This document shows, piece by piece, positions 1-64,000 of a stretch of 64,000 nt of DNA; position 1 is the stretch's first letter, and each line of letters starts with the position of its first letter. This DNA comes from Bacteroidetes bacterium 47-18 (GTDB lineage: Bacteria > Bacteroidota > Bacteroidia > Chitinophagales > Chitinophagaceae). A model generated the notes under the pieces. That model saw only the letters and a list, made by a program, of their open reading frames with translations. It had not been told where the DNA came from and ran no database searches. The position numbers and the translations under genes are program-made. The stretch is from assembly GCA_001897155.1 (NCBI GenBank), contig MKSF01000014.1:186001-250000 (forward strand), read 5' to 3'.

Positions 1-2
1 AT

Positions 3-533
3 GATAAGGTGGTGCTTTTCTTCGGGCTGATCAGGAAATATAAGGGACTGGATATCCTGCTGGATGCTTTTGCCGACCCGCGGGTAAGGGACAGCAATGT
101 GAAGCTCGTCATCGCGGGGGAGTTCTATGCGGATGCCGCGGAATATGAGCGCCAGATCAGGGACCTGAACCTGGAACCCAGCATTGTAAGGGCCACGCAC
201 TTTATACCCAACGAGGAGGTCAATAAATATTTCAGCGCCGCGGATGTTGTGGTACAGCCTTATAAGAACGCGACTCAAAGCGGTATTACGCAGATCGGCT
301 TCCACTTTTCAAAGCCGATGATCGTTACGAACGTGGGAGGCCTGCCCGAATTTATCAGGCATAATGAGCTGGGACTGGTGACAGAGGTGGAGGCCGCTTC
401 TGTAGCGGCGGCTATTGTCCGGTATTTTGACGAGGGACTGGAAGCACCCTTTACCGCTGCAATGGAAGCGGAGAAAAAGCGATACGAATGGTCTTACTTT
501 ATTGACAGGATGCTGGACTATGCAAGGTCATGA
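3..533 (+). CDS. Glycosyltransferase, GT4-like, C-terminal part (5' end outside window)
   Basis: The reading frame is open to the left edge, so only the C-terminal nucleotide-sugar-binding half of a GT-B glycosyltransferase is present. It begins just before the classic C-lobe opening VVLFFGLIRKYKGLD. Further on it has the acidic/turn segment QSGITQIGF followed by KPMIVTNVGGLPEFI, which in GT4 enzymes contacts the UDP- or GDP-sugar donor. Family knowledge suggests transfer of a sugar to a polysaccharide, lipid or glycan precursor at the cytoplasmic face of the membrane; the acceptor cannot be told. Stop is TGA at 531-533. The gene is followed directly by the repeat array, so it probably ends its transcription unit. 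Confidence 0.85.
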   Translation, partial: DKVVLFFGLIRKYKGLDILLDAFADPRVRDSNVKLVIAGEFYADAAEYERQIRDLNLEPSIVRATHFIPNEEVNKYFSAADVVVQPYKNATQSGITQIGFHFSKPMIVTNVGGLPEFIRHNELGLVTEVEAASVAAAIVRYFDEGLEAPFTAAMEAEKKRYEWSYFIDRMLDYARS

Positions 534-559
534 GTGCCCTGTAAGTATATTACACAAAG

Positions 560-2140
560 ACAGGTTCAATGTGAGAAATCCCTCAACTGTCAGGCTGAGC
601 CCCGTCGAAGCCCTGTTAAAAACTATTATCAACTACCCTTCGACAAGCTCAGGGTGACGGCATAGGCTCAATGTAACAAGATCAGCTCTATGTGACACCG
701 TCCCTCAGTTGTCAGGCTGAGCCCCGTTGAAGCCCTGCTAAGAAGCATTATCAACCACCCTTCAACAAGCTCAGGGTGACGGCATAGGCTCCATGTAACA
801 AGATCAGCTCTATGTGACACCGTCCCTCAGTTGTCAGGCTGAGTCCCGTCGAAGCCCTGCTAAGAAGCATTATTAACCGCCCTTCGACAAGCTCAGGGTG
901 ACAGCATAGGCTCAAGTGACAAGATTAAGTTCTATATGACAAATCCCTCAGTTGTCAGGCTGAGCCCCGTCGAAGCCCTGCTAAGAAGCATTATCAACCA
1001 CCCTTCGACAAGCTCAGGGTGGCAGCATAGGTTCAAGTGATAAGATTAAGTTCTATATGACAAATCCCTCAGTTGTCAGGCTGAGTCCCGTCGAAGCCCT
1101 GCTACAATCATTATCAACCAGCCTTCGACAAGCTCAGGGTGACAGCATAGGCTCAAGTGACAAGATAAGCTCCCTGTGACACACGTTCCTCAGTTGTCAG
1201 GCTGAGTCCCGTCGAAGCCCTGCTAAGAAGCATTATCAACCGCCCTTCGATAAGCTCAGGGTAACAGTATAGGTTCAAGTGACAAGATAAGCTCCCTGTG
1301 ACACACGTTCCTCAGTTGTCAGGCTGAGCCCTGTCGAAGCCCTGCTAAAAACCATTATCAACCGCCCTTCGATAAGCTCAGGGTAACAGTATAGGTTCAA
1401 GTGACAAGATAAGCTCCCTGTGACACACGTTCCTCAGTTGTCAGGCTGTGAGCCCTGTCGAAGCCCTGCTAAAAACCATTATCAACCGCCCTTCGATAAG
1501 CTCAGGGTAACAGTATAGGTTCAAGTGACAAGATAAGCTCCCTGTGACACGTCCTTCAGTTGTCAGGCTGAGCCCCGTCGAAGCCCTGCTAAGAAGCATT
1601 ATCAACCACCCTTCGACAAGCTCAGGGTGACAGCATAGGCTCAATGTAACAAGATAAGCTCTATGTGACACACGTTCCTCAGTTGTCAGGCTGAGTCCCG
1701 TCGAAGCCTTGCTAAAAACCATTATCAACCACCCTTCGATAAGCTCAGGGTGGCACCATAGGTTCAAGTGACAAGATAAGCTCCCTGTGACACGTCCTTC
1801 AGTTGTCAGGCTGAGCCCCGTCGAAGCCCTGCTACAACCATTATTGACCTCCCTTCGACAAGCTCAGGGTGACAGCATAGGCTCCAGGTAACAAGATCAG
1901 CTCTATGTGACACCGTCTCTCAACTGTCAGGCTGAGCCCCGTCGAAGCCTTGCTAGAAGCATTATTAACCGCCCTGCGACAAGCTCAGGGTGACAGCATA
2001 GGCTCCAGTGACAAGATTAAGTTCTATATGACAAATCCCTCAGTTGTCAGGCTGAGCCCCGTCGAAGCCCTGCTAAAAAGCATTATCCAACCGCCCTTCG
2101 ATAAGCTCAGGGTGACAGCATAGGCTCAATATGACAGGGT
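560..2140. repeat. Tandem array of 13 palindromic repeats, unit about 121 bp
   Basis: The word CAGGCTGAG (or a close variant) recurs at 591, 713, 835, 956, 1077, 1198, 1320, 1442, 1564, 1687, 1807, 1928 and 2048, a spacing of 120-123 bp. Each unit holds an imperfect inverted repeat: CTGAGC-CCC-GTCGAAG, about 30-35 bases, then CTTCGAC-AA-GCTCAG, so each unit can fold into a hairpin. Units differ by point changes (GACAAG/GATAAG, AAGAAGC/AAAAACC) and sub-groups of neighbours share variants, which suggests growth by local duplication. Related sequences are widespread in Bacteroidota. The array fills the 1.65-kb gap between the glycosyltransferase and the minus-strand membrane block; I see no credible gene in it. 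Confidence 0.95.
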
Positions 2141-2187
2141 TGTTTACTTTTTTATACAGGCATTGAGGGATATCGGGTTACGGACGC

Positions 2188-3108
2188 TTACAGACCGTAG
2201 GTCCTTACGATCTTATGGTTGCTGTCAAACTCATATCTTGTCCTGGTCTGTTTTTGTACGGACTGCTGCTTTTCCAGGTCGTAATAGCTGTAGGTGGCCG
2301 TAACGTTATACTTATTATATCCTACCTTTTCGATAACGACATCATCGTGCTTGATATTGGTCCTTTTATTCCAGGAGTCATCGTATAGCTTTTTGATCTC
2401 GTCAAAGGTAGGATAATTCACGCCCCAGTAACGTTCCATATTCTCGGAAAAGGTACTGTAGATATTGTAAATGTTCTGCCTGTACTCCGCATCCATGAGC
2501 TTTTGTAAGGTGGCGGCATTGGCTTTGTCATCCTCGTTTTGCGCTTTGTCTGTAGCAGCGTAAGCGGCGCTGCCCGTGTCTGCTACGGACGCGGGAGGGG
2601 CGGCCGGCTCAGCAGTCGGCAGGGTATTTACTGCCGGCTGGGCAGTGATGTCCGGTACATTCGTGGTATTGTCTGCAGGAGGGTTGTTGTTATCATTCAG
2701 AAGGAAATAGCCCGCCACGCCCGACACTGCCAGCAGTGCGATTACCAGCCCTGTCACCAGGCCTTTGGAAGAGCCTGAAGCAGCGCGGGGCTCCGCGATG
2801 GGGGCGGAAGAAGCCGATACATTATTATAAGCGGCCGGGTTATGATCTGCCTGGCTGCTGACGGGGTCCGGCCTGGGTATATCGAACAAAGGGGCGGCGG
2901 GCTGCAGGGACTTTAAAAATGCCTGTTCCAGCCGCTGTGATTCCTGCGGGGACATCTGCCAGTGGTTGTACAATCCCTGCAGGTGCTCCTGTATGGCGCT
3001 TTCCTCTATCTGCTGCCAGGAGTCTATGATCTCCTGCGGCGCCTGCTGGCCGTTTTTCTGCTGAAATAAAAATGCTATGTATTGAGCTATATGCTGCTTA
3101 TTGATCAT
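2188..3108 (-). CDS. Single-pass membrane protein with shared N-terminal domain and C-terminal NTF2-like-looking domain
   Basis: 306 aa, function unknown. Residues 1-70 form a small helical domain (start MINKQHIAQYIAFLF) whose pattern matches the N-terminus of the neighbouring 387-aa protein (start MLINQGNVKLFIAHLF), so the two are partial paralogues. A Pro/Ala/Ser-rich linker follows, then one membrane helix around 117-137, then a low-complexity Ala/Thr/Pro stretch (about 140-200) and a C-terminal domain of about 100 aa ending in YEFDSNHKIVRTYGL. That last domain has the alternating pattern of a small alpha+beta fold, possibly NTF2-like (inference). Topology predicts the shared domain in the cytoplasm and the C-terminal domain outside. 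It is the last gene of the SEDS-PBP block and ends just before the repeat array. Confidence 0.8.
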   Translation of the reverse strand: MINKQHIAQYIAFLFQQKNGQQAPQEIIDSWQQIEESAIQEHLQGLYNHWQMSPQESQRLEQAFLKSLQPAAPLFDIPRPDPVSSQADHNPAAYNNVSASSAPIAEPRAASGSSKGLVTGLVIALLAVSGVAGYFLLNDNNNPPADNTTNVPDITAQPAVNTLPTAEPAAPPASVADTGSAAYAATDKAQNEDDKANAATLQKLMDAEYRQNIYNIYSTFSENMERYWGVNYPTFDEIKKLYDDSWNKRTNIKHDDVVIEKVGYNKYNVTATYSYYDLEKQQSVQKQTRTRYEFDSNHKIVRTYGL

Positions 3109-3133
3109 ATCGGATATTTAAGGGTAAGGGATA

Positions 3134-4297
3134 TTAAAGAGAGTCGTACGACCAGGTAAAATAGCTGATATCGCCGGTTTCGTCAAATTTGGCATGAAAG
3201 GAGGTGTTCTCCTTATTGCAGGTGTACAGGAAATAGGAGCCATTCGTAAACCTGAACAGCAGGTCCGCGGCTTCAATATCTATCATATTGCCCCCTTCGG
3301 GATTTTTAACCTGCACTACCTGTGGCGGGAAATAACGGTTCTCATCAGGCAAGCCTTTAAACTTATAGAACTTGTTATCCGATAGCTTGCAGATGACAAT
3401 GATCGTTTTTTTATCTTTCAGGGTATGCTTGATCACGCTGGTATATTCTGTGCTGTTATTCCCGCAGGGATTCTTAATATGCAGGTTGTACAGACTGCCG
3501 TCCATAGCCAGCGACCCGATGATGACCTTCCGGATGTCCGATTTGATCAGGGCCATTTCTTTATTATACCTGCTGATCTCGGAGAATACGGTCTTCTGTA
3601 TGCTGCTGTAATCCTCGCTGTTGGTCAGGTAATTTTTGTTAACATACACCATTTTTTCCTCGTTGCCGAAAAGGTAATCCTTAAAGGTGGCATCGTCCGT
3701 CAGCAGCTTCCTGCTTTCGGACACATTGCCTTCCTTATCCACCACTATATTATAGATGGCTGCGTCCGCTTCGCGCAGGGAAGTGATGGAGCTGGGACCG
3801 GTGAATATATCCATCCTGCCTACATTTTCGCCGTGGATATTGCGTACGGCCACATTATCGGTAACGCTGTACAGCCTTTGGAGCTGGTTGTATTGCCGGT
3901 TCTTATACACCACATAGCCGCCTGCTGCCAGGAGCGGTATGAGGATCAGGAGCAGCCATTTATAGCTCCTTTTACGGGGCGGGGGAGGTGTAGCGGGAGC
4001 GGGACGCTGCTGTGGTCCCTGCTGGTAGGCCGGCCTGGGCGCAGGATTTGGCTTGCTGCCGGTCTGCTGTATATCGGGTGGGTGCTGCGCATTCAGAAAG
4101 CTGTTGATCTCTGCCAGCAACTGGGCTTCTGTCCAGCCCCACTGGCTGGTCATATTCCTGAGGTGCCCCAGTATCTCCGCATCGGGTATCTGCGACCATG
4201 AGTTCAGCAGCTCTGGCGGTGGAGTCGTGCCATTACGTTTCCGGAACAGGTGCGCAATGAACAGCTTTACATTGCCCTGGTTGATTAACATGCTCAT
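3134..4297 (-). CDS. Single-pass membrane protein, paralogous N-terminal domain
   Basis: 387 aa, no recognised family. The N-terminal 70 residues (helical, with PPELLNSWSQIPDAEILGHL) resemble those of the downstream 306-aa protein; a Pro/Gln-rich linker (about 75-108) and a basic PPPPRKRSYK stretch precede one membrane helix near 111-131. The extracytoplasmic part of about 255 residues has no motif I recognise. The ATG overlaps the TGA of the upstream 150-aa gene by four bases, which indicates translational coupling. A long open frame on the opposite strand (3425-4201) is a shadow. I infer that the two paralogues present the same cytoplasmic adaptor domain to a shared partner, perhaps the ATPase encoded upstream. 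Confidence 0.82.
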   Translation of the reverse strand: MSMLINQGNVKLFIAHLFRKRNGTTPPPELLNSWSQIPDAEILGHLRNMTSQWGWTEAQLLAEINSFLNAQHPPDIQQTGSKPNPAPRPAYQQGPQQRPAPATPPPPRKRSYKWLLLILIPLLAAGGYVVYKNRQYNQLQRLYSVTDNVAVRNIHGENVGRMDIFTGPSSITSLREADAAIYNIVVDKEGNVSESRKLLTDDATFKDYLFGNEEKMVYVNKNYLTNSEDYSSIQKTVFSEISRYNKEMALIKSDIRKVIIGSLAMDGSLYNLHIKNPCGNNSTEYTSVIKHTLKDKKTIIVICKLSDNKFYKFKGLPDENRYFPPQVVQVKNPEGGNMIDIEAADLLFRFTNGSYFLYTCNKENTSFHAKFDETGDISYFTWSYDSL

Positions 4298-4746
4298 CTG
4301 TTGTAGGTTTTGTCTATGAGTTTTATCATTACATCGTTCGGGACAGGTACGGCCCCGTCCTTAATGACAAAAATAGCATCAATTTTGTTTTCATTCTTAC
4401 TATAATCAATTTTGAAGCCAAAATCGTCCAGTCCATGTGCCAGGACCTTATCGTTGCCGTTGAAAAAATCCCTGGTAATGGCGCCCGAATTGCTGAGGGT
4501 CACCTTTAAGCGGTTTTGCTCGGTGGTAACGGTAATGCCGGCGCCATAAGCTTTCTGCAGCAGGTTGATAAAAGTGTCGGTAATGATATAATTGAAATGT
4601 TCCCTGTTGAATTCCGTATTGGAAACATTCACTACTTTTTTGACCGCCTGCCTGTTGATGGCATAGTTTACCCATAGCAGGCTACCGGCTACCAGGACGA
4701 CGGTGAGCAGGATAATGAATATCTTATAAGGTGCTTTATGCTTCAT
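4294..4746 (-). CDS. Small bitopic membrane protein of the SEDS-PBP block
   Basis: 150 aa, unknown function. A short basic N-terminus (MKHKAPYK) and one membrane helix (about 8-28) precede an extracytoplasmic domain of about 120 residues with an alternating beta/alpha pattern and no Cys pair. It starts one base inside the stop of the 1821-aa gene (TAATG-type junction at 4746) and ends overlapping the next gene by four bases, so it is translated as part of the same message. Size and topology recall the small bitopic partners of divisome or elongasome synthases such as FtsL or FtsB, but there is no sequence resemblance that I can see; that role is inference only. Confidence 0.82.
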   Translation of the reverse strand: MKHKAPYKIFIILLTVVLVAGSLLWVNYAINRQAVKKVVNVSNTEFNREHFNYIITDTFINLLQKAYGAGITVTTEQNRLKVTLSNSGAITRDFFNGNDKVLAHGLDDFGFKIDYSKNENKIDAIFVIKDGAVPVPNDVMIKLIDKTYNR

Positions 4747-7700
4747 TATGGCTGGAAATATTGTTTGAATGATTTGGATTGAATGGTCTGGTCGATGATC
4801 TCGTAAATAAGGTTCCAGTCGAAGTCCTGGGTATTGTCCGTTACGAAATATAAGGCATATACCCGGGCCTTCCCGATATTTTCTGCCTGTGTCAGGTCTT
4901 TGTTCGCGATGGTCAGTATCAGGCGCCTGGAGCTCTTCCGGCCGGACTGCTGCTCATTGATGGTGCCTGTCTTGGCATAGAAGTGGTATTGCCCGTATTT
5001 AGCGGCGGTCCCCTGCAGCCTTCTGGCCGTCCCGCCGGTGATCACCTGCTTCATCCCTGTAAAGATATTGGCCGCGAGGAACTGGTTATACCTGTTGTTC
5101 CAGGTAGCGTCCACTACCCAGGGGGACCGCGCCAGCTTCTGCGGTACTACGCTGAGCTGAAGGTTGTTGTTCTGGGTGAACATGGACAGGTACATCTCCG
5201 CCATTTTATACGGTGTGATGCGCAGCGGGTAGCCGCCCAGCGCTGCCGTCATCACGCCCAGGTTGAAGTTCTGGTGTATCTCTGTCTGTGCCCTGTCGGA
5301 CTGCAGGAAAAAGCTCTCTTCGGGGAAGCTCCACAGGTAGCCGGTATTCTTGTTTTTGCTGAGTACATCAGACAGGTAAGGGTCTACGAAATGTACCCGG
5401 TCGTTGGTAGTGGCTTTCATATCCAGCTTATCCTTATCCTTGGTCCTGAGCCCGACATTGGTCTCAAAGCCGTTGGCCAGCAGGGAATTCTCATTGCCAA
5501 AATAAGACCGGTGCGTGGCGCTCTTGTCTGTCATCGGCCACTCTTTGCTGCCATAGTTCTTAAGGTATAAGGCCCGGCCCTTATAGGTAACAATGGGAAA
5601 GGTATTGTTCCGGCCCGGCTGGTCTGTCAGTACGCTGCTCAGCGTGTACTGGCTGCCCTGCAGGAAGTCTTCCTTGGTATAGGAGCCCAGGAACATATAC
5701 AGCGCGTGGTAAAAGTTGCTGGAGTGCGCGATGAATGCGGGGATATCCATAGGCGCGTAGTAGTGCTCGTCATTTTTCCAGGGCTTGATCAGCCGGAGTC
5801 CCGCAAAATTCTCCCGGTCGCCTCCCGGCGCGGTAAAGATGAGGGATTCCCAGCCTGCATTGACCTGTGAAGTGACCACGCCCGCGGTCAGCGCCTTGAT
5901 GGACGATCCGGGTCCGAGGTAGAGGTTCAGCAGGTTCCTGTTGCCCCACTGATCCCTTTCGTTCTTGGCATTGCTATAAAAGAACTGCTGGCGCTGCAGC
6001 GCAAAAATGGTGGGCTGGTCATTCGGGTCTATGACCCGCCTGTTGCTCACATAATCGTTCATAAAGCGGATATGCCCGTCACCATCGGCTCCTATAACGC
6101 TGAAGTTGAAACTGGTGTGCTTAGTGCCGAAGGTCGTGCCGGCGCTTTTTTGTATCGCCCGGTGCACCGCAGAGGACAGGTCGTAATCCAGTGTAACGTA
6201 ATTATTGGCCAGCAGCATGCTGTCGTTGCTGTAAGCGCCCCGTATGGCATTGGCGTAGCTGTAGATCCAGAAATTATCGCTCCTTAAAGGATAAATGATC
6301 CTGTAGGTGCCGTTGATCCATTTATTGGTGGCGTACTTGTTGCCCTCCGACTGGAAGCCCAGCTGGTAGGCCTTGCCCTGCTGGTAGATCGTGGCCATAT
6401 CATCATATTGCAGGGTACCCGCGTAGGATGTGGCGTTCTGTATCATATTCTTTTGAGCGTTCTTGTAGATGAACACGCTTGTCTGGCCTGCATTGGCATT
6501 GATGATATTCAGGATGCCCACATTATCCTGGGCGCCCTTCACCCAGTTTTTCGGGATCACGGCCAGCTGGTAATTGCCGGCCGGGTTATGGGTAAAGAAA
6601 GGCAGTATGATACGTCGCTTCTCCTTGTCCGAATACAGCAGGGCGGTAGCGCTGCCTGCCGCCTGTATGGATTCAAGGATATTGCCCTGCCATATCTTAC
6701 GGCTTTCAACGGGTGGCAGCTCCAGGTAGAGGTTTTTATTGTAAACGGCATTATACCTGCCGTTATCATAGATCATGAATAACGGATTGTTGAGCTGGAA
6801 TGCTGTGGCAGGCTTCTCTACCAGGTTGTCCAGTATGCTCCGGGTATAATTATCCTTAACGACATCGTTGCGGAGCGCCTGGAAGTTGGTATCCGCCGCG
6901 AGCAGCGTGATGACCTTATTATAGGTGATCTTTTCCCGCTTGGCTTCCATCCCGTCCTGTATGTTGGCAAGTATGGCGTTCAGGTCCTTTTCAACGTGCT
7001 CTTTGGTAGTCTCCATGACAATGGAGAAATTATCATTGTTCAGCTCATTTTCCTTGACGGTGGTGAGCGCGAAAACAGCGATCAGCGCAATAAAGAGTAT
7101 ATAGCGGATGCTGCTGCTCTGCACATCCACCTGGAAGGAATGCTTGGGTGTGGGACGCTGCATCAGGGTAACCACCCACAGCAGTAGCGGCATCAGGACG
7201 CTCAGCCTGCTGGTAAGGCTCAGGAAGGGGAAATCCTGCCCGAAGAATACGAACCTGTTGGTGGCGGTGAGCCATACGAACAATGCTATGGTGAACAGGA
7301 TCAGCAGGGGGATCAGGCCGGTATAGCTGTCGATGTCCCGCTGCCTTTCTTTGGTATTGACCAGTGTCAGCTGGTAAGCTATGAGGTAGAAGACCATCGG
7401 TATCACCATCAGGAACAGGATCAGGTACATGGTAAAATCGCCCCATTCGCTGATGACATACCTGGCCAGAACTACATCCCTGGTCTGCGTGGAATAATCC
7501 ACACCTATCCTGGAATGCGCCCGCAGGTTGATGGTCTCGCTGTTGTCATACTCTTTGGAAATATAGGAATTGATGAACCATTGGTTTTCCGCCGTCTCAA
7601 TGATCTTCTGGGTCTTGAAGGAGGTGTATTCGTTGGCCTGCAGCAGCTCGTGGATAGGCTGGTAAATGATGGACGCCCGGTACTGGACATGCTTCACCAC

Positions 7701-10211
7701 ATCTGCCATCTGGTGATCCATCCAGTTGCGGGTGACCGGTATGGCCGCCAGCAGGCCTACCGTTACCGTAAGGGCTATCCCGGCTGACTGCAGCCTTTTG
7801 GGTGCGGACAGGGCTCGCAGCACAACAGCGGTGAGCGCCACTACTCCGAAGAGGATCCATACCTTGTAGGTCAGCAGGTAATAGAACAGGGGCTTTACGG
7901 ATAATAAAGTGAGGTACAGGGCCAGGGCTGCCAGGCCGTAGATCCAGAAATTCTGAGGCATCAGCAGCCTGTTGGCAATGGATACTTTGGTATTGGCCAG
8001 CGGCTTTTTAAGGAAGTTGACAAGGATGTTCTTCAGCAGGAGGAACAGGAAGAACAGGATGGCAAATCCCCTGTCTGTCAGGCCGAAGAATACGAGCGTG
8101 GTAAGGGTAATAAAGGTCGTAGGGTTATTGAAAAAATAGTAAAGGAGCGCATGCAGGTGCTCCAGCCATTTCTTTTTGCCGCCGTAAAGCAACGGTTTAG
8201 GGGTATATTCAAAAGAGGCATTGGCTTTGCCGGAATAATATACATACCCCAGTATAGGCAGCAGTATGCTGACGATCCTGGTCAGGAGCTCGATATGCAG
8301 CACTTTCTTATTCAGCATAAATACCACGAAGCACAGGCCGATAAAGGCAATGTACTGCAGGTTGATATTGCTGAGCCTGGGGCTGAGCTTTGTGAACAGG
8401 CTGCCGGTATCCGGCAGTACCCGGCTGAACAGGCCGGTCCTGTACAGGATCAGTAATAATACCATTCCGAGTATCCAGATGACCGTGAGCGGCAGGGGTA
8501 GCTGTATGCCGATATTGAAGTCAAAATTCAGGAGCGTATTTTCCAGCTCATGCTTGGAAATGTTTTCCAGCGGCGGGAATGTTGCCAGGCGCCAGTACAT
8601 GATGAACCTTAAGACCGACAGCGCCATGATGACCATCAGGATAATGGGCTCTATGCGTTCCAGCTTTTTGCCCGGGAAGAAGACCTGCAGGATCACGAAG
8701 GAGGCGAAAATAAGCCCGAGGTAAAAAATAGACTTCTCAGTGCTGAAGCCGTTATCGCTGAAATCCCGGAGCTGGAACAGGTACTGGGCTTTCTGGTCTT
8801 TGGTCAGCAGCGCGAACTTCCGGTCTGTCACCTGTATGGAGGCGCTGGACGCATTAAAGTCGGCCACGTTCAGCTCTATGGCTGTATTGGGCTGCCCGGA
8901 AAAGTAATCTATGCTGCCGTTGACAGGCGTAGCGGTCACGAGCTGGTAGGTGTTGAATAAAAAGCCTTCCTTGAGGTCATTGCCTATGATCTGCTCGAAA
9001 TCGTTGGTGATAAAGCGGATGTTCTTATTGCCCGCTTCCTGCTTGCCGGGACTCCTGAGCATATAGGTATTCGGGTAATCGAAATACAGCGCGGCGTCCA
9101 TTTTCCTGCTCTGCGGGTAGCCGGTTGCATCAAAGCGGTCTATATACAATTGCTTCCTGTGATTGCTGAAGCCGATATAGAACTTTTCCGCATAGGCTAT
9201 GCCCGATGTGTTTTTGAGCTGCGGCGCTGCCGGCTGGCCATCGATCTTTACGGTATAATTGTTTTCAAAGACATTCTTGCCGGGGAAAAATTTATACTGC
9301 TTGTCCGTGTTTTCGAAATGGGCCAGGAGATAGCTGTCGCCCAGCTCCTGCAGCATGGCTTCCAGCACCTGGTAGCTTTCCGGCTTTCCCGATTCAAAGG
9401 ACCGGCCGTTGAGCAGCAATTCAAACAACTGCTTGCCTATGTTCAGATCGGATGTGATGATCGTGATGTGGTCCTGGTAAGGGGCCTGCACATTCCACTG
9501 GGAAAGGATTTCGGGATTTTTGCCCGTCAGCGATACTGTGAATTTTAACCCGTCTTTTTCATCGGATACCAGCTTTCTGAAGAATCCCGGCTCATAAGGC
9601 GCCACCTGTATGGTGACGTCAAAGTCCGCGTTGGACAACTGCAGCGACTGCCGTATGGGCCGGGGATAAATATTGTTCAGCAAAGCGGCTTTCCTGCCGT
9701 CAACGGGTTTAAACACCGGGATAAAGAACCGGTCAAACTGTAAGGAGGCCGTGCTGCCGTTCCCCTTTACGGTAATATTGCCGGTCCGGGCATTGCTGTC
9801 CGTGGCGGTGCTTTCCAGGAACAACTGATCCTGGAAAGCGATCCCGGCATTGCTGAGCCCATGGTAATCATTATTTAAGAACCAGGTGCGGTTGCCGAAG
9901 GGGTGGGTAGTGGTATAGATGCACCATACCCCCAGTACGAATACTACGGACAGCACGGTGAATTTGAGGATGCCTTCCCACTTTTTACCGAAGAGGAAGA
10001 GCTTATGGCCGATGCCCGGATCGTTGCCGATGTCCTTTTGCTTCTTCTGGAATACGGTATTGACAATATCCTCCAGCTGGAGCTGCACCACGAAGTAAAC
10101 AATGATGGCCAGTATGGTCAGGCTGAGGAACCAGCTTATCACACTGCCCCAGAGTATATTCATGGTGATGATGATACCTGCTGCCAGAGCAGTATAGATA
10201 TATTTGAGCAT
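4746..10211 (-). CDS. Giant SEDS-like / penicillin-binding transpeptidase fusion protein
   Basis: 1821 aa. Order: three membrane helices (1-105), an extracytoplasmic domain of unknown type (about 105-490), about 13-14 membrane helices (about 500-1050), then an extracytoplasmic region to the C-terminus. The helical part ends like FtsW/RodA: TRDVVLARYVISEWG with Asp912 at the place of the SEDS catalytic Asp (TDFIFAVIAEELG in relatives), and a segment TNRFVFFGQDFPFLSL near 985-1000 that matches the LPF-S loop. The C-terminal region has the three transpeptidase motifs in order: SSIK with Ser1436 and Lys1439, SSN at 1497-1499, and KTGT at 1747-1750. In known systems SEDS proteins polymerise lipid II and class B PBPs crosslink the glycan; here both appear on one chain. 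The 250-residue gap between SSN and KTGT is longer than usual. The start overlaps the upstream stop by one base. Confidence 0.8.
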   Translation of the reverse strand: MLKYIYTALAAGIIITMNILWGSVISWFLSLTILAIIVYFVVQLQLEDIVNTVFQKKQKDIGNDPGIGHKLFLFGKKWEGILKFTVLSVVFVLGVWCIYTTTHPFGNRTWFLNNDYHGLSNAGIAFQDQLFLESTATDSNARTGNITVKGNGSTASLQFDRFFIPVFKPVDGRKAALLNNIYPRPIRQSLQLSNADFDVTIQVAPYEPGFFRKLVSDEKDGLKFTVSLTGKNPEILSQWNVQAPYQDHITIITSDLNIGKQLFELLLNGRSFESGKPESYQVLEAMLQELGDSYLLAHFENTDKQYKFFPGKNVFENNYTVKIDGQPAAPQLKNTSGIAYAEKFYIGFSNHRKQLYIDRFDATGYPQSRKMDAALYFDYPNTYMLRSPGKQEAGNKNIRFITNDFEQIIGNDLKEGFLFNTYQLVTATPVNGSIDYFSGQPNTAIELNVADFNASSASIQVTDRKFALLTKDQKAQYLFQLRDFSDNGFSTEKSIFYLGLIFASFVILQVFFPGKKLERIEPIILMVIMALSVLRFIMYWRLATFPPLENISKHELENTLLNFDFNIGIQLPLPLTVIWILGMVLLLILYRTGLFSRVLPDTGSLFTKLSPRLSNINLQYIAFIGLCFVVFMLNKKVLHIELLTRIVSILLPILGYVYYSGKANASFEYTPKPLLYGGKKKWLEHLHALLYYFFNNPTTFITLTTLVFFGLTDRGFAILFFLFLLLKNILVNFLKKPLANTKVSIANRLLMPQNFWIYGLAALALYLTLLSVKPLFYYLLTYKVWILFGVVALTAVVLRALSAPKRLQSAGIALTVTVGLLAAIPVTRNWMDHQMADVVKHVQYRASIIYQPIHELLQANEYTSFKTQKIIETAENQWFINSYISKEYDNSETINLRAHSRIGVDYSTQTRDVVLARYVISEWGDFTMYLILFLMVIPMVFYLIAYQLTLVNTKERQRDIDSYTGLIPLLILFTIALFVWLTATNRFVFFGQDFPFLSLTSRLSVLMPLLLWVVTLMQRPTPKHSFQVDVQSSSIRYILFIALIAVFALTTVKENELNNDNFSIVMETTKEHVEKDLNAILANIQDGMEAKREKITYNKVITLLAADTNFQALRNDVVKDNYTRSILDNLVEKPATAFQLNNPLFMIYDNGRYNAVYNKNLYLELPPVESRKIWQGNILESIQAAGSATALLYSDKEKRRIILPFFTHNPAGNYQLAVIPKNWVKGAQDNVGILNIINANAGQTSVFIYKNAQKNMIQNATSYAGTLQYDDMATIYQQGKAYQLGFQSEGNKYATNKWINGTYRIIYPLRSDNFWIYSYANAIRGAYSNDSMLLANNYVTLDYDLSSAVHRAIQKSAGTTFGTKHTSFNFSVIGADGDGHIRFMNDYVSNRRVIDPNDQPTIFALQRQQFFYSNAKNERDQWGNRNLLNLYLGPGSSIKALTAGVVTSQVNAGWESLIFTAPGGDRENFAGLRLIKPWKNDEHYYAPMDIPAFIAHSSNFYHALYMFLGSYTKEDFLQGSQYTLSSVLTDQPGRNNTFPIVTYKGRALYLKNYGSKEWPMTDKSATHRSYFGNENSLLANGFETNVGLRTKDKDKLDMKATTNDRVHFVDPYLSDVLSKNKNTGYLWSFPEESFFLQSDRAQTEIHQNFNLGVMTAALGGYPLRITPYKMAEMYLSMFTQNNNLQLSVVPQKLARSPWVVDATWNNRYNQFLAANIFTGMKQVITGGTARRLQGTAAKYGQYHFYAKTGTINEQQSGRKSSRRLILTIANKDLTQAENIGKARVYALYFVTDNTQDFDWNLIYEIIDQTIQSKSFKQYFQP

Positions 10212-11320
10212 TATAAGTCTTTTAATTTATACCCGTGGATGATATAATTATCAAGGTCCTTTATTCCCAGTTGTTTCAGTACGGATATGGTCTGCCGCAG
10301 GTTTACCGGTGTTTTGTCCACAGGGGTGCTTTGCGTCAGCTCGGGGTAGTTCTGGTGGTCGGATTTGTTCTTGAGCAGGGTATTGATATTGGTGATATCG
10401 TAATTCTGGCGTTTGGCCAGCTTTTCGCGGGTAATGGCGGTGTACTGCAGGGAAGCTATGGTCATATATCTGAATATACTGGCCAGGTCTCCCTGGTCTA
10501 TGGCGGACTGCAAGGGCAGCACAATATCCTGGAAGGCGGTCTTATAATAAGCGATGTCCGCATCTATGGCCTGCTTCAGCTCCTTATGGTTGCGCTTGAG
10601 GTCGGTATAGCTCTGCTTGAGTATCTTGCTGTCCTCGCGTAGCTTGTCGTACTTCTGCTTTAGCTGGGTGATATTGACATTTGCCCTTGACTTGGGCTTG
10701 TCGGGCAGGGGTGCTATGGCTTCTTCCTGCTGCAGCGGTGAGCCGCCCAGTCCCTCTTCTTCCACCTCGATCTCTTCCGGTAAAGCCGCCGGCCTGCTGC
10801 CTGCTTTCGCCAGTAGGAAACCCGCTGCTATCCCTGCCACGGGCAGCAATACGAACCAGTACCAGTTGCTGCTGCCGGTGTTCGGGTCTGTGCCGGAAGC
10901 ATCCTGGGGCCTCACCAGCGTTTCCTGCTCTCCTCCTGCCTGCAGCTGCTGCTCATTCGCGATATAAAGGGTGCGCTGCGGCAGCTCATTGGCGTGGTTC
11001 AGCAGCTTCTCCAGGTTGTCGATATCGCCGTACTGCTTATACCGGGCATCTATCAGGTCCGCGGGCACCTTCATCAGGCTCAGCACCTTCTGGTTGTCAG
11101 CCTTGTTCTTAAGCAGCACTTTGCCGTCGCGGATCTCTATCGGTACCGTCTGCTTCTCGTTATCTACCGTAATGAGGGCGGACTGGTCGGTAGTGATCTT
11201 GATGCTGATATTTTTATCAAAGCCGTTGTCGCTGATGACGAATGTATTGTCCCGTGTGGGTTGCGCCCAAAGGAATAAGGAGTGTAAGGATAATATACTG
11301 ATGAAAATGAATTTTTTCAT
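10211..11320 (-). CDS. Type I membrane protein with signal peptide and cytoplasmic coiled coil
   Basis: 369 aa. Residues 1-20 are a Sec signal peptide ending FLWAQ. A short extracytoplasmic segment with a helical C-terminal part follows, then one membrane helix near 152-172 (WYWFVLLPVAGIAAGFLL). The cytoplasmic side has an acidic Glu/Pro linker, a heptad-like Lys/Leu/Glu coiled coil (about 215-275, with KQKYDKLREDSKILKQ) and a helical tail. No family recognised. It lies between the actin-like ATPase gene and the SEDS-PBP gene and ends one base into the latter. The topology is what one would expect of a linker between a cytoplasmic filament or ATPase and envelope enzymes, as MreC or RodZ are; this is an analogy, not homology. 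Confidence 0.82.
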   Translation of the reverse strand: MKKFIFISILSLHSLFLWAQPTRDNTFVISDNGFDKNISIKITTDQSALITVDNEKQTVPIEIRDGKVLLKNKADNQKVLSLMKVPADLIDARYKQYGDIDNLEKLLNHANELPQRTLYIANEQQLQAGGEQETLVRPQDASGTDPNTGSSNWYWFVLLPVAGIAAGFLLAKAGSRPAALPEEIEVEEEGLGGSPLQQEEAIAPLPDKPKSRANVNITQLKQKYDKLREDSKILKQSYTDLKRNHKELKQAIDADIAYYKTAFQDIVLPLQSAIDQGDLASIFRYMTIASLQYTAITREKLAKRQNYDITNINTLLKNKSDHQNYPELTQSTPVDKTPVNLRQTISVLKQLGIKDLDNYIIHGYKLKDL

Positions 11321-11545
11321 AGACTCTAATTGTGTATTGTTGAGGGTTGATCTATTATATGAAAATGAACTTCAGGTTAACAGCAGCGCCTGGTAAATGG
11401 TTGAATGCCCGGGCCGTCGATGCTGGTATATTGCAGTCTGCCTGCCGGACTGCAAATTTTAAATGCTGCTATAGAGTTGATAGGGATAGTAGGGCAGACA
11501 GCTCATCAGATAAATGCAGTGTTATAAATGTTCGTCTATTTTATA

Positions 11546-11579
11546 AGGAGAGGCTGTCGCTTATCCGGCAGCCTCTCCT
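11546..11579. terminator. Hairpin between the ATPase gene and the coiled-coil gene
   Basis: AGGAGAGGCTG (11546-11556) pairs perfectly with CAGCCTCTCCT (11569-11579), loop 12 nt. There is no clean T-run on either side, so it may be an attenuator or an RNA-stability hairpin rather than a full terminator. It would let the ATPase gene and the five downstream genes be expressed at different levels. The rest of 11321-11589 shows no gene. Confidence 0.6.
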
Positions 11580-11589
11580 GCAGGACGCT

Positions 11590-14292
11590 TTAAAAATATA
11601 AAGGCCCTGAATTTCCACTGCTGTTATTGTTGTTATTGCTATTGCTGCTTTTATTATCTGCCGGGGGCTGGATGTCAAAGTACATCGGTCCGCCTGCCGG
11701 TGGCACGGGTGGCGCCGGGCTCAGGTCAATAGCTTTCTGGAACGTATGGATGAACTCTTCATCTATATAGTTGGGGAACAGGGAAGGAATGACCATATTC
11801 AGCTCAATATCTTCTGTATCGAAGATCTCCTGCAGCTCAATGATATTCCTGACGATGCCGTTCTCCAGCTTGCGGACCAGGTAGCCTTTCTCTGTGAACA
11901 TCAGGTTGGCTTCTTCCCGGATGCCTGATTGCTGGTTGTAGATGCTGTTGCCCACGATCTTATAGCGCTTGCCGCCTATCAGTATCTGGCTGTTGGCCAG
12001 GGAATCGTACTGCAGGCTGGTATGCGTGGTCGGTATGACCGCCTCTACATTTTCCAAGTCGTTCAGCTCATTGAAAAATATCTTCAGCAGCCGGGACTGG
12101 ATGCTCATTTTGGGCTTGCCGGGTGTAGCCGCCTGGGATGGCTCCGGTTCGGAGACAGGTGATTTAGACCGGCTGATGACCTGTATGGGATAGCCTATCT
12201 TTTCCGCGTTCAGGCGTACGGAATTATTAAAGACGCCTTTGATGCAGATATCTTTTAGCTCATTGCCGTTCAGCAGGTGTATCCTGGACGCGGGAATATC
12301 CAGCTCTTCTTCCAGTTGTTTGCGGACCTGCTCTTCCAGGGGCCTGAAAAGGAAGGCCCTTCCGGACAGGATCACGCCGCCGCAGTTGAACTGTTCCGCG
12401 TTCTTTTTCACCAGCCTGATATTCTGCACCACGCGGGTAGCGATCACCTTGCAGGTTTCTGTGATATAGCCGTAGAAGTCGCTGATATTCTCAATGCCTG
12501 CCAGCAGGTTCCTGAAGGTGCTGGTAATATCCGCGCGGCCTTCTTCGGTCAGGTTCCTGAAAGTGGTATCGCCCACGCTGGCCTGCTGCCACTGGCTCAG
12601 CACATAAGGGCTGTTGTCCGTGTATTTGAACTTCAGCCTTTCTATCTGGGCGAAAATATTGTTCTTAAGCTCCAGGTCATTGCTGTTCAGCACATTGATG
12701 ATCTTTTCCTTGATGAATTTAAACGCTTCATGCTGGTTGGACGCATTGGCCCTGATATAATGCAATATGGTCTCAAAAACGGCAAAGGTGATCAGGTTGC
12801 CCGCGCCGGCAAAGCCGTTGCGGTACACGGTCTTGATATCAAAGACATTCCTGGCCCCGGTGCGGATGATGGAAAGGTCTGTCGTGCCTTTACCGGAATC
12901 TATGATGATATATTCACGGTTCTTGTCAATATGGGTGTCGTTCTTATTGATATAGCCCAGGAAGGACGCATCGCTTTCCGATATGGTAATGATCTCCCAG
13001 CTCAGCAGCTTGCCTTTATATTCATGGTCTGCAAGCGACTGGAAGATATTATGGAGTATCTGCTGGGTGCTTTTGATGTCGTAAAAATCATAGATATTGG
13101 GTACCAGCAGGATGAAGCGGATCTTGCGGGTGGCATCATAGGAAATGAGGAACTCTTTTTTCAGGAAAGATTCTATCATCACCTTTAAGATTGTATTGTA
13201 CACCTTATTCTTCATCACCCCCAGGCTTACATTGATATCGTAGCCGTCCTTGTCGATATTAAAGTTGATGCCGGAAAACAGGCTGTCGTACTTCTGGGTG
13301 ATCTTGAGATTGGGGAGCTGGTGGTACTTGTTTTGCGTCAGCACCTGGTAGCCGTCATGGGTATTGACCAGCATCTTTAAGTTATGCGCCACATCGGCTA
13401 TAAAGAGGTCCTTATAGATATTGTCATACTGCCCGCTCTGGTTCTCCTTCAGGAAAAAGATGGATTTGTAGAAATTGGTGTTTTTCTCTTCCTGGTAATA
13501 GCTGGCCTGCTCTTCTTTGCTGATCCAGCCCTGGGATTTGTTGAACGCCAGGATGTTTTTGAACAGGTTTTCTATTTCGGGGCGCATCTGCTGGTGATGC
13601 TCACCATACTGGTAGCGTTTGATGGCCATCTGGCTGGCTTCGGAGCCAAAATCCAGCGCAATGCCGAGGAACTGCTCGGGATGCGCGAAGCTGATGGTTG
13701 TTTTATTGCTGAACTGCTGTCCTTCCGTTTCCAGCACCAGCTCGAGGGTGAGGTCGGGAAAAGCGGCATCCAGCAGCTTATTGAAAGCGCCTGTGATATA
13801 GCCGGTCACCAGCGTGGCGCCATTGCTGTAGCGGTGCCGGATGAGCTTGATGGTATCCTGCCAGACGCCTATGATCTCGGAATCGGACTGTATGGCTTCC
13901 ACGGTGTTCTGGGCTGTTATTTTCTCCTTTTTAGGGGCCGATTTGAACAGCTCAAGGTCTTCGTAGCTGTATACGGGCGGAGGTTCAGGGGCTTCCTGCT
14001 CCGGCTCGGGTGCTTCATATAAAGGCTGCTTTTGCCTGGGGCTGATGTGCAGGCGTAAGGTATCGGACTCCAGGGTACAATGAACGATGCAGTCTTTGAT
14101 ATCAAGATCCGGGTGTTGCGGGATAAAGCTTTTTAAAATGCTGTCTGCCTGCAGCTCAGCGATATTGAAATGAGCGTTCCGGTGCGCTTCTACTATATAT
14201 TTGAATACGGTTATATCATCTTTCTGGTGATATAAGTTGATGATTTTTTCTCTCCTGTCGTTAATAATGATCGGTAAGCTGTAAAAGTCCAT
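11590..14292 (-). CDS. Actin/Hsp70-superfamily ATPase with extra N- and C-terminal domains
   Basis: 900 aa. The ATPase signature is spread over residues 210-700: phosphate-1 loop IALDFGSEASQMA (Asp214), phosphate-2 loop YIIIDSGKGTTDLSI (Asp465) and the adenosine motif CGGVILSGRAFLF (Gly638-Gly639). This is the order found in Hsp70, FtsA, MreB and ParM. It is not a normal DnaK: there are about 200 residues before the first loop, including a Pro/Glu-rich linker near 90-105, no substrate-binding domain that I recognise, and a C-terminal region ending in a Pro/Gly- and Asn/Ser-rich tail (Ser/Asn run near 880-893). It is first in the block and is separated from the next gene by 269 bp containing a hairpin. 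I infer a cytoskeletal or regulatory ATPase for the membrane proteins encoded downstream. Confidence 0.82.
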   Translation of the reverse strand: MDFYSLPIIINDRREKIINLYHQKDDITVFKYIVEAHRNAHFNIAELQADSILKSFIPQHPDLDIKDCIVHCTLESDTLRLHISPRQKQPLYEAPEPEQEAPEPPPVYSYEDLELFKSAPKKEKITAQNTVEAIQSDSEIIGVWQDTIKLIRHRYSNGATLVTGYITGAFNKLLDAAFPDLTLELVLETEGQQFSNKTTISFAHPEQFLGIALDFGSEASQMAIKRYQYGEHHQQMRPEIENLFKNILAFNKSQGWISKEEQASYYQEEKNTNFYKSIFFLKENQSGQYDNIYKDLFIADVAHNLKMLVNTHDGYQVLTQNKYHQLPNLKITQKYDSLFSGINFNIDKDGYDINVSLGVMKNKVYNTILKVMIESFLKKEFLISYDATRKIRFILLVPNIYDFYDIKSTQQILHNIFQSLADHEYKGKLLSWEIITISESDASFLGYINKNDTHIDKNREYIIIDSGKGTTDLSIIRTGARNVFDIKTVYRNGFAGAGNLITFAVFETILHYIRANASNQHEAFKFIKEKIINVLNSNDLELKNNIFAQIERLKFKYTDNSPYVLSQWQQASVGDTTFRNLTEEGRADITSTFRNLLAGIENISDFYGYITETCKVIATRVVQNIRLVKKNAEQFNCGGVILSGRAFLFRPLEEQVRKQLEEELDIPASRIHLLNGNELKDICIKGVFNNSVRLNAEKIGYPIQVISRSKSPVSEPEPSQAATPGKPKMSIQSRLLKIFFNELNDLENVEAVIPTTHTSLQYDSLANSQILIGGKRYKIVGNSIYNQQSGIREEANLMFTEKGYLVRKLENGIVRNIIELQEIFDTEDIELNMVIPSLFPNYIDEEFIHTFQKAIDLSPAPPVPPAGGPMYFDIQPPADNKSSNSNNNNNSSGNSGPLYF

Positions 14293-14299
14293 ATCTCAG

Positions 14300-14319
14300 T
14301 AAGTTTGAATACAAACTTA
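14300..14319. promoter_or_regulatory. Inverted repeat overlapping a candidate -7 element of the ATPase gene
   Basis: TAAGTTTG-AATA-CAAACTTA lies 8-27 bases before the ATPase start codon. On the minus strand TAAGTTTG fits the Bacteroidota -7 consensus TAnnTTTG; the symmetric arm gives the same word on the plus strand. The symmetry suggests a repressor or activator site, or a bidirectional start. No convincing -33 element is seen. Confidence 0.4.
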
Positions 14320-14457
14320 AAAATACTACTTTTTTGATAATCCCGATAAATATTCGGTAAATGCTTGTTTTCCGGCCATGAACGATAGCCCGTGACTTTT
14401 TTACAGGCAGTCGCCCGGGAGGAAAAGACCTGGTTCAGGAAGCCGGGATATGTAGTA

Positions 14458-14483
14458 AAGGACCGGTATCTGAGCCGGTCCTT
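14458..14483. terminator. Terminator hairpin after the 196-aa lipoprotein gene
   Basis: AAGGACCGG (14458-14466) pairs with CCGGTCCTT (14475-14483), followed by further T on the plus side. It lies 27 bases beyond the stop of the minus-strand lipoprotein gene and could act in both directions. Confidence 0.6.
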
Positions 14484-14509
14484 TTGTGAGCAATAACAAT
14501 CTTTAGATG

Positions 14510-15100
14510 TTAAGATTCCTTGACCCTGGTAAGCAGCATATGGAACTGCAGGTCCTGCAGGACATCTCTTTGCGTGTCTTCTTCGAGCAGTATCCTGCCG
14601 CTTCCCTTTACTTCATATACATCTACAGGATTAAAGATAGTGGTGTCAGCCTTTACCCACTTTACCGATTCGATCTTTATATAATATGCAGCGACATCCA
14701 TCGTGTCGTAGGTAGTCCAGCGCGGCAGGTCATAATTTTCCTCAAAGTATATCCTGGGGGTTATGCCGTCCTGCAATGCGGTTGGAAGTGTTCTGCCTTT
14801 AAGCGCCAGCACCTCTTCGTGGGTAGGGTGATGGTCGAACCGTAAGGTTACTTCCAGGGAGGGGTCCACCGTAGAGAGCGGTCTCACGATCGCGATACCT
14901 CCCACGCTGTGCTCCAGGCTGGATATATATTGGGCCGTTGCCTCGGGATAGTCAATTTTATATCCTTTGCCGGCAAAGCTGAAATTGGCATAATAAGGCC
15001 GTTGGTTGACGGGCTCCTCGTTTTTTGGCTTATCCTCTTTCTTACAGGAAAAAGTCAGCAGGATGCTCCCCAGGAGCAGCGCGGTAAGTTGCTTTTTCAT
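14510..15100 (-). CDS. Predicted lipoprotein, unknown function
   Basis: 196 aa. The N-terminus MKKQLTALLLGSILLTFSCKKE has a signal peptide ending in a lipobox-like LTFSC, so Cys19 should be lipidated and the protein anchored in the cell envelope. A charged Lys/Glu/Pro tether (KKEDKPKNEEP) follows. The rest has alternating beta-type patterning and no motif I recognise. It is monocistronic: terminator downstream, and the divergent MFS gene starts about 180 bp upstream. Confidence 0.8.
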   Translation of the reverse strand: MKKQLTALLLGSILLTFSCKKEDKPKNEEPVNQRPYYANFSFAGKGYKIDYPEATAQYISSLEHSVGGIAIVRPLSTVDPSLEVTLRFDHHPTHEEVLALKGRTLPTALQDGITPRIYFEENYDLPRWTTYDTMDVAAYYIKIESVKWVKADTTIFNPVDVYEVKGSGRILLEEDTQRDVLQDLQFHMLLTRVKES

Positions 15101-15246
15101 TTCTGGCTAAAAACCGCAAATATAAGGATGTTTTGTTTATTTTAACAACATTTAATTTTTGGTGAAAGGAGTGGCTGGCCCTTTTGCCCGGCTGTTAAGC
15201 CGGGAGCATGCCCGTTTTGCTGATAGGGGTATCAAAAGATTCTAAC

Positions 15247-15276
15247 CTTGATATTTTCCGTATGTTGCTACTTTTG
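15247..15276 (+). promoter_or_regulatory. Bacteroidota-type promoter for the MFS exporter gene
   Basis: CTTG (15247-15250), 18 bases, then TACTTTTG (15269-15276), matching TTTG-N-TAnnTTTG. Transcription would start about 7 bases later, at or next to the ATG at 15284, so the message may be leaderless. Confidence 0.6.
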
Positions 15277-15283
15277 CATCCTT

Positions 15284-16528
15284 ATGAAAAATGTTAAGAT
15301 CAACAGGACGGTATTGCTTATTTTGCTCGGTGTCCTGGCGGCATTGGGACCTTTTACGATAGATATGTATCTGCCGGGTTTCCAAAAGATCGCGGCAGAC
15401 TTCGGGACGGATGAAAAGCAGGTCGCCTTTACGCTAACCTCCTATTTTATCGGCATAGCGGCCGGCCAGCTTATTTACGGACCTATAGTAGACAAATACG
15501 GCAGAAAGCGGCCGCTGATAGCCGGACTGGTCATTTATATCATTGCGGCTCTGGGCTGCGCGTTATCTCCCAATATCGAATCGATGATATTGATGCGGCT
15601 GTTGCAGGCGCTGGGCGGCTGTGTGGGCATGGTGGCTTCCAATGCCATTATCAGCGATGTGTATGAAAAAGAGCACCGTGCCCGGGCATTCTCTTCCATT
15701 ATGCTGGTAATGGGCGTTGCCCCGTTGATAGCGCCGAGCGTGGGCAGCCTGCTGCTGGAAAAGACCGGCTGGCAGTATATATTTTACTTTCTTGCGGCAT
15801 TCGCAACCTTCGTAGCTGTGCTGATTATGGCATTCCTGCCGGAAACGAGCCGGTATATGCACTCCAGGAAGCTGAGCATTAAGAAGGTGAGCCATGGGTA
15901 CCTGGACATTCTTAAAAACAGGACCTTCCTGCTGTATACGCTTGCCGGGAGCATCGCGATGTCGGTACTATTTGCCTATATTTCTTCTTCCTCTTTCGTA
16001 TTTATTACCCTGTACGGGCTGGATAAGGCCACCTTCTCCTTCATCTTTGCCGTGAACGCGGCAGGACTGATCACCGGTAGCTCCCTGAATGGTATCGTTA
16101 CCAGGTATATTAATTATATACGGCTTACCAGGATCGTAGCCTGGGTGCTGGGCGCGGTATCTTTCCTTGTTATGATGGTGCTGATCCTGTATCCGCAACT
16201 GCCTTACCAGTGGATGGTAGGCGGCATATTCACCATCCTTTTCCTGGTGGGCTTTATTACACCGAATGTGACGGCGGCCTCACTGGCTCCTTTTACCGGC
16301 AATGCCGGTGCCGCTTCGGCATTGGGCGGGGCCATGCGTATGGGAGTAGGCGCCTTGGTCGCCGCGGCGATAGGCATATTCCAGGGAGCATCGGCCCTGA
16401 TCATGTTTGTGACCATCTTTGTGCTGGCCGTATTGACGATACTGCTGCTGCTACCGGCTGCCGCTACCACGATATCCAGCGTGGTGCCCTCGCCCGGTGT
16501 GGAGCCTGATACGACGGAAGCGCCTTAG
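15284..16528 (+). CDS. MFS multidrug efflux transporter, Bcr/CflA type
   Basis: 414 aa from ATG 15284. I chose this start because the promoter -7 element lies at 15269-15276 and the residues before it (in-frame from 15248) are not conserved-looking. The N-terminus has the hallmark of the Bcr/CflA subgroup: LLGVLAALGPFTIDMYLPGF in the first helix and YGPIVDKYGRKRPLI in the loop between helices 2 and 3. About 12 membrane helices are present and the C-terminus is short and polar. Family members use the proton gradient to export drugs such as bicyclomycin or chloramphenicol, or cysteine and sulfonamides; the substrate here is unknown. It stands alone. Confidence 0.9.
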   Translation: MKNVKINRTVLLILLGVLAALGPFTIDMYLPGFQKIAADFGTDEKQVAFTLTSYFIGIAAGQLIYGPIVDKYGRKRPLIAGLVIYIIAALGCALSPNIESMILMRLLQALGGCVGMVASNAIISDVYEKEHRARAFSSIMLVMGVAPLIAPSVGSLLLEKTGWQYIFYFLAAFATFVAVLIMAFLPETSRYMHSRKLSIKKVSHGYLDILKNRTFLLYTLAGSIAMSVLFAYISSSSFVFITLYGLDKATFSFIFAVNAAGLITGSSLNGIVTRYINYIRLTRIVAWVLGAVSFLVMMVLILYPQLPYQWMVGGIFTILFLVGFITPNVTAASLAPFTGNAGAASALGGAMRMGVGALVAAAIGIFQGASALIMFVTIFVLAVLTILLLLPAAATTISSVVPSPGVEPDTTEAP

Positions 16529-16595
16529 CGATGACCTAGCGGAACGATACCGGAGATATCCCGGATAGTGCTATACTTTCCCGGTTGCAGGGAGG

Positions 16596-16835
16596 GCTTC
16601 GACGGTGCTCAGCCTGACAGTTGAGGGATGTGTCGCATTGAGTTTTTCGAAGGATGGTTTATGATGGTTTTAGCTGGGCTTCAACGGTGCTTAGCCTGGC
16701 GGTTGAGTGGCGTGTCGCATTGAGTTTGTCGAAATGCGATAAAAAACAACCCTGTCATATTGAGCTCAGTCGAAATATTGACAGGGTTGCTTATTGATAC
16801 ATAGCACACATTTCGACAGGCTCAATGTGATAATA
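16596..16835. repeat. Cluster of solo palindromic repeats related to the 0.6-2.1 kb array
   Basis: The 380-bp gap between the MFS gene and the barrel gene has no credible ORF and is filled with repeat fragments. GGCTTCGACGGTGCTCAGCCTGACAG (16596 on) is the reverse complement of the array's CTGTCAGGCTGAGC-CCGTCGAAGCC; a decayed second copy begins near 16676. CAACCCTGTCA (16747-16757) pairs with TGACAGGGTTG (16779-16789) around a TGAGCTCAGTCGAAA loop. Around 16803-16833 lies CACATTTCGACAGGCTCAATGTGA. All share the TTGAGC...GTCGAAA core. Confidence 0.85.
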
Positions 16836-16856
16836 CAGGTCAATATAACAATAAAA

Positions 16857-16882
16857 AAAGAGGCTTGTTAAAAAGCCTCTTT
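16857..16882 (-). terminator. Intrinsic terminator of the barrel gene
   Basis: AAAGAGGCTT/AAGCCTCTTT, 10-bp stem; on the minus strand it is followed by a run of seven T. It lies 27 bases past the stop of the minus-strand outer-membrane protein gene. Confidence 0.85.
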
Positions 16883-16908
16883 CTTATTCCGGATGAAAGC
16901 CGGGATCA

Positions 16909-17535
16909 TTATATTTTGATCCTGTAGCCTACACCGATATTCCAGTTGTTATGGGTCATAGTGGTATTATTCATGTTGGACATATTACCCAGCCCCAGTC
17001 CGTAGCCGCCTTTAATGTAGACGCCCCAGGGTGTCTCATAACCCAGCCCGAAGTTGAAGCCCCAGTCAAACGCTTTGGTCTCATCCACCTTGCTTCCGAA
17101 AGTAATGTCCTTTTCTATTGTAATGTTTGATAAGCCTGTCACCTTGGTCTTTCCGGCCAGTCCCATGCCTATATAAGGGCCGGCTTCCGCGAAAATGGCG
17201 CCCGCCTTGTCAGACAGCTTCAGGCTGTAGCCCAGGTTGACGGGTACACGCAGGTAGTGCATCGTGGTAGCGGATTCTACTCCCAGGATCTCTGTGGTGC
17301 CGCCCAGCATCTGGTAGGAGATGCCCGGTTTTACATATAATCCTTTATATATGGGGAGGGTGACGCCTGCACCTACGCTGAACCCGGTCTTGGAATCGGA
17401 GTTGGAAGCATCGTTATTTCCTAATTTGGTGCGGATGCTGGCGATATTGAGTCCTGCCTCCGGATCAATGGATACCTGGGAAAACCCTGTGCCGGTTACC
17501 GCTGCTGCTGCTAAAATCAATACTGCTTTTTTCAT
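16909..17535 (-). CDS. Outer-membrane beta-barrel protein, PorT/OmpX-like (PF13568 type)
   Basis: 208 aa. A Sec signal peptide (MKKAVLILAAAAVTGTGFSQ) precedes alternating amphipathic strands rich in Gly and aromatic residues, such as VGAGVTLPIYKGLYVKPGISYQ, and ends in a strand GVGYRIKI with the terminal hydrophobic residue typical of barrels. The repeated pattern 'GxxLPIYKGLYVKPG / LGYSLKLSDKAGAIFAEAGPY' is what I associate with the 8-stranded outer membrane protein beta-barrel domain common in Bacteroidota. Specific function is unknown. It is divergent from the HdeD-like gene across a 305-bp gap with structured sequence. Confidence 0.85.
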   Translation of the reverse strand: MKKAVLILAAAAVTGTGFSQVSIDPEAGLNIASIRTKLGNNDASNSDSKTGFSVGAGVTLPIYKGLYVKPGISYQMLGGTTEILGVESATTMHYLRVPVNLGYSLKLSDKAGAIFAEAGPYIGMGLAGKTKVTGLSNITIEKDITFGSKVDETKAFDWGFNFGLGYETPWGVYIKGGYGLGLGNMSNMNNTTMTHNNWNIGVGYRIKI

Positions 17536-17645
17536 TTTGTTTGAGTTTTAAATGTTATAATATTCTGATAACCTGAAAAAGATGTTTTTTGTTTTTCTGA
17601 GTGTAAAATTGCGCCGGAATAGCCTGATCTGGAAACAGGAAATAG

Positions 17646-17812
17646 CCGAAACGGACAAAATCGAGGGTGAACCGTAAGCCGCTGCACGGTGAATCCGGCA
17701 CAGGGAATTTCATCCCTGAAAATGTCCGTTTCGGAGGTCAGGTGCTTTGATGCCTGCTCCGGATGTCGCATTTTTGCGACAGGTGATACCGGTATTTTTC
17801 AGCCGGTATACA
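17646..17812 (+). ncRNA. Candidate structured RNA: consecutive nested hairpins in intergenic DNA
   Basis: An outer 12-bp perfect stem, CCGAAACGGACA (17646-17657) with TGTCCGTTTCGG (17723-17734), encloses two further hairpins: ACCGT/ACGGT (17671-17675 / 17686-17690) and CAGGGA/TCCCTG (17701-17706 / 17713-17718), like a three-way junction. It is followed by GGAG-CAGG/CCTG-CTCC (17733-17760), TGTCGCA/TGCGACA (17764-17770 / 17775-17781) and ATACCGG/CCGGTAT just before the HdeD-like gene. Nearly every base from 17646 to 17812 can pair. It could be an untranslated leader or riboswitch-like element of the plus-strand gene, a leader of the divergent minus gene, or a free small RNA. I could not match it to a known riboswitch. 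The strand is a guess. Confidence 0.5.
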
Positions 17813-17840
17813 GATGGTAAATCATATAATAATATAAGCT

Positions 17841-18482
17841 ATGATCAATGTATTGTGGAATAACCCGCGGCCCCGCATTTTAAGGAAGTGGCTGCTGCCG
17901 GCCGGCGTATTGCTGGTGGCCCTGGGGCTTACTGCCTATATAGCCCCTTCCGTAGCCCTTACCGGCTTTTTATGTATGACCGGCCTGGGTGTTGCTGCTG
18001 CCGGCCTGCAGGCCCTGGTGCGGCGTATCCGCTGTAAGGAGGGGCTGTCTCGCATCGCTTTTGCCGTTTTATGGGCGGTTTCCGGCCTGCTGATGATCAT
18101 GTACCCCTTCGCATCGCTCACGCTGCTGAACGGTGTGATAAGCGTAATGCTGATCGGCCGGGCTTTGCTGTATGCCGTAAGATGGTGGCGCGAGGCAGGG
18201 AAGGCGCGGCCGGCGGGGGGCTATTCCTTATGGGGCAGCGTGCTGTTATTGATATTGGCCCTTGTCATGCTGAATAAGCCCTTGTTACTTTCTGTCGTGC
18301 TGGCGTATATAATTGGATTCCCGCTCCTGCTCCTTGGTGCCCTGCTGATAGCTGCGGCCCTGTTCCTGCGCAGGCTGCCGCGGAATGTCAGGGATATACG
18401 CTCTTCTTTTGAAGAGCCGGACCGGGATGCGGAATATGAAATTGTGGAAGAGCATATGCACCGCCCTGCCGGCGGGCAATAG
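17841..18482 (+). CDS. HdeD-like (DUF308) integral membrane protein
   Basis: 213 aa with about six membrane helices in three pairs: 'LLPAGVLLVALGLTAYIAP', 'LTGFLCMTGLGVAAAGLQAL', 'AVLWAVSGLLMIMYPFASLTLL', 'GVISVMLIGRALLYAVRWW', 'SVLLLILALVMLNKPLL', 'VVLAYIIGFPLLLLGALLI'. The pairwise repeat with a Tyr/Asn-Pro-(F)A-S-L type turn is typical of the DUF308/HdeD family. In enterobacteria HdeD contributes to acid resistance at high cell density; a similar envelope-stress role here is only inferred. The cytoplasmic tail is short and acidic. It is preceded by the hairpin-rich region 17646-17812, which may control it. Confidence 0.85.
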   Translation: MINVLWNNPRPRILRKWLLPAGVLLVALGLTAYIAPSVALTGFLCMTGLGVAAAGLQALVRRIRCKEGLSRIAFAVLWAVSGLLMIMYPFASLTLLNGVISVMLIGRALLYAVRWWREAGKARPAGGYSLWGSVLLLILALVMLNKPLLLSVVLAYIIGFPLLLLGALLIAAALFLRRLPRNVRDIRSSFEEPDRDAEYEIVEEHMHRPAGGQ

Positions 18483-18651
18483 CAGCTGGTGCAGAGGAGC
18501 CGCCGGCTGTCATGCTCCGGCCGGGATAAGGGCACCAGGTTACCGTCGGCTTTATTCCGGGAGATATAAGCGGAAATATTACTACTTTTAGCGTGGTGTT
18601 GCAGGCTGGCCTCAGCAGCCTTTATTAAACAGCTTTTGAAAATTAGGAACT

Positions 18652-19698
18652 ATGCAACCTAAAATATCTTTAAGGATACTCATCAGGGAAAGCGGGAAGC
18701 TCTTTTTATGCTTCCTGTTCGGCACTCTTTTGATCACTTCGCTGCAGGACTTCAATCCACGTAGCCTGTTATATAAATTTATAACCTTAAGCACGCTTTT
18801 CTTATTCATCTTCGGTGTCAATACATTTTTCCTGTACTATTTCGACCAGAAAAGGCGGCACAGCACGGAGCGGATATGGAAAAAGACATTTGCCTGGGGA
18901 TATACCTGCAGCCTAATCTTCTTCTTCCTGCACCGCGTGGCCATAGAGCAGCTGGAAAAAAGCGGGATGTTCGTGTACCGGAATCCCGATGACGATCTGC
19001 AGGGATGGAAGCTGACCGTATTTATCTTATATGCCAACCTGGTGGTCTATTCCTTTATTTTCCTGATACAGAACTTTGTATTGCACCAATATGAGAAAAG
19101 CCGTATCCAAGTGGAATTACTGCAACTGAGAGCTTCCAATACGGAAACGGTCAACCGGCTGCTGCAGCAGCAGATACAGCCACATTTTCTCTTCAATGCC
19201 TTAAATATCCTGAAATCCCTTATCAGGAAAGAGCCTAAAAGTGCGGAAGCCTATTTACTGCGCCTGTCTGATTTTTTAAGGGTATCCATTTCCAAGAATA
19301 CGACCGGCATGGCAACTATCCGGGAAGAGCTGAAAGTATGCGGTGATTATATGGAAATGCAGAGAATAAGGTTCGGGGACGCGCTGCAATATAAAGTGGA
19401 AATGGCGCCGTCTGATCCCGTAATGGATGAAAAGCTGCCTTTCTTCTCCCTGCAGCCCCTGCTTGAAAACGCGATAAAGCATAATGGCATGACCAAGGAC
19501 GATCCCTTGCTGATCAGGATATCCCGAGAAGGTGATCATATCAGGGTCAGCAATAACCTGCAGCCCCGGCAGCATGCGGAAGTGTCTACCGGCAACGGGC
19601 ACGGGATGCTGAAAAAGCGCTATAAGATGCTGATCGGGGAAGAGCCCGTCATCCGCCAGGAAGACGGCATTTATTCCGTAAGTCTTAAAATCCTTTGA
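18652..19698 (+). CDS. Sensor histidine kinase, LytS/YpdA (His_kinase PF06580) type
   Basis: 348 aa. About four membrane helices (residues 17-150) without a large sensor domain, then a short coiled linker (QVELLQLRASNTETVNRLLQQQ) and the family signature QIQPHFLFNALN with phospho-accepting His178. The ATP-binding domain has LQPLLENAIKHNG (N box) and NGHGMLKKRYKML (G box). It autophosphorylates and passes phosphate to the response regulator encoded 2 bases downstream, so the pair is co-transcribed. No flanking target gene stands out. Confidence 0.95.
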   Translation: MQPKISLRILIRESGKLFLCFLFGTLLITSLQDFNPRSLLYKFITLSTLFLFIFGVNTFFLYYFDQKRRHSTERIWKKTFAWGYTCSLIFFFLHRVAIEQLEKSGMFVYRNPDDDLQGWKLTVFILYANLVVYSFIFLIQNFVLHQYEKSRIQVELLQLRASNTETVNRLLQQQIQPHFLFNALNILKSLIRKEPKSAEAYLLRLSDFLRVSISKNTTGMATIREELKVCGDYMEMQRIRFGDALQYKVEMAPSDPVMDEKLPFFSLQPLLENAIKHNGMTKDDPLLIRISREGDHIRVSNNLQPRQHAEVSTGNGHGMLKKRYKMLIGEEPVIRQEDGIYSVSLKIL

Positions 19699-19700
19699 TA

Positions 19701-20465
19701 ATGGATATTATAATAATAGAAGATGAGCCTATTACAGCCGAGGACCTGCAGGATATCATCACCCACCTTTATCCTGAGGCGGTGGTGCGTACCATCCTCA
19801 GCTCTGTCAGGGAAGCAATAGCGTATTTCAGAAATAATCCTATGCCGCAGCTGATATTCAGCGATATCCAGCTGGGTGACGGCTTGAGCTTTGAAATTTT
19901 CGAAGCGGTATATATCCCGGTGCCCATTATTTTCTGTACAGCGTATGACGCCTATGCCCTGAACGCTTTTAAAACCAACGGCATCCACTATATTCTCAAG
20001 CCCTTTGATGAAACTCTGATCAGGGAGGCCGTGGAAAAGTTTCAAAAGCTGAGATCCTCTTTCAGCGTGGATAAAGATGCCCTTACCCGGCTGCTGTCCT
20101 CGCTCAGGCAGCCGGTGCCGGAAAGCCAAGGCTCGCTGCTGGTGCACCAGGCCGATAAGATCATTCCCGTTAAAATAAAGGATATAGCGCTTTTTTATAT
20201 CAAGAATGAAGTGTGCCATCTCTTTACATTCGATCACAAGACCTTTTATATCAATAAGTCGCTGGATGAGGTGCAGCAGCTCTGCGGACCCGATTTCTAC
20301 AGGGCCAACCGACAATATATAGTGAACCGGAACGCGGTGAAGGAGGTCAGCCAGACGCTGGCGCGTAAAGTGACGGTCGGTCTGAATGTCGGTTTCCCCG
20401 AAAGCATCCTAGTCAGCAAGGAGAAGATGACGGACTTTTATGAATGGCTGAAGAACGTCTCCTGA
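19701..20465 (+). CDS. LytTR-family response regulator
   Basis: 254 aa from ATG 19701, two bases after the kinase stop. A TTG at 19695 is a less likely start. The receiver domain (1-125) has the acidic pair near residues 8-10 (IEDEP), phospho-acceptor Asp55 in LIFSDIQLGDG and the conserved Lys in YILKPFDE. A linker leads to a LytTR DNA-binding domain (about 150-250) with DIALFYIKNEVCHLFT and FYRANRQYIVN. LytTR proteins bind imperfect direct repeats upstream of target promoters; the targets are not visible here. Partner of the LytS-like kinase. Confidence 0.95.
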   Translation: MDIIIIEDEPITAEDLQDIITHLYPEAVVRTILSSVREAIAYFRNNPMPQLIFSDIQLGDGLSFEIFEAVYIPVPIIFCTAYDAYALNAFKTNGIHYILKPFDETLIREAVEKFQKLRSSFSVDKDALTRLLSSLRQPVPESQGSLLVHQADKIIPVKIKDIALFYIKNEVCHLFTFDHKTFYINKSLDEVQQLCGPDFYRANRQYIVNRNAVKEVSQTLARKVTVGLNVGFPESILVSKEKMTDFYEWLKNVS

Positions 20466-20592
20466 TATAAGGGCCGGGGCAGGCTGAGCGGCGCTTGTCA
20501 GCCGGCTGTTGCCGTATCTGCGGGACCTCTGGCACGGTCCTGCCCGGAGCTGATCCGGTTAACGTTTTTTTAGAACTTAACGGAATAAAAGT

Positions 20593-20622
20593 CTTGGATT
20601 TGATTTTATTTTTTTAATTTCG
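20593..20622 (+). promoter_or_regulatory. Putative promoter of sucD
   Basis: CTTG (20593-20596), 18 bases, TAATTTCG (20615-20622), one mismatch to TAnnTTTG. The leader would be about 35 bases. The preceding 100 bases (20466-20570) are GC-rich with imperfect hairpins that may end the two-component operon. Confidence 0.5.
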
Positions 20623-20664
20623 CAACGATTTTTAATTAATTACCTATAAATAAAAGCATCAGTA

Positions 20665-21537
20665 ATGGCAGTTTTAGTCAATAAAGATTCAAAAGTTATT
20701 GTACAAGGTTTTACAGGAACTGAAGGTACATTCCACGCAACACAAATGATCGAATACGGCACAAACGTTGTGGGTGGCGTAACTCCAGGAAAAGGCGGAT
20801 CGGAGCATTTGTCCCGTCCTGTATTTAATACTGTAAAAGAAGCTGTTGACAAAGCCGGCGCTGATACTTCCATTATTTTTGTGCCGCCTGCATTCGCTGC
20901 AGATGCCATTATGGAAGCCGCTACCGCGGGTATCAAAGTAATTATCTGTATCACGGAAGGTATCCCGGTTCAGGATATGGTAAAGGCCCGTGAATATATC
21001 AAGGGATTTGACTGCCGCCTGATCGGACCTAACTGTCCCGGTGTGATCACCGCTGAGGAAGCGAAAGTAGGGATCATGCCCGGTTTCGTTTTCAAGAAAG
21101 GTAAGATCGGTATCGTCTCCAAATCCGGAACTTTAACCTATGAAGCTGCCGACCAGGCAGTAAAGGCCGGTCTGGGCATTTCCACAGCTATCGGTATCGG
21201 TGGTGACCCGATCATCGGCACGACTACCAGGGAAGCGGTGGAATTGTTAATGAACGATCCTGAAACTGAAGGTATTATCATGATCGGTGAGATCGGTGGT
21301 AATATGGAAGCGGAAGCTGCACAGTGGATCAGGGACAATGCTACCAAACCTGTAGTAGGGTTCATCGCGGGTCAGACTGCGCCTCCGGGCCGCCGTATGG
21401 GCCACGCCGGCGCTATTATCGGCGGAGCGGACGATACTGCTGCTGCCAAGATGAAGATCATGGGCGAGTGCGGTATCCACGTAGTGGCTTCTCCAGCCGA
21501 CATCGGTAAGACAATGGCAGAAGTGCTGAAAAAATAA
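20665..21537 (+). CDS. sucD: Succinyl-CoA synthetase alpha subunit
   Basis: 290 aa, full length. The CoA-binding Rossmann domain carries [17 protein letters not shown] and GGVTPGKGG; the active-site His is His247 in [13 protein letters not shown], equivalent to His246 in the E. coli enzyme. It joins the beta subunit SucC to convert succinyl-CoA + ADP or GDP + Pi to succinate + NTP in the TCA cycle, via a phosphohistidine. sucC is not in this window, so the subunit genes are unlinked, which is common in Bacteroidota. Codon usage is of the highly expressed type; single gene with its own promoter and terminator. Confidence 0.97.
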
Positions 21538-21572
21538 CCAGGACTGCTGACGATATATGTTATTTTTCAGAT

Positions 21573-21607
21573 GAGCCTTCCGGAATATTCGGAAGGCTCG
21601 GTTTTTT
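21573..21607 (+). terminator. Intrinsic terminator after sucD
   Basis: GAGCCTTCCG (21573-21582) / CGGAAGGCTC (21590-21599), 10-bp perfect stem, followed by G-G-T6. 35 bases after the sucD stop. Confidence 0.95.
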
Positions 21608-21676
21608 CCCCCGTAAGGGGTGTGGGTTTATATTATTTTCTATTGTATTTTTACAACAATTAAAAAAAACATTAAG

Positions 21677-23491
21677 ATGAAACAATTCCTGAAGTATTTT
21701 CTTGCCGCATTGCTGGCGCTGTTTGTGGGCGGAGCAGTATTGATGATTGTATTTTTCAGCATCCTGGGCGCTTTTACCAAGACCTTCACGCAGGGACTTT
21801 CTGCCGGAGACAAGCCCGCGGTGACTGTTACGGCCGGAGCCAGGGAGATATTATTCCTGGACCTGACCAAATCCTACAACGAGCTGGCTAATGTGGACTA
21901 TCTTGGTCTGCTCCTCAATAAAGGCTCCATGAACAGTGTTGGGCTGGTAGATGTGCTTCACGCTATTTCCGAGGCCAAAACGGACGATAAGATCAAAGGG
22001 CTTTATATCAAGTCCGGATCCGGCGCTAACGGCCTTGCTTCGCTGGAGCAGATCAGGGATGCTATCAAAGACTTTAAAACGTCCGGTAAATTCGTGGTGA
22101 CCTATGCGGAAAGCTACAGCCAGACCGATTATTATACCGCATCCGTTGCGGATAGCATCTATGTGCACCCGATGGGCGGCGTGGAGATCAAAGGTCTCGC
22201 TTCTACCATTATGTTCTTTAAGGGAGCGCTGGATAAGCTGGAAGTCAAGCCCGAGATCTTCTATTGCGGGCAGTTCAAGAGCGCTACCGAACCCTTCCGC
22301 CTGGACAGGATGAGCGAGCCCAACAGGAAGCAGCTGGCGGCTATGCAGGCCGATGTATGGCAGGAGTTTGTAAAGGCATTCTCCGAGAAAACAGGTAAGA
22401 CGGAGGAAGAGATCAACCAGATCGCCAGGACCTATGCCTTACGTACCCCGGAAGATGCCGTGAACTACAAATTTGTGAACGGTATCAAATATAAGGATGA
22501 GGTAGAGAATGTTTTAAAGCAACTGACAGGTAAGGAAGATAAGGATGAAGTGCCTTTTATAGCTTTGGGTGAGTATGTGGCCGGCATCAAGCGTTCCGTG
22601 AATAAGGACGAGATCGCCGTGCTGGTAGCGGAGGGCAATATCATTGACGGTAAAAGCAGCAGCAGTGCCCCGGTAATAGCTTCTGAAGATATTATCGAGG
22701 AGATCAGGAAGATCAGGGACAATGACAATATCAAAGGTGTGGTGATCCGGGTGAACTCCGGCGGCGGCAGCGCCCTGGCATCCGAGAATATCCACAGGGA
22801 ATTGCTTTTATTGAGAGCTAAAAAGCCTTATGTGGTGTCTATGGGAGATTATGCCGCGTCCGGTGGCTATTACATTGCGGCGCATGCGGACAGCATCTAT
22901 GCCATGCCTACTACCATTACGGGCAGCATCGGGGTATTCGGTATGATGTTCAGCACCCGCGATCTGATGAAGAACAAGCTGGGACTGACTACCGATACGG
23001 AGAAGAACGCGCCTTATGCGGACTTCCCGACCCTGGCCAGGGACTTTACGGCAGAGGAGCGCGTGATCATCCAGAGCAGCGTGGATTCCACTTACGCGAG
23101 ATTCAAGCAACGCGTGGCTGACGGCCGTAAGATGAGCGTGGCAAGGGTGGACAGCATCGGGCAGGGACGTATCTGGACCGGTACGGAAGCCGTGAAGAAC
23201 GGCCTGGTAGATGCGCTGGGCGGCCTGGAGAGGGCTGTCAGCGGGGTAGCCGGTATTGCCAATGTAAATAATTATAAGATAGTGACATACCCTAAAGCGG
23301 ACAATAACCTGTCTTCCCTGCTCAGGATCATGAATGCCACCAGCATCAGCGAAGCGGTGTTGAAAGACCTGAATATACAGAAAGAATGGGGTAATGCTTA
23401 TCAGTTCTATTCCATGCTGCTGCAATCCCATACGCAGCAGAATGGCCTGCAGCAGTATATGTACCTGCCGTTCCAGGTGAACTTCCGTTAA
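21677..23491 (+). CDS. sppA: Signal peptide peptidase SppA, 67K type
   Basis: 604 aa from ATG 21677; an in-frame start at 21620 would add 19 residues before the membrane anchor and is unlikely. N-terminal membrane helix (about 5-30), then two tandem ClpP-like S49 domains as in the E. coli-type 67K enzyme. The catalytic Ser/Lys dyad is visible: Lys201 in CGQFKSATEPF of the N-terminal repeat and Ser395 in DYAASGGYYIA of the C-terminal repeat; ITGSIGVFGM follows. It degrades cleaved signal peptides in the membrane, as a tetramer facing the periplasm. Monocistronic, with a terminator on each side. Confidence 0.95.
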   Translation: MKQFLKYFLAALLALFVGGAVLMIVFFSILGAFTKTFTQGLSAGDKPAVTVTAGAREILFLDLTKSYNELANVDYLGLLLNKGSMNSVGLVDVLHAISEAKTDDKIKGLYIKSGSGANGLASLEQIRDAIKDFKTSGKFVVTYAESYSQTDYYTASVADSIYVHPMGGVEIKGLASTIMFFKGALDKLEVKPEIFYCGQFKSATEPFRLDRMSEPNRKQLAAMQADVWQEFVKAFSEKTGKTEEEINQIARTYALRTPEDAVNYKFVNGIKYKDEVENVLKQLTGKEDKDEVPFIALGEYVAGIKRSVNKDEIAVLVAEGNIIDGKSSSSAPVIASEDIIEEIRKIRDNDNIKGVVIRVNSGGGSALASENIHRELLLLRAKKPYVVSMGDYAASGGYYIAAHADSIYAMPTTITGSIGVFGMMFSTRDLMKNKLGLTTDTEKNAPYADFPTLARDFTAEERVIIQSSVDSTYARFKQRVADGRKMSVARVDSIGQGRIWTGTEAVKNGLVDALGGLERAVSGVAGIANVNNYKIVTYPKADNNLSSLLRIMNATSISEAVLKDLNIQKEWGNAYQFYSMLLQSHTQQNGLQQYMYLPFQVNFR

Positions 23492-23511
23492 GCAGGGGAA
23501 TGAGATCCCGG

Positions 23512-23546
23512 AAAAGAGTAGCTGATTTTTTTTCAGCTACTCTTTT
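23512..23546 (+). terminator. Intrinsic terminator after sppA
   Basis: AAAAGAGTAGCTGA (23512-23525) / TCAGCTACTCTTTT (23533-23546), 14-bp perfect stem with a T-rich loop and T-run. Confidence 0.93.
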
Positions 23547-23611
23547 TTCTACCATACTTTTTTGCTATTTTGTTTCAGAAATCAATAAGCCAAATATATA
23601 CCCTAAGAAAA

Positions 23612-24466
23612 ATGTCTCCGCAACCAGTTGATATAAAGAGTCTTGTGAGTTTATTAGATGATCCGGATGGTGACGTGTACAATTCGGTTGTCAGCGCTAT
23701 TATGGAGCTAGGTGAGGATGCTGTTCCCTACCTGGAAGGCCTGATGGAGGAAACCATAGATGAGCTGACCGTATCCAGGGCTACTGCCGTGCTGTCGAAA
23801 TTGTATTTCAACCGTGTGCTGGCAGCGTTCAGGGGCTGGGTGGCTGCAGGGGCCTCAGACCTCAGCACCGGCCTGCTCCTGCTGGCCAGGCTGCATAATA
23901 AAGACTGTGATACCGAAATGCTGTCCCGCGACATGCTCCGGATAAGAAGGCAGATATGGCTGGAATGCAACCAGTTCCTTACGCCCCTGGAACAGATCAA
24001 CGTATTTCTGAATATTCTCTTTAAGCAGCGTAATATCAAGGACTTCCGCCTGCTGTTCAAGCCGGAGGCCTCCAAGTATTTTTCCCTGGAGACCGTCTTG
24101 CTGCGTAATGTGGGAAGTGAGCTGCTGATAGGCGCGCTGTACCAGGTTTACTTTGACGTTTTCGAGATCCCTGTCCGGCTTTTCGAGGTATTCCCCAATA
24201 AGTTCTATGCGGCCTATCTGTCCGATCTTGCCGAGAATAAGGACAGGATACTCTGCTTTATCCACCCGAGCTACGGTGAGGTCTTCAGCTATGAAGATAT
24301 GCAGGAAAGCCTTAGGGTGCTGAAATCGGACCTGGGCAATATCAGGAAGCTCAGCAGCCTGGACATTATGAAAAGCCTGCTGGAGAATATCGCCCTTCAG
24401 TACGCGCGTGAGCATAATGTGTTGCAGGCCCACCAGGTCAACGAATTGCTGAAGCTGCTGCCATAA
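23612..24466 (+). CDS. SirB1/transglutaminase-like (Transglut_core2) protein
   Basis: 284 aa from ATG 23612 (MSPQPVDIK). The upstream in-frame start at 23570 overlaps the likely promoter. Residues 1-65 look like one HEAT-type repeat pair (LLDDPDGDVYNSVVSAIMELG). The rest follows the SirB1 pattern: PLEQINVFLNILFKQRNIKDF, then a loop with NVGSELLIGALYQVYFDVFEIPVRLFEVFPNKFYAAYL corresponding to the family's GNP-SLG-LY and HFL regions. The usual Arg-x-Gly-Asn-Pro is replaced by Asn-Val-Gly-Ser-Glu and the conserved His by Asn-Lys, so catalysis is doubtful. Function unknown; lies between sppA and ppa. Confidence 0.7.
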   Translation: MSPQPVDIKSLVSLLDDPDGDVYNSVVSAIMELGEDAVPYLEGLMEETIDELTVSRATAVLSKLYFNRVLAAFRGWVAAGASDLSTGLLLLARLHNKDCDTEMLSRDMLRIRRQIWLECNQFLTPLEQINVFLNILFKQRNIKDFRLLFKPEASKYFSLETVLLRNVGSELLIGALYQVYFDVFEIPVRLFEVFPNKFYAAYLSDLAENKDRILCFIHPSYGEVFSYEDMQESLRVLKSDLGNIRKLSSLDIMKSLLENIALQYAREHNVLQAHQVNELLKLLP

Positions 24467-24556
24467 GCAGGAGATTCTGTAATTCAGTATCAGATTATCC
24501 TCTTTTTCCTTACCTTTGCCTTCCGAAAAATAAATCAGTTATAAAAATATTTAAAT

Positions 24557-25105
24557 ATGCAATTTAACCCCTGGCATTCTGTTGAATGCGGAGACAATGC
24601 TCCTGATGTTGTAAACGGTATTATCGAAATATCAAAAGGTTCGAGAGCCAAGTATGAGCTGGACAAAGAAACCGGTCTCCTGAAGCTGGACCGTGTGCTG
24701 CGTTCTGCCGTATTCTATCCCGCCAACTACGGATTCATTCCCAAAACCTATTGTGATGACGGTGACCCGCTGGATATCCTTGTATTGTGCTCCGAGAATA
24801 TACTGCCCATGACACTGGTAGAGGCCAAAGTGATCGGCGCTATGAAGATGATCGATGGCGGTGAAGGGGATGATAAGCTGATCGCTGTATTGAAAGATGA
24901 TGTGAGCGTGTCGCATTATAATGATATTTCCGAATTGCCGCCTTTTACCATTAAGGAGATCCAGCAGTTCTTTTCAGAATATAAAGCATTGGAAAATAAG
25001 AAAGTAGAGATCACCGGCTTTGTCGGGGCACAGGAAGCGAAAGCTATCATGAACCAGGCTATGGTGGATTACCAGGAAAAGATCGCTCCTACAGTGGTGA
25101 TGTGA
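24557..25105 (+). CDS. ppa: Inorganic pyrophosphatase, class I
   Basis: 182 aa. Soluble family I pyrophosphatase: [17 protein letters not shown] near the N-terminus, then [10 protein letters not shown], the metal-binding Asp signature, and the following [13 protein letters not shown] with further acidic ligands. It hydrolyses PPi to 2 Pi with Mg2+, pulling DNA, RNA and protein synthesis forward. Length fits the bacterial family. Own terminator at 25133-25164. Confidence 0.97.
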
Positions 25106-25132
25106 TTGCCGACATAATTTTTTAAAAGCATG

Positions 25133-25164
25133 GCCGTAAAGTTTTTACTTTACGGCTTTTTTTT
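25133..25164 (+). terminator. Intrinsic terminator after ppa
   Basis: GCCGTAAAG (25133-25141) / CTTTACGGC (25148-25156), then T8. Confidence 0.95.
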
Positions 25165-25226
25165 ATGAAAAATTTAGCATATTTTGTTCTCTGAATCTAA
25201 TTTTTTAATGTTCTGAACGATTCCAT

Positions 25227-25691
25227 ATGAAACGTTTTATACTATCAGTCCTGGCTGGTGCCGCCATTTTTGCCGTAATTTCCTGCGAAAAGGATTTTGG
25301 CAGGGGGCTTTATTTTAAGTCCATATACCAGGATTATTTTTACGGCGATGGCAGGGAGCATCTTGAGTATCCCGGCCGTTTGATCAATACCCAGGCTGAG
25401 CTGGACAAGGTCAGCAGGGATATAGATGCCATTAACAGCATTTCGGATAGGTTGCGCTCGGAGCCGCTTGATTTTGAGCACTATACCTATGTGCTGCTGG
25501 TAGATAGCATCAGGCGGATCCCGATGGCTATCAATATGGTGTATGCCGATGTGGTAGACCGCAACCTGAAGATATACTATCGCACCGTAGAGAAGCCGGA
25601 TACCCCTCATGTCGCTGTCACGCAGGCTTTCCAGTTCATTAAGCTGGACAGGGGAGCCTTCGACGAGGTGAATTTTATACGGACGAAGTAA
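25227..25691 (+). CDS. Small predicted lipoprotein, PrcB-like fold possible
   Basis: 154 aa. Signal peptide with lipobox AVISC (Cys20). The mature part carries INTQAELDKV..., DFEHYTYVLLVDS and a beta-rich end ...QAFQFIKLDRG. The order 'question-like Asn-Thr-x-x-Glu-Leu', 'Asp-Phe-x-x-Tyr-x-x-Leu', and a final strand recalls the PrcB C-terminal domain seen in many Bacteroidota lipoproteins, but this is weak. Its function is unknown. Convergent with the HerA-like gene across a shared terminator. Confidence 0.75.
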   Translation: MKRFILSVLAGAAIFAVISCEKDFGRGLYFKSIYQDYFYGDGREHLEYPGRLINTQAELDKVSRDIDAINSISDRLRSEPLDFEHYTYVLLVDSIRRIPMAINMVYADVVDRNLKIYYRTVEKPDTPHVAVTQAFQFIKLDRGAFDEVNFIRTK

Positions 25692-25716
25692 GCAGCGTAT
25701 AACAACAATATCCTGT

Positions 25717-25758
25717 CAGGTGTAACCTGTAGAGCGGCCGTTCTACAGGTTACACCTG
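25717..25758. terminator. Bidirectional terminator, 17-bp perfect hairpin
   Basis: CAGGTGTAACCTGTAGA (25717-25733) pairs with TCTACAGGTTACACCTG (25742-25758), loop GCGGCCGT. It sits between two convergent genes; there is no long T-run, so it may also be a convergent-junction palindrome. Confidence 0.8.
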
Positions 25759-25770
25759 ATGTTGCTTTGC

Positions 25771-27291
25771 TTATTTGAACATTTTGGTAATGATCCCGAA
25801 CAGGCCTCTTACCAGGGAGCGCTGGGCCTGCTTGCCCACGCTGCTGTTTAACATCTTTTCTATCATACCCGGCGGTTCTTTGGTTCTGGAGGAGCGTTTG
25901 GGAGCAGGGGCCTGCCTGGCGGTCTCGTGAGTTTCCTGAGGGGCCTGCTGTATGCGCCGGCTCAATATTTCATAAGCGCTGTCCCGGTCTATGTCCTGGT
26001 TATATTTCTGCACCAGCGCCGAAGCCTGCAGGAGGCTGTCAATTTCCTGCTCCGTTAAAATATCCATCCTGCTCCGGGGAGACATCAGGTAAACGTGAGC
26101 CAGGGGAGTAGGGATGCCCTTTTCATTCAGCAGGGTGACCATGGCTTCCCCGGTACCCATACTGGTAATGACCTCTTCGGGCTTATAGAAGTCGCTCAGC
26201 GGGTAATTTTCTGCCGTCAGCCTGATATCTTTCCTGTCCTTGGCTGTGAAAGCACGCAGGGCATGCTGTATCTTGAGGCCCAACTGTCCCAATACAGCCG
26301 CCGGTACATCCTGTGGGTTCTGTGTACAGAAGAAAATGCCGATGCCTTTACTGCGTATCAGCTTGATAATGGTCTCTATCTGGCTCAGCAGGGTGGCGCT
26401 GGCCTCTTTAAACACCAGGTGGGCCTCATCTATGAAGATAACCAGCCTGGGCTGCTCCAGGTCGCCGCTTTCGGGCATCATGCCATAGATCTCAGCCAGC
26501 AGTTGCAGCATAAAGGCCGCGAACAGCTTGGGCCGGTCCTGCAGGTCTATCAGGCGCAGGATATTGATATAGCCTTTGCCGTTGCGATCCGTATGCATGA
26601 GGTCCCGCGGGTCAAAGGACAGCTCCCCGAAAAAGAGGTCTCCGCCCTGGTTCTGCAGCTCTATCACCTTACGTTGTATGGTGCTGAGCGAGGTGGTGGA
26701 AATTTTCCCGTAGTCCTTTTCTATGGCTGCCTTACCCTCATCGGCTGCAAACTGCAGGGTTTTGACCATATCCTTCAGGTCCAGCAGCGGCAGCCCGTTG
26801 TCGTCGCAATATTTGAAAAGAACGCTCAGCAGGCCGCTTTGGGTATCGTTGAGGTCCAGTATCCTGCTGAACAATACCGGTCCGAACTCCGTTACGGTAG
26901 CTCTCAGCCGCACGCCCTTTTCCCGGCTGAGCGTGAGCAGCTCAACGGGGAATGCTGTAGGGATATATTGCTCGCCCATGATACGGTAACGTTCTTCGAT
27001 AAAAGCGTTCAGGCTGCCCGGTGCGGCTATGCCGCTGAGGTCACCTTTGATATCCATCAGCATGACCGGTATGCCGTTGTCGCTGAGCCCTTCCGCGATG
27101 ATCTGTAAGGTCTTGGTCTTCCCGGTGCCCGTAGCGCCGGCTATCAGTCCGTGCCTGTTCATCATCTTTAAGGGGATGGAGATGGGACAGTCCGCTAAGG
27201 GTTGGTCCCGGTATTTGGCTACACCGATCTTGAAGGATCTGCCTTTGAAAGTATAGCCTGCCTGCATGGCTGCCTTGAATGTTTCATTCAT
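25771..27291 (-). CDS. HerA/FtsK-like ATPase, DUF853 (YjgR) family
   Basis: 506 aa. Walker A GATGTGKT at residues 52-59, followed by MDIKGDLSG, a hallmark of the DUF853 group; Walker B LVIFIDEAHLVF; then FFCTQNPQDVPAAVLGQLG (sensor/arginine-finger region). The C-terminal 70 residues are basic and Pro/Gln-rich, ending in an SSVGKQAQRSLVRGLFG segment also typical of YjgR. The family is a hexameric P-loop ATPase of unknown role; the link to DNA ends in archaeal HerA-NurA does not transfer automatically, as no NurA-like gene is nearby. Divergent from yebC. Confidence 0.9.
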   Translation of the reverse strand: MNETFKAAMQAGYTFKGRSFKIGVAKYRDQPLADCPISIPLKMMNRHGLIAGATGTGKTKTLQIIAEGLSDNGIPVMLMDIKGDLSGIAAPGSLNAFIEERYRIMGEQYIPTAFPVELLTLSREKGVRLRATVTEFGPVLFSRILDLNDTQSGLLSVLFKYCDDNGLPLLDLKDMVKTLQFAADEGKAAIEKDYGKISTTSLSTIQRKVIELQNQGGDLFFGELSFDPRDLMHTDRNGKGYINILRLIDLQDRPKLFAAFMLQLLAEIYGMMPESGDLEQPRLVIFIDEAHLVFKEASATLLSQIETIIKLIRSKGIGIFFCTQNPQDVPAAVLGQLGLKIQHALRAFTAKDRKDIRLTAENYPLSDFYKPEEVITSMGTGEAMVTLLNEKGIPTPLAHVYLMSPRSRMDILTEQEIDSLLQASALVQKYNQDIDRDSAYEILSRRIQQAPQETHETARQAPAPKRSSRTKEPPGMIEKMLNSSVGKQAQRSLVRGLFGIITKMFK

Positions 27292-27457
27292 ATTAATGCA
27301 ATTGAGCTGTAATCGTTAGAAGAATATGCGTAAAAATAATATAATTCGCTGTTTCTGCAAGGCTGAAGGGGAGAAGAAATATCCGGGGGCGCATGCGGTA
27401 GAGCGGACTTTGAAAATTATCCGGTGCCGGAAGTGTATTACATTAAATTCATTTTTT

Positions 27458-27465
27458 TAAATTTG
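27458..27465 (+). promoter_or_regulatory. -7 element of the yebC promoter
   Basis: TAAATTTG matches TAnnTTTG exactly; leader of about 65 bases before the yebC ATG. Upstream -33 not clear. The rest of the 246-bp divergent gap holds no gene. Confidence 0.55.
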
Positions 27466-27537
27466 CACACGCATTTCCCGGCAGACCGGTATGACCATGC
27501 GCTCTTTTTAATAATAAAAATAACTTAATACCTATAC

Positions 27538-28248
27538 ATGGGACGTATATTTGAAGTAAGAAAATCCAAGATGTTTGCCCGTTACGATCGTATGGCAAAG
27601 CAGTTCACCCGCATCGGTAAGGAGATAGCTATCGCCGTGAAGGCCGCGGGCCCGGAGCCGGAGAATAACCCTGCCCTGAGACGGATCATGCAGAATGCGA
27701 AGGCGGTGAATATGCCTAAGGACCGCGTAGAAGGGGCTATTAAGAACGCCCTGGGAAAAGACCACAGCAATTTTGACGAAGTGCTGTATGAAGGATATGC
27801 ACCCCATGGCGTGGCCATCCTGGTAGAAACGGCTACGGACAATACGACCCGTACGGTAGCCAATGTACGCTCCCACTTTAACAAGGGCGGCGGCAGCCTG
27901 GGTAACAGCGGGTCCGTCAGCTTTATGTTCAAGAGAATGGGCGTATTCAAGCTGGCGCAGTCCGGCCTGAACCAGGAAGACCTGGAGCTGGAGCTGATAG
28001 ACTATGGACTGGAAGAGCTGGGAGAGGACAGCGAAGGCAATATTATTATCAGGTGCGCCTTCTCCGATTTCGGCAATATGCAGAGCGCGCTGGAAGAGAA
28101 AGGCATCGAAGTGGCCAGCTCCGAGCTGGAATGGATACCGCTGAATACGGTGGAGCTGACGGATGAGCAGGCGGAGGACGTGTTCAAGCTGATAGAGCGG
28201 GTAGAGCAGGATGATGATGTGCAGCGCGTATTCCATAATATGGGATAG
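27538..28248 (+). CDS. yebC: YebC/PmpR (TACO1) family protein
   Basis: 236 aa, full length. Starts [23 protein letters not shown], the variant N-terminus usual in Bacteroidota, followed by the conserved [22 protein letters not shown] and [14 protein letters not shown]. Once annotated as a transcriptional regulator, the family is now linked to relief of ribosome stalling at proline-rich stretches, with mitochondrial TACO1 as relative. Three alpha+beta domains, no catalytic residues. Single gene. Confidence 0.93.
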
Positions 28249-28407
28249 CAGTGCACGGTAAGATATATCCGGCGGGCGGTGATAGGCATATCACCGCCCG
28301 CTGCCGTACCGGCGGCTCCCGGTTATAAATTCTTCCCTGATTTTATGGCGATAATACCCTAATTTTAGGATTTTTAACTGATTGCAGTATTTTCTTAATG
28401 ACCTTAT

Positions 28408-29418
28408 ATGAGCAATGCTAAAGTACAGTCTGTTCTGGAGATATCTCTGAGCATATTGATGGGAGCTTTATTTATTTTTTCTGCCTGGACCAAGACCTAC
28501 CCGTCCCCGGCAGATTTTGAATACATTATCAAATCCCAGTTCCATATTCCCGGCTACTGGAGCGCCGTCCTGGCCCGGCTGGTGATAGGGGTGGAATTCG
28601 CCCTGGGCTTTTTCCTGCTGCTGCATTTTCTCCTGAAGAAAAAGTGGATCATCGTATCGGCTGTATTGCTGCTGCTGGCCTTCAGCATACACCTCCTGCT
28701 GCTGTACCTGAGCGTAGGCAATGAGGCCAATTGCGGCTGTATGGGCACGGTCATTGAGATGAAGCCGCTGCCGTCCATTCTCAAGAATGTCCTGATGATA
28801 GGAGCCTTGATGGTGCTTCTTAAAGTGACGAAAGGCAGGGGCAGGGTCGGGCTGCACAATGCGTTCGTGGTATTGCTGGGCCTTATCACCGTAGCGCTGA
28901 TGTTTGTTGTATTGCCTATTAAGCCGGCATCTGAATACCTGTCCTACTCACGTATCTATGATCCTTCGCAGCCGGAGCAGCCGGCTGTGGACCTGAGGGA
29001 AGGCAGGCATATCGTCAGCTTTATGACCCTGGGCTGCGGCCATTGCCGGGATGCCGCGAAAGAGATCGTCAGGATCAGGGAAGCGCATCCGGAATTCCCG
29101 TTTTATATCTTCCTTTTACAGCCTCAGCCACATATAAAAGCGGACACGCTGCAGAAGGATACGGCAACCGCGCGTACCGAGGATTCCCTGCTGCAGGTGA
29201 GGATCCGGGAGCTGGAAAGGGACTTCTTCGAGGACACGAAAGCATCGGCTATCCCGCACAGCTACCTGAACGAAGAGGATTTTGTGGACCTGATCAACCA
29301 GAGCGGCAATAACGGCACGCCCACCATCTTGTGGATGCAGGATTCTGTCATTATCAGGGAGGTGATCAACCACCATTTCAATGTAAAGGATATAGAGAAC
29401 TGGCTGAAAGCGAAATAA
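28408..29418 (+). CDS. MauE/DoxX-like membrane domain fused to a thioredoxin-fold domain
   Basis: 336 aa. Residues 1-180 have about five membrane helices in the MauE/DoxX pattern (LMGALFIFSAWTKTYPSP; LARLVIGVEFALGFFLLL) with a Cys pair ANCGCMG in the loop after helix 3. After a periplasmic linker, residues 205-336 form a thioredoxin-like domain with the redox motif CGHC in MTLGCGHCRDAAKEI and a cis-Pro region GTPTILW. MauE-like proteins move electrons or assist disulfide formation in the periplasm; together with the CxxC this suggests a self-contained disulfide redox protein (inference). Three bases before the RDD gene, so an operon with it and the ACP-phosphodiesterase-like gene. Confidence 0.85.
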   Translation: MSNAKVQSVLEISLSILMGALFIFSAWTKTYPSPADFEYIIKSQFHIPGYWSAVLARLVIGVEFALGFFLLLHFLLKKKWIIVSAVLLLLAFSIHLLLLYLSVGNEANCGCMGTVIEMKPLPSILKNVLMIGALMVLLKVTKGRGRVGLHNAFVVLLGLITVALMFVVLPIKPASEYLSYSRIYDPSQPEQPAVDLREGRHIVSFMTLGCGHCRDAAKEIVRIREAHPEFPFYIFLLQPQPHIKADTLQKDTATARTEDSLLQVRIRELERDFFEDTKASAIPHSYLNEEDFVDLINQSGNNGTPTILWMQDSVIIREVINHHFNVKDIENWLKAK

Positions 29419-29421
29419 TAT

Positions 29422-30246
29422 ATGAATATATACAGTATCGAAACCCCTTTTAATATTGAGCTCAAATTCCGGATCAGCTCTTTCGGGAGCAGGCTGCTGG
29501 CCTGGCTCATAGATTTTGTGGCCATATATGCCTACAACCTGGTTTTTATGCTCTTTATATTTCATAATCTGAGGTCCCTGGATATTAAAGCCCTGTCCGA
29601 TATGGATACGGAGCAGGCCCTGATGGTGCTGCTGCTGATCATTCCCAGCACCTTCTATCATCTTACCTGCCAGATACTCTGGAACGGGCGTAGCCTCGGC
29701 AAATATGTCATGGGCCTGAAGGTGGTGAACGCGGAGAACGGAGGCGCTATCAGCACTGCCCAGGCTGTCATCAGGAATATCCTGTGCTTCCCTAATTTTA
29801 TACTTGGCATGATGTTCCTGGCCATTATGCCCGCCTCGCTGATAGTCATGCTGATGATCATAGGCTTATCCGCGGTGCCGGATGTGCTCTTTGTGCTGGT
29901 GAATGCCAGGAGCCAGAAAATGGGCGACCTCCTGGCCGGTACGATGGTGATCCAGGCCAATTATAAGCCGGATATCCACCAGACGATTTTCCAGGAGTTT
30001 GAAGACCCCGTTGCTTACACGATGCTGTACCCGGGCGTATCGGCCCTTTCCGACGTGGAGATCAACGGGCTCAATAAGATCGTAAAAAGCACGGAGTATT
30101 ATTCCCCTGAATACCTGCAGAAGATCACCTTCAGGCTGGAGCAGAAGCTGGAAGCGCAAAGCCGTGAGTATGACCCGATAGACTTTTTCAGCAGGGTCAT
30201 CCGGGATTACAACTATTATCATCAACAAACCAAATCAGCCCCATGA
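29422..30246 (+). CDS. RDD family membrane protein
   Basis: 274 aa. The RDD domain is recognisable: FGSRLLAWLIDFVAIY (Arg-x-x-Ala-x-x-x-Asp), ILWNGRSLGKYVMGLKVVN (Gly-Arg-Ser-x-Gly-Lys) and ARSQKMGDLLAGTMV (Gly-Asp-x-x-Ala-Gly-Thr). Three to four membrane helices, then a soluble C-terminal helical extension of about 95 residues after the RDD core. Function of the family is unclear; some members act as Na+/H+ antiporters. It overlaps the next gene by four bases (ATGA). Confidence 0.88.
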   Translation: MNIYSIETPFNIELKFRISSFGSRLLAWLIDFVAIYAYNLVFMLFIFHNLRSLDIKALSDMDTEQALMVLLLIIPSTFYHLTCQILWNGRSLGKYVMGLKVVNAENGGAISTAQAVIRNILCFPNFILGMMFLAIMPASLIVMLMIIGLSAVPDVLFVLVNARSQKMGDLLAGTMVIQANYKPDIHQTIFQEFEDPVAYTMLYPGVSALSDVEINGLNKIVKSTEYYSPEYLQKITFRLEQKLEAQSREYDPIDFFSRVIRDYNYYHQQTKSAP

Positions 30247-30836
30247 ATTATTTAGGCCATGCGTTCCTCTCATTCGGCAACCCGGAGATACTGGTAGGGA
30301 ATATTATAGGTGATTATGTGAAAGGCAACCTCGCTGTTGAGAAATACCCTCCCGGTATTCAGAAAGGGATAAGGCTTCATCGCCAGATAGACGATTTTAC
30401 GGACAGGCATGCCGCCGCTATACTGGCCAAAAATATATTCCGCCCTGATTACGGCCTGTATGCCGGGGCTATCGCAGATGTGCTGTGGGACCATTTCCTG
30501 GCCAATGACCCGCGCTTTTTTTCCACCGTAAAGGACCTGGAGCGCTTCAGCCAGGAGACCTACAGCCATATAGAGGCTTACGAAGACGTATTGCCGGAGA
30601 AGTTCAGGCCCGCTTTTGCATCTATGAAGCAGCATAACTGGCTGTATCATTATCGCACCGTCAGGGGTGTCGAAAATGCGCTGAAGGGACTGGCGTACAG
30701 GGCCAGCTACCTGGAAGATACCACCCGGGCTTACCAGCTGTTCCTTCAATACTTCTATGAGCTTAACCAGCGGTATTTTGAGCTGGTGGACGATGTGGTG
30801 CCTTTTGTCAAAAATAAAATTCAAGAACAGTTTTAA
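30243..30836 (+). CDS. Acyl-carrier-protein phosphodiesterase-like (AcpH, DUF479)
   Basis: 197 aa. Begins MNYLGHAFLSF, then ILVGNIIGDYVKG, IRLHRQIDDFTDRH and IADVLWDHFLAND: the His/Asp residues are those of the HD-like AcpH family. AcpH in E. coli removes 4'-phosphopantetheine from acyl carrier protein, acting with Mn2+. The start overlaps the RDD stop by four bases, so it is translationally coupled. Functional confirmation for Bacteroidota members is lacking. Confidence 0.88.
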   Translation: MNYLGHAFLSFGNPEILVGNIIGDYVKGNLAVEKYPPGIQKGIRLHRQIDDFTDRHAAAILAKNIFRPDYGLYAGAIADVLWDHFLANDPRFFSTVKDLERFSQETYSHIEAYEDVLPEKFRPAFASMKQHNWLYHYRTVRGVENALKGLAYRASYLEDTTRAYQLFLQYFYELNQRYFELVDDVVPFVKNKIQEQF

Positions 30837-30855
30837 TACGGCAAGATTAATTAAA

Positions 30856-30884
30856 TTTGTAGTTTTTCCCGGTTTTTATATTTA
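30856..30884 (+). promoter_or_regulatory. Promoter of the serine hydrolase gene
   Basis: TTTG (30856-30859), 17 bases, TATATTTA (30877-30884); ATG follows nine bases later, so the leader is very short or absent. Confidence 0.55.
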
Positions 30885-30892
30885 CAAGTATA

Positions 30893-32119
30893 ATGAATAA
30901 ACTAAAAAAGAAGGTTGTTTCTTACTTACTGGCAACTTCTTTATTGGGTTTTGTAGGATACCAGTTTGTCTTTCATACTGCCGCGAGTGCATCGTTCTTC
31001 CAGCAGGCTGCCTCGCAGGGTGAGAAGCCTAAAAAAGATGTTTCCAAAATTGTATATGCCGATACGAACAAGGCTGAATACAGGCAGCTGATCAAAAGTC
31101 TTGATTCTTTTTATGCTATCCAGGTGAAGGGCGGCTTTAACGGCAGCGTGCTGATCGGTCATGAAGGAAAGGTGATCTATGAGCGCTACTTCGGGATGGC
31201 AGATCAGAGGCTGGGCATTAAATTAGGTCCCAAGACGCCCAGTCAGCTGGCTTCTACCTCCAAGCCCTTTACGGCTACGGCCATCCTGTGGCTGCACCAG
31301 AGCAAATACCTCAATATTGACGAACCCGTTGCGAAGTACCTGAAGGGCTTTCCCTATCCTAATATTACCATTACCATGCTGCTGAACCACAGGAGCGGGC
31401 TGCCTGACTATACCAAGATGGGCAGCGCCATCTGGCCCTCCAAGGCCCCGATGTATAATGTTCACCTGCTGCAGTATTTCATCAATAAGAAGCCTAAGCT
31501 GAGATTCGCGCCCAATACGGCCTTCCAGTACAGCAATACCAATTACGCGCTGCTGGCCAGCATCATCGAGGAAGTGACCCATATGCCCTATAAGAAATTC
31601 ATGAAGGAGATGATCTTTGAGCCTTTGGGGATGCATCACACCTATGTCTTTGACCCGGCGGAGGGATTCCAGCCGCAGAGCACGGTCAGCTACCGGGCCA
31701 ACTTTTCCGTCTTTGAGAACAACTTCCAGGACGGGATATACGGCGATAAGGGCATCTACAGCACTCCCCAGGATATGTACCGCTGGGACCAGTCCTTCTA
31801 TGCCTACTCGCTGCTGAACGAGCGCACGCTGAGAATGGCCTACAACGGCTATTCCGGCACCGGCACGGGTAAAAAGAACTACGGGCTCGGCTGGAGGATG
31901 ATGGAGGATGAGAAATACAAGATCATCTATCATAACGGCTGGTGGCATGGCAATAATACCGTCTTTTACCGCTTTATAGCAGACAACTTTACCATCATCG
32001 TGCTGGGCAATAAATATAATACCAGGATTTATCAGCATCCTAAGGGTATATACCCTATTTTTGCGAAAAATTCGGACATAAAAATAGAGTGGGAGGAAAC
32101 GGGAAGCCCTTCCGAATAA
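30893..32119 (+). CDS. Serine hydrolase of the beta-lactamase (class C/PBP4*) family
   Basis: 408 aa. N-terminal signal or anchor (residues 8-28) and an extracytoplasmic catalytic domain. Nucleophile Ser121 and Lys124 in STSKPFTA; YSNTNYALL supplies the Tyr-x-Asn motif; the HNGWWHG segment replaces the Lys/His-Thr/Ser-Gly motif. Family members include D-alanyl-D-alanine peptidases, esterases and class C beta-lactamases; the substrate cannot be told. It sits just upstream of infA, but infA has its own strong promoter. Confidence 0.9.
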   Translation: MNKLKKKVVSYLLATSLLGFVGYQFVFHTAASASFFQQAASQGEKPKKDVSKIVYADTNKAEYRQLIKSLDSFYAIQVKGGFNGSVLIGHEGKVIYERYFGMADQRLGIKLGPKTPSQLASTSKPFTATAILWLHQSKYLNIDEPVAKYLKGFPYPNITITMLLNHRSGLPDYTKMGSAIWPSKAPMYNVHLLQYFINKKPKLRFAPNTAFQYSNTNYALLASIIEEVTHMPYKKFMKEMIFEPLGMHHTYVFDPAEGFQPQSTVSYRANFSVFENNFQDGIYGDKGIYSTPQDMYRWDQSFYAYSLLNERTLRMAYNGYSGTGTGKKNYGLGWRMMEDEKYKIIYHNGWWHGNNTVFYRFIADNFTIIVLGNKYNTRIYQHPKGIYPIFAKNSDIKIEWEETGSPSE

Positions 32120-32136
32120 TTAAAATATAAAATATT

Positions 32137-32168
32137 TTTGGCTTATTGCTTAAAAATAATTAACTTTG
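32137..32168 (+). promoter_or_regulatory. Strong promoter of the alpha ribosomal operon
   Basis: TTTG (32137-32140), 20 bases, TAACTTTG (32161-32168): a full consensus Bacteroidota promoter, 18 bases before the infA ATG. Confidence 0.8.
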
Positions 32169-32186
32169 CATTCCTTTTTATAAATT

Positions 32187-32405
32187 ATGGCAAAACAGCC
32201 CCTTATTAAACAAGACGGTACAATAGTGGAAGCATTATCCAATGCGATGTTCCGGGTACGCCTGGAGAATGGTCATGAGATACTGGCTACTATTTCCGGA
32301 AAAATGCGGATGAACTACATCCGTATCCTTCCGGGTGATAAAGTAGGTGTAGAGATGAGCCCGTATGACCTGTCACGCGGCAGGATCATCTACAGGTACA
32401 AATAA
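32187..32405 (+). CDS. infA: Translation initiation factor IF-1
   Basis: 72 aa, full length, starting [20 protein letters not shown], with the S1/OB-fold pattern [20 protein letters not shown] and [11 protein letters not shown] at the end. Binds the 30S A site during initiation with IF-2 and IF-3. First gene of the operon here; upstream it lacks secY and map, which precede it in many relatives. Confidence 0.98.
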
Positions 32406-32471
32406 GTATTGTTTTGGGTGAAATGTTGTGTAAGAGAAAGCTATTTTAAATCAATATAAATTACAATAAGT

Positions 32472-32588
32472 ATGAAAGTTCGTGCTTCAATTAAAAAGCG
32501 TAGTGCAGATTGTAAAATTGTACGTCGTAAAGGAAAATTATTCGTGATCAACAAGAAAAACCCACGCTTCAAGCAACGCCAGGGTTAA
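32472..32588 (+). CDS. rpmJ: Ribosomal protein L36
   Basis: 38 aa, [20 protein letters not shown]..., ending in FKQRQG. It is the short zinc-ribbon protein L36, but two of the four canonical zinc-site residues appear replaced: only one Cys remains (Cys14 in SADCKIV), so this is a Zn-independent (C-minus-like) form. Lies between infA and rpsM as expected. Confidence 0.95.
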
Positions 32589-32659
32589 TACGGATTGCGG
32601 GCCTGGTAGCAGATGCCGGGAGTAAAAATGAATTCATTCAATCATTAAAATTAAGATAA

Positions 32660-33040
32660 ATGGCTCGTATAGCTGGTATTGATCTTCCTAAAAACAAAAG
32701 AGGAGAAATCGGTCTTACTTACATTTTTGGAATCGGTCTGAGCACTTCTCGCTATATCCTGGATAAAGCGGGTGTGGATCGCAACAAAAAAGTTGTAGAG
32801 TGGAACGATGATGAGCAAGGTGAAATCCGTAACATCATCAATTCCGAGTTCAAAGTAGAAGGACAGTTGCGTTCTGAGGTATCCATGAACATCAAACGTC
32901 TGATGGATATCGCCTGTTACCGTGGCGTACGTCACCGTAAAGGATTGCCTTTACGCGGACAACGTACCAAAACGAACAGCCGTACCCGTAAGGGCAAGCG
33001 TAAAACTGTTGCCGGTAAGAAAAAAGCTGCTAAGAAGTAA
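32660..33040 (+). CDS. rpsM: Ribosomal protein S13
   Basis: 126 aa. Starts [21 protein letters not shown]; contains [18 protein letters not shown] and [19 protein letters not shown], ending in a basic KKAAKK tail. Head-domain protein of the 30S subunit contacting P-site tRNA and the large subunit. Second ribosomal gene after L36 in the alpha operon. Confidence 0.98.
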
Positions 33041-33175
33041 TTTAACCAAATCAAGCGCAACTGATCTCGGAGCCTTTTTCAGTACTTCTTACAAGGTTAG
33101 AGGCGTTGCCGCTCAGCTACACCTGTCGTGTGCCTGAGCTCTGTAATTAACCAACAAAAGACTACCTCAAAAAAA

Positions 33176-33580
33176 ATGGCAAAAGGTAAACAAAACTCAG
33201 CGAAAGCTGCTGCTAAGAAAAGAGTAGCAAAAGTTGATGCTCATGGTGATGTGCATATCACTGCAACATTCAACAACATCATCATCGCTTTCACTAACAA
33301 GCAAGGTCAGGTGATATCCTGGTCTTCCGCAGGTAAAATGGGATTCCGTGGCTCTAAGAAGAACACACCTTACGCTGCACAACAGGCTGCTGCCGATGCT
33401 GCAAAAGTAGCGCTGGAAGCGGGTATGAAAAAAGCAGACATTATTGTTAAAGGACCCGGTTCCGGCCGTGAAGGTGCTATCCGTTCCGTAGCTAACAGCG
33501 GCGTGGAAGTAACCTCCATCAAGGATATCACACCGATCCCGCACAATGGTTGTCGTCCTCCCAAGAAACGTAGAGTTTAA
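33176..33580 (+). CDS. rpsK: Ribosomal protein S11
   Basis: 134 aa from ATG 33176 ([15 protein letters not shown]); an in-frame upstream ATG at 33128 would add a non-conserved leader. Carries [34 protein letters not shown] and the C-terminal [12 protein letters not shown]. Part of the platform of the 30S subunit near the mRNA exit. 135 bases follow the S13 gene before it. Confidence 0.98.
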
Positions 33581-33710
33581 TATATAGCTATATATTGCTT
33601 TTGCAATCTTTTCATATTAATTGGAGAGGTTGCAAAAGTTGTTTATGGCAATCTTCTTTTAAATCCGTTTTTCGTTTCCACTTTTCCGGTTTTTAAATGA
33701 AACGAAAAAC
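33581..33710 (+). promoter_or_regulatory. Structured leader before rpsD
   Basis: The 168-bp gap between rpsK and rpsD contains TATATAGCTATATA (33581-33594, palindrome), TTGC-TTTT-GCAA (33595-33606) and a 12-bp perfect pair GTTTTTCGTTTC (33667-33678) / GAAACGAAAAAC (33699-33710). S4 represses the alpha operon in E. coli by binding a structured leader, although there it lies before rpsM. A regulatory or processing role here is inference. Confidence 0.5.
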
Positions 33711-33748
33711 ATTATAATTAAAATCCGGTCAAATTATCATTTAGAATT

Positions 33749-34354
33749 ATGGCACGTTATACTGGCCCTAAAAACAAGATCAACCGTATTTTCGGCGAAC
33801 CTATCCTGGGTTCCGGCAAAAACCTTTCAAAGAACAGCAATCCTCCGGGTATGCACGGTGCCAACCGCAAGCGTAAATCCCAGTCCGAGTATGCTATTCA
33901 GCTGAAAGAAAAACAAAAAGCAAAATATACTTACCTGGTCCTGGAAAAGCAATTCAGGAACACTTACCAGGAAGCTTCCCGTCGTAAAGGTGCAACAGGT
34001 ACCAACCTGATCCAGCTGCTGGAAGCCCGCCTGGATAACTCCGTTTTCCGCGCAGGTCTGGCTCCTACCCGTTCCGCTGCCCGTCAGCTGGTGTCGCACA
34101 AGCACATCCTGGTGAACGGCGAGATCGTTAACATCCCTTCCTACAGCCTGAAGCCGGGTGACGTGATCGAGTTCAAAGCCAAATCCAAAGCAAACAACGC
34201 CGTGCTGGGTCTGGTAAAAGGTAAAAATCCTAATATCAACTGGATGGAATACAATGAAAAAGAATTGAAAGGTACTTTCCTTGCTTATCCTGAACGTGAA
34301 GCGGTTCCTGAAAATATCAAGGAACAATTAATCGTTGAATTGTATTCCAAATAA
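33749..34354 (+). CDS. rpsD: Ribosomal protein S4
   Basis: 201 aa. MARYTGPKNKINRIFGEPILG at the start, GMHGANRKRKSQSEYAIQLKEKQKAKYTYLVLEKQFRNTY in the N-terminal domain, and an S4 RNA-binding domain (LDNSVFRAGLAPTRSAARQLVSHKHILVNG). No zinc-binding Cys cluster, so the Cys-free form. Primary 16S rRNA-binding assembly protein and, in E. coli, the operon's own repressor. Its leader has strong inverted repeats. Confidence 0.98.
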   Translation: MARYTGPKNKINRIFGEPILGSGKNLSKNSNPPGMHGANRKRKSQSEYAIQLKEKQKAKYTYLVLEKQFRNTYQEASRRKGATGTNLIQLLEARLDNSVFRAGLAPTRSAARQLVSHKHILVNGEIVNIPSYSLKPGDVIEFKAKSKANNAVLGLVKGKNPNINWMEYNEKELKGTFLAYPEREAVPENIKEQLIVELYSK

Positions 34355-34422
34355 TCCAAATACTTTATATATTTACACATTTTTAAAGTATTTGAACACT
34401 AAATAAAATTAAAACTTCCAAA

Positions 34423-35421
34423 ATGGCTATATTAAGTTTCCAAAAACCGGATAAAATTGTGTTGCAGAAAGCAAACGATTTTGAGGCACAATTTGAATTC
34501 CGTCCATTAGAGCCAGGATATGGTGTAACCATTGGTAACGCTTTACGCAGAGTACTGTTGTCTTCTTTGGAAGGCCATGCCATTACAGGTATCCGCATCT
34601 CCGGGGTAGATCACGAGTTTGCCACCATTAAAGGAGTGCTGGAGGATGTGACTGAGATCATCCTCAACCTGAAACAGGTACGTTTGAAAAAACGCGGTGA
34701 CGATGATATCCACAATGAGAAGATCGAACTGGTTATCAAAGGTCAGGAGCAGTTTTTAGCAGGCCAGATCGGGGAAGCGAGTACCGTGTTCGATGTTATG
34801 AACCCGGAGCAGCTGATCTGCAACCTTGATACAAGTGCTACTTTAGAGATTGAAATGGTGATCGGAAAAGGCCGCGGATATGTGCCTTCTGAAGAGAACC
34901 GCCCTAAAGACGCACCGGTAAACTTCATAGCTATTGATTCTATCTTCACACCTATCAAAAACGTAAAATATACGGTTGAAAATACGCGTGTGGAGCAGCG
35001 CACAGACTATGAAAAGCTGATCATGGAAGTGGTCACTGACGGAACGATCCACCCGGAGGAAGCCGTGAAGGAAGCGTCCCGTATCCTGATCCAGCACCTG
35101 ATGATCATCACTGATGAAAATATCGCGCTGGATACCAAACGTGAAGAGAAAGAAGAAGCCGTTGACGAAGGTATGCTGCAGCTGAGAAAAGTGCTGAACA
35201 CACCGCTGGAAGACCTCGAGCTTTCCGTACGTGCGTTCAATTGCCTGAAAGCAGCGAAGATCAACTCCCTGGTAGAGCTGGTTCAGTACACCCAGGATGA
35301 GCTGATGAAATTCCGCAACTTCGGCCAGAAATCATTAACAGAGATCGAGCAGGTATTACATGAAAGGAACCTCAGTTTCGGAATGGATATCAGCCGTATC
35401 AAATTCAGCGACGAAAACTGA
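34423..35421 (+). CDS. rpoA: RNA polymerase alpha subunit
   Basis: 332 aa. N-terminal dimerisation domain ([32 protein letters not shown]) and C-terminal domain ([42 protein letters not shown]) with the residues that contact UP elements and activators. Forms the scaffold for assembling beta and beta'. Only about 70 bases after rpsD; expression of rpoA from ribosomal genes is the usual arrangement. Confidence 0.98.
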
Positions 35422-35449
35422 TCAGGTTAGCGTCCCTGTAAAAATACTT

Positions 35450-35477
35450 ACCTGCATTATTCCCGGGTAATGCAGGT
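35450..35477 (+). promoter_or_regulatory. Hairpin between rpoA and rplQ
   Basis: ACCTGCATTA (35450-35459) / TAATGCAGGT (35468-35477), 10-bp stem, loop of 8, then CTTTC. A second pair CTCTGTA / TACAGAG lies about 35523-35552. The first could be a partial terminator lowering rplQ expression or an RNA-processing site; without a long T-run it is unlikely to stop transcription fully. Confidence 0.55.
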
Positions 35478-35570
35478 CTTTCATTCATCACAACACAGGA
35501 TTTTGACCGGGGAAAGTCTTAAGCTCTGTAATTCCCTGACCACGGTACAGAGTCTAAAATCACAATTTTT

Positions 35571-36083
35571 ATGCGTCACGGAGACAAAGTAAACAATTTA
35601 GGACGTACGGCTTCTCACAGGAGAGCCTTAATGTCAAACCTGGCCTGCTCTTTGATCGAGCACAAAAGGATCGTCACTACTACCGCTAAAGCAAAGGCTT
35701 TACGTACGTACATTGAGCCTTTAATTACCAAATCCAAAACTGATGATACTGCCAATCGTCGTGTGGTATTCTCTAAATTACAGTCCAAGGAAGCGGTAAA
35801 AGAATTATTCGGTGCTGTCAGCGTAAAAGTAGGCAGCCGTCCCGGTGGCTACACTCGTATTATCAAGCTGAATCCCCGTATGGGTGACGCTGCTGAAATG
35901 GCTATGATCGAGCTGGTTGATTTCAACGAGATCTATTCCGGTAAGACCGCTAAGCCTGAAGCTGCTAAGAAAACCCGTCGCGGACGCAAGCCTGCCACTG
36001 CAAAGAAAGCGGAAACTGCTGAGGAAACTCCGGCAGCAGAAGCTAATGATGCAGCAGAAGCTGCAACAGAAGATAATGCATAA
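35571..36083 (+). CDS. rplQ: Ribosomal protein L17 with acidic/basic C-terminal extension
   Basis: 170 aa. The L17 core (about 1-118): [37 protein letters not shown] and [32 protein letters not shown]. Then a 50-residue tail rich in Ala, Lys and Glu ([16 protein letters not shown]...), which E. coli L17 (127 aa) lacks but which is known in Bacteroidota. L17 sits near the exit tunnel of the 50S subunit. Last gene of the operon, followed by a bidirectional terminator. Confidence 0.97.
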
Positions 36084-36103
36084 TTTTAATGTATATCATA
36101 CAG

Positions 36104-36132
36104 AAAAGGCCCGGTACATACCGGGCCTTTTT
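36104..36132. terminator. Bidirectional terminator after rplQ
   Basis: AAAAGGCCCGGTA / TACCGGGCCTTTTT with a two-base CA centre, flanked by A and T runs. Serves rplQ (plus) and the convergent HD-domain gene (minus). Confidence 0.93.
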
Positions 36133-36169
36133 GTGTATATATGCTCCTGACGGGGAAACGCCGGGACGA

Positions 36170-36790
36170 TCAGCCCTGCAGGTATTCCAGCTCTCCTGCA
36201 ATATTGTCCCGTGCCTGCACTTCCAGCCTGCTGTGAAAATAGCCGGTCTTGAAGATCCTGCTCATCGAAAGAAAATGCTCCAGCACCTTTTTCCGGCCGA
36301 GGATATAGATATCATCCGGGTAGCAGTCGTATTCCAGCCGTACCGCCCTGTAATATTGCTCATAGACCTCCCGGCCCTGTCCCAGTATCGACAGGTCCGC
36401 ATCCGTAAAATAATTTGTATCGCTGTCTGCTGACAGGGTATGCGTGGCGGTGGCTGCTATCTGCCCGGTGCACCGCTGTATGACCGCTGCCGGCACACCC
36501 AGCCGCTCCAGCCGTTCGGAAGCAATCAGCGCGCTTTGCGCCTCGTTATCCTGCTGTCGCGGATCGTAAACGATATCGTGGTAGTACAGGGTGAACAGCA
36601 TCGCATTCCAGTCCCTGACGGCTGTTCTTATCTGTAGCAGCTGCTCCAGCAACTGCCGTAGGTGATGCAGGTTATGGTAATGCCGCTGCGGGGCCGTGTA
36701 CTGTGTCATGATCTCTTCCCAGTAAGCGCCGGCCAGCGCCTGGTGGCCCGGGTAATGGCCGAGCAACCGTATGAATGTTTCCTGTAGCAT
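36170..36790 (-). CDS. HD-superfamily metal-dependent hydrolase, COG4339 type
   Basis: 206 aa. Pattern of the COG4339 'predicted metal-dependent HD superfamily phosphohydrolase' group: HYHNLHHLRQLLEQL (His pair), LFTLYYHDIVYDPRQQDNEAQSA (His-Asp), and SDTNYFTDADLSILG (Asp-x-Asp). Family substrates are not established; the fold normally cleaves phosphate esters or nucleotides. Monocistronic, convergent with the ribosomal operon. Confidence 0.85.
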   Translation of the reverse strand: MLQETFIRLLGHYPGHQALAGAYWEEIMTQYTAPQRHYHNLHHLRQLLEQLLQIRTAVRDWNAMLFTLYYHDIVYDPRQQDNEAQSALIASERLERLGVPAAVIQRCTGQIAATATHTLSADSDTNYFTDADLSILGQGREVYEQYYRAVRLEYDCYPDDIYILGRKKVLEHFLSMSRIFKTGYFHSRLEVQARDNIAGELEYLQG

Positions 36791-37012
36791 TGCTGTGTCT
36801 TTAATGTTCCGGCTGTACCATACAGCCTGTCCGCTGTCAGGGCAGGGCCCGGTGGTCAGGTAAAGATACTGATTCTGCAGGCTATGCTGCTTCTTGACCG
36901 GGACAGGATGTTGCCGGATGCCGGTCTTCCGGAAGGACTTATGGCCTCAAAATTCTCCATAATGGGTAATTAATTGCCCACGATAGCTTATCGCTAATGT
37001 GTAAAACACTGA

Positions 37013-37045
37013 TTTGTAACCCGGGAAAAAAGTTGCATAGTTTTG
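37013..37045 (+). promoter_or_regulatory. Promoter of the low-complexity protein gene
   Basis: TTTG (37013-37016), 21 bases, TAGTTTTG (37038-37045), matching TTTG-N-TAnnTTTG. ATG of the gene is 44 bases further on. The remainder of 36791-37012 shows nothing else. Confidence 0.65.
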
Positions 37046-37088
37046 GCATAGGTAATAGTATTACTTAAACAAATAAAACCACAATACT

Positions 37089-37790
37089 ATGGCAACGAAC
37101 ACACGCAGAGGGTATAATAACCGCCCTAACAATCAGAACAACTGGAGAAACAACGATCACAGCCGCAATGAGGGTTACAACCACCGTAATGACTTCCGCT
37201 CTTACGAGGATGAAGATTATGATGATTTCAACAACAGGGATAATTATCACTCCGGCTACCAGAGCAGGGGCAACTACAATGACCAGTACGATACCTATAA
37301 TGACAGGTATGAGGACGAGTACACGGACGATTTTGACAGAGAGGACAATTACACCGGCCAGGACAATTACCGTCAGCAGCAGTACGGGCGTGACCAGTAT
37401 GGCAACGGAGGACGCTTCAACAACCAGCAGGAAGGCGCATATGGCAACCGCAATATGAGACAGCATTACAACAGCGGTAACAATGATCACCAGAACTACA
37501 GGGGCAACCAGCAGCATTCCGGTAACGCTTACCGCCGCAATAACCAGCAAGGCCAGGGCTATAACCAGGGCGGCTACGGTCAGCAAGGCTATAACCAACA
37601 GGGCCAGGGCGGTTACAATCAAGGCGGTTACGGCCAGGGTGGCTACAATGAAGGCGGCTATAACCAGGGAGGATCTAACCGCGGCGGTTACAACCAGAAC
37701 CAGAACAGGAATAGTTCCCAATACAATAACCAGGATAATTTCCGCGGCAACCGTACACGTGGCGGTTATGGCAGCAGGTACGATCAGTAA
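37089..37790 (+). CDS. Prion-like low-complexity Gly/Asn/Gln/Tyr/Arg-rich protein
   Basis: 233 aa, entirely low complexity. N-terminal third: Asn/Arg-rich with Asp/Glu/Tyr (YEDEDYDDFNNRDNY). C-terminal half: repeats of Gln-Gly-Gly-Tyr and Gly-Tyr-Asn-Gln (GYNQGGYGQQGYNQQ, QGGYGQGGYNEGGYN), and a terminal RGNRTRGGYGSRYDQ with RGG-like motifs. There is no signal peptide, no hydrophobic core and no Cys. Composition matches FUS-type prion-like domains, so it is likely disordered and possibly able to phase-separate or bind nucleic acid (inference). The reading frame is real: own promoter, ATG well placed, and the DUF892 gene starts 50 bases later. The long opposite-strand ORF (37065-37832) is a shadow of the repeats. 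Confidence 0.8.
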   Translation: MATNTRRGYNNRPNNQNNWRNNDHSRNEGYNHRNDFRSYEDEDYDDFNNRDNYHSGYQSRGNYNDQYDTYNDRYEDEYTDDFDREDNYTGQDNYRQQQYGRDQYGNGGRFNNQQEGAYGNRNMRQHYNSGNNDHQNYRGNQQHSGNAYRRNNQQGQGYNQGGYGQQGYNQQGQGGYNQGGYGQGGYNEGGYNQGGSNRGGYNQNQNRNSSQYNNQDNFRGNRTRGGYGSRYDQ

Positions 37791-37840
37791 TCCATAATAA
37801 GTAACCTGATTTGTTTTATAACCTTTAATCAACTATTGTT

Positions 37841-38446
37841 ATGGCAAACGAAACCAGTTCCGTAAAAAACAATAATAATATGCAGGCGCAGGCGGAAGAT
37901 ACCGGTAAGCAATCCGGAGGTTCCCGCGATACCGCACCTTTAAAGAAATTCTTCCTGGATGCTTTAAAGGATATGCTATGGGCGGAAAAAGCGCTTGTAA
38001 CCGGCTTACAGAAGCTGCAGAAAGTAGCCGCCAGCGAAGAGCTGGCAGACGCTTTCGAAACGCATGAGCTGCAGACCAATAAACATATTTCCCGCCTGGA
38101 AAAGGTCTTTGATATGCTGGGAGAAAAAGCAGAAGCCAAAAAGTGCAAAGCCATGGAAGGGCTGCTTAAGGAAGCGGATGAGATAGTCGACGCTACGCCT
38201 GAGTATTCTGCAACCCGGGATGCGGCCATTATCATCGCGGCTCAGAAAGTAGAGCATTACGAGATAGCCAGCTACGGCGGACTTGTAGCTATCGCTCATA
38301 CGCTGGGCTATGAAAGAGTGGCGCACCTGCTGGAGAAAACGCTCATGGAAGAAGAAGATACCGACTATATGCTTACTGAAGTGGCTGAATGTCACATTAA
38401 CTTCGAAGCTGTGCAGGAAGATGCTCACGAGAAGGTGACAGCCTGA
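37841..38446 (+). CDS. Ferritin-like stress protein, DUF892 (YciF/YciE) family
   Basis: 201 aa. After a Gln/Asn-rich N-terminal 30 residues it has the DUF892 four-helix pattern: FFLDALKDMLWAEKALVTGLQKL (Glu ligand), TQKVEHYEIASYGG-like AAQKVEHYEIASYGGLVAIA (Glu-x-x-His) and LLEKTLMEEEDTD. Members are ferritin-like, often metal-binding, and induced by osmotic or salt stress. Translated 50 bases after the low-complexity protein and probably co-transcribed; that link suggests a stress-linked role for both. Confidence 0.9.
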   Translation: MANETSSVKNNNNMQAQAEDTGKQSGGSRDTAPLKKFFLDALKDMLWAEKALVTGLQKLQKVAASEELADAFETHELQTNKHISRLEKVFDMLGEKAEAKKCKAMEGLLKEADEIVDATPEYSATRDAAIIIAAQKVEHYEIASYGGLVAIAHTLGYERVAHLLEKTLMEEEDTDYMLTEVAECHINFEAVQEDAHEKVTA

Positions 38447-38555
38447 CCCCTATATATAAATCAGCAATGATGGAAATACCATTGTATATATCAGCATAAA
38501 TACAAATACTGTTTGTATGCATGGATCTGTTTTTGTAATGTCGGCCTGAATAACG

Positions 38556-38580
38556 GGGTTCCTTCCGGAACCCTGTTTTT
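38556..38580 (+). terminator. Intrinsic terminator after the DUF892 gene
   Basis: GGGTTCC (38556-38562) / GGAACCC (38567-38573), loop TTCC, then TG and a run of T. About 110 bases beyond the stop. Confidence 0.8.
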
Positions 38581-38592
38581 TTATTGTAGTGA

Positions 38593-38690
38593 TTATCGGA
38601 TTACAGGCAACAACCTTTTATTACAGATACGCTTTAAGCAGTGTCCTCTGCAGGGCCAGGGAACACTTTTTATAAAGGAACTGAGGATGA
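38593..38690 (+). repeat. Copy 1 of a coding-like dispersed sequence (SDY-x2-TGNNL)
   Basis: DNA here resembles the reverse complement of 51612-51720. The frame reads SDYRITGNNLLLQIRFKQ, against NDYLLTGNNLSLRLRFAE in the other copy. Differences are mostly third-base or conservative (GAT/GAC, TAT/TAC, AAC/AAT). There is no convincing start; the frame begins inside the terminator. Probably a remnant of a gene. The rest of the 585-bp gap (38447-39031) is AT-rich after 38850. Confidence 0.5.
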
Positions 38691-38858
38691 CGGGCATCCC
38701 GGGCGGCTGTGAGGCAGCTCTTATTTTGCACCATATCTTACACCCTCTCTTTGATTTGCTTTGTTGCTTATATCAGGTAGCCGGTTTTATTTTGCACGCT
38801 GCGTGATACGGGGAGTATTGCCCCGCCGGCATGAGGAAAAGTTCTTACACATTTTACC

Positions 38859-38891
38859 CAACCTGTAGATATTATACAACAGGTTGTATAA
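38859..38891 (+). promoter_or_regulatory. Two mutually exclusive inverted repeats upstream of the 124-aa gene
   Basis: CAACCTGT (38859-38866) can pair with ACAGGTTG (38879-38886), while TTATACAAC (38872-38880) can pair with GTTGTATAA (38883-38891); the right arms overlap. The second is a compact palindrome like a repressor site. It lies 140 bases before the 124-aa gene in a very AT-rich stretch. Role unknown. Confidence 0.4.
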
Positions 38892-39031
38892 TAGGTGTAT
38901 TTTATTATATTTTAATTATTTTATTCGTAAATTATTGAATTTTATTATTTTATTGTTCATTTTTCCGTATTGTAATTTTTTTATACTTATTTGGTGTACA
39001 GATTGCACTACATAAATTAAAACGGCTACTT

Positions 39032-39406
39032 ATGAATCAGAATCAAGAAAACAGGAATCAGCATCAGGAAGACATGATGCCTTCAGAAATGAGAACATTG
39101 AGCGAAGTGCTTGAAAAATTGAAAGGTAAGGGCTATGATAATGAGCTGACCTTTTCCGACCATGGCAAAATGCAGGGAATGAATAAGATTTATAACCCTG
39201 AGGATCTGACGATCATCAAAACTTTCCGTTTCGAGGGTATGTCCGATCCCGCAGACAATGCTGCGTTATACCTGGTCAAAGACAAGGATGATGACATCGG
39301 TTATATAATGGATATCTACGGCAGTAACTCCGATCACGCAGGAGCCTCTTTTGATGAGTTCCTGAAAAAGATACCCGTTAAAGATATTGAGCATAACCAG
39401 ATATAA
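39032..39406 (+). CDS. Small soluble protein of an uncharacterised Bacteroidota family
   Basis: 124 aa, unknown function. After a Gln/Asn/His-rich start (NQNQENRNQHQEDMM) it contains LSEVLEKLKGKGYDNELTF, then FRFEGMSDPADNAALYLV and a final YIMDIYGSNSD. The motif set 'hydrophobic-x-FRFEGM-DPADxA-x-Y' is one I recognise from short Bacteroidota proteins sometimes mislabelled phosphoribosylpyrophosphate synthetase; none of that enzyme's motifs is present. Stands in the stress/accessory stretch with the low-complexity and DUF892 genes. AT-rich leader; no -7 element identified. Confidence 0.75.
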   Translation: MNQNQENRNQHQEDMMPSEMRTLSEVLEKLKGKGYDNELTFSDHGKMQGMNKIYNPEDLTIIKTFRFEGMSDPADNAALYLVKDKDDDIGYIMDIYGSNSDHAGASFDEFLKKIPVKDIEHNQI

Positions 39407-39500
39407 GCTGTCTGCCGCCTTGCCGCAATAAATGTTGCAGTGCCTGCACGGGCCTGACCTGTGCATTGCAACCATTTTTAACCATTAAACCCATTAAGTT

Positions 39501-39794
39501 ATGAAAAGTATATTGATCGCTTCGGCGTTGATGGCGGCGTTCTGGGGGGCCAGCCGGGAAGATACCGGGAATACGGCCAGGGCTATGCAGGTGACGGATG
39601 ATCATCCCGCCGCTGTATTGCTCTCAGACCAGGACACAACCCGCCAAAACCGCAAGGATATGCGTAAGGATGAAGATAAGAACAGGAGAAAAAACAGTGA
39701 GCTGCGTCATGATACCGCGAGCCCGGTACCACCATTGCATCCGCCGCCACCTATTCCTCCGCCGGATACATTGCCCCGTCCGGGTATGAGATAA
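39501..39794 (+). CDS. Small secreted protein with proline-rich tail
   Basis: 97 aa. Begins with a hydrophobic MKSILIASALMAAFWGA that looks like a signal peptide, then a highly charged middle (Arg/Lys/Asp/Asn) and a Pro-rich C-terminus (PPLHPPPPIPPPD). No known domain. The frame is supported by its start and composition, but small size and repetitive make-up leave some doubt. No mature Cys or catalytic motif. Confidence 0.55.
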   Translation: MKSILIASALMAAFWGASREDTGNTARAMQVTDDHPAAVLLSDQDTTRQNRKDMRKDEDKNRRKNSELRHDTASPVPPLHPPPPIPPPDTLPRPGMR

Positions 39795-39813
39795 TATATC
39801 CCGCTAAAAAGTA

Positions 39814-39924
39814 AACAGCCCTGTCATATTGAGCTAAGCCGAAATATGAACAGGGCTGTTTTATAATATATCATTGAGCTTGTATTTTGTATTGTCACAT
39901 TGATCATATCGAATGTGACAATAC
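39814..39924. repeat. Two adjacent palindromic repeats of the TTGAGC-GTCGAAA family
   Basis: AACAGCCCTGT-CATATT (39814-39830) pairs with AATATG-A-ACAGGGCTGTT (39843-39860), the loop being GAGCTAAGCCGA; this resembles the hairpins at 16747-16789 and 46512-46556. Next, GTATTGTCACATT (39889-39901) pairs perfectly with AATGTGACAATAC (39912-39924). They fill the gap between the small secreted-protein gene and the LOG gene and may terminate both. Confidence 0.85.
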
Positions 39925-39964
39925 TAACTGAAGATAACAGCATAAGGGAGCGCCGCAGGAGCGT

Positions 39965-40546
39965 TTACACTTTATCAGGCGTGATCCGCTTGCCAAGAGC
40001 GGGTGGCTGGTAATGGACCATCATATCCAGCAGGTCAGGGATGCTGTCACTGACCAGTAGCAGCTCAAGGTATATTTCTTTAAGAAAGCCTTTTTGCACC
40101 ATAGTGCGGATCATAATAAGCAGCTCGTCATAGAACCCGTTAATATTCAGTATCCCGACAGGCTTCCGGTGCAATCCAAGCTGCGCCCAGGTAAGCATTT
40201 CAAAAAATTCCTCCATAGTGCCGAAGCCGCCGGGCAGGGTAATGACACCCTCCGAGAGCTCGTTCATCCTCGTCTTCCGCTGGTGCATGGTTTCCACAAC
40301 GATCAGTTCGGAAAGGCCGGGATGGGCTATTTCCACTTCCAGGAGAAAGGCGGGAATGATGCCCGTTACCTTGCCCCGGTGATCCAGGGCGCCGCTGGCC
40401 GTTGCGCCCATTAAGCCGATCTGCGCGCCGCCGTAGACCAGCGTTATGCCTTCAAGCGCCAGGGTTTTACCCAGCAGGTAGGCTTGCGCTTCAAATTGGG
40501 GATCATTACCGGTGCCGGTGCCGCAGAATACTGTTACGCTTTTCAT
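39965..40546 (-). CDS. LOG-family protein (TIGR00730), nucleoside 5'-monophosphate phosphoribohydrolase-like
   Basis: 193 aa. Rossmann-like start VFCGTGTG, GITLVYGGAQIGLMGATASGAL, and the signature LPGGFGTMEEFFEML (PGG-x-GT-x-x-E), with LSELIVVETMHQRKTRMNELS between. These are the nucleotide- and Mg-binding residues of the LOG/YvdD family, which cleaves AMP or cytokinin ribotides to base and ribose-5-phosphate. Length fits. Monocistronic; the repeat-rich 39814-39924 follows. Confidence 0.92.
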   Translation of the reverse strand: MKSVTVFCGTGTGNDPQFEAQAYLLGKTLALEGITLVYGGAQIGLMGATASGALDHRGKVTGIIPAFLLEVEIAHPGLSELIVVETMHQRKTRMNELSEGVITLPGGFGTMEEFFEMLTWAQLGLHRKPVGILNINGFYDELLIMIRTMVQKGFLKEIYLELLLVSDSIPDLLDMMVHYQPPALGKRITPDKV

Positions 40547-40601
40547 AAGGAGTTATAATATTATCAGGTTATAGCACACCGGCTCAATATCTGTAACCGG
40601 C

Positions 40602-40638
40602 GGCAGGTAGCCCTGCAGGGTAGGCAGGGCTACCTGCC
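40602..40638. repeat. 15-bp perfect hairpin upstream of the LOG gene
   Basis: GGCAGGTAGCCCTGC (40602-40616) / GCAGGGCTACCTGCC (40624-40638), loop AGGGTAG. It lies 56 bases before the minus-strand LOG start and 130 bases beyond the TonB receptor stop. No T-run; a leader structure or palindromic repeat. Confidence 0.6.
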
Positions 40639-40732
40639 ATGCTAAGGTAAACAAAAAAGGACAGCAGCAGGCCGGCCTTTAGACAATAACAGGGAAAATC
40701 TGCCGCGCCTGTTGAGAAAAATGATAAAAAAA

Positions 40733-40753
40733 GCAGCAGTAAGAAACTGCTGC
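40733..40753 (-). terminator. Intrinsic terminator of the metal operon
   Basis: On the minus strand GCAGCAGT / ACTGCTGC is followed by T7; 16 bases beyond the TonB receptor stop. Confidence 0.9.
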
Positions 40754-40768
40754 CTGTGAACGGGAAGA

Positions 40769-43048
40769 TTATTTTTTAGGGATGTTGTACCGGAATCCTA
40801 TATAGATATTCCTGCCCATTGCCTGCCCCCAGATGAGAGAGGCGTCGAAATAAGGGCTTGCGGTATTATCGCTCATAAGGATCATATGATGCTGCATATT
40901 CCCCAGGATATTTTCCACCCCGGCATACACCTCGAAAACGTCTTCAATGAAGGATTTGCTGATCTGCGCGTTCATGACCGTAAAGGAAGGCGTAGCTGAA
41001 GAGGCTATGAGCCTGCTGCCGTCCCTGGAATGCTCCGGTAGCCTTTTGGGACCGAAGACCTGGAACGTATAGTCGAACTTCCAGCGGCTGCGGGTGGCAT
41101 AGGCAAGATTCACAAAGCCCCTGTGCCTGGAGATCAAAGGCTTGTCCAGGAGCGTATTCCCGTAAGTGGTCTTTACATCATAATACCGGTAAGCGAGCCT
41201 TATATCCAGCCTGGGAATGATCTCGTAATCCACCTGTGCCTGGAAGCTGTGCGCGTAGGACCGACCGTTCAGGTTGTAAAAACTGACTTCGCGGGGATTT
41301 TCTATATCTACCACCACCTGGTTCTGGAAATGAGTGAAATAATAATCGGTGGTAAAAGTACCTTCCCTGTAGCCTGTCTTAAACTTCCGGGTAAAGTTGA
41401 GCCCCATATTCCAGGCTATCTCAGGGTCCAGTCCGTACGGGTTGCTGCCGGGAGCGCTGTGGATGATGAACTGCCGGTTGCTGGCCATATAGGCGAAGTT
41501 CTCCGCGAAAATATTGGCGGTCCGCTGCGCCCTGCCGATAGACGCCCTGATGGCATTCCGGTCGTTCGGGGCATACCGCAGGTGGAGGCGTGGCGTCAGG
41601 AAGGCGCCATAGATATTATGGTAATCGCCTCTCAGCCCGGCCACCACATTAAACTTGCTCAGGTAATTATAGCTGTACTCGGCAAATGCGCCGGGCACGA
41701 TCTCCTGCCGCTTATACTCCCAGGACGCGAAGCTTTCTCCGATATTATCAAAGATAAAGCTGGACCCGAATTTAATTACGTGGTTGGTATTATTGATAAT
41801 GGTCTGGTAAATATAATTGGCATAAAAGCTCTGCTGGTCGGCCGTGTAATGCGTGCCGCTGTAAGCAGTGGCCTGTTTGTGGTACAGGCCGCTCAGCTGC
41901 AGGCCCATGCTCTGCCATTTCTTGACAGGATTCATATAGCCGATCTTGGCCCAGGCTTCCCCGCGTTGCACTTCCTGGCTATAGAACCAACTGAAGCGGG
42001 GTATTTCCCGTGTGAAATGGTTGACCTCGCCGCCGCTGTTGGTCATATACGTGCCTTTGATGCCTCCCTGTATCTCTATGTTCTTCGGGCTGAAATAGAA
42101 CCAGCGGTTCCCGACCACAAAGGTCTCTCCTTTGGGCTGGTCCAGGAAGCCATCCGAATTCTGATCAAGGTTCAGCCAGTTGCTTTTGCCGTGCAGGAAC
42201 AGGTTGGTGCTGAGCCGGTCGTTTATTTCACCGCTGTAAACGATATTGCCCTCCGAACGTCCCTGGTGGCTTTGGTAGCCATTCAGCATCCATTGCGGGG
42301 TTTTGGCATCAAAGGGTTTGATCCATTCCACGTTGATCTGTCCTGCCGTGCCTTCAAAGCCGTTCACTACGCTGCCCGTACCTTTGGACAGCTGCATGCT
42401 CTCCACGAAAGTGCCGGGCGTGAAGGTCAGCCCGGTGATGGCAGCCAGTCCCCTGACATCGGGAATGTTTTCACGGGTAAAAAGCGTATGGCTGCCTGTA
42501 AGGCCCAGCATCTGGATCTGCTTGTAGCCGCTGACGGCGTCAGTGAAGCCCACGTCCACGGACGGGGTGGTCTCGAAGCTCTCGGACAGGTTGCAGCAGG
42601 CGGCCTTCATCAGCTCCCTGCTGCCTATTACTTCCATCTTCTGGAAGCCGAGGGTGCTGATCTCCGTGCTGCCTGTACGGGAAGTGTAATCGACACCTGC
42701 CAGTAATTCCGTTGTTTCCTGCAGGTAAACCGAATACGGAGAGGTCGCATTACCGCTGTGGAGGTGCAGGGTATCGGTCCGGTATTGATCCGCTGCTACC
42801 AGCACATAGGATAATTGCCGGGGCACTTCCATCCTGAACCAGCCTTTTTCATCGCTGACAGCGGAGATAGTGCCGTCAGCAGACCGTATAGCGGCATTGG
42901 GAATATCGCTCAGGTCGCTCAGCTTCATGATATTGCCCTCTATGAATACCGTTTCCGTATCCTGCGCAGATACTATAAGGGAAGCGGTCATAGCGGCCGT
43001 CAGCAATGCGTTGCGTCGGAGCTTCTGTAAAAATAACGGGAAAGTCAT
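40769..43048 (-). CDS. TonB-dependent receptor, heavy-metal (copper?) associated type
   Basis: 759 aa. Signal peptide ending IVSAQ, an N-terminal carboxypeptidase-regulatory-like domain (residues 30-115), a plug with FETTPSVDVGFTDAVSGYKQIQMLG and RGLAAITGLTFTPGTFVESMQLSKGTGSVVNGFEG, then a 22-strand barrel ending IGFRYNIPKK. The segment AACCNLSESFETTPSVDV is typical of the Bacteroidota receptors that lie beside HMA-domain proteins. It moves a metal complex across the outer membrane using TonB energy; copper is a guess from the neighbours. Start is one base into the HMA stop. Confidence 0.92.
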   Translation of the reverse strand: MTFPLFLQKLRRNALLTAAMTASLIVSAQDTETVFIEGNIMKLSDLSDIPNAAIRSADGTISAVSDEKGWFRMEVPRQLSYVLVAADQYRTDTLHLHSGNATSPYSVYLQETTELLAGVDYTSRTGSTEISTLGFQKMEVIGSRELMKAACCNLSESFETTPSVDVGFTDAVSGYKQIQMLGLTGSHTLFTRENIPDVRGLAAITGLTFTPGTFVESMQLSKGTGSVVNGFEGTAGQINVEWIKPFDAKTPQWMLNGYQSHQGRSEGNIVYSGEINDRLSTNLFLHGKSNWLNLDQNSDGFLDQPKGETFVVGNRWFYFSPKNIEIQGGIKGTYMTNSGGEVNHFTREIPRFSWFYSQEVQRGEAWAKIGYMNPVKKWQSMGLQLSGLYHKQATAYSGTHYTADQQSFYANYIYQTIINNTNHVIKFGSSFIFDNIGESFASWEYKRQEIVPGAFAEYSYNYLSKFNVVAGLRGDYHNIYGAFLTPRLHLRYAPNDRNAIRASIGRAQRTANIFAENFAYMASNRQFIIHSAPGSNPYGLDPEIAWNMGLNFTRKFKTGYREGTFTTDYYFTHFQNQVVVDIENPREVSFYNLNGRSYAHSFQAQVDYEIIPRLDIRLAYRYYDVKTTYGNTLLDKPLISRHRGFVNLAYATRSRWKFDYTFQVFGPKRLPEHSRDGSRLIASSATPSFTVMNAQISKSFIEDVFEVYAGVENILGNMQHHMILMSDNTASPYFDASLIWGQAMGRNIYIGFRYNIPKK

Positions 43049-43398
43049 TAGTGCTTATGCACCCCGTCATTATATGCGCAGCATTTAGGTAATTTTTTAT
43101 AGGCGGTAGTGTCGGCCTTTACGTCTCCTGCGTTGTGGCCCTTGTCTGCTACGGCTTTGGATATATCGGCTCTGGAAACTTTGGAAGGCTTATAGCTTAC
43201 GGTCAGCAATCCTGTTTCCTTATCCCATTCAGCGTGCTTGACGCCATTGATATAAGCCGCGTTCTCAATCCTTTTCTTGCAGGAAGCGCAGACGCCGTCT
43301 ACTTTAATGGTGGTGGTCTCTGTATCTTTTTTATCCTGTGCAACAGCGGCAGTAAAGGAAAGGAATAAGGCTACTGCCAGGGAAAGTATGTTTTTCAT
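43048..43398 (-). CDS. Secreted HMA-domain metal-binding protein
   Basis: 116 aa from ATG at 43398 (MKNILSLAVALFLSF); an upstream start at 43452 would add a non-signal-like extension. Signal peptide to residue about 20, then an HMA fold with metal site GVCASCKKR (Cys-x-x-Cys), strands TTTIKVDGV and GLLTVSYKPSKVS, and a C-terminal KCCAYNDGVHKH with extra Cys and His. A periplasmic metallochaperone for Cu+ or similar soft metals. Operon with the TonB receptor (one-base overlap); the HYC_CC_PP gene is 119 bases upstream. Confidence 0.88.
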   Translation of the reverse strand: MKNILSLAVALFLSFTAAVAQDKKDTETTTIKVDGVCASCKKRIENAAYINGVKHAEWDKETGLLTVSYKPSKVSRADISKAVADKGHNAGDVKADTTAYKKLPKCCAYNDGVHKH

Positions 43399-43516
43399 CT
43401 TGTTGAAAATTATATAATGTTTGAAAATGGTAAATTGGAATAGCATAGGCATGAATTGTTATGTAACAATATCACGCTTGTGCAGGAACCTTGCCCATTG
43501 GAGGGTATAAGGCCTG

Positions 43517-43948
43517 TCAGGCTACAGCAACATTATATAATTTCCAGGACTGGTGGAGGGTGTAAAGAGGAAGATATTGCCAGATGCCGGGTGGGGCGTT
43601 GGCGTACGGAAGCAGGAAATCGGCCCGGTCGGTCAAAGCTACTGCGGGTAATGCAAAATACATTTTATCCGGCAGCACTGCTGCCCAGCCCTGTTCCTGC
43701 AGCTTGAAACCGAAGTAGGACAATTTATGATCCTGCTTGATCTTAAGGGTAATGGCGTCGTCCTTGCAGCAGGACTTCTTTGTTGTATGGCAGCTATCCT
43801 GCCCGCCGCAGCAGGAAGCGGCATCCGGGGCTTCCAGTGAGATGCTCCAGGAGGCGAGGTTTTCTCCGCAATAATGCATCTGGACGATAGCGCCTGATGT
43901 TGCTATCGTGTACAATGCCAGTAATAATATGGAGAACAGCCTTTTCAC
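43517..43948 (-). CDS. HYC_CC_PP family secreted protein
   Basis: 143 aa. A hydrophobic signal or anchor, MKRLFSILLLALYTIATSGA, then the naming motifs: MHYCGE (His-Tyr-Cys), ASCCGGQDSCHTTKKSCCKDD (Cys-Cys clusters) and YANAPPG (Pro-Pro). The family is known from Bacteroidota genomes, usually next to copper-associated TonB receptors, and its Cys/His content suggests metal binding in the envelope. It starts the three-gene minus-strand operon, divergent from glnN across an AT-rich gap. Confidence 0.87.
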   Translation of the reverse strand: MKRLFSILLLALYTIATSGAIVQMHYCGENLASWSISLEAPDAASCCGGQDSCHTTKKSCCKDDAITLKIKQDHKLSYFGFKLQEQGWAAVLPDKMYFALPAVALTDRADFLLPYANAPPGIWQYLPLYTLHQSWKLYNVAVA

Positions 43949-44188
43949 TGGTACAAATATAATAGGAAAAATTAAATATAGGGCAAGGATAACCTTTAAA
44001 TACTTGTAAACAACCCGGCAGATAGTTGTAATTTTTATATTTTTATTTTTTTAAAATGATGTTTATGGGTAATGTTTGGTTGTTTTTGTAAAATATTTTC
44101 TGAATTATTTATTTTTTTAATGATTATTATGCAATTTTGTATCTTAATTGTATTTAAAACTATTTATTATTTAATTCTATAATATTTT

Positions 44189-46384
44189 ATGTCCACTTTA
44201 CGCTTTGCATCTATTGAGGAGATCGATGCCCACAATGAACAAAAAAAGAATGGTTACGGCGGTAAAAAGATCACGGATTTTTTTGCTGTGAATGTGTTTA
44301 CCGGCAGGATCATGCGCGAGTACCTGACCGATGAGGCTTATAAGAGCTGGCAGGTATCCGTAAAGGAAGGTAAGAAGATCGACCGTAAGATCGCAGAGCA
44401 GATAGCTTCCGGTATCAAAGCCTGGGCTATGGACAGGGGAGTGACCCATTTTTCTCACTGGTTTCAGCCGCTTACCGGCACCACCGCGGAAAAGCATGAC
44501 TCCTTTTTCACCCTGAAAGCGGATGGTACCCCGCTGGAGACATTTGACGGCGATGCGCTGATCCAGCAGGAGCCGGATGCCTCTTCTTTCCCCAACGGCG
44601 GTATCCGTGCCACATTTGAAGCGCGCGGCTATACGGCCTGGGATCCCGCGTCTCCTCCTTTTATTATGGAAACGGAGCAGGGTAAGACCGTTTGTATCCC
44701 TACTATTTTCATTGCTTACAGCGGAGAATCACTCGACTATAAGGCGCCTTTACTGAAATCGCTTGCGGTGCTGGATAAGGCGGCTGTGGACGTATGCAAT
44801 TATTTTGATAAGAACGTTACCAGGGTAACGCCTACACTGGGCTGGGAGCAGGAATATTTCGTGATCGATGAGGCGCTGGCCAATGCCCGCCCCGATATCG
44901 TGCAGTGCGGCCGTGCGCTGATCGGGCATGCGCCTGCAAAGGGCCAGCAACTGGAAGATCACTACTTCGGTGTGATCCCTGAGCGGGTCTTTGCCTTTAT
45001 GCAGGACTTTGAGCAGGAGGCTTATAAGCTCGGCATACCGCTCCGTACCCGCCATAATGAGGTGGCTCCGGCACAGTTCGAGTGCGCACCGATATTCGAA
45101 GAGGTCAATATCGCCGTAGATCACAACTCCCTGCTGATGGATGTGATGAACAGGGTGGCCAAGCGTCACAAGCTGAAAGTGCTGTTCCACGAAAAGCCCT
45201 TCGCAGGCGTGAATGGTTCCGGCAAGCACAATAACTGGAGCCTGGCAACGGATACCGGGGTGAATCTCCTGGCGCCCGGTAAAACACCGCGTACCAACCT
45301 GCTGTTCCTGACCTTCTTCGTGAACGTAATCAAAGCGGTCCATGATTATGCGGACCTGCTGCGCGCTTCCATTGCATCCGAATCCAATGACCATCGCCTG
45401 GGAGCCAATGAGGCGCCCCCGGCCATCATATCTGTTTTTGTCGGCAAATACCTGACATCCGTACTGAAAGAAGTGGAAAGCAGGGATATGGAAAGCTTTA
45501 CGGAACAGGACGAGCAGATACTGAAGTTGGATATCCACAAGCATATCCCGGAGCTGATGCTGGACAATACGGACCGTAACAGGACCTCGCCCTTTGCATT
45601 CACCGGCAATAAATTTGAATTCCGTGCCGTAGGATCTACCGCTAACTGCGGTTCGCCGATGGCGGTGCTGAATACCATCATGGCAAAAACACTGATAGAC
45701 TTTAAAAAGGAAGTGGACGGTAAGATAAGCGGTGGTGAGAAGAAAGAGATCGCTATCCTGCAGGTATTGAACCAGTATATTACCGACAGTAAGAATATCC
45801 TGTTTGAAGGTGATAACTACAGCGATGAATGGGCGGAAGAAGCCCGCCGCCGCGGCCTGAACAACTTTAAGACCACACCTGATGCCCTGGCGGTATTAAG
45901 CGAAGAGCGCTTTGTGAAAATGTTCGTGGAAATGGGCATCTATTCAGAAAGGGAGCTGCATGCGCGCCAGGAGATCGTTTTCGAGGACTATGTAAAAAAG
46001 GTGCAGATAGAGGCCCGTATCATAGGCTACCTGGCCAGCAATTATGTGCTGCCCGCAGCTATACAGTACCAGAACATCCTGATCGAGAATATCAGGGGAC
46101 TGAAGGAGATCGGCCTGGAGGAAGAAGCCTACAGGGCACAGAAGCATATCGTGGCTACTATATCCAGGCACGTTACACAGATCAATGATACGGTGGAAGC
46201 CATGATCGGGGCCCGTAAGGTAGCGAACAAGGAGCCGGATATGCAGAAGCGCGCGAAGATGTACTGCGATGAGGTGAAGGCTAAATTTGATACGATACGT
46301 TACCATGCGGATAAGCTGGAGCTGATCGTGGAAGATAAGCTGTGGCCGATGCCCAAATACCGGGAATTATTATTCCTGAGATAA
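44189..46384 (+). CDS. glnN: Glutamine synthetase type III
   Basis: 731 aa, the length of GSIII (about 700-730) rather than GSI or GSII. N-terminal NVFTGRIMREYLTDEAYKSW and the THFSHWFQPLTGTTAEKHDSF block are specific to GSIII; the catalytic region has LGWEQEYFVIDE, RHNEVAPAQFECAPIFE (metal ligands), HEKPFAGVNGSGKHNNWS (ATP/Glu) and RNRTSPFAFTGNKFEFRAVGS. It forms double-hexamer rings and makes glutamine from glutamate, ammonia and ATP. AT-rich leader of 240 bases upstream; downstream hairpin at 46512-46556 serves as terminator. Confidence 0.97.
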   Translation: MSTLRFASIEEIDAHNEQKKNGYGGKKITDFFAVNVFTGRIMREYLTDEAYKSWQVSVKEGKKIDRKIAEQIASGIKAWAMDRGVTHFSHWFQPLTGTTAEKHDSFFTLKADGTPLETFDGDALIQQEPDASSFPNGGIRATFEARGYTAWDPASPPFIMETEQGKTVCIPTIFIAYSGESLDYKAPLLKSLAVLDKAAVDVCNYFDKNVTRVTPTLGWEQEYFVIDEALANARPDIVQCGRALIGHAPAKGQQLEDHYFGVIPERVFAFMQDFEQEAYKLGIPLRTRHNEVAPAQFECAPIFEEVNIAVDHNSLLMDVMNRVAKRHKLKVLFHEKPFAGVNGSGKHNNWSLATDTGVNLLAPGKTPRTNLLFLTFFVNVIKAVHDYADLLRASIASESNDHRLGANEAPPAIISVFVGKYLTSVLKEVESRDMESFTEQDEQILKLDIHKHIPELMLDNTDRNRTSPFAFTGNKFEFRAVGSTANCGSPMAVLNTIMAKTLIDFKKEVDGKISGGEKKEIAILQVLNQYITDSKNILFEGDNYSDEWAEEARRRGLNNFKTTPDALAVLSEERFVKMFVEMGIYSERELHARQEIVFEDYVKKVQIEARIIGYLASNYVLPAAIQYQNILIENIRGLKEIGLEEEAYRAQKHIVATISRHVTQINDTVEAMIGARKVANKEPDMQKRAKMYCDEVKAKFDTIRYHADKLELIVEDKLWPMPKYRELLFLR

Positions 46385-46439
46385 GCGGTCCTGGAAGCGA
46401 CTTCCTGAAAAGCCTCTCATATTGAAGCTCGTCCCTCCA

Positions 46440-46556
46440 CATGGCGCCTGTCCTGCCGCATTGAGCTCGTCGTGTCACATTGAGCCTGTCGAAATGTGAT
46501 ACATACATATCAACAACCCTGTCCATACTGCTATCCGGCAATATGACAGGGTTGTT
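46440..46556. repeat. Palindromic repeats with a terminator-like hairpin after glnN
   Basis: The 417-bp gap 46385-46801 has no convincing gene. At 46440-46505 there is CATTGAGC...GTGTCACATTGAGCCTGTCGAAATGTGATAC, the same family as in the array. It is followed by a 12-bp stem AACAACCCTGTC (46512-46523) / GACAGGGTTGTT (46545-46556). The same CCCTGTC hairpin ends the clusters at 16747 and 39814. Confidence 0.85.
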
Positions 46557-46801
46557 TCCTTTTGGGGTACGATCCTCGATGATTCTATAACCTTTGCGGA
46601 AATCCTGGTCCTTTGCCGGCCTGATTCAGCCTGACCGGACCTCAGCCTGTACGGAAGCATACCTCCGGTAAATGCAGGAGATATTTAAGGCCCGGCTGCA
46701 GTTTTTGATGAGCGGCAGCGGGTTACGGTAACTTTTATGTATTTATGCCGGATAATGTGGTTTTGATATTTTATATTTGACAGAGCATAAATCTGTCACG
46801 A

Positions 46802-47317
46802 ATGATAAGTAACAGCAGGCATTATGAGGATGCCCCGGAAATATACCACCCGTTCCTGGCGCTTGTCACAACAGACCAATTGGCGGTAGCGCTGGAAGAC
46901 AGCAGGGAAGAGACGCTCCGGCTGTTTTACTCCCTGCCCGCGGCTGTGGCGGATCACGCCTATGCGCCCGGCAAATGGACCGTTAAGGAAGTGTTGCGGC
47001 ATATCATAGACTGCGAACGTATCTACGCTTACAGGGCATTAAGGCTGAGCAGGTTTGATGCTGCGCCGATAATAGGCTTTGATGAAAATGCCTATGCGGA
47101 AGCTGTAAGGCCGGTATGCGCCGGTATGGATGTGCTGCTGGAAGAGTACCGGCATGTAAGGGCTGCGGGTGTCTGCCTGTTCAGGAATATGAATGACGCG
47201 ATGCTGGATTTTAAAGGAACGGTCAACGGGCTGGCTATGACCGCGAGGGTCTTGGGATTCCTGACCGCGGGACATAATTTGCATCACTGTAATGTTATCA
47301 GGGATAAATATTTATAG
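46802..47317 (+). CDS. DinB/YfiT-like putative metal-dependent protein
   Basis: 171 aa. Four-helix DinB_2 pattern: WTVKEVLRHIIDCERIYAYRAL supplies a His-x-x-x-Asp-Glu at the first metal position, and LTAGHNLHHCNVIRDKYL near the C-terminus two further His ligands. Family members include bacillithiol and other thiol S-transferases and uncharacterised damage-inducible proteins; the specific activity is unknown. The promoter region (46700-46790) is AT-rich; possible start signals not unambiguous. Confidence 0.85.
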   Translation: MISNSRHYEDAPEIYHPFLALVTTDQLAVALEDSREETLRLFYSLPAAVADHAYAPGKWTVKEVLRHIIDCERIYAYRALRLSRFDAAPIIGFDENAYAEAVRPVCAGMDVLLEEYRHVRAAGVCLFRNMNDAMLDFKGTVNGLAMTARVLGFLTAGHNLHHCNVIRDKYL

Positions 47318-47415
47318 ATCACAATACATATAAGATGCAGATGGCCTATTTTTGCTGATGATCCGGCTGTAAGGCTGTGGTTTGCCAGTGGTAACTATCT
47401 TTTAAGCAATAATAA

Positions 47416-49473
47416 ATGACCTTCAGGAAGCAGCGCTTTTTTGTAATAAATATCTTCATATTTCTTATATGCGGTATGCATGCCGGTCTTGCCCAGACAA
47501 CAGCCACCCCGGGTATGGACGGGGGCGGGAATTCCCCGCTGAACAGGATGCCCGGCATGAACTTCGGGCGGGGCGGTGTCGGGGGAGACATACAGACGGA
47601 TTCCCTGGGGAATATCCAGTCTGACTGGGATGATACGCCGGCGGATATTTACTATACTTCCCTGTATTCCAATACCCGGAAGAATATAGACACTTCCCTC
47701 ACGTTCTTTCACCGTAATTCCAAGCTGGACCGGTGGGGCAGAAATCTGGGTAATGAAGGGCTGGCCGCCTACGATATGATATTCAATCCTGTGCAGCAGG
47801 TAGGCTTATCATCCGGCTATCACGCATATGACCTGTATAAATTGGTTGCAGACAGCCTGAGGTTTTACAATACCACCCGCCCTTACTCCGATTTCAGCTA
47901 TATGATGGGCCCCCGCAGGCAGCAGTTCATCAAATTGCTGCATACCCAGAATATCACGCCCGACTGGAATATAGCGGGCGAGGTGATCAACCTGAATTCT
48001 CCCGGCGTATTCCAGCTGCAGACTGCCAGGAATATCGTGGCGCACCTGTCCTCCAACTACATCAGCGATAACAAGAGGTACCAGATGAAAGCTGCCATGG
48101 TCTATCACCGTTTCAGGCAGGATGAGAACGGCGGCATCATGTATGACAGCCTGCTGGAAGACCCCCTGTATAACTTCCGAAGCCTGATCGGTGTGAACTT
48201 CCCGGGCAGGAACCTTTCAACGGCCACCAGCGCGGTCAGTAATACCCATAAAGAGATACAGCTGCTGCTCAGGCACCAGTATGCGCTGGTCGGCGTTTCC
48301 GATACTTCCTATAATGAAGATTCTACGGCAATGACCGTCAGCTTTACACCGCGCTTTACCATACATCATACCTTCGACCTCAGGAGACAGCAGAACATCT
48401 TTAATGACGCCGACCCGGAAGATCAGCGCTATTATGATTTCAATAAGACGATCTACGGGTTCTCCACGGCCGATTCGGTATACGGGAACCAGCAATGGCT
48501 GGTGCTGGAAAACCGTTTCGGTATCAGCGGTACGCTGGGGAAAAGCGATAATAATGTTTCCCTGGAGGCCGGCATCGGCAACCGCCTGGACAGGTTTGCG
48601 CAATCCGTATCGGCTGAAAGATCCGGCACGGAAGCGGTGAGCTTTATTTCCAACTACCTCTACGGTACCCTTACCCGGGAGGCGCAGGAGCTGAAGCGCT
48701 GGTTCTACGGTGCCAGGGCAGAGCTTTACTTTACGGGGCCTGCGGCCGGTAATTTCTTGGTAGAGGGCAACCTGGGACGTGTTATAAAGGATATTGCGCT
48801 GCTGCAGGCGGGGTTCACGCAGAGCCTGACAGCCGCGCCTTACTACCAGCAGCATTACAAAACGAATTTTTATACCAGGGATTTTGACCTGAATGCCTAC
48901 AGTGTTACCAATATCCGCGGCAATATCATCATACCGAAATTAAAAGCGCAGGCAGGTATCCGTAACCTGCTGATTACCAACTACATTTACCTGGACAGCA
49001 ATTTCCGGTGGCAGCAGCAGGCCGAGCCGTTCAATGTGCTGCAGGTGAGCGCGCAAAAGCATTTCAAATGGGGCATCTTCCATTCGGAAAATGAAGGTAT
49101 ATACCAGCAGGCTACCGGCAATGCGCCGGTCAATCTGCCGCAGCTGATGCTGCGTCACCAGCTCCGTATAGAAACGCCGATGTTCAAGCGAAACCTGCAT
49201 TTCACTTTTGGTGTGGAAGGACGTTACCATACCAATTACAGCGGGGACGGCTACCTGCCTTACCTGAACCAGTTTTACCTGCAGCATGCCTATACCATCA
49301 GGAATAAGCCGGAGCTGATGGTATTCTTTAATTTCAAGGTGAGGGCTTTCCGTGCCTTTGTGGTCTTTGACCAGGTACAGCAATTGTTCTGGACCAACGC
49401 TATTTATGCCAAAGGCTATCCCGCGCCCAATACGATATTCCGTTTCGGGTTTAGCTGGGTATTATATAACTGA
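47416..49473 (+). CDS. Putative outer-membrane porin (Porin_10 family)
   Basis: 685 aa. Signal peptide to about residue 26 (GMHAGLAQ), Gly/Asn-rich linker, then the region DWDDTPADIYYTSLYSNTRKNIDTSL..., PYSDFSYMMGPRRQQFIKLLHTQNI and LNSPGVFQLQTARNIVAHLSSNYIS, which I associate with the Bacteroidota 'putative porin' family. The C-terminal half alternates amphipathic strands and ends FGFSWVLYN with an aromatic-rich final strand. Probably a large beta barrel for passive uptake. It begins about 100 bases after the DinB-like gene. Confidence 0.85.
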   Translation: MTFRKQRFFVINIFIFLICGMHAGLAQTTATPGMDGGGNSPLNRMPGMNFGRGGVGGDIQTDSLGNIQSDWDDTPADIYYTSLYSNTRKNIDTSLTFFHRNSKLDRWGRNLGNEGLAAYDMIFNPVQQVGLSSGYHAYDLYKLVADSLRFYNTTRPYSDFSYMMGPRRQQFIKLLHTQNITPDWNIAGEVINLNSPGVFQLQTARNIVAHLSSNYISDNKRYQMKAAMVYHRFRQDENGGIMYDSLLEDPLYNFRSLIGVNFPGRNLSTATSAVSNTHKEIQLLLRHQYALVGVSDTSYNEDSTAMTVSFTPRFTIHHTFDLRRQQNIFNDADPEDQRYYDFNKTIYGFSTADSVYGNQQWLVLENRFGISGTLGKSDNNVSLEAGIGNRLDRFAQSVSAERSGTEAVSFISNYLYGTLTREAQELKRWFYGARAELYFTGPAAGNFLVEGNLGRVIKDIALLQAGFTQSLTAAPYYQQHYKTNFYTRDFDLNAYSVTNIRGNIIIPKLKAQAGIRNLLITNYIYLDSNFRWQQQAEPFNVLQVSAQKHFKWGIFHSENEGIYQQATGNAPVNLPQLMLRHQLRIETPMFKRNLHFTFGVEGRYHTNYSGDGYLPYLNQFYLQHAYTIRNKPELMVFFNFKVRAFRAFVVFDQVQQLFWTNAIYAKGYPAPNTIFRFGFSWVLYN

Positions 49474-49785
49474 TGACTATATCACAGCGGCTGAGCAGTG
49501 AATGCGGACCTTGTTGTAAGAGAGTCAGATGCATGAAAAAGCACCTGGGGTAATGATTCGGAGATCATTACCGGCAGGCGCGTTTTAAGAAAGGGAAGGT
49601 ATGCTAAACTGGTTGTAACGGGTTTTGCGGCTGGTGAATTTTGAAATTTTGCCAATGGTAACGGTAGCAGTTGCAAGTCAACCGTTGCACAACCCGTATC
49701 CTTTCCCTGTCTTTCCCCGATCGGGTGTTCTGAAAGAGTAGTGTCGGGTACAGCTTCCCTGTATGATATAGCAATAGATGGTCTC
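49474..49785. other. Noncoding gap with one small hairpin
   Basis: No credible gene. GGTAATGAT (49549-49557) pairs with ATCATTACC (49564-49572). Further right are imperfect inverted stretches (GGGAAGGTATG near 49595; GATACGGGTTGTGC on the minus strand near 49700) that could be a decayed palindromic element. Confidence 0.4.
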
Positions 49786-50423
49786 CTATTTTAAGGAAGC
49801 GATGGCTTCAATCGCTTGCTCAAAATGCTTTCCGTCATTATTGAAGATAGGCGTGATGCGGTAGCAGCGGTTGCCCTTTTTAAAGTAGAAAAGGAACTTT
49901 TTAGCGTTATTGGTTTCATAAATGGCACCCAAGCTGCCGTTGGCCAATGTCTTTTCTTCCGTCAGCGATTTCATATTCCTGGACTGAATAATACCTTTGC
50001 TTACAAGGCTTATATTGGCTTCCTCTTCCATACCTGCAGCCAGGAAGAGCTTCCTGGCTGTATCGGTTGCGGCCAGTGCTTGCCGAGATCATTTTGGGTG
50101 TGCTGGTATCCTAAATTATAATAATACCCTAAGTTATGATAATACGCGGCCAGGTACATAGTATAGATATGCTGTAAGCGCTTATTATTATCCTTGCGGT
50201 TGATATTGGCTGCCGCTATCTTTCCCAGCAATTCATTATAGGTGGACCTCTCCGGGGTTTCGCTGAAATTGTCTAACATCTGCCCTATAGCATGTAAACG
50301 GGTTGTATCATGAGCAGCGGGGTTATGGGCTACCCTGCTCAGGGAGTCCATGTTTACGGGCTGGCCGTTCAATAATGAAGGCAGCAGGGACAGGACAAGG
50401 AGTAAGCATCTTCTGCAAAGCAT
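49786..50423 (-). pseudogene. Frameshifted fragment of a TPR-containing protein (sensor-kinase N-terminus?)
   Basis: Read from 50423: a signal peptide (MLCRRCLLLVLSLLPSLLNGQ), then TPR-like helices (DTTRLHAIGQMLDNFSETP, YLAAYYHNLGYYYNLGYQ) to about 50090. There the frame changes: the continuation ALAATDTARKLFLAAGMEEEANISLVSKGI, which extends the TPR pattern perfectly, lies in another frame and runs on to the stop at 49786 (EQAIEAIASLK). Adding one base near GGCAAGCACTGG would join them into one protein of about 212 aa. Bacteroidota sensor kinases often have such signal-plus-TPR N-termini, but there is no kinase domain here, so it is a truncated remnant or contains a sequencing error. Confidence 0.65.
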
Positions 50424-50639
50424 AAAATTAGTGTGTTCAGGGTCGTCTGGATGATCCGGTTAATTTCCTCATATTGCCCGACCTGGTCGGGCAGGTAGCT
50501 GTCGTAAAATTACATTTAATATTCAACTAAAGCGCATACCGTGGAAATAGGTGAATTTCACCGGGCATATTTGAGAACTAATGGATACTTTTGCCCGGGT
50601 AGCATTGCTGCTGATATTAAACATTTAAACATTGATTCT

Positions 50640-51437
50640 ATGGAAGAAGATTATATTGCCATTAACAGGCAATCGTGGAACGACAGAACACAATGGCATC
50701 TCCGGTCTGATTTTTATGATCTGCCCGGCTTCCTGGCCGGAAAGACCTCCCTGAATGGCATAGAGCTGGCATTGTTGGGTGATGTCCGTGGTAAAAGCAT
50801 ATTGCACCTGCAATGTCATTTCGGGCAGGATTCCATATCCCTGGCAAGGATGGGCGCGGATGTCACCGGGGTCGATCTGTCGGACCAGGCTATCGGCAGC
50901 GCCCGGGAGCTGGCGCAGCAGGCCGGGGTGGCGGCTGAATTCATTTGCTGTGATGTCTATGATCTGCCTGCGCACCTGGACCGGCAATACGATATCGTAT
51001 TTACCAGCTATGGCACTATTGTGTGGCTTCCGGACCTGGATCGCTGGGCCGAGGTCATCAGCCGGTTCCTGAAGCCGGGCGGTACTTTCATCTTTGTTGA
51101 ATTTCACCCGGTGGTATGGATGTTCGATGATAACTTTGAAAAAGTGGCCTATAATTATTTCAACAAGGAGGCTATTATTGAAGCGTCTGATGGTACCTAT
51201 GCAGATCGCGATGCTGATATCGCGGGACAGACCGTGACCTGGAATCATAATTTCGGTGAAGTGCTGACCAGCCTGCTTAAGAACCGGCTGGAATTGTTGT
51301 CATTTGATGAATATGACTATTCGCCGTACAACTGCTTTAATAAAACTGTGGAGATCGCACCGGGACAATTCAGGATCGCTCACCTTGAAGATAAGATACC
51401 TATGGTATATGCGCTTAAGGCGCGGAAAAAGGCATAA
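50640..51437 (+). CDS. Class I SAM-dependent methyltransferase
   Basis: 265 aa from ATG 50640 (MEEDYIAINRQSWND). An in-frame ATG at 50541 lies upstream of a good -7 element TACTTTTG (50586-50593), so it is not used. Motif I LHLQCHFGQDSISLARMGADVTGVDLS binds SAM; then ICCDVYDLP (acidic ribose contact), FTSYGTIVWLPDLDRW and FLKPGGTFIFVEFHP. Substrate unknown. Single gene; the 360-bp stretch after it holds a repeat-like remnant and a hairpin. Confidence 0.9.
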   Translation: MEEDYIAINRQSWNDRTQWHLRSDFYDLPGFLAGKTSLNGIELALLGDVRGKSILHLQCHFGQDSISLARMGADVTGVDLSDQAIGSARELAQQAGVAAEFICCDVYDLPAHLDRQYDIVFTSYGTIVWLPDLDRWAEVISRFLKPGGTFIFVEFHPVVWMFDDNFEKVAYNYFNKEAIIEASDGTYADRDADIAGQTVTWNHNFGEVLTSLLKNRLELLSFDEYDYSPYNCFNKTVEIAPGQFRIAHLEDKIPMVYALKARKKA

Positions 51438-51611
51438 GGAAGGTTGCTCTATGCCATACGAATGCCCTGCTCATTGCTGATCGTGGCTGGAAGTCACCTG
51501 GGCCTGTTTCCTGGCAGACATAATTGTAAGGACCCTGGAGCACGCATACAATAAGATCAGGCTATCTATTATATAGACAAGAAAGCCATTATGAGCTACA
51601 AATGACCAGTG

Positions 51612-51720
51612 CTCCCAGCTCTTTTATAGCTAAAGCGGTATATGAGTTGTAGAAAGGACAATGCTCAGCAAAGCGTAGCCGTAATGAAAGATTGTTGCCT
51701 GTAAGCAGGTAGTCATTCGA
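51612..51720 (-). repeat. Copy 2 of the coding-like dispersed sequence
   Basis: Minus-strand reading gives NDYLLTGNNLSLRLRFAEHCPF...YTALAIKELGALVICSS and a stop at 51589. It matches 38593-38690 in DNA and, more clearly, in protein. It is preceded on the minus strand by the palindrome at 51731-51774, so no start is visible. Likely the 3' remnant of an unknown gene. Confidence 0.5.
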
Positions 51721-51730
51721 TACGATATGA

Positions 51731-51774
51731 CAAGCACAAGGGCTGACATTATTCAATGTCAGCCCTTGTGCTTG
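51731..51774. terminator. 20-bp perfect hairpin after paaC
   Basis: CAAGCACAAGGGCTGACATT (51731-51750) / AATGTCAGCCCTTGTGCTTG (51755-51774), loop ATTC. 24 bases beyond the paaC stop. No T-run; strength comes from the stem. Confidence 0.75.
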
Positions 51775-51797
51775 TATGAAGCCTGTATGGCAGAAAA

Positions 51798-52607
51798 TTA
51801 CCATTGAGCGTTGGGGTAGGTCCTTTGCAGGTATTGCATTTCCGCAAGGATATATCCCAGGCTCTCTGTATGCCTGCCGTCTTTGCCGCCTTCCTGCCGC
51901 CATTCGTTGGCGGGCAATGTCAGGGTCGCGGTATTGAGGATAGCTGCAATATCGGAGTGCCACTGGGCATATAAGGCGCTTACGTCTGTTCCGATGTGCT
52001 GCTCCAGCATCTTCCGGTCGGCTTCCGACAATTTGAACAGGTCCCCGGTATAGGTCCAGTAATCATCCAGCGCCTGCTGCATTCTTTCATGGCTCTCCGG
52101 AGTGCCGTCACCGAGCCGTATCACCCACTCATTGCTCCACTTCCTGTGATAGGAGGCTTCCTTGAGCGATTTTTTCGCAACGGCGGCTATGGTGGCATCC
52201 GCGCTTCCTGACAGCGCACTGTAAAGCAATACCGTGAAATTATCGTAGAGGAAACATTTGGCAATGGTATAGGCCCAGTCCTTATTGGGCAGTTCCAGCA
52301 GCAGGGCGTTTTTGAAATCCCAGGAGTCGCGCAGGTAAGCCATGGCATCTTCTGTCGCCTGGTCCCGGAATTGCAGGAGCGCGGCAGAGGTGAACAGGTT
52401 TTCACGTTCAGCGCTGTCAAGCTGGTTGTAGATGTCAGCGGCATACTGGTAAAGGCTCCTGGCCTGGCCTATATGATCAAGAGCGGTATTGGTCAGGGCA
52501 ATGTCCTGTTCCAGGACGGGTCCGTGTCCGCACCATTCGCTCAGCCTGTGGCCGTGGATCAGCGCATTGTCCGCAAGCTGCAGTATATAATTCAGTAAAA
52601 ATTTCAT
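51798..52607 (-). CDS. paaC: 1,2-phenylacetyl-CoA epoxidase subunit C
   Basis: 269 aa. Ferritin-like PaaC: DNALIHGHRLSEWCGHGPVLEQDIALTNTALDHIGQARSLYQYAA, SYHRKWSNEWVIRLGDGTPESHERMQ. In the PaaABCE complex PaaC is the structural partner of the catalytic PaaA and has lost the di-iron site. With paaA (not here) and PaaE reductase it epoxidises phenylacetyl-CoA in aerobic phenylacetate degradation. Located 38 bases after paaB; no paaA, paaD or paaE in the window. Confidence 0.95.
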   Translation of the reverse strand: MKFLLNYILQLADNALIHGHRLSEWCGHGPVLEQDIALTNTALDHIGQARSLYQYAADIYNQLDSAERENLFTSAALLQFRDQATEDAMAYLRDSWDFKNALLLELPNKDWAYTIAKCFLYDNFTVLLYSALSGSADATIAAVAKKSLKEASYHRKWSNEWVIRLGDGTPESHERMQQALDDYWTYTGDLFKLSEADRKMLEQHIGTDVSALYAQWHSDIAAILNTATLTLPANEWRQEGGKDGRHTESLGYILAEMQYLQRTYPNAQW

Positions 52608-52645
52608 GTGTTATGTGCTTTTGGGAAGAGATAGAAAGCTGTACA

Positions 52646-52930
52646 TTACATGTGCTTCAGCTCATCCGGCAGGTCGTAAAAAGTAGGGTGGCGGTATACT
52701 TTGTCGTTGGCGGGGTCATACAGCGCTTCCGCGTCATCGGGATTGGAAGCGTGAATGTACCTGCTTTCCACTACCCATATGCTGACGCCTTCCATTCTCC
52801 TCGTATATACGTCTCTCGCGTTTTCTATGGCCATGGCTGCATCGGCTGCATGAAGGCTGCCTACATGCTTATGGTCCAGACCTGTTTTACTGCGGATAAA
52901 TACTTCCCAAAGCGGCCATTCGTTTTCCAT
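52646..52930 (-). CDS. paaB: 1,2-phenylacetyl-CoA epoxidase subunit B
   Basis: 94 aa, the size of PaaB. WPLWEVFIRSKTGLDHKHVGSLHAADAAMAIENARDVYTRR and SIWVVESRYIHASNPDD are typical. A small bridging subunit of the epoxidase complex. It starts 48 bases after hldD on the same strand and is followed by paaC, so the pair may be co-transcribed with hldD or from a promoter in that gap. Confidence 0.95.
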   Translation of the reverse strand: MENEWPLWEVFIRSKTGLDHKHVGSLHAADAAMAIENARDVYTRRMEGVSIWVVESRYIHASNPDDAEALYDPANDKVYRHPTFYDLPDELKHM

Positions 52931-52978
52931 AATAAATTATATTTTCTGTGTATTGATTAAAATTGATGTCTGCCGCAG

Positions 52979-53962
52979 CTACCAGGTGGCATTGTGCAGC
53001 AGGTATTGCTTTACATAGTCGGCTACCCCTTCCTCCAGGGTGTGAAAGCGATGCTTCAGCCCTCTTTCCCTGATCTTGTCCATATCTGCCTCGGTAAAAT
53101 ACTGGTAGCTTTCCCGGATATCTTCGGGTGTATCGATATATTCAATGCGGGCAGGATGGTCCAGCGCGCTGAATATGGCCCGGACGAGATCATTGAAGGT
53201 ACGTGCCTCCCCGGTACCGAGGTTGTAGATGCCGGAAGCTATGCCGCTGTTCAGGATCCATTCGCATACGGTCACTACGTCCTTTACATACACGAAATCC
53301 CGCAACTGGCCGCCGTCATCATATTCCGGCTTATGGGATCGGAACAGCTTTACGCTGCCACCTGCCTGTATCTGGCGGAAAGCATGAAAGATAACGGATG
53401 CCATCCTGCCTTTATGGTATTCATTCGGGCCGTAAACGTTGAAGAACTTCATACCATACCAGTGAGGCGGCTGTACCTTCTGCTGCAGGGCCCAGATATC
53501 GAAATCGTTTTTCGACTCACCGTAGGGATTGAGCGGTCGCAGGTCGGGGATAAGCGCTTCATCATCCTTATATCCCAGGCTGCCGTCGCCGTAAGTGGCG
53601 GCGGAGGAGGCATAGACCAGCGCTATCCGATACCTGCAGCAATATTCCCATATCATTTTGGTATAATCCAGATTCAGGTGCCGGAATATCTTCCTGTCCT
53701 GCAGGGTGGTGTCGGTCCTGGCGCCCAGGTGGTATATAGCCGTAACAAGTGGCGCATGGGTTTCCAGCCATTCTTCGAACTGATCCCTGTGGACTTTCAG
53801 AACATACTGCTTCCCGGAGAGATTGATCGCTTTCTCGGAACTGGAAAAGTCATCGACCAGGATCAGATTGCTCAGACCCAGGCTGTTAAGGTAATCGGTC
53901 ATTACACTACCTATAAATCCTGCCGCTCCTGTAACTACTATATATTTTCTTGCTTGTTCCAT
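52979..53962 (-). CDS. hldD: ADP-L-glycero-D-manno-heptose-6-epimerase
   Basis: 327 aa. Short-chain dehydrogenase fold with NAD(P) site VTGAAGFIGSVM, catalytic YGESK (Tyr-x-x-x-Lys), YHLGARTDTT (HldD signature) and MKFFNVYGPNEYHKGRMASV. It epimerises ADP-D-glycero-D-manno-heptose to the L-glycero form used in LPS inner core. Presence is consistent with a heptose-containing envelope glycan. Same direction as paaB-paaC. Confidence 0.93.
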   Translation of the reverse strand: MEQARKYIVVTGAAGFIGSVMTDYLNSLGLSNLILVDDFSSSEKAINLSGKQYVLKVHRDQFEEWLETHAPLVTAIYHLGARTDTTLQDRKIFRHLNLDYTKMIWEYCCRYRIALVYASSAATYGDGSLGYKDDEALIPDLRPLNPYGESKNDFDIWALQQKVQPPHWYGMKFFNVYGPNEYHKGRMASVIFHAFRQIQAGGSVKLFRSHKPEYDDGGQLRDFVYVKDVVTVCEWILNSGIASGIYNLGTGEARTFNDLVRAIFSALDHPARIEYIDTPEDIRESYQYFTEADMDKIRERGLKHRFHTLEEGVADYVKQYLLHNATW

Positions 53963-54017
53963 AACCGTTTCCCTTCTTCTGAACCATTAAATGTGAAAAT
54001 GCACCCGATCCTTATGA

Positions 54018-54218
54018 TTAATGGACTGTGCCTGCGCCCTCTGTTGAATGCTGCTGTGTATGCGTGTCGGTATGTGCTTCAGCATGGTGGTCTTCGTGTT
54101 GAGAACTGATCCTTACAAAGTTGACGGCTGCTACCAGCAAAAAGATGATCAGCAGTCCGAACCACATGGCTGCATTACTGGATACATTTGGTTTTTCTTC
54201 TACGTGTGAATGTCCCAT
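54018..54218 (-). CDS. Small His-rich single-pass membrane protein
   Basis: 66 aa, unknown function. A short N-terminus with His (MGHSHVEEKP), one membrane helix (about 18-36, WFGLLIIFLLVAAVNFV), then a tail with many His (HEDHHAEAHTDTHTQQH). His clusters on both sides of a helix suggest metal binding. Real-looking: proper ATG, no overlap, hydrophobic helix with good charge pattern. It lies 55 bases upstream of hldD and divergent from the DUF3822 gene. Confidence 0.65.
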   Translation of the reverse strand: MGHSHVEEKPNVSSNAAMWFGLLIIFLLVAAVNFVRISSQHEDHHAEAHTDTHTQQHSTEGAGTVH

Positions 54219-54456
54219 ACTAAGTTTTATATTGTAAAAAAGGTTTCAAATACGAAACACAAAAGTAGGGTATATTTTGTAGTTTTTTTACGTTTTCGTG
54301 ACAAAATCTTTGGCGCTATCGTGCCGGCCGGGAACGCGGATAAGCTACTTCCTTCCGATTTTGGAATTTTAAGTTATTTTTGCAGGAATCCGGCTGGCAG
54401 GAGAGCCTGTGGCGGTACCGGCAGCTTTGCCGAACATCCTAATTTTATACAGCATA

Positions 54457-55239
54457 ATGACAGCGATACACCCATTAAGATATACCTGGAGTTACAGGGA
54501 GCCGGCAGACCTTTCCCGGCTGGCCTATCATAAGCTTATTTTCTGGAATGACGGTATTTGTCTTCTCGGCTATAGTGAGGAACATACTATTGTTGCCGCT
54601 AAATCTCTGGGCTTTGATCCGGATATCTCCGCGGAAACCTTTACCGGTTTTCTCATGGATGAGCCCTTGCTGGGCGGAGGCGAGCCGGTAACGCAGTTGC
54701 TGGTCTTCTCGGACAGGCAGATGCTGATACCCGAAGGCGTATTTGATGTGGACGCGTCCGAAGGCTGGTTCAGGTCCCTCCATTTTGTCGATACGAATGA
54801 AGCTGTTGAAGTGTTTGCGCTCCATAAGCCTAAGGCCGTTGCGCTGGAAGCGGTACGGAGAGACCTCATAAGCGTTATCAAGGGCATATACGCGGATGTG
54901 GCGGTGCTGGGCTTCAGCAATCACCTCCTGAACTTTTTTGATGAAGGCGCGGGCAATGTCGGCGTAACGATACTGGGCGACAAGGCTGTATTGCAGGCCT
55001 ACCGTTTCCAGCAGTTGCACGCCCTGAAGGTAACGGACGCTTCGGAAGGGGAGGTGCTGCAGTTCATTGCAGCGTTGCAGGATACTTATGGAATGAAGCA
55101 GGAGGACGTCAGGATCACTGTCAGCGGCTATGGGGACCGTCTGGTGCCCGTAATGATCACGCTGCGTGATTTTTTTGCTACGCGGGAACACCTGCTCCAG
55201 GAGTCATTTTTTAATGCCGTAGCCTTATGCGGATCATAG
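54457..55239 (+). CDS. DUF3822 family protein
   Basis: 260 aa from ATG 54457 (MTAIHPLRYTWSYRE); an earlier in-frame ATG at 54409 overlaps the -7 element's downstream region and looks spurious. A TATTTTTG element lies at 54375-54382. DUF3822 is a Bacteroidota-specific family, usually found directly before rsmD as here; it overlaps rsmD by 13 bases. No catalytic motif recognised. A role in ribosome assembly is suggested only by this constant linkage. Confidence 0.85.
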   Translation: MTAIHPLRYTWSYREPADLSRLAYHKLIFWNDGICLLGYSEEHTIVAAKSLGFDPDISAETFTGFLMDEPLLGGGEPVTQLLVFSDRQMLIPEGVFDVDASEGWFRSLHFVDTNEAVEVFALHKPKAVALEAVRRDLISVIKGIYADVAVLGFSNHLLNFFDEGAGNVGVTILGDKAVLQAYRFQQLHALKVTDASEGEVLQFIAALQDTYGMKQEDVRITVSGYGDRLVPVMITLRDFFATREHLLQESFFNAVALCGS

Positions 55240-55760
55240 GCGGCAGCCTGGGCGGCAGGAAATTCAACCCGCCTGCCAGGATCCCGGCACGGCCCACTAC
55301 CGACCTGGTGAAAGAAAGCCTTTTTAATATCCTTCAGCATACGATAGACCTTGAGGCTATTGATGTGCTGGATCTTTTTTCCGGTACGGGCAATATTGCC
55401 TACGAATTCGCTTCCAGGGGCGCTAACAGCGTGGTAGCGGTGGAGAAGGATGCGCTATCAGTGAAGTTCATCCGGGATACCTGCAGCCTGTTACGGCTGG
55501 AGCATTGTGAGGTGATAGCGGGCGATGCGCTTAAAATGCTGCCTGCACTGGCGCGGCGGCAGTTCGACGTGGTGTTTGCCGACCCTCCGTATGCACTGCC
55601 CCAGATGGGCGACCTGCCGGATATGGTGCTGAGCGCGGGTGTGCTGCGTCCCGGGGGCATGCTGATACTGGAGCATACGCATAATATAGATTTTGAAAAT
55701 CATGACCGCTGTTTCAGGTCTAAGAAATATGGCAGCAGCTTTTTGTCTTTTTTCCGTTGA
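55227..55760 (+). CDS. rsmD: 16S rRNA (guanine-966-N2)-methyltransferase
   Basis: 177 aa. N-terminal RIIGGSLGGRKF and PTTDLVKESLFNIL, SAM motif LDLFSGTGNIAYEFASRGA, and the amino-methyltransferase catalytic DPPYALP (Asp-Pro-Pro-Tyr). Methylates G966 of 16S rRNA in the 30S subunit. Overlaps the DUF3822 gene by 13 bases, so coupled in translation. Confidence 0.95.
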   Translation: MRIIGGSLGGRKFNPPARIPARPTTDLVKESLFNILQHTIDLEAIDVLDLFSGTGNIAYEFASRGANSVVAVEKDALSVKFIRDTCSLLRLEHCEVIAGDALKMLPALARRQFDVVFADPPYALPQMGDLPDMVLSAGVLRPGGMLILEHTHNIDFENHDRCFRSKKYGSSFLSFFR

Positions 55761-55808
55761 CCGGGAGTATGTGCATCCTGTAAAAAGAACTGGCCATTAT
55801 ATTGGTGC

Positions 55809-55854
55809 TGTTTACGATAAAGGCGGGCTCAGCAGCCCGCCTTTATCGTAAACA
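55809..55854. terminator. 21-bp perfect hairpin between rsmD and the ccmD-like gene
   Basis: TGTTTACGATAAAGGCGGGCT (55809-55829) / AGCCCGCCTTTATCGTAAACA (55834-55854), loop CAGC. It lies between convergent genes and would end both messages. Confidence 0.85.
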
Positions 55855-55887
55855 ATGGATCATACACCTTTGGGTGCAGTATCGTTT

Positions 55888-56118
55888 TTAATTCCTGAAG
55901 TCCTTTTGTTCCAGTTGTTTGATCTTCCGTTCCAGCCGGATCATATAGATGATCAGCCCGACAAAAATGATGGTCATTACTGCGATGACTATGTATATTT
56001 TTCCTTCACCATAAAAATTTTCGGCCATCTGGACCTTAGGGGCTGTTTCCTGTGCGGACAACGTAATTGCCTGGGATAACAGCATGAAAAGCATTGAGAA
56101 GAATACTGGAAGTTTCAT
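55888..56118 (-). CDS. CcmD-like small membrane protein
   Basis: 76 aa. A signal-like hydrophobic N-terminus (LFMLLSQAITLSAQ), a short loop and a membrane helix (KIYIVIAVMTIIFVGLIIYMI) followed by basic/coiled RLERKIKQLEQKDF: the Bacteroidota form of CcmD. CcmD supports heme transfer from CcmC to apocytochromes. Ends 5 bases after the CcmC-like gene, so it is in operon with it. Confidence 0.8.
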   Translation of the reverse strand: MKLPVFFSMLFMLLSQAITLSAQETAPKVQMAENFYGEGKIYIVIAVMTIIFVGLIIYMIRLERKIKQLEQKDFRN

Positions 56119-56123
56119 ATTAT

Positions 56124-56786
56124 TTAGAGGAGTTCTTGTTTTTTATATTTAATGATTTCAGTGCGGATGAACAGGGTGGCTATCCAGAGACCCATCAATA
56201 TCCATCCTATAGCTACCGGGCGGAAGACAATGCTGAGCTCCGGTGCCATTTTGCCGAAAGCGGGGTTGTCGCCGCCGGTTCCGGGATGCAGCGATTCCGT
56301 AAGCCGCGGCAGAATCCAGATCAGCGGGATCATCAGCGCGAAGGCGAATACATTAAAGACGGCAGAGATGCGCGCTCTTTTTTCGAGGTCTGTAATAGAG
56401 GTCCTCAGCACCACATAGGCAAAATAAATGAGCATGGAAAGGAGCGTCATGACCTGCTTGGGGTCATTGCTCCAGAAGGCGCCCCAGGTGCTCCTGGCCC
56501 ACAGCATACCTGTCAGCATACCCAGGCACCCGAAGTAGAGGCCGGTCTTGATAAGCTGGGAAGACCAGATGTCGTATTTCAGGTCGTTCTTGGCCAGGTA
56601 CATGATGGCGTAATATACGCTGATGACAAATAAAACGGTCATTGTGAACCACATAGGTACGTGGAAGAATACATTCCTGATCGTTTCATTCAGGATATCC
56701 AGCTTAGGGACATTCATAGCGAGGCCGTAAATGATACCATACAGTACCAACAGGGCCCCTAATGCTTTCCACCAATGTTTCAACAT
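56124..56786 (-). CDS. ccmC: CcmC/CcsA-like heme-handling protein
   Basis: 220 aa, six membrane helices. The heme-handling Trp-rich loop is seen as RSTWGAFWSNDPKQ, flanked by His in FHVPMWFTM (His ligand) and later ESLHPG. CcmC delivers heme in system I, CcsA in system II; the length and paired CcmD argue for the CcmC type. Cytochrome c maturation in the periplasmic face of the inner membrane. Confidence 0.87.
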   Translation of the reverse strand: MLKHWWKALGALLVLYGIIYGLAMNVPKLDILNETIRNVFFHVPMWFTMTVLFVISVYYAIMYLAKNDLKYDIWSSQLIKTGLYFGCLGMLTGMLWARSTWGAFWSNDPKQVMTLLSMLIYFAYVVLRTSITDLEKRARISAVFNVFAFALMIPLIWILPRLTESLHPGTGGDNPAFGKMAPELSIVFRPVAIGWILMGLWIATLFIRTEIIKYKKQELL

Positions 56787-56880
56787 AGCATTCGTATGGG
56801 GTGATGAATTTGAGACCTCAAAATTAATGCTTTCTGTCGGTAAGATTATATTTTTATTTGGAGAATACTGAACCGGGCAT

Positions 56881-56921
56881 AAAAAAGCCGCCCCCTTTGC
56901 CGGGACGCAGAGAGGGCGGTT
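56881..56921 (-). terminator. Terminator of the T9SS protein gene
   Basis: On the minus strand AACCGCCCTC...GGGGGCGGCTTTTTTA: GCCGCCC pairs with GGGCGGT, followed by T6. 20 bases past the gene's stop. Confidence 0.85.
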
Positions 56922-56940
56922 AAAAAGAAAATGCTATAAA

Positions 56941-58221
56941 TTATCTCGCGATCTCAAACCTGCCGGTATAGATGCCTTCGTCAGTAGTGACCCTGAGCAT
57001 GTAGATGCCGGACGGAATTGAAGATATGTCGATGGCGGATGCCGGTGCGTCCGTTCTGAGCAATTCCTGCCCCAGCATATTGATGACGGTTATGTCGCTT
57101 ACAGATACGGGCTGCCCGAAGTCGATATGCAGCAGGTTATTCGCCGGGTTAGGGTAGAGCCCTGCGATCTGGCCGGTGGCAGTGGCGCCGATGCCCAGAT
57201 TATCCGTAAGGGTGGTGGTCAGGGTGTCGCTGCCGCATTCATTGGAGACGATCAGTGTAATGGTATAGGTGCCCCGGCTGGCGTAGGTATGTGAAGGGCC
57301 GGTACCGGTGCTTGTATTGCCATCCCCGAAATTCCAGCTGTAGGAAGTGGCATTTTGCGCATTGACCACCTGGAAGGTATAGCTGCCGCCGCCGTCATTG
57401 CTGTAGTTAATGGCGCTGGCGGAAGGCAGCGGGGTTACGGCAATATTGATCGTATCGCTGACCGTACAGCCTTCATTGCTGACGGTTACGTAATAACGGC
57501 CTGCCGCATCAACGGTGAGGGTCTGGTTGCCGGAATTGTCATTCCAGAGATAGGAGCTTCCGGGATTCTGGGCGTCCAGTACCAGGCTGCCGCCTTCGCA
57601 GATCGTCGTGTCATTGCCGAGGTCAAGATTGGCTACCGCGCAGACATCCAGGCCGAAGAATATGGGCGGGAAATTATTGAGGTAAGTGCTTCCTGTGGCG
57701 GGGCCGTACTTCATACGGGCCGGAATGGTACCGCCGGGATTATTGAAGGTGGTGGCGAACCCGTTGGTATAGCTGGTCTGCTCCACATCAAAGATCAGGT
57801 TGTCGGTACCGTTCCAGTAGAACGGTTGCTGCAGCTCTATCTTCAGCCATACGCCGGCCTGTACATTGGGGAATGTATGGGTGGCCGCGAAAAATACGGT
57901 GTCCAGCCCGGTATTGGACCAGGCGCCGGCAGAAAGCTCTGGCGAGGAGGTGGTGCCCAGGCGTACAATAAAATCGGTGTAGGTGGCGTTGGTCGCCGCA
58001 TTGGAGGGCATCACATATACCGCGGTGATATTACCGCCCGTGAAGGTGGTATTGAGGTCGGATGCATAGTACAGGAACTGTGAGCGTACGTGAAAGCTGG
58101 AGTTGAAGGTGGACAGGTTGCTGCCGTTATTGGAGGCCTGGTAATAATAGCCGGGCTGCGCGAATGCCGATTGCAGCAGCAACAGGAAGCAGGCCGCCAG
58201 GAATAAGTAGGTTTTTCTCAT
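56941..58221 (-). CDS. Secreted PKD-domain protein with type IX secretion sorting domain
   Basis: 426 aa. Signal peptide (MRKTYLFLAACFLLLLQSAFAQ), an N-terminal beta-rich region of about 170 aa, an Ig/PKD-like segment with LDLGNDTTICEGGSLVLDAQN (common in Bacteroidota surface proteins), a PKD domain (SYSWNFGDGNTSTGTGPSHTY) and a C-terminal T9SS type A sorting domain (GLYPNPANNLLHIDFGQ ... YMLRVTTDEGIYTGRFEI). It would be exported by the type IX system and attached to the surface or released. Substrate unknown; single gene. Confidence 0.92.
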   Translation of the reverse strand: MRKTYLFLAACFLLLLQSAFAQPGYYYQASNNGSNLSTFNSSFHVRSQFLYYASDLNTTFTGGNITAVYVMPSNAATNATYTDFIVRLGTTSSPELSAGAWSNTGLDTVFFAATHTFPNVQAGVWLKIELQQPFYWNGTDNLIFDVEQTSYTNGFATTFNNPGGTIPARMKYGPATGSTYLNNFPPIFFGLDVCAVANLDLGNDTTICEGGSLVLDAQNPGSSYLWNDNSGNQTLTVDAAGRYYVTVSNEGCTVSDTINIAVTPLPSASAINYSNDGGGSYTFQVVNAQNATSYSWNFGDGNTSTGTGPSHTYASRGTYTITLIVSNECGSDTLTTTLTDNLGIGATATGQIAGLYPNPANNLLHIDFGQPVSVSDITVINMLGQELLRTDAPASAIDISSIPSGIYMLRVTTDEGIYTGRFEIAR

Positions 58222-58387
58222 GACTCTTATGTATTTACAGTGAAAAGAATGGGATGAACCTTATAAAGTTATCTATTTTATTAACATTAAATTTATTAAT
58301 GTTATTTTTTAGTGAATAATTATGAAATGATAGCTTCTTTGTTAATGATATATTAATATATACGGAGTTAAATTTACAATTCCATTT

Positions 58388-58419
58388 TTTGATATTAATA
58401 TATTTTTATTTTACCTTTG
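58388..58419 (+). promoter_or_regulatory. Promoter of fusA
   Basis: TTTG (58388-58391), 20 bases, TACCTTTG (58412-58419). The leader would be about 52 bases and is AT-rich. A strong full-consensus promoter. Confidence 0.8.
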
Positions 58420-58477
58420 CACTCTTAATTAAATTAGGGAAAGTAATATTTTAATTTAAAACTATAATAAAACTGTC

Positions 58478-60640
58478 ATGGCAGATTTACGCTTACAGCG
58501 CAATTTTGGTATTGCTGCTCACATTGATGCAGGAAAAACAACTACCACGGAACGTATCTTATACTATACAGGGGTAAACCATAAGATCGGTGAGACTCAC
58601 GAAGGTGGTGCAACTACGGACTGGATGGAACAGGAAAAGGAACGTGGGATCACTATTACTTCAGCGGCGGTTACCTGCTTTTGGAACTTTCCGACTGTAC
58701 AGGGCCAGCCTACCCCTGATGCAAAGAACTATAAATTCAATATCATTGATACTCCCGGTCACGTGGACTTTACGGTAGAGGTGGAGCGTTCTATGCGTGT
58801 ACTGGATGGTCTTGTTGCTTTATTCTCCGCGGTAGATGGTGTGGAGCCCCAATCTGAAACTGTATGGCGCCAGGCCAACCGTTATCGTGTACCACGGGTC
58901 GGCTTCGTAAACAAAATGGACCGTATCGGTGCTGACTTCCTGATGGTGGTGAACCAGGTGCGTGACATGCTGGGAGCTAAAGCTGTGCCTTTACAATTAC
59001 CGATAGGTGCCGAGGATGATTTCAAAGGCGTGGTCGATCTGATCACGATGAAATCCATTATCTGGGATGATACTTCCAAAGGTATGACCTACACGGAAGG
59101 AGAGGTGCCTGCCGATATGCTGGATGAAGTGAACCAGTACAGGGCTGAGCTGGTAGAAGCTGTTGCCGAATACGATGATACGCTGATGGAAAAATTCTTT
59201 GAGGATCCTAATTCTATATCTGAGAGCGAGATCCACGAAGCGGTACGTAAAGCAACCATTGACCTGTCTATCATCCCGATGCTGTGCGGTTCTTCTTACC
59301 GTAACAAAGGCGTACAAACAATGCTGGATTGCGTAGTTCGCTACCTGCCTTCTCCTATGGATGTTGAAGCCATTGAAGGTACGGATCCTTCTGATACAGA
59401 AAAGAAATTATACCGTAAGCCGGATGCCAAGGAACCATTCGCGGCCCTGGCCTTTAAAATCATGACCGATCCTTTCGTAGGTCGTCTGGCATTCTTCCGC
59501 GCCTACTCCGGTCACCTGGATGCAGGTTCTTATGTACTGAACGTACGTTCCGGTAAAAACGAGCGTATCTCCCGTATCATGCAGATGCACGCCAACAAGC
59601 AGAACCCGATCGACTTTATCGAAGCCGGTGATATCGGTGCTGCGGTAGGTTTTAAAGATATTAAAACAGGTGATACCCTGTGTGATGAAAAGCACCCGAT
59701 CGTACTGGAAAATATGTTTATCCCCGAGCCGGTGATCGCTATTGCCATTGAGCCTAAAACCCAGGCTGACGTGGATAAGATGGGTATGGCTATCGCCAAG
59801 CTGGTAGAGGAAGATCCTACGCTGCGTGTAAATACCGATGAAGCTACAGGACAGACCATCCTGCGCGGTATGGGTGAGCTGCACCTGGAAATCATCCTGG
59901 ATCGTCTTAAACGCGAGTTCAAGGTAGAAGTAAACCAGGGTGCTCCTCAGGTAGCTTACAAGGAAGCATTTACCACCAAATTCACACACCGTGAAGTATT
60001 CAAGAAGCAATCCGGTGGTCGTGGTAAATTTGCCGACATCCAGTTCGAGATCGGACCTGCTGATGAGGCGTTCCTGGCTGAAGAGAAAAACGGTAACTTC
60101 CAGTTTGTAAATGATATCTTTGGTGGTTCTATCCCTAAGGAGTTCGTGCCTGCTATCATCAAAGGTTTTGAGACCTCTATGGTGAATGGCGTATTGGCCG
60201 GCTATCCTATCGAGCATATGAAAGTACGTGTATTTGACGGTTCTTTCCACCAGGTGGATTCCGACTCTATGTCATTTGAGCTGTGTGCCAGACAAGGTTT
60301 CAAAAAAGCCGGTCGCCAGGCCAAGCCGATCCTGTTAGAGCCTATTATGAGAGTAGAGGTGCTGACCCCGGACCAGTACATGGGTGATGTGACAGGTGAC
60401 CTGAACCGTCGTCGTGCTATGCTGGAAGGTATGGATACAAGGAACAACCTGCAGGTGATCAAAGCTAAAGTGCCGCTGTCTGAAATGTTCGGTTATGTAA
60501 CGCAGTTACGTTCCCTTTCTTCCGGCCGTGCCACTTCTACTATGGAGTTCAGCCACTATGCGCAGGCGCCTCGTAACGTAGAGGAAGAGGTGATCGCAAA
60601 AGGCAGAGGTAAAGGTATAGGCAGCGATGATGATGAATAA
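58478..60640 (+). CDS. fusA: Translation elongation factor G
   Basis: 720 aa. GTPase motifs G1 [20 protein letters not shown]3 DTPGHVDFT and G4 [21 protein letters not shown] and the C-terminal ISEV-like [18 protein letters not shown] of domain V. It drives translocation of tRNA and mRNA and, with RRF, ribosome recycling. Not next to rpsL-rpsG-tuf here, so it is a stand-alone fusA; codon usage is of highly expressed type. Confidence 0.97.
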
Positions 60641-60671
60641 TTGACCTCCTCTGATGGATAATAAATAACAC

Positions 60672-60708
60672 AACAAGGGCCGCAGCTTATAAGCTGCGGC
60701 CCTTTGTT
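60672..60708. terminator. Terminator after fusA
   Basis: AAGGGCCGCAGCTT-AT-AAGCTGCGGCCCTT, a 14-bp stem whose centre CAGCTTATAAGCTG is a perfect palindrome, followed by TGTTT; one base deletion in the outer arm. Confidence 0.9.
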
Positions 60709-60779
60709 TATTGATGTGATTCTTGGCAGGAAGGAATGCCAGGCAGCCTTTATGCGGTGCATTGCCCGATGCTGCCGGC

Positions 60780-61424
60780 CTATGAAGCCGGCTCTTCTGT
60801 TGCCTCTGCGTCAGTAATGATCTCGTCGATATAACGCAGGATCTCCTTGCGCCCGGACCTCTTAACGGTGGAGGTGACAAAATGCGCCGGGAGGAACTGC
60901 CAGTCTTCCTTCATCCTGTTCAGGAAATTTTTGACATTCCGCGCCGTTTCAGATTGCTTGTTCTTATCGGATTTGGTGAATACAAGGGTGAAGGGTACTC
61001 CCAGCTCTCCGAGGGTCTCCATGAACTCTATATCTATTTTCTGCGGCTCCAGGCGGCTGTCTATCAGCAGGAATACATTATACAGGTTTTCCCGCTTCTC
61101 AAAATAGCCCCGTATCATTTTTTTCCAGGCCGCCCTTTGTGTCTGGGAGCGTTTGGCGTAGCCGTACCCGGGGAGATCCACGAGATACCAGCTACCCGGC
61201 TGGGTGCCGTCCTTGCCCCCGTTGATAACGAAGTGGTTGATCATCTGTGTCTTGCCGGGAGAAGAAGATACTTTGGCCAGCGCCTGGTTCGTGAGCAGGT
61301 TGATGAGGGAAGACTTGCCTACATTGGAGCGTCCTATGAAGGCGAATTCCGGCCTGTCCGGGGTCGGGCATTTTTCCACGTTGGGGCTGCTGATGAGATA
61401 GCTGGCTGTATGTATTTCTGACAT
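60780..61424 (-). CDS. engB: Ribosome biogenesis GTP-binding protein YihA/YsxC
   Basis: 214 aa from ATG 61424 (MSEIHTASYLISSPNV); an upstream start at 61475 lies within a terminator hairpin. G1 GRSNVGKSSLI, G2 SSSPGKTQMIN, G3 DLPGYGYA, G4 TKSDKNK. Involved in late 50S subunit assembly. Follows ilvE on the same strand, separated by a terminator at 61440-61483. Confidence 0.94.
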   Translation of the reverse strand: MSEIHTASYLISSPNVEKCPTPDRPEFAFIGRSNVGKSSLINLLTNQALAKVSSSPGKTQMINHFVINGGKDGTQPGSWYLVDLPGYGYAKRSQTQRAAWKKMIRGYFEKRENLYNVFLLIDSRLEPQKIDIEFMETLGELGVPFTLVFTKSDKNKQSETARNVKNFLNRMKEDWQFLPAHFVTSTVKRSGRKEILRYIDEIITDAEATEEPAS

Positions 61425-61439
61425 GATGCTAATGTTTAA

Positions 61440-61483
61440 AAAGCGACTTGATAAAGTTGATGAGCTTTTATTCAAGTCGCTTT
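61440..61483 (-). terminator. Terminator of ilvE
   Basis: AAAGCGACTTGA (61440-61451) / TCAAGTCGCTTT (61472-61483), 12-bp stem; minus-strand T-run follows. Confidence 0.85.
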
Positions 61484-61514
61484 GGTAATAATTGAAAGTA
61501 GTAAGGTGCTGCGG

Positions 61515-62588
61515 TTAGACTATAAACCTCCAGTTGTGGGTATCTGCCACCCTGCCGTACCGGATATCGTCCAGCTGCGCCTTGATCTTCGGAGAGATGG
61601 TCCATTCAGACACGTCTTTCAGTTGTAAGGTCTCATCCTGGTAGGTAAGGCTCTGGATATAGCTCATAGAGGCGGCTGTTCCGGAGCCGAATGCTTCCTG
61701 CAGCTTGCCTTCCCTGTAGGCGCTGACCAGCTCGTCAATGCTGATCGGTCTTTCCTCTACGGGGATATTGTTCTCTTTTAATAAGGTGATGATGCTGTCC
61801 CTTGTAACGCCGGCCAGGATCGTGCCTGACTCCAGGTCCGGGGTCAGCGCCTTGCCGTCCACGATAAAGAAGACGTTCATAGTGCCAATCTCCTGTACAT
61901 ATTTATGATGAATGGCATCGGTCCATAAGATCTGGTCAAAGCCTTTCTCTTTCACGCTATGCGTAGGGTACATAGAAGCGCCGTAGTTACCGGCAGCTTT
62001 GGTAAACCCGATACCGCCGGGCGCGGCTCTTATGAATTCATCCTGCACATAGATATTTACGGGCTTGGCATAATAGCGTCCCGCAGGGCTCAGGATGATG
62101 CAGAACCTGTAGGTGTCGGATGTCTTAACCCCGATGAACGCGTCTGTTGAGAACATGAACGGGCGTATATAGAGGGATGTTTCGGGAAAGCCCGGGATCC
62201 ATTGGCTGTCGATCTGCAGTAATCTCTGTAAGCCTCCTATGAAGATCTCTTCAGGAATTTCCGGCATATCCATACGTTTAGCCGATACGTTCATACGCTT
62301 CCAGTTGGCTTCCGGCCTGAAGATAGCCACCGACCCGTCAGGCTGGCGGTAAGCCTTTACACCTTCAAAGATGGCCTGTCCGTAATGGAGCGCTGCCAAT
62401 GCGGGGCTCATTTCCATATTACCGTAAGGCATGATAACAGGAGTCTGCCAGGCGCCGTTGGTATAATCACATACCAACATATGGTCTGTGAAGTTTTTTC
62501 CCATTAATAAATTGTCACTTTCATAAGGTTTAAATTTACTCTGCTCTACACGATCCACCTTAATGTCTAATGTGCTAACGTCTGACAT
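61515..62588 (-). CDS. ilvE: Branched-chain amino acid aminotransferase
   Basis: 357 aa. Class IV PLP enzyme: PLP Lys197 in GIGFTKAAGNYGASMYP, RPFMFSTDAFIGVK, FDQILWTDAIHHKYVQEIGTMN and GTILAGVTRDSII. It transfers amino groups between Leu/Ile/Val and 2-oxoglutarate, the last step of synthesis or first of breakdown. The length fits the longer (fold-type IV, about 355 aa) eukaryote-like variety seen in Bacteroidota. Divergent from the 150-aa unknown gene. Confidence 0.95.
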   Translation of the reverse strand: MSDVSTLDIKVDRVEQSKFKPYESDNLLMGKNFTDHMLVCDYTNGAWQTPVIMPYGNMEMSPALAALHYGQAIFEGVKAYRQPDGSVAIFRPEANWKRMNVSAKRMDMPEIPEEIFIGGLQRLLQIDSQWIPGFPETSLYIRPFMFSTDAFIGVKTSDTYRFCIILSPAGRYYAKPVNIYVQDEFIRAAPGGIGFTKAAGNYGASMYPTHSVKEKGFDQILWTDAIHHKYVQEIGTMNVFFIVDGKALTPDLESGTILAGVTRDSIITLLKENNIPVEERPISIDELVSAYREGKLQEAFGSGTAASMSYIQSLTYQDETLQLKDVSEWTISPKIKAQLDDIRYGRVADTHNWRFIV

Positions 62589-62662
62589 ATCTTAAAAATT
62601 TAGTTTATGGTTATCAATGACAGAAGTGATAAAAACATACGATTTAGCAACTTCTATTTGAT

Positions 62663-62670
62663 TATATTTG
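62663..62670 (+). promoter_or_regulatory. -7 element of the 150-aa gene
   Basis: TATATTTG fits TAnnTTTG. The gene's ATG is 65 bases downstream. No certain -33 element. Confidence 0.5.
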
Positions 62671-62734
62671 CATCGCAAGTTACATTTTTTTTTCGTGCGA
62701 TAAGCATTTTTACTCATAATTCATACTTTTTGAT

Positions 62735-63187
62735 ATGACCGGTAATGATTTGAATGATAGTTTGGAAAGTGTTTTGATTGTTGATAATCAAATATTTAAA
62801 TATGAGGAAGGTGGACAGGTATTCCAGGGGCTGCCCGATGTGGTACGCACTGTTTTCTTTGTGAAGGATGAGGAAAATACGCCGGAGCACGCCGCGATGC
62901 TTCACAGCATCGCGAAGGCCTGTAACCTCCAGGAAAGCGCTTATGCGATCATTTCCTGCCGGTTTGGCTGGAAAGACCTGAGGGGCTTTGAAAATATACG
63001 CGAGGTGATACTGATGGGGGTAGGCGAGCGGGAGCTGGATGTGATGATCGATATACCCTTGCATTATGTATATGGCTTTGACGGCAGGAACTGGATCAGG
63101 ACCGTTGATATTGCCACCCTGAAGCTGAACACGGAAGCTAAAAGCGTTTTCTGGAAAGATGTACTGAAACCATATTTTTTAGGATAA
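62735..63187 (+). CDS. Conserved-looking protein of unknown function
   Basis: 150 aa, soluble, no family recognised with confidence. Pattern: a short N-terminal strand region, FVKDEENTPEHAAMLHSIAKACNLQESAYAII, then ENIREVILMGVGERELDVMID, and a C-terminal FWKDVLKPYF. It weakly recalls the fold of DNA polymerase III psi (HolD)-like proteins, in which an alpha/beta core is followed by a short C-terminal helix; I cannot support that. It begins 33 bases before the arginase-like gene and is probably co-transcribed with it. Confidence 0.75.
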   Translation: MTGNDLNDSLESVLIVDNQIFKYEEGGQVFQGLPDVVRTVFFVKDEENTPEHAAMLHSIAKACNLQESAYAIISCRFGWKDLRGFENIREVILMGVGERELDVMIDIPLHYVYGFDGRNWIRTVDIATLKLNTEAKSVFWKDVLKPYFLG

Positions 63188-63220
63188 AGACCAAATACCC
63201 GTAAGGGACACCAAACAGGC

Positions 63221-64000
63221 ATGAGAGAATTCTTAGACTTTTTAGAGCCATCGCATTATATCTCCTCGGTGGACAGGAGGCGGTATAACAGTCACCAGAT
63301 AGGGCATCATATACTGACCCTGCCGGAAGACGATTTTGAGATAGGGGATATAGATATCTTTATTATCGGGTGCGGTGAACGAAGGGGCAGCAGCACGCAT
63401 AAGGTATGGTCGCATGCGGCCGATACGGTACGGGCTGCGCTGTACGGGATGTATGACTGGCACAGCGAGATCAGGGTGGCCGACCTGGGCAATATAGCGG
63501 AGGGTGCCACCCCGCAGGATACACAGGCAGCATTAGGTGCTGTGCTGACGGAGATACAACTGCACAATAAGGTCGCTGTTGTTATCGGCGGTTCGCAGGA
63601 TCTTACGGTGGCCCAGTATGAGCCGTTCAAAAGGCTGGAGCGTATGGTCAATATGGCCGCGGTGGATATGCTGATGGACCTGGAAGAGAAGGAGCAGATG
63701 GATGACACTTCCTACCTGTTTAAACTTTTTACGGCTCCTGTAAGTTATATTAGGCACTTTGACATACTGGGCTTCCAGAGCTACTATGTGAACCCTTTAT
63801 TGCTGCAGACGTTGGACAGGCTCCGCTTTGACTGCTACCGGCTGGGACAGGTCCGCTATAATATTACGGATATGGAGCCGGTGCTGCGGCATACGGACAT
63901 CCTTACGGTGGACCTGAATGTGCTTCGGGCCAGCGAGGCGCTTTTCAACAGGAAAGCCTCTCCCAACGGGCTGTATGCCGATGAGCTGTGCCAGTTGATG
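63221..64000 (+). CDS. Arginase/ureohydrolase-fold protein with altered metal site (3' end outside window)
   Basis: Partial, 260 codons to the right edge with no stop. ATG at 63221 (MREFLDFLEPSHYISSV), 33 bases after the previous stop. The ureohydrolase fold is seen as IDIFIIGCGERRGSS, then VAVVIGGSQDLTVAQYE, MAAVDMLMDL and TVDLNVLRASE. In active arginases these are GGGHDxS, DAHxD and SxDxDxxDP; here Gly-Ser-Gln replaces Gly-Gly-His (residues 124-126), Asp149-Met-Leu-Met-Asp153 lacks the His, and the third site lacks most Asp. The protein probably does not bind two Mn and may be a non-enzymatic member. Such proteins are often labelled formimidoylglutamase. Confidence 0.8.
   Translation, partial: MREFLDFLEPSHYISSVDRRRYNSHQIGHHILTLPEDDFEIGDIDIFIIGCGERRGSSTHKVWSHAADTVRAALYGMYDWHSEIRVADLGNIAEGATPQDTQAALGAVLTEIQLHNKVAVVIGGSQDLTVAQYEPFKRLERMVNMAAVDMLMDLEEKEQMDDTSYLFKLFTAPVSYIRHFDILGFQSYYVNPLLLQTLDRLRFDCYRLGQVRYNITDMEPVLRHTDILTVDLNVLRASEALFNRKASPNGLYADELCQLM

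Follow-up and report, generated by a model that had tools for sequence, protein, structure and literature searches.

Background

The window analysed here, a 64,000-nucleotide stretch of a Chitinophagaceae contig, contains an open reading frame for a protein built largely of Gly, Asn, Gln, Tyr, Arg and Asp. The first-pass annotation of this DNA called the product prion-like and FUS-type, rare in bacteria as an entire protein, and placed it beside a gene for a DUF892 ferritin-like protein. The locus raises the question of whether such a reading frame is a gene at all and, if so, from what it descends and what its product might do next to a ferritin-like partner.

The composition touches on several classes of disordered protein. 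Tyr and Arg stickers on Gly, Asn and Gln spacers are the grammar typical of FUS-like proteins. A prion-like stretch can be recognised by a criterion of the Michelitsch-Weissman type, at least 30 Asn or Gln in 80 residues, and hydrophilins by a Gly content above 6 % and a hydrophilicity index above 1.

In enteric bacteria, a small disordered protein is encoded together with YciF. YciG, YmdF and a paralogue are described as disordered KGG proteins under RpoS control, with reported protection against heat and acid (PMC7161692), and YciG has been classed as a hydrophilin (PMC5437024). YciG is a KGG protein expressed from the operon yciGFE (PMC7161692, PMC5437024, PMC4103569), which is described as important for resisting acid and salt (PMC4103569). 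Effects on biofilms and drug tolerance are reported for the KGG protein PA2146 and its homologues (PMC9262955). In E. coli, three DUF892 proteins, members of the family to which YciF belongs, are reported to lower free iron and to raise retention on magnetic columns (PMC5126674). With respect to drying, the hydrophilins DtpA and DtpB are described as aiding survival in Acinetobacter (PMC13232832), and the aggregates formed in E. coli on drying and rehydration as enriched in phase-separation-prone proteins (PMC10534466).

Results

Composition and predicted disorder of the window protein

The features of the locus are collected in Table 1. A count of residues bears out the composition given in the first-pass annotation for this 233-residue product: N 20.2, G 16.3, Q 13.3, Y 12.9, R 10.7 and D 8.6 %. 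Tyr occurs 30 times and Arg 25 times, and Lys, Val, Ile, Leu and Cys are entirely absent. With its Gly content and a GRAVY of -2.35, the protein falls within the hydrophilins by composition. It also falls within the prion-like range, as its richest 80 residues hold 35 Asn or Gln; the runner-up among the ORFs of at least 100 aa in the same window reaches 20. AlphaFold2, run on a three-row alignment, returned a mean pLDDT of 38.2, with 232 of the 233 residues below 50, and the protein is predicted to be wholly disordered.

Table 1. Coordinates of the features at the yciF-proximal locus, in window positions
Feature	Position	Strand	Basis or remark
Candidate regulatory element TTGGCAT-N8-GTATT, upstream of the window ORF	37043..37062	+	same pattern before the genome's own C13 KGG/yciF pair and before L084
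N/Q/G/Y/R-rich disordered-type protein, KGG-less, in yciG-like position	37089..37790	+	ATG at 37089, stop ends at 37790, 233 aa
Conserved N-terminus MATNTRRG	37089..37112	+	first 10 residues agree with L084 at 8 positions; codons 1-7 identical, codon 8 synonymous
Acidic block, about residues 39-87 (boundaries by eye)	37203..37349	+	net charge by fifth
Prion-like tract rich in N/Q/G/Y, its NQGGY/QGGY repeats degenerate; about residues 151-202	37539..37694	+	composition, TRF arrays
C-terminal block RTRGGYGSRYDQ, residues 222-233	37752..37787	+	11 of 12 residues as in L085; variant of the C-terminal motif of the slot proteins
yciF, DUF892, ferritin-like, 201 aa, 50 nt downstream of the window ORF	37841..38446	+	Pfam, profile, tree

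The claimed Gln-Gly-Gly-Tyr repeats are present (GGY 7 times, QGG 5 times) together with 16 sites of the form [GSNQ]Y[GSNQ]; the RGG-like motifs said to accompany them are thin, amounting to two copies. Two longer repeat arrays detected by TRF (within 37604-37697) match at 65 and 73 % as DNA, and the NQGGY repeats vary in synonymous codons; the repeats are therefore no fresh DNA duplication. Codon usage, compared with that of the ribosomal genes, is mixed. The opposite strand carries an open frame of 255 aa (37065-37832, minus strand) with a hydrophobic translation, and comparable antisense frames lie opposite L084 and L085; these are probably a mechanical by-product of the sense codons.

The term FUS-type did not survive closer analysis. 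Like FUS, TAF15 and the hnRNP prion-like proteins, the window protein sets Tyr/Arg stickers on Gly, Asn and Gln spacers and has no Lys, but unlike them it gave no RRM and no zinc finger in Pfam, has RGG just twice and carries an acidic block, which is common to KGG-class proteins. A search of the PDB by sequence likewise found no relative, the best match (E 1.9) being to a glycine-rich tail. Membership of the FUS/FET family is ruled out by these domain and motif counts.

The reading frame is conserved at the protein level

Direct searches leave the protein an orphan. It matched no Pfam or NCBIfam family, found itself alone in its own genome and matched 1 of 59 relatives, again itself; direct searches of genome contig, phage and plasmid collections gave no relative either. 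Orthologues were reached through the neighbour, by searching with the DUF892 gene and then inspecting the slot upstream of each match. This led to proteins of Edaphocola aurantiacus (L084, 255 aa) and of a Taibaiella MAG (L085, 265 aa as listed), and a profile of these two and the window protein found a further one of 249 aa (L195, genome G302). Counting the window's genome, the N/Q-rich form was found in 4 of 294 genomes of the family by this profile at E up to 0.01, a search in which diverged copies could be missed. The proteins from genomes G214 and G262 are those of L084 and L085, and L193 and L194 likewise duplicate these two. All four orthologues sit directly upstream of a DUF892 gene.

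Alignment of the window protein with L084 (z 7.2) and with L085 (z 10.2) was equalled in neither case by any of 500 composition-preserving shuffles. The last 12 residues, compared without gaps, match L084 at 3 positions, a number equalled in 222 of 2000 shuffles; matches are few because the motif (GFGSR) is offset by two residues in L084. Five of the six orthologue pairs share 29-46 % identity. The sixth, L085 and L195, shares 69 %, and its differences at codon positions 1, 2 and 3 number 53, 35 and 115 over 231 codons, an excess at the third position from which it follows that the amino-acid sequence is under selection. The YciF proteins of the same two loci are 84 % identical, with 29, 11 and 97 differences at the three positions. 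By these comparisons the disordered protein evolves faster than its partner, yet with constraint. As dS was computable in 1 of 12 comparisons, no dN/dS ratio is claimed.

The first-pass annotation had named a frame not conserved among relatives as one ground for its refutation; the frame is conserved, on the alignment with L085 and the third-position bias of L085 and L195. The comparisons thus show that ORF 37089-37790 is a genuine gene with protein-level constraint.

The downstream neighbour is a YciF protein

The product of the gene downstream matches DUF892 (PF05974) at E 3.5e-49, with 167.3 bits against a cut-off of 23.7, and its family profile matches the YciF structures 2gs4 (1.3e-49) and 4eru (1.9e-50). 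By family match and profile, the neighbour is YciF. The Asn/Gln-rich start ascribed to it was confirmed, with N or Q at 8 of the first 30 residues. In sequence it is otherwise an ordinary member of the family, and the unusual thing at this locus is its partner alone. The two genes probably share one transcript.

Other reading frames lie nearby. Farther downstream, 39032-39406 (plus strand) encodes a 124-aa protein with an N/Q-rich start and no Pfam match above cut-off. The same genome encodes a paralogue of it (38 % over 99 aa, E 9e-23) immediately before another of its YciF genes (L064:2075-2812), and DUF892 genes in L098, L120 and L123 have relatives of it close by, which makes this a second recurrent companion of YciF. 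Between rplQ and the window ORF, ORF 36170-36790 (minus strand) has a weak NCBIfam phosphohydrolase match (E 0.00071, under the cut-off).

A low-complexity gene recurs directly before yciF in Bacteroidota

We assembled a set from the 80 named loci that matched YciF best (the best 80 of 593 confirmed), the window, and the three further loci of the window's genome that carry DUF892. This set holds 90 DUF892 ORFs, 88 of them with at least 600 nt upstream. In 33 of these 88 the slot before yciF is occupied by a same-strand low-complexity ORF of at least 80 aa ending 8-134 nt before it. The set was picked by similarity and is enriched, and 33/88 overstates the general rate because 6 of the 10 rows of the selecting profile came from loci with such neighbours; in a less biased set the slot is occupied for 6 of 56 distinct DUF892 genes, a count that includes the KGG pair belonging to the window's own genome (L024) and L036, which is of another type. 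The position is a precise one: among 32 low-complexity ORFs of at least 130 aa in the 565,922 nt of the 80 loci, 30 lie exactly in the slot, one lies just downstream of DUF892 (L101) and one about 1.3 kb downstream (L109). The view that such a composition is rare in bacteria as an entire protein must be divided accordingly, since whole-protein low-complexity genes occupy this slot again and again in Bacteroidota and it is the N/Q-rich form that looks rare.

The slot proteins share more than their position. The KGG family PF10685 matches 22 of 34 (the 33 and L195) at E up to 0.1, and 12 of the 34 have no Pfam KGG; a looser KGG expression scored 28 of 33, counting L102, which has no Pfam KGG, and missing L108, which has a weak Pfam match. 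Among the 32 slot proteins of at least 130 aa, the second fifth has a net charge of -9 or lower in 31 (the exception is L108) and the last fifth is net positive in all. The motif [RG][SGN]G[FYI]G[SG]R stands in the last 14 residues of 23 of the 32, three N/Q-rich ones included. A further motif, G-Y/F-x-x-G-Y/F in the first 45 % of the chain, is also found in 23 of the 32; it is absent from the window protein and L085. The window protein belongs to the grouping as we define it here, being a same-strand low-complexity protein encoded directly before yciF, with an acidic second fifth and the C-terminal motif. The slot arrangement is that of yciG and yciF, as in the E. coli operon yciGFE, where yciG stands before yciF.

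KGG has been eroded or lost, without window-like N/Q enrichment, in several proteins in or near the slot (L006, L007, L026, L102, L109). That of Kaistella soli (L102) has no Pfam KGG yet keeps the GYxxGY and C-terminal motifs, and L006, L007 and L026 retain fragments such as RGFGS. Loss of KGG probably occurred more than once.

A probable origin of the N/Q-rich form among KGG-linked proteins

PF10685 found no match in the window protein at E up to 10 and, at E up to 1, none in L084, L085 and L195. The DUF892 tree, built from 89 proteins, joins the YciF proteins of the window, L084 and L085 in one clade (support 98/89), nested in a clade of eight rows (100/99) whose other five comprise four KGG-linked proteins and the genome's own copy L064, which has no such neighbour; the KGG labels were set by a separate sequence expression, and L195 is not in the tree. 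By partner genealogy, then, the N/Q-rich form is a single clade.

Its composition stands apart. The three N/Q-rich slot proteins differ from the other 29 in their fractions of N+Q (0.28-0.34 vs 0.04-0.19), Tyr (0.10-0.13 vs 0.02-0.07) and Ser (0.04-0.11 vs 0.13-0.29); L195 has N+Q of 0.29. The window's genome also holds a KGG/YciF pair on contig C13, with a KGG match at E 1.3e-13 and the sole KGG gene found there at E up to 1. This paralogue has 24 % Ser, 5 % N+Q and at most 7 Asn or Gln in 80 residues. Because the same genome keeps such a Ser-rich pair, the N/Q shift is not a genome-wide bias. The remaining two YciF genes of the genome (L064, L065) have no low-complexity neighbour of this kind.

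A link between the two forms comes from L084, in which the 10-mer QGYQAGYQAG matches the KGG-class proteins L087 and L089 exactly, the longest such match in 100 shuffles being 7. For the window protein and L085, the longest stretches shared with the KGG class (7 and 5) do not exceed those reached by shuffles. Alignment of the window protein with the C13 paralogue gave z 7.0, a value that may reflect shared block composition, since the ends match little (3/10 and 4/12). What ties the window protein to the KGG class is L084, together with its slot, its C-terminal motif and the tree of YciF proteins.

A candidate element upstream

The pattern TTGGCAT-N8-GTA[AT]T in the leaders of the window ORF, the C13 KGG/yciF pair (L201) and L084 gives 12 shared columns, with a maximum of 11 in 200 block-wise shuffles. 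The exact pattern, which was derived from those three leaders, has 3 occurrences in the genome and its backward control has 2; two of the three are the leaders of the window ORF and the C13 pair, and the third falls inside a 450-aa ORF. A shorter form with one mismatch is not enriched in the window (6 found, 5.1 expected). Statistical support for the candidate element is modest to weak. The leaders of L085 and L195 carry a related CTGGTAT or GTGGTAT, followed by AGTA. A reading of the element as a sigma-54 site was rejected, as the GG-GC spacing does not fit. The KGG/yciF leaders of Chryseobacterium (L091, L094, L095, L105, L110, L111, L117, L122) have a conserved element of their own, around TAATACTAGTCACGG or TGATACTAGTTA.

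Discussion

The reading that we favour, with a probability of about 0.62, is that the window gene descends from disordered stress proteins of the YciG type, or hydrophilins, which many Bacteroidota encode directly before yciF, and that it represents a lineage-specific form without KGG, turned into a prion-like sequence in a few soil bacteria related to one another. It resembles YciG, YmdF and the KGG proteins (PF10685; yciGFE of E. coli and Salmonella) in gene position and in being Gly-rich, very hydrophilic and, as modelled, disordered, and it shares the acidic second fifth and the C-terminal motif with the KGG-class proteins of Bacteroidota. It differs in the missing KGG motif, in its N/Q/Y-rich composition where the Bacteroidota KGG proteins are rich in Ser and Asp, and in its length, 233 aa as against the 60 given for Salmonella YciG (PMC5437024). 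To the bacterial hydrophilins at large, DtpA and DtpB as well as YciG, it can be likened in Gly content, hydrophilicity and predicted disorder.

A plausible course of events would start with the window gene and yciF being expressed together under stress, such as stationary phase, drying, or osmotic or oxidative stress. The ferritin-like YciF, a protein of four helices, would hold free iron and so limit Fenton damage, and its disordered partner would shield macromolecules while the cytoplasm dries. Its Tyr/Arg stickers on Gly/Asn/Gln spacers might in addition allow reversible condensates or gels, as opposed to a dispersed Ser/Asp-rich KGG protein. A stress-protective and possibly condensate-forming role is what we infer for the window protein. 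The hydrophilin-like, cell-protecting part of the first-pass annotation is borne out as to composition, modelled disorder and the YciF partner; the protection itself is deduced, more firmly now because the slot is YciG-like and KGG/YciG proteins are described as disordered stress proteins controlled by RpoS.

How far the composition itself matters can be read in more than one way. The N/Q-richness may be neutral compositional drift in a family that needs hydrophilicity and disorder, with no assembly of any kind. We regard this as a serious possibility, though somewhat short of even: five of the six orthologue pairs have diverged fast while hydrophilicity, high Gly and length persist, and the relatives L102, L026 and L006 eroded or lost KGG with no gain of N/Q, but N+Q stays at 0.28-0.34 in all four orthologues and L085 and L195 show amino-acid constraint. 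A more ambitious proposal is that the protein scaffolds condensates, its Tyr/Arg-driven phase separation recruiting YciF, nucleic acid or ribosomes to a storage body in the manner of eukaryotic prion-like RNA-binding proteins. Reversible assembly is plausible because Tyr and Arg without Lys in a Gly/Asn/Gln background follow the sticker-spacer grammar. The 16 flanked Tyr sites and the 35 Asn or Gln in 80 residues agree with it, as do the gain of N/Q and Tyr with loss of Ser in one clade and the adjoining yciF. The separate acidic block would, however, weaken simple FUS-like self-association and, with the lack of an RNA-binding domain and the two RGG motifs, argues against a simple FUS analogue; we consider the scaffold doubtful. 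Equally tentative is its evolutionary form, in which a soluble KGG hydrophilin turned, in one Chitinophagaceae lineage, into a whole-protein, Lys-free condensate scaffold with Tyr/Arg stickers that is co-expressed with the ferritin-like iron-holding protein under stress and organises it.

Two further explanations carry far less weight. The protein could be an exported or surface-bound N/Q-rich component, adhesive or amyloid-like, as some secreted amyloids carry repeats rich in Asn, Gln, Gly and Tyr like those seen here. A cell-surface fraction of Anabaena is reported to have contained YciG- and YciF-like proteins, with ribosomal L6 and HU in the same table (PMC4103569). This tells against placing the window protein purely in the cytoplasm, although the presence of L6 and HU suggests cytoplasmic carry-over. 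The N-terminus MATNTRRGYNN has no hydrophobic signal stretch, and with no Val, Ile or Leu in the whole protein export is unlikely; we hold a surface role to be very improbable. That the frame is merely open by chance within a repetitive stretch might be argued from the openness of both strands and the missing family match, but the orthologues conserve start, stop and ends, the repeats vary synonymously, and the third-position bias speaks so strongly against this explanation that we reject it, leaving it next to no probability.

As to novelty, a disordered protein before YciF is of an already known kind, that of YciG; what appears new is the KGG-less, prion-like form found in those four genomes of the family. 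In the open-licence literature, we recognised none of the matches listed as describing a KGG-less or prion-like YciG partner in Bacteroidota.

Conclusions

An orphan by direct search, the window protein finds a place in the yciG-yciF stress module through the position of its gene, the genealogy of its YciF partner and short motifs. This module, known from enteric bacteria, recurs in Bacteroidota with a long partner of the disordered type. The partner can pass from a Ser/Asp/KGG to an Asn/Gln/Tyr composition and yet keep its slot, its charge pattern and its C-terminal motif. The placement offers a likely origin for one such prion-like protein. As both forms are present in one genome, a single cell suffices to test what a prion-like composition does to a stress protectant; and if the tentative scaffold proposal were true, the KGG paralogue and the prion-like copy would be a natural before-and-after pair, from a dispersed to a phase-separating protectant.
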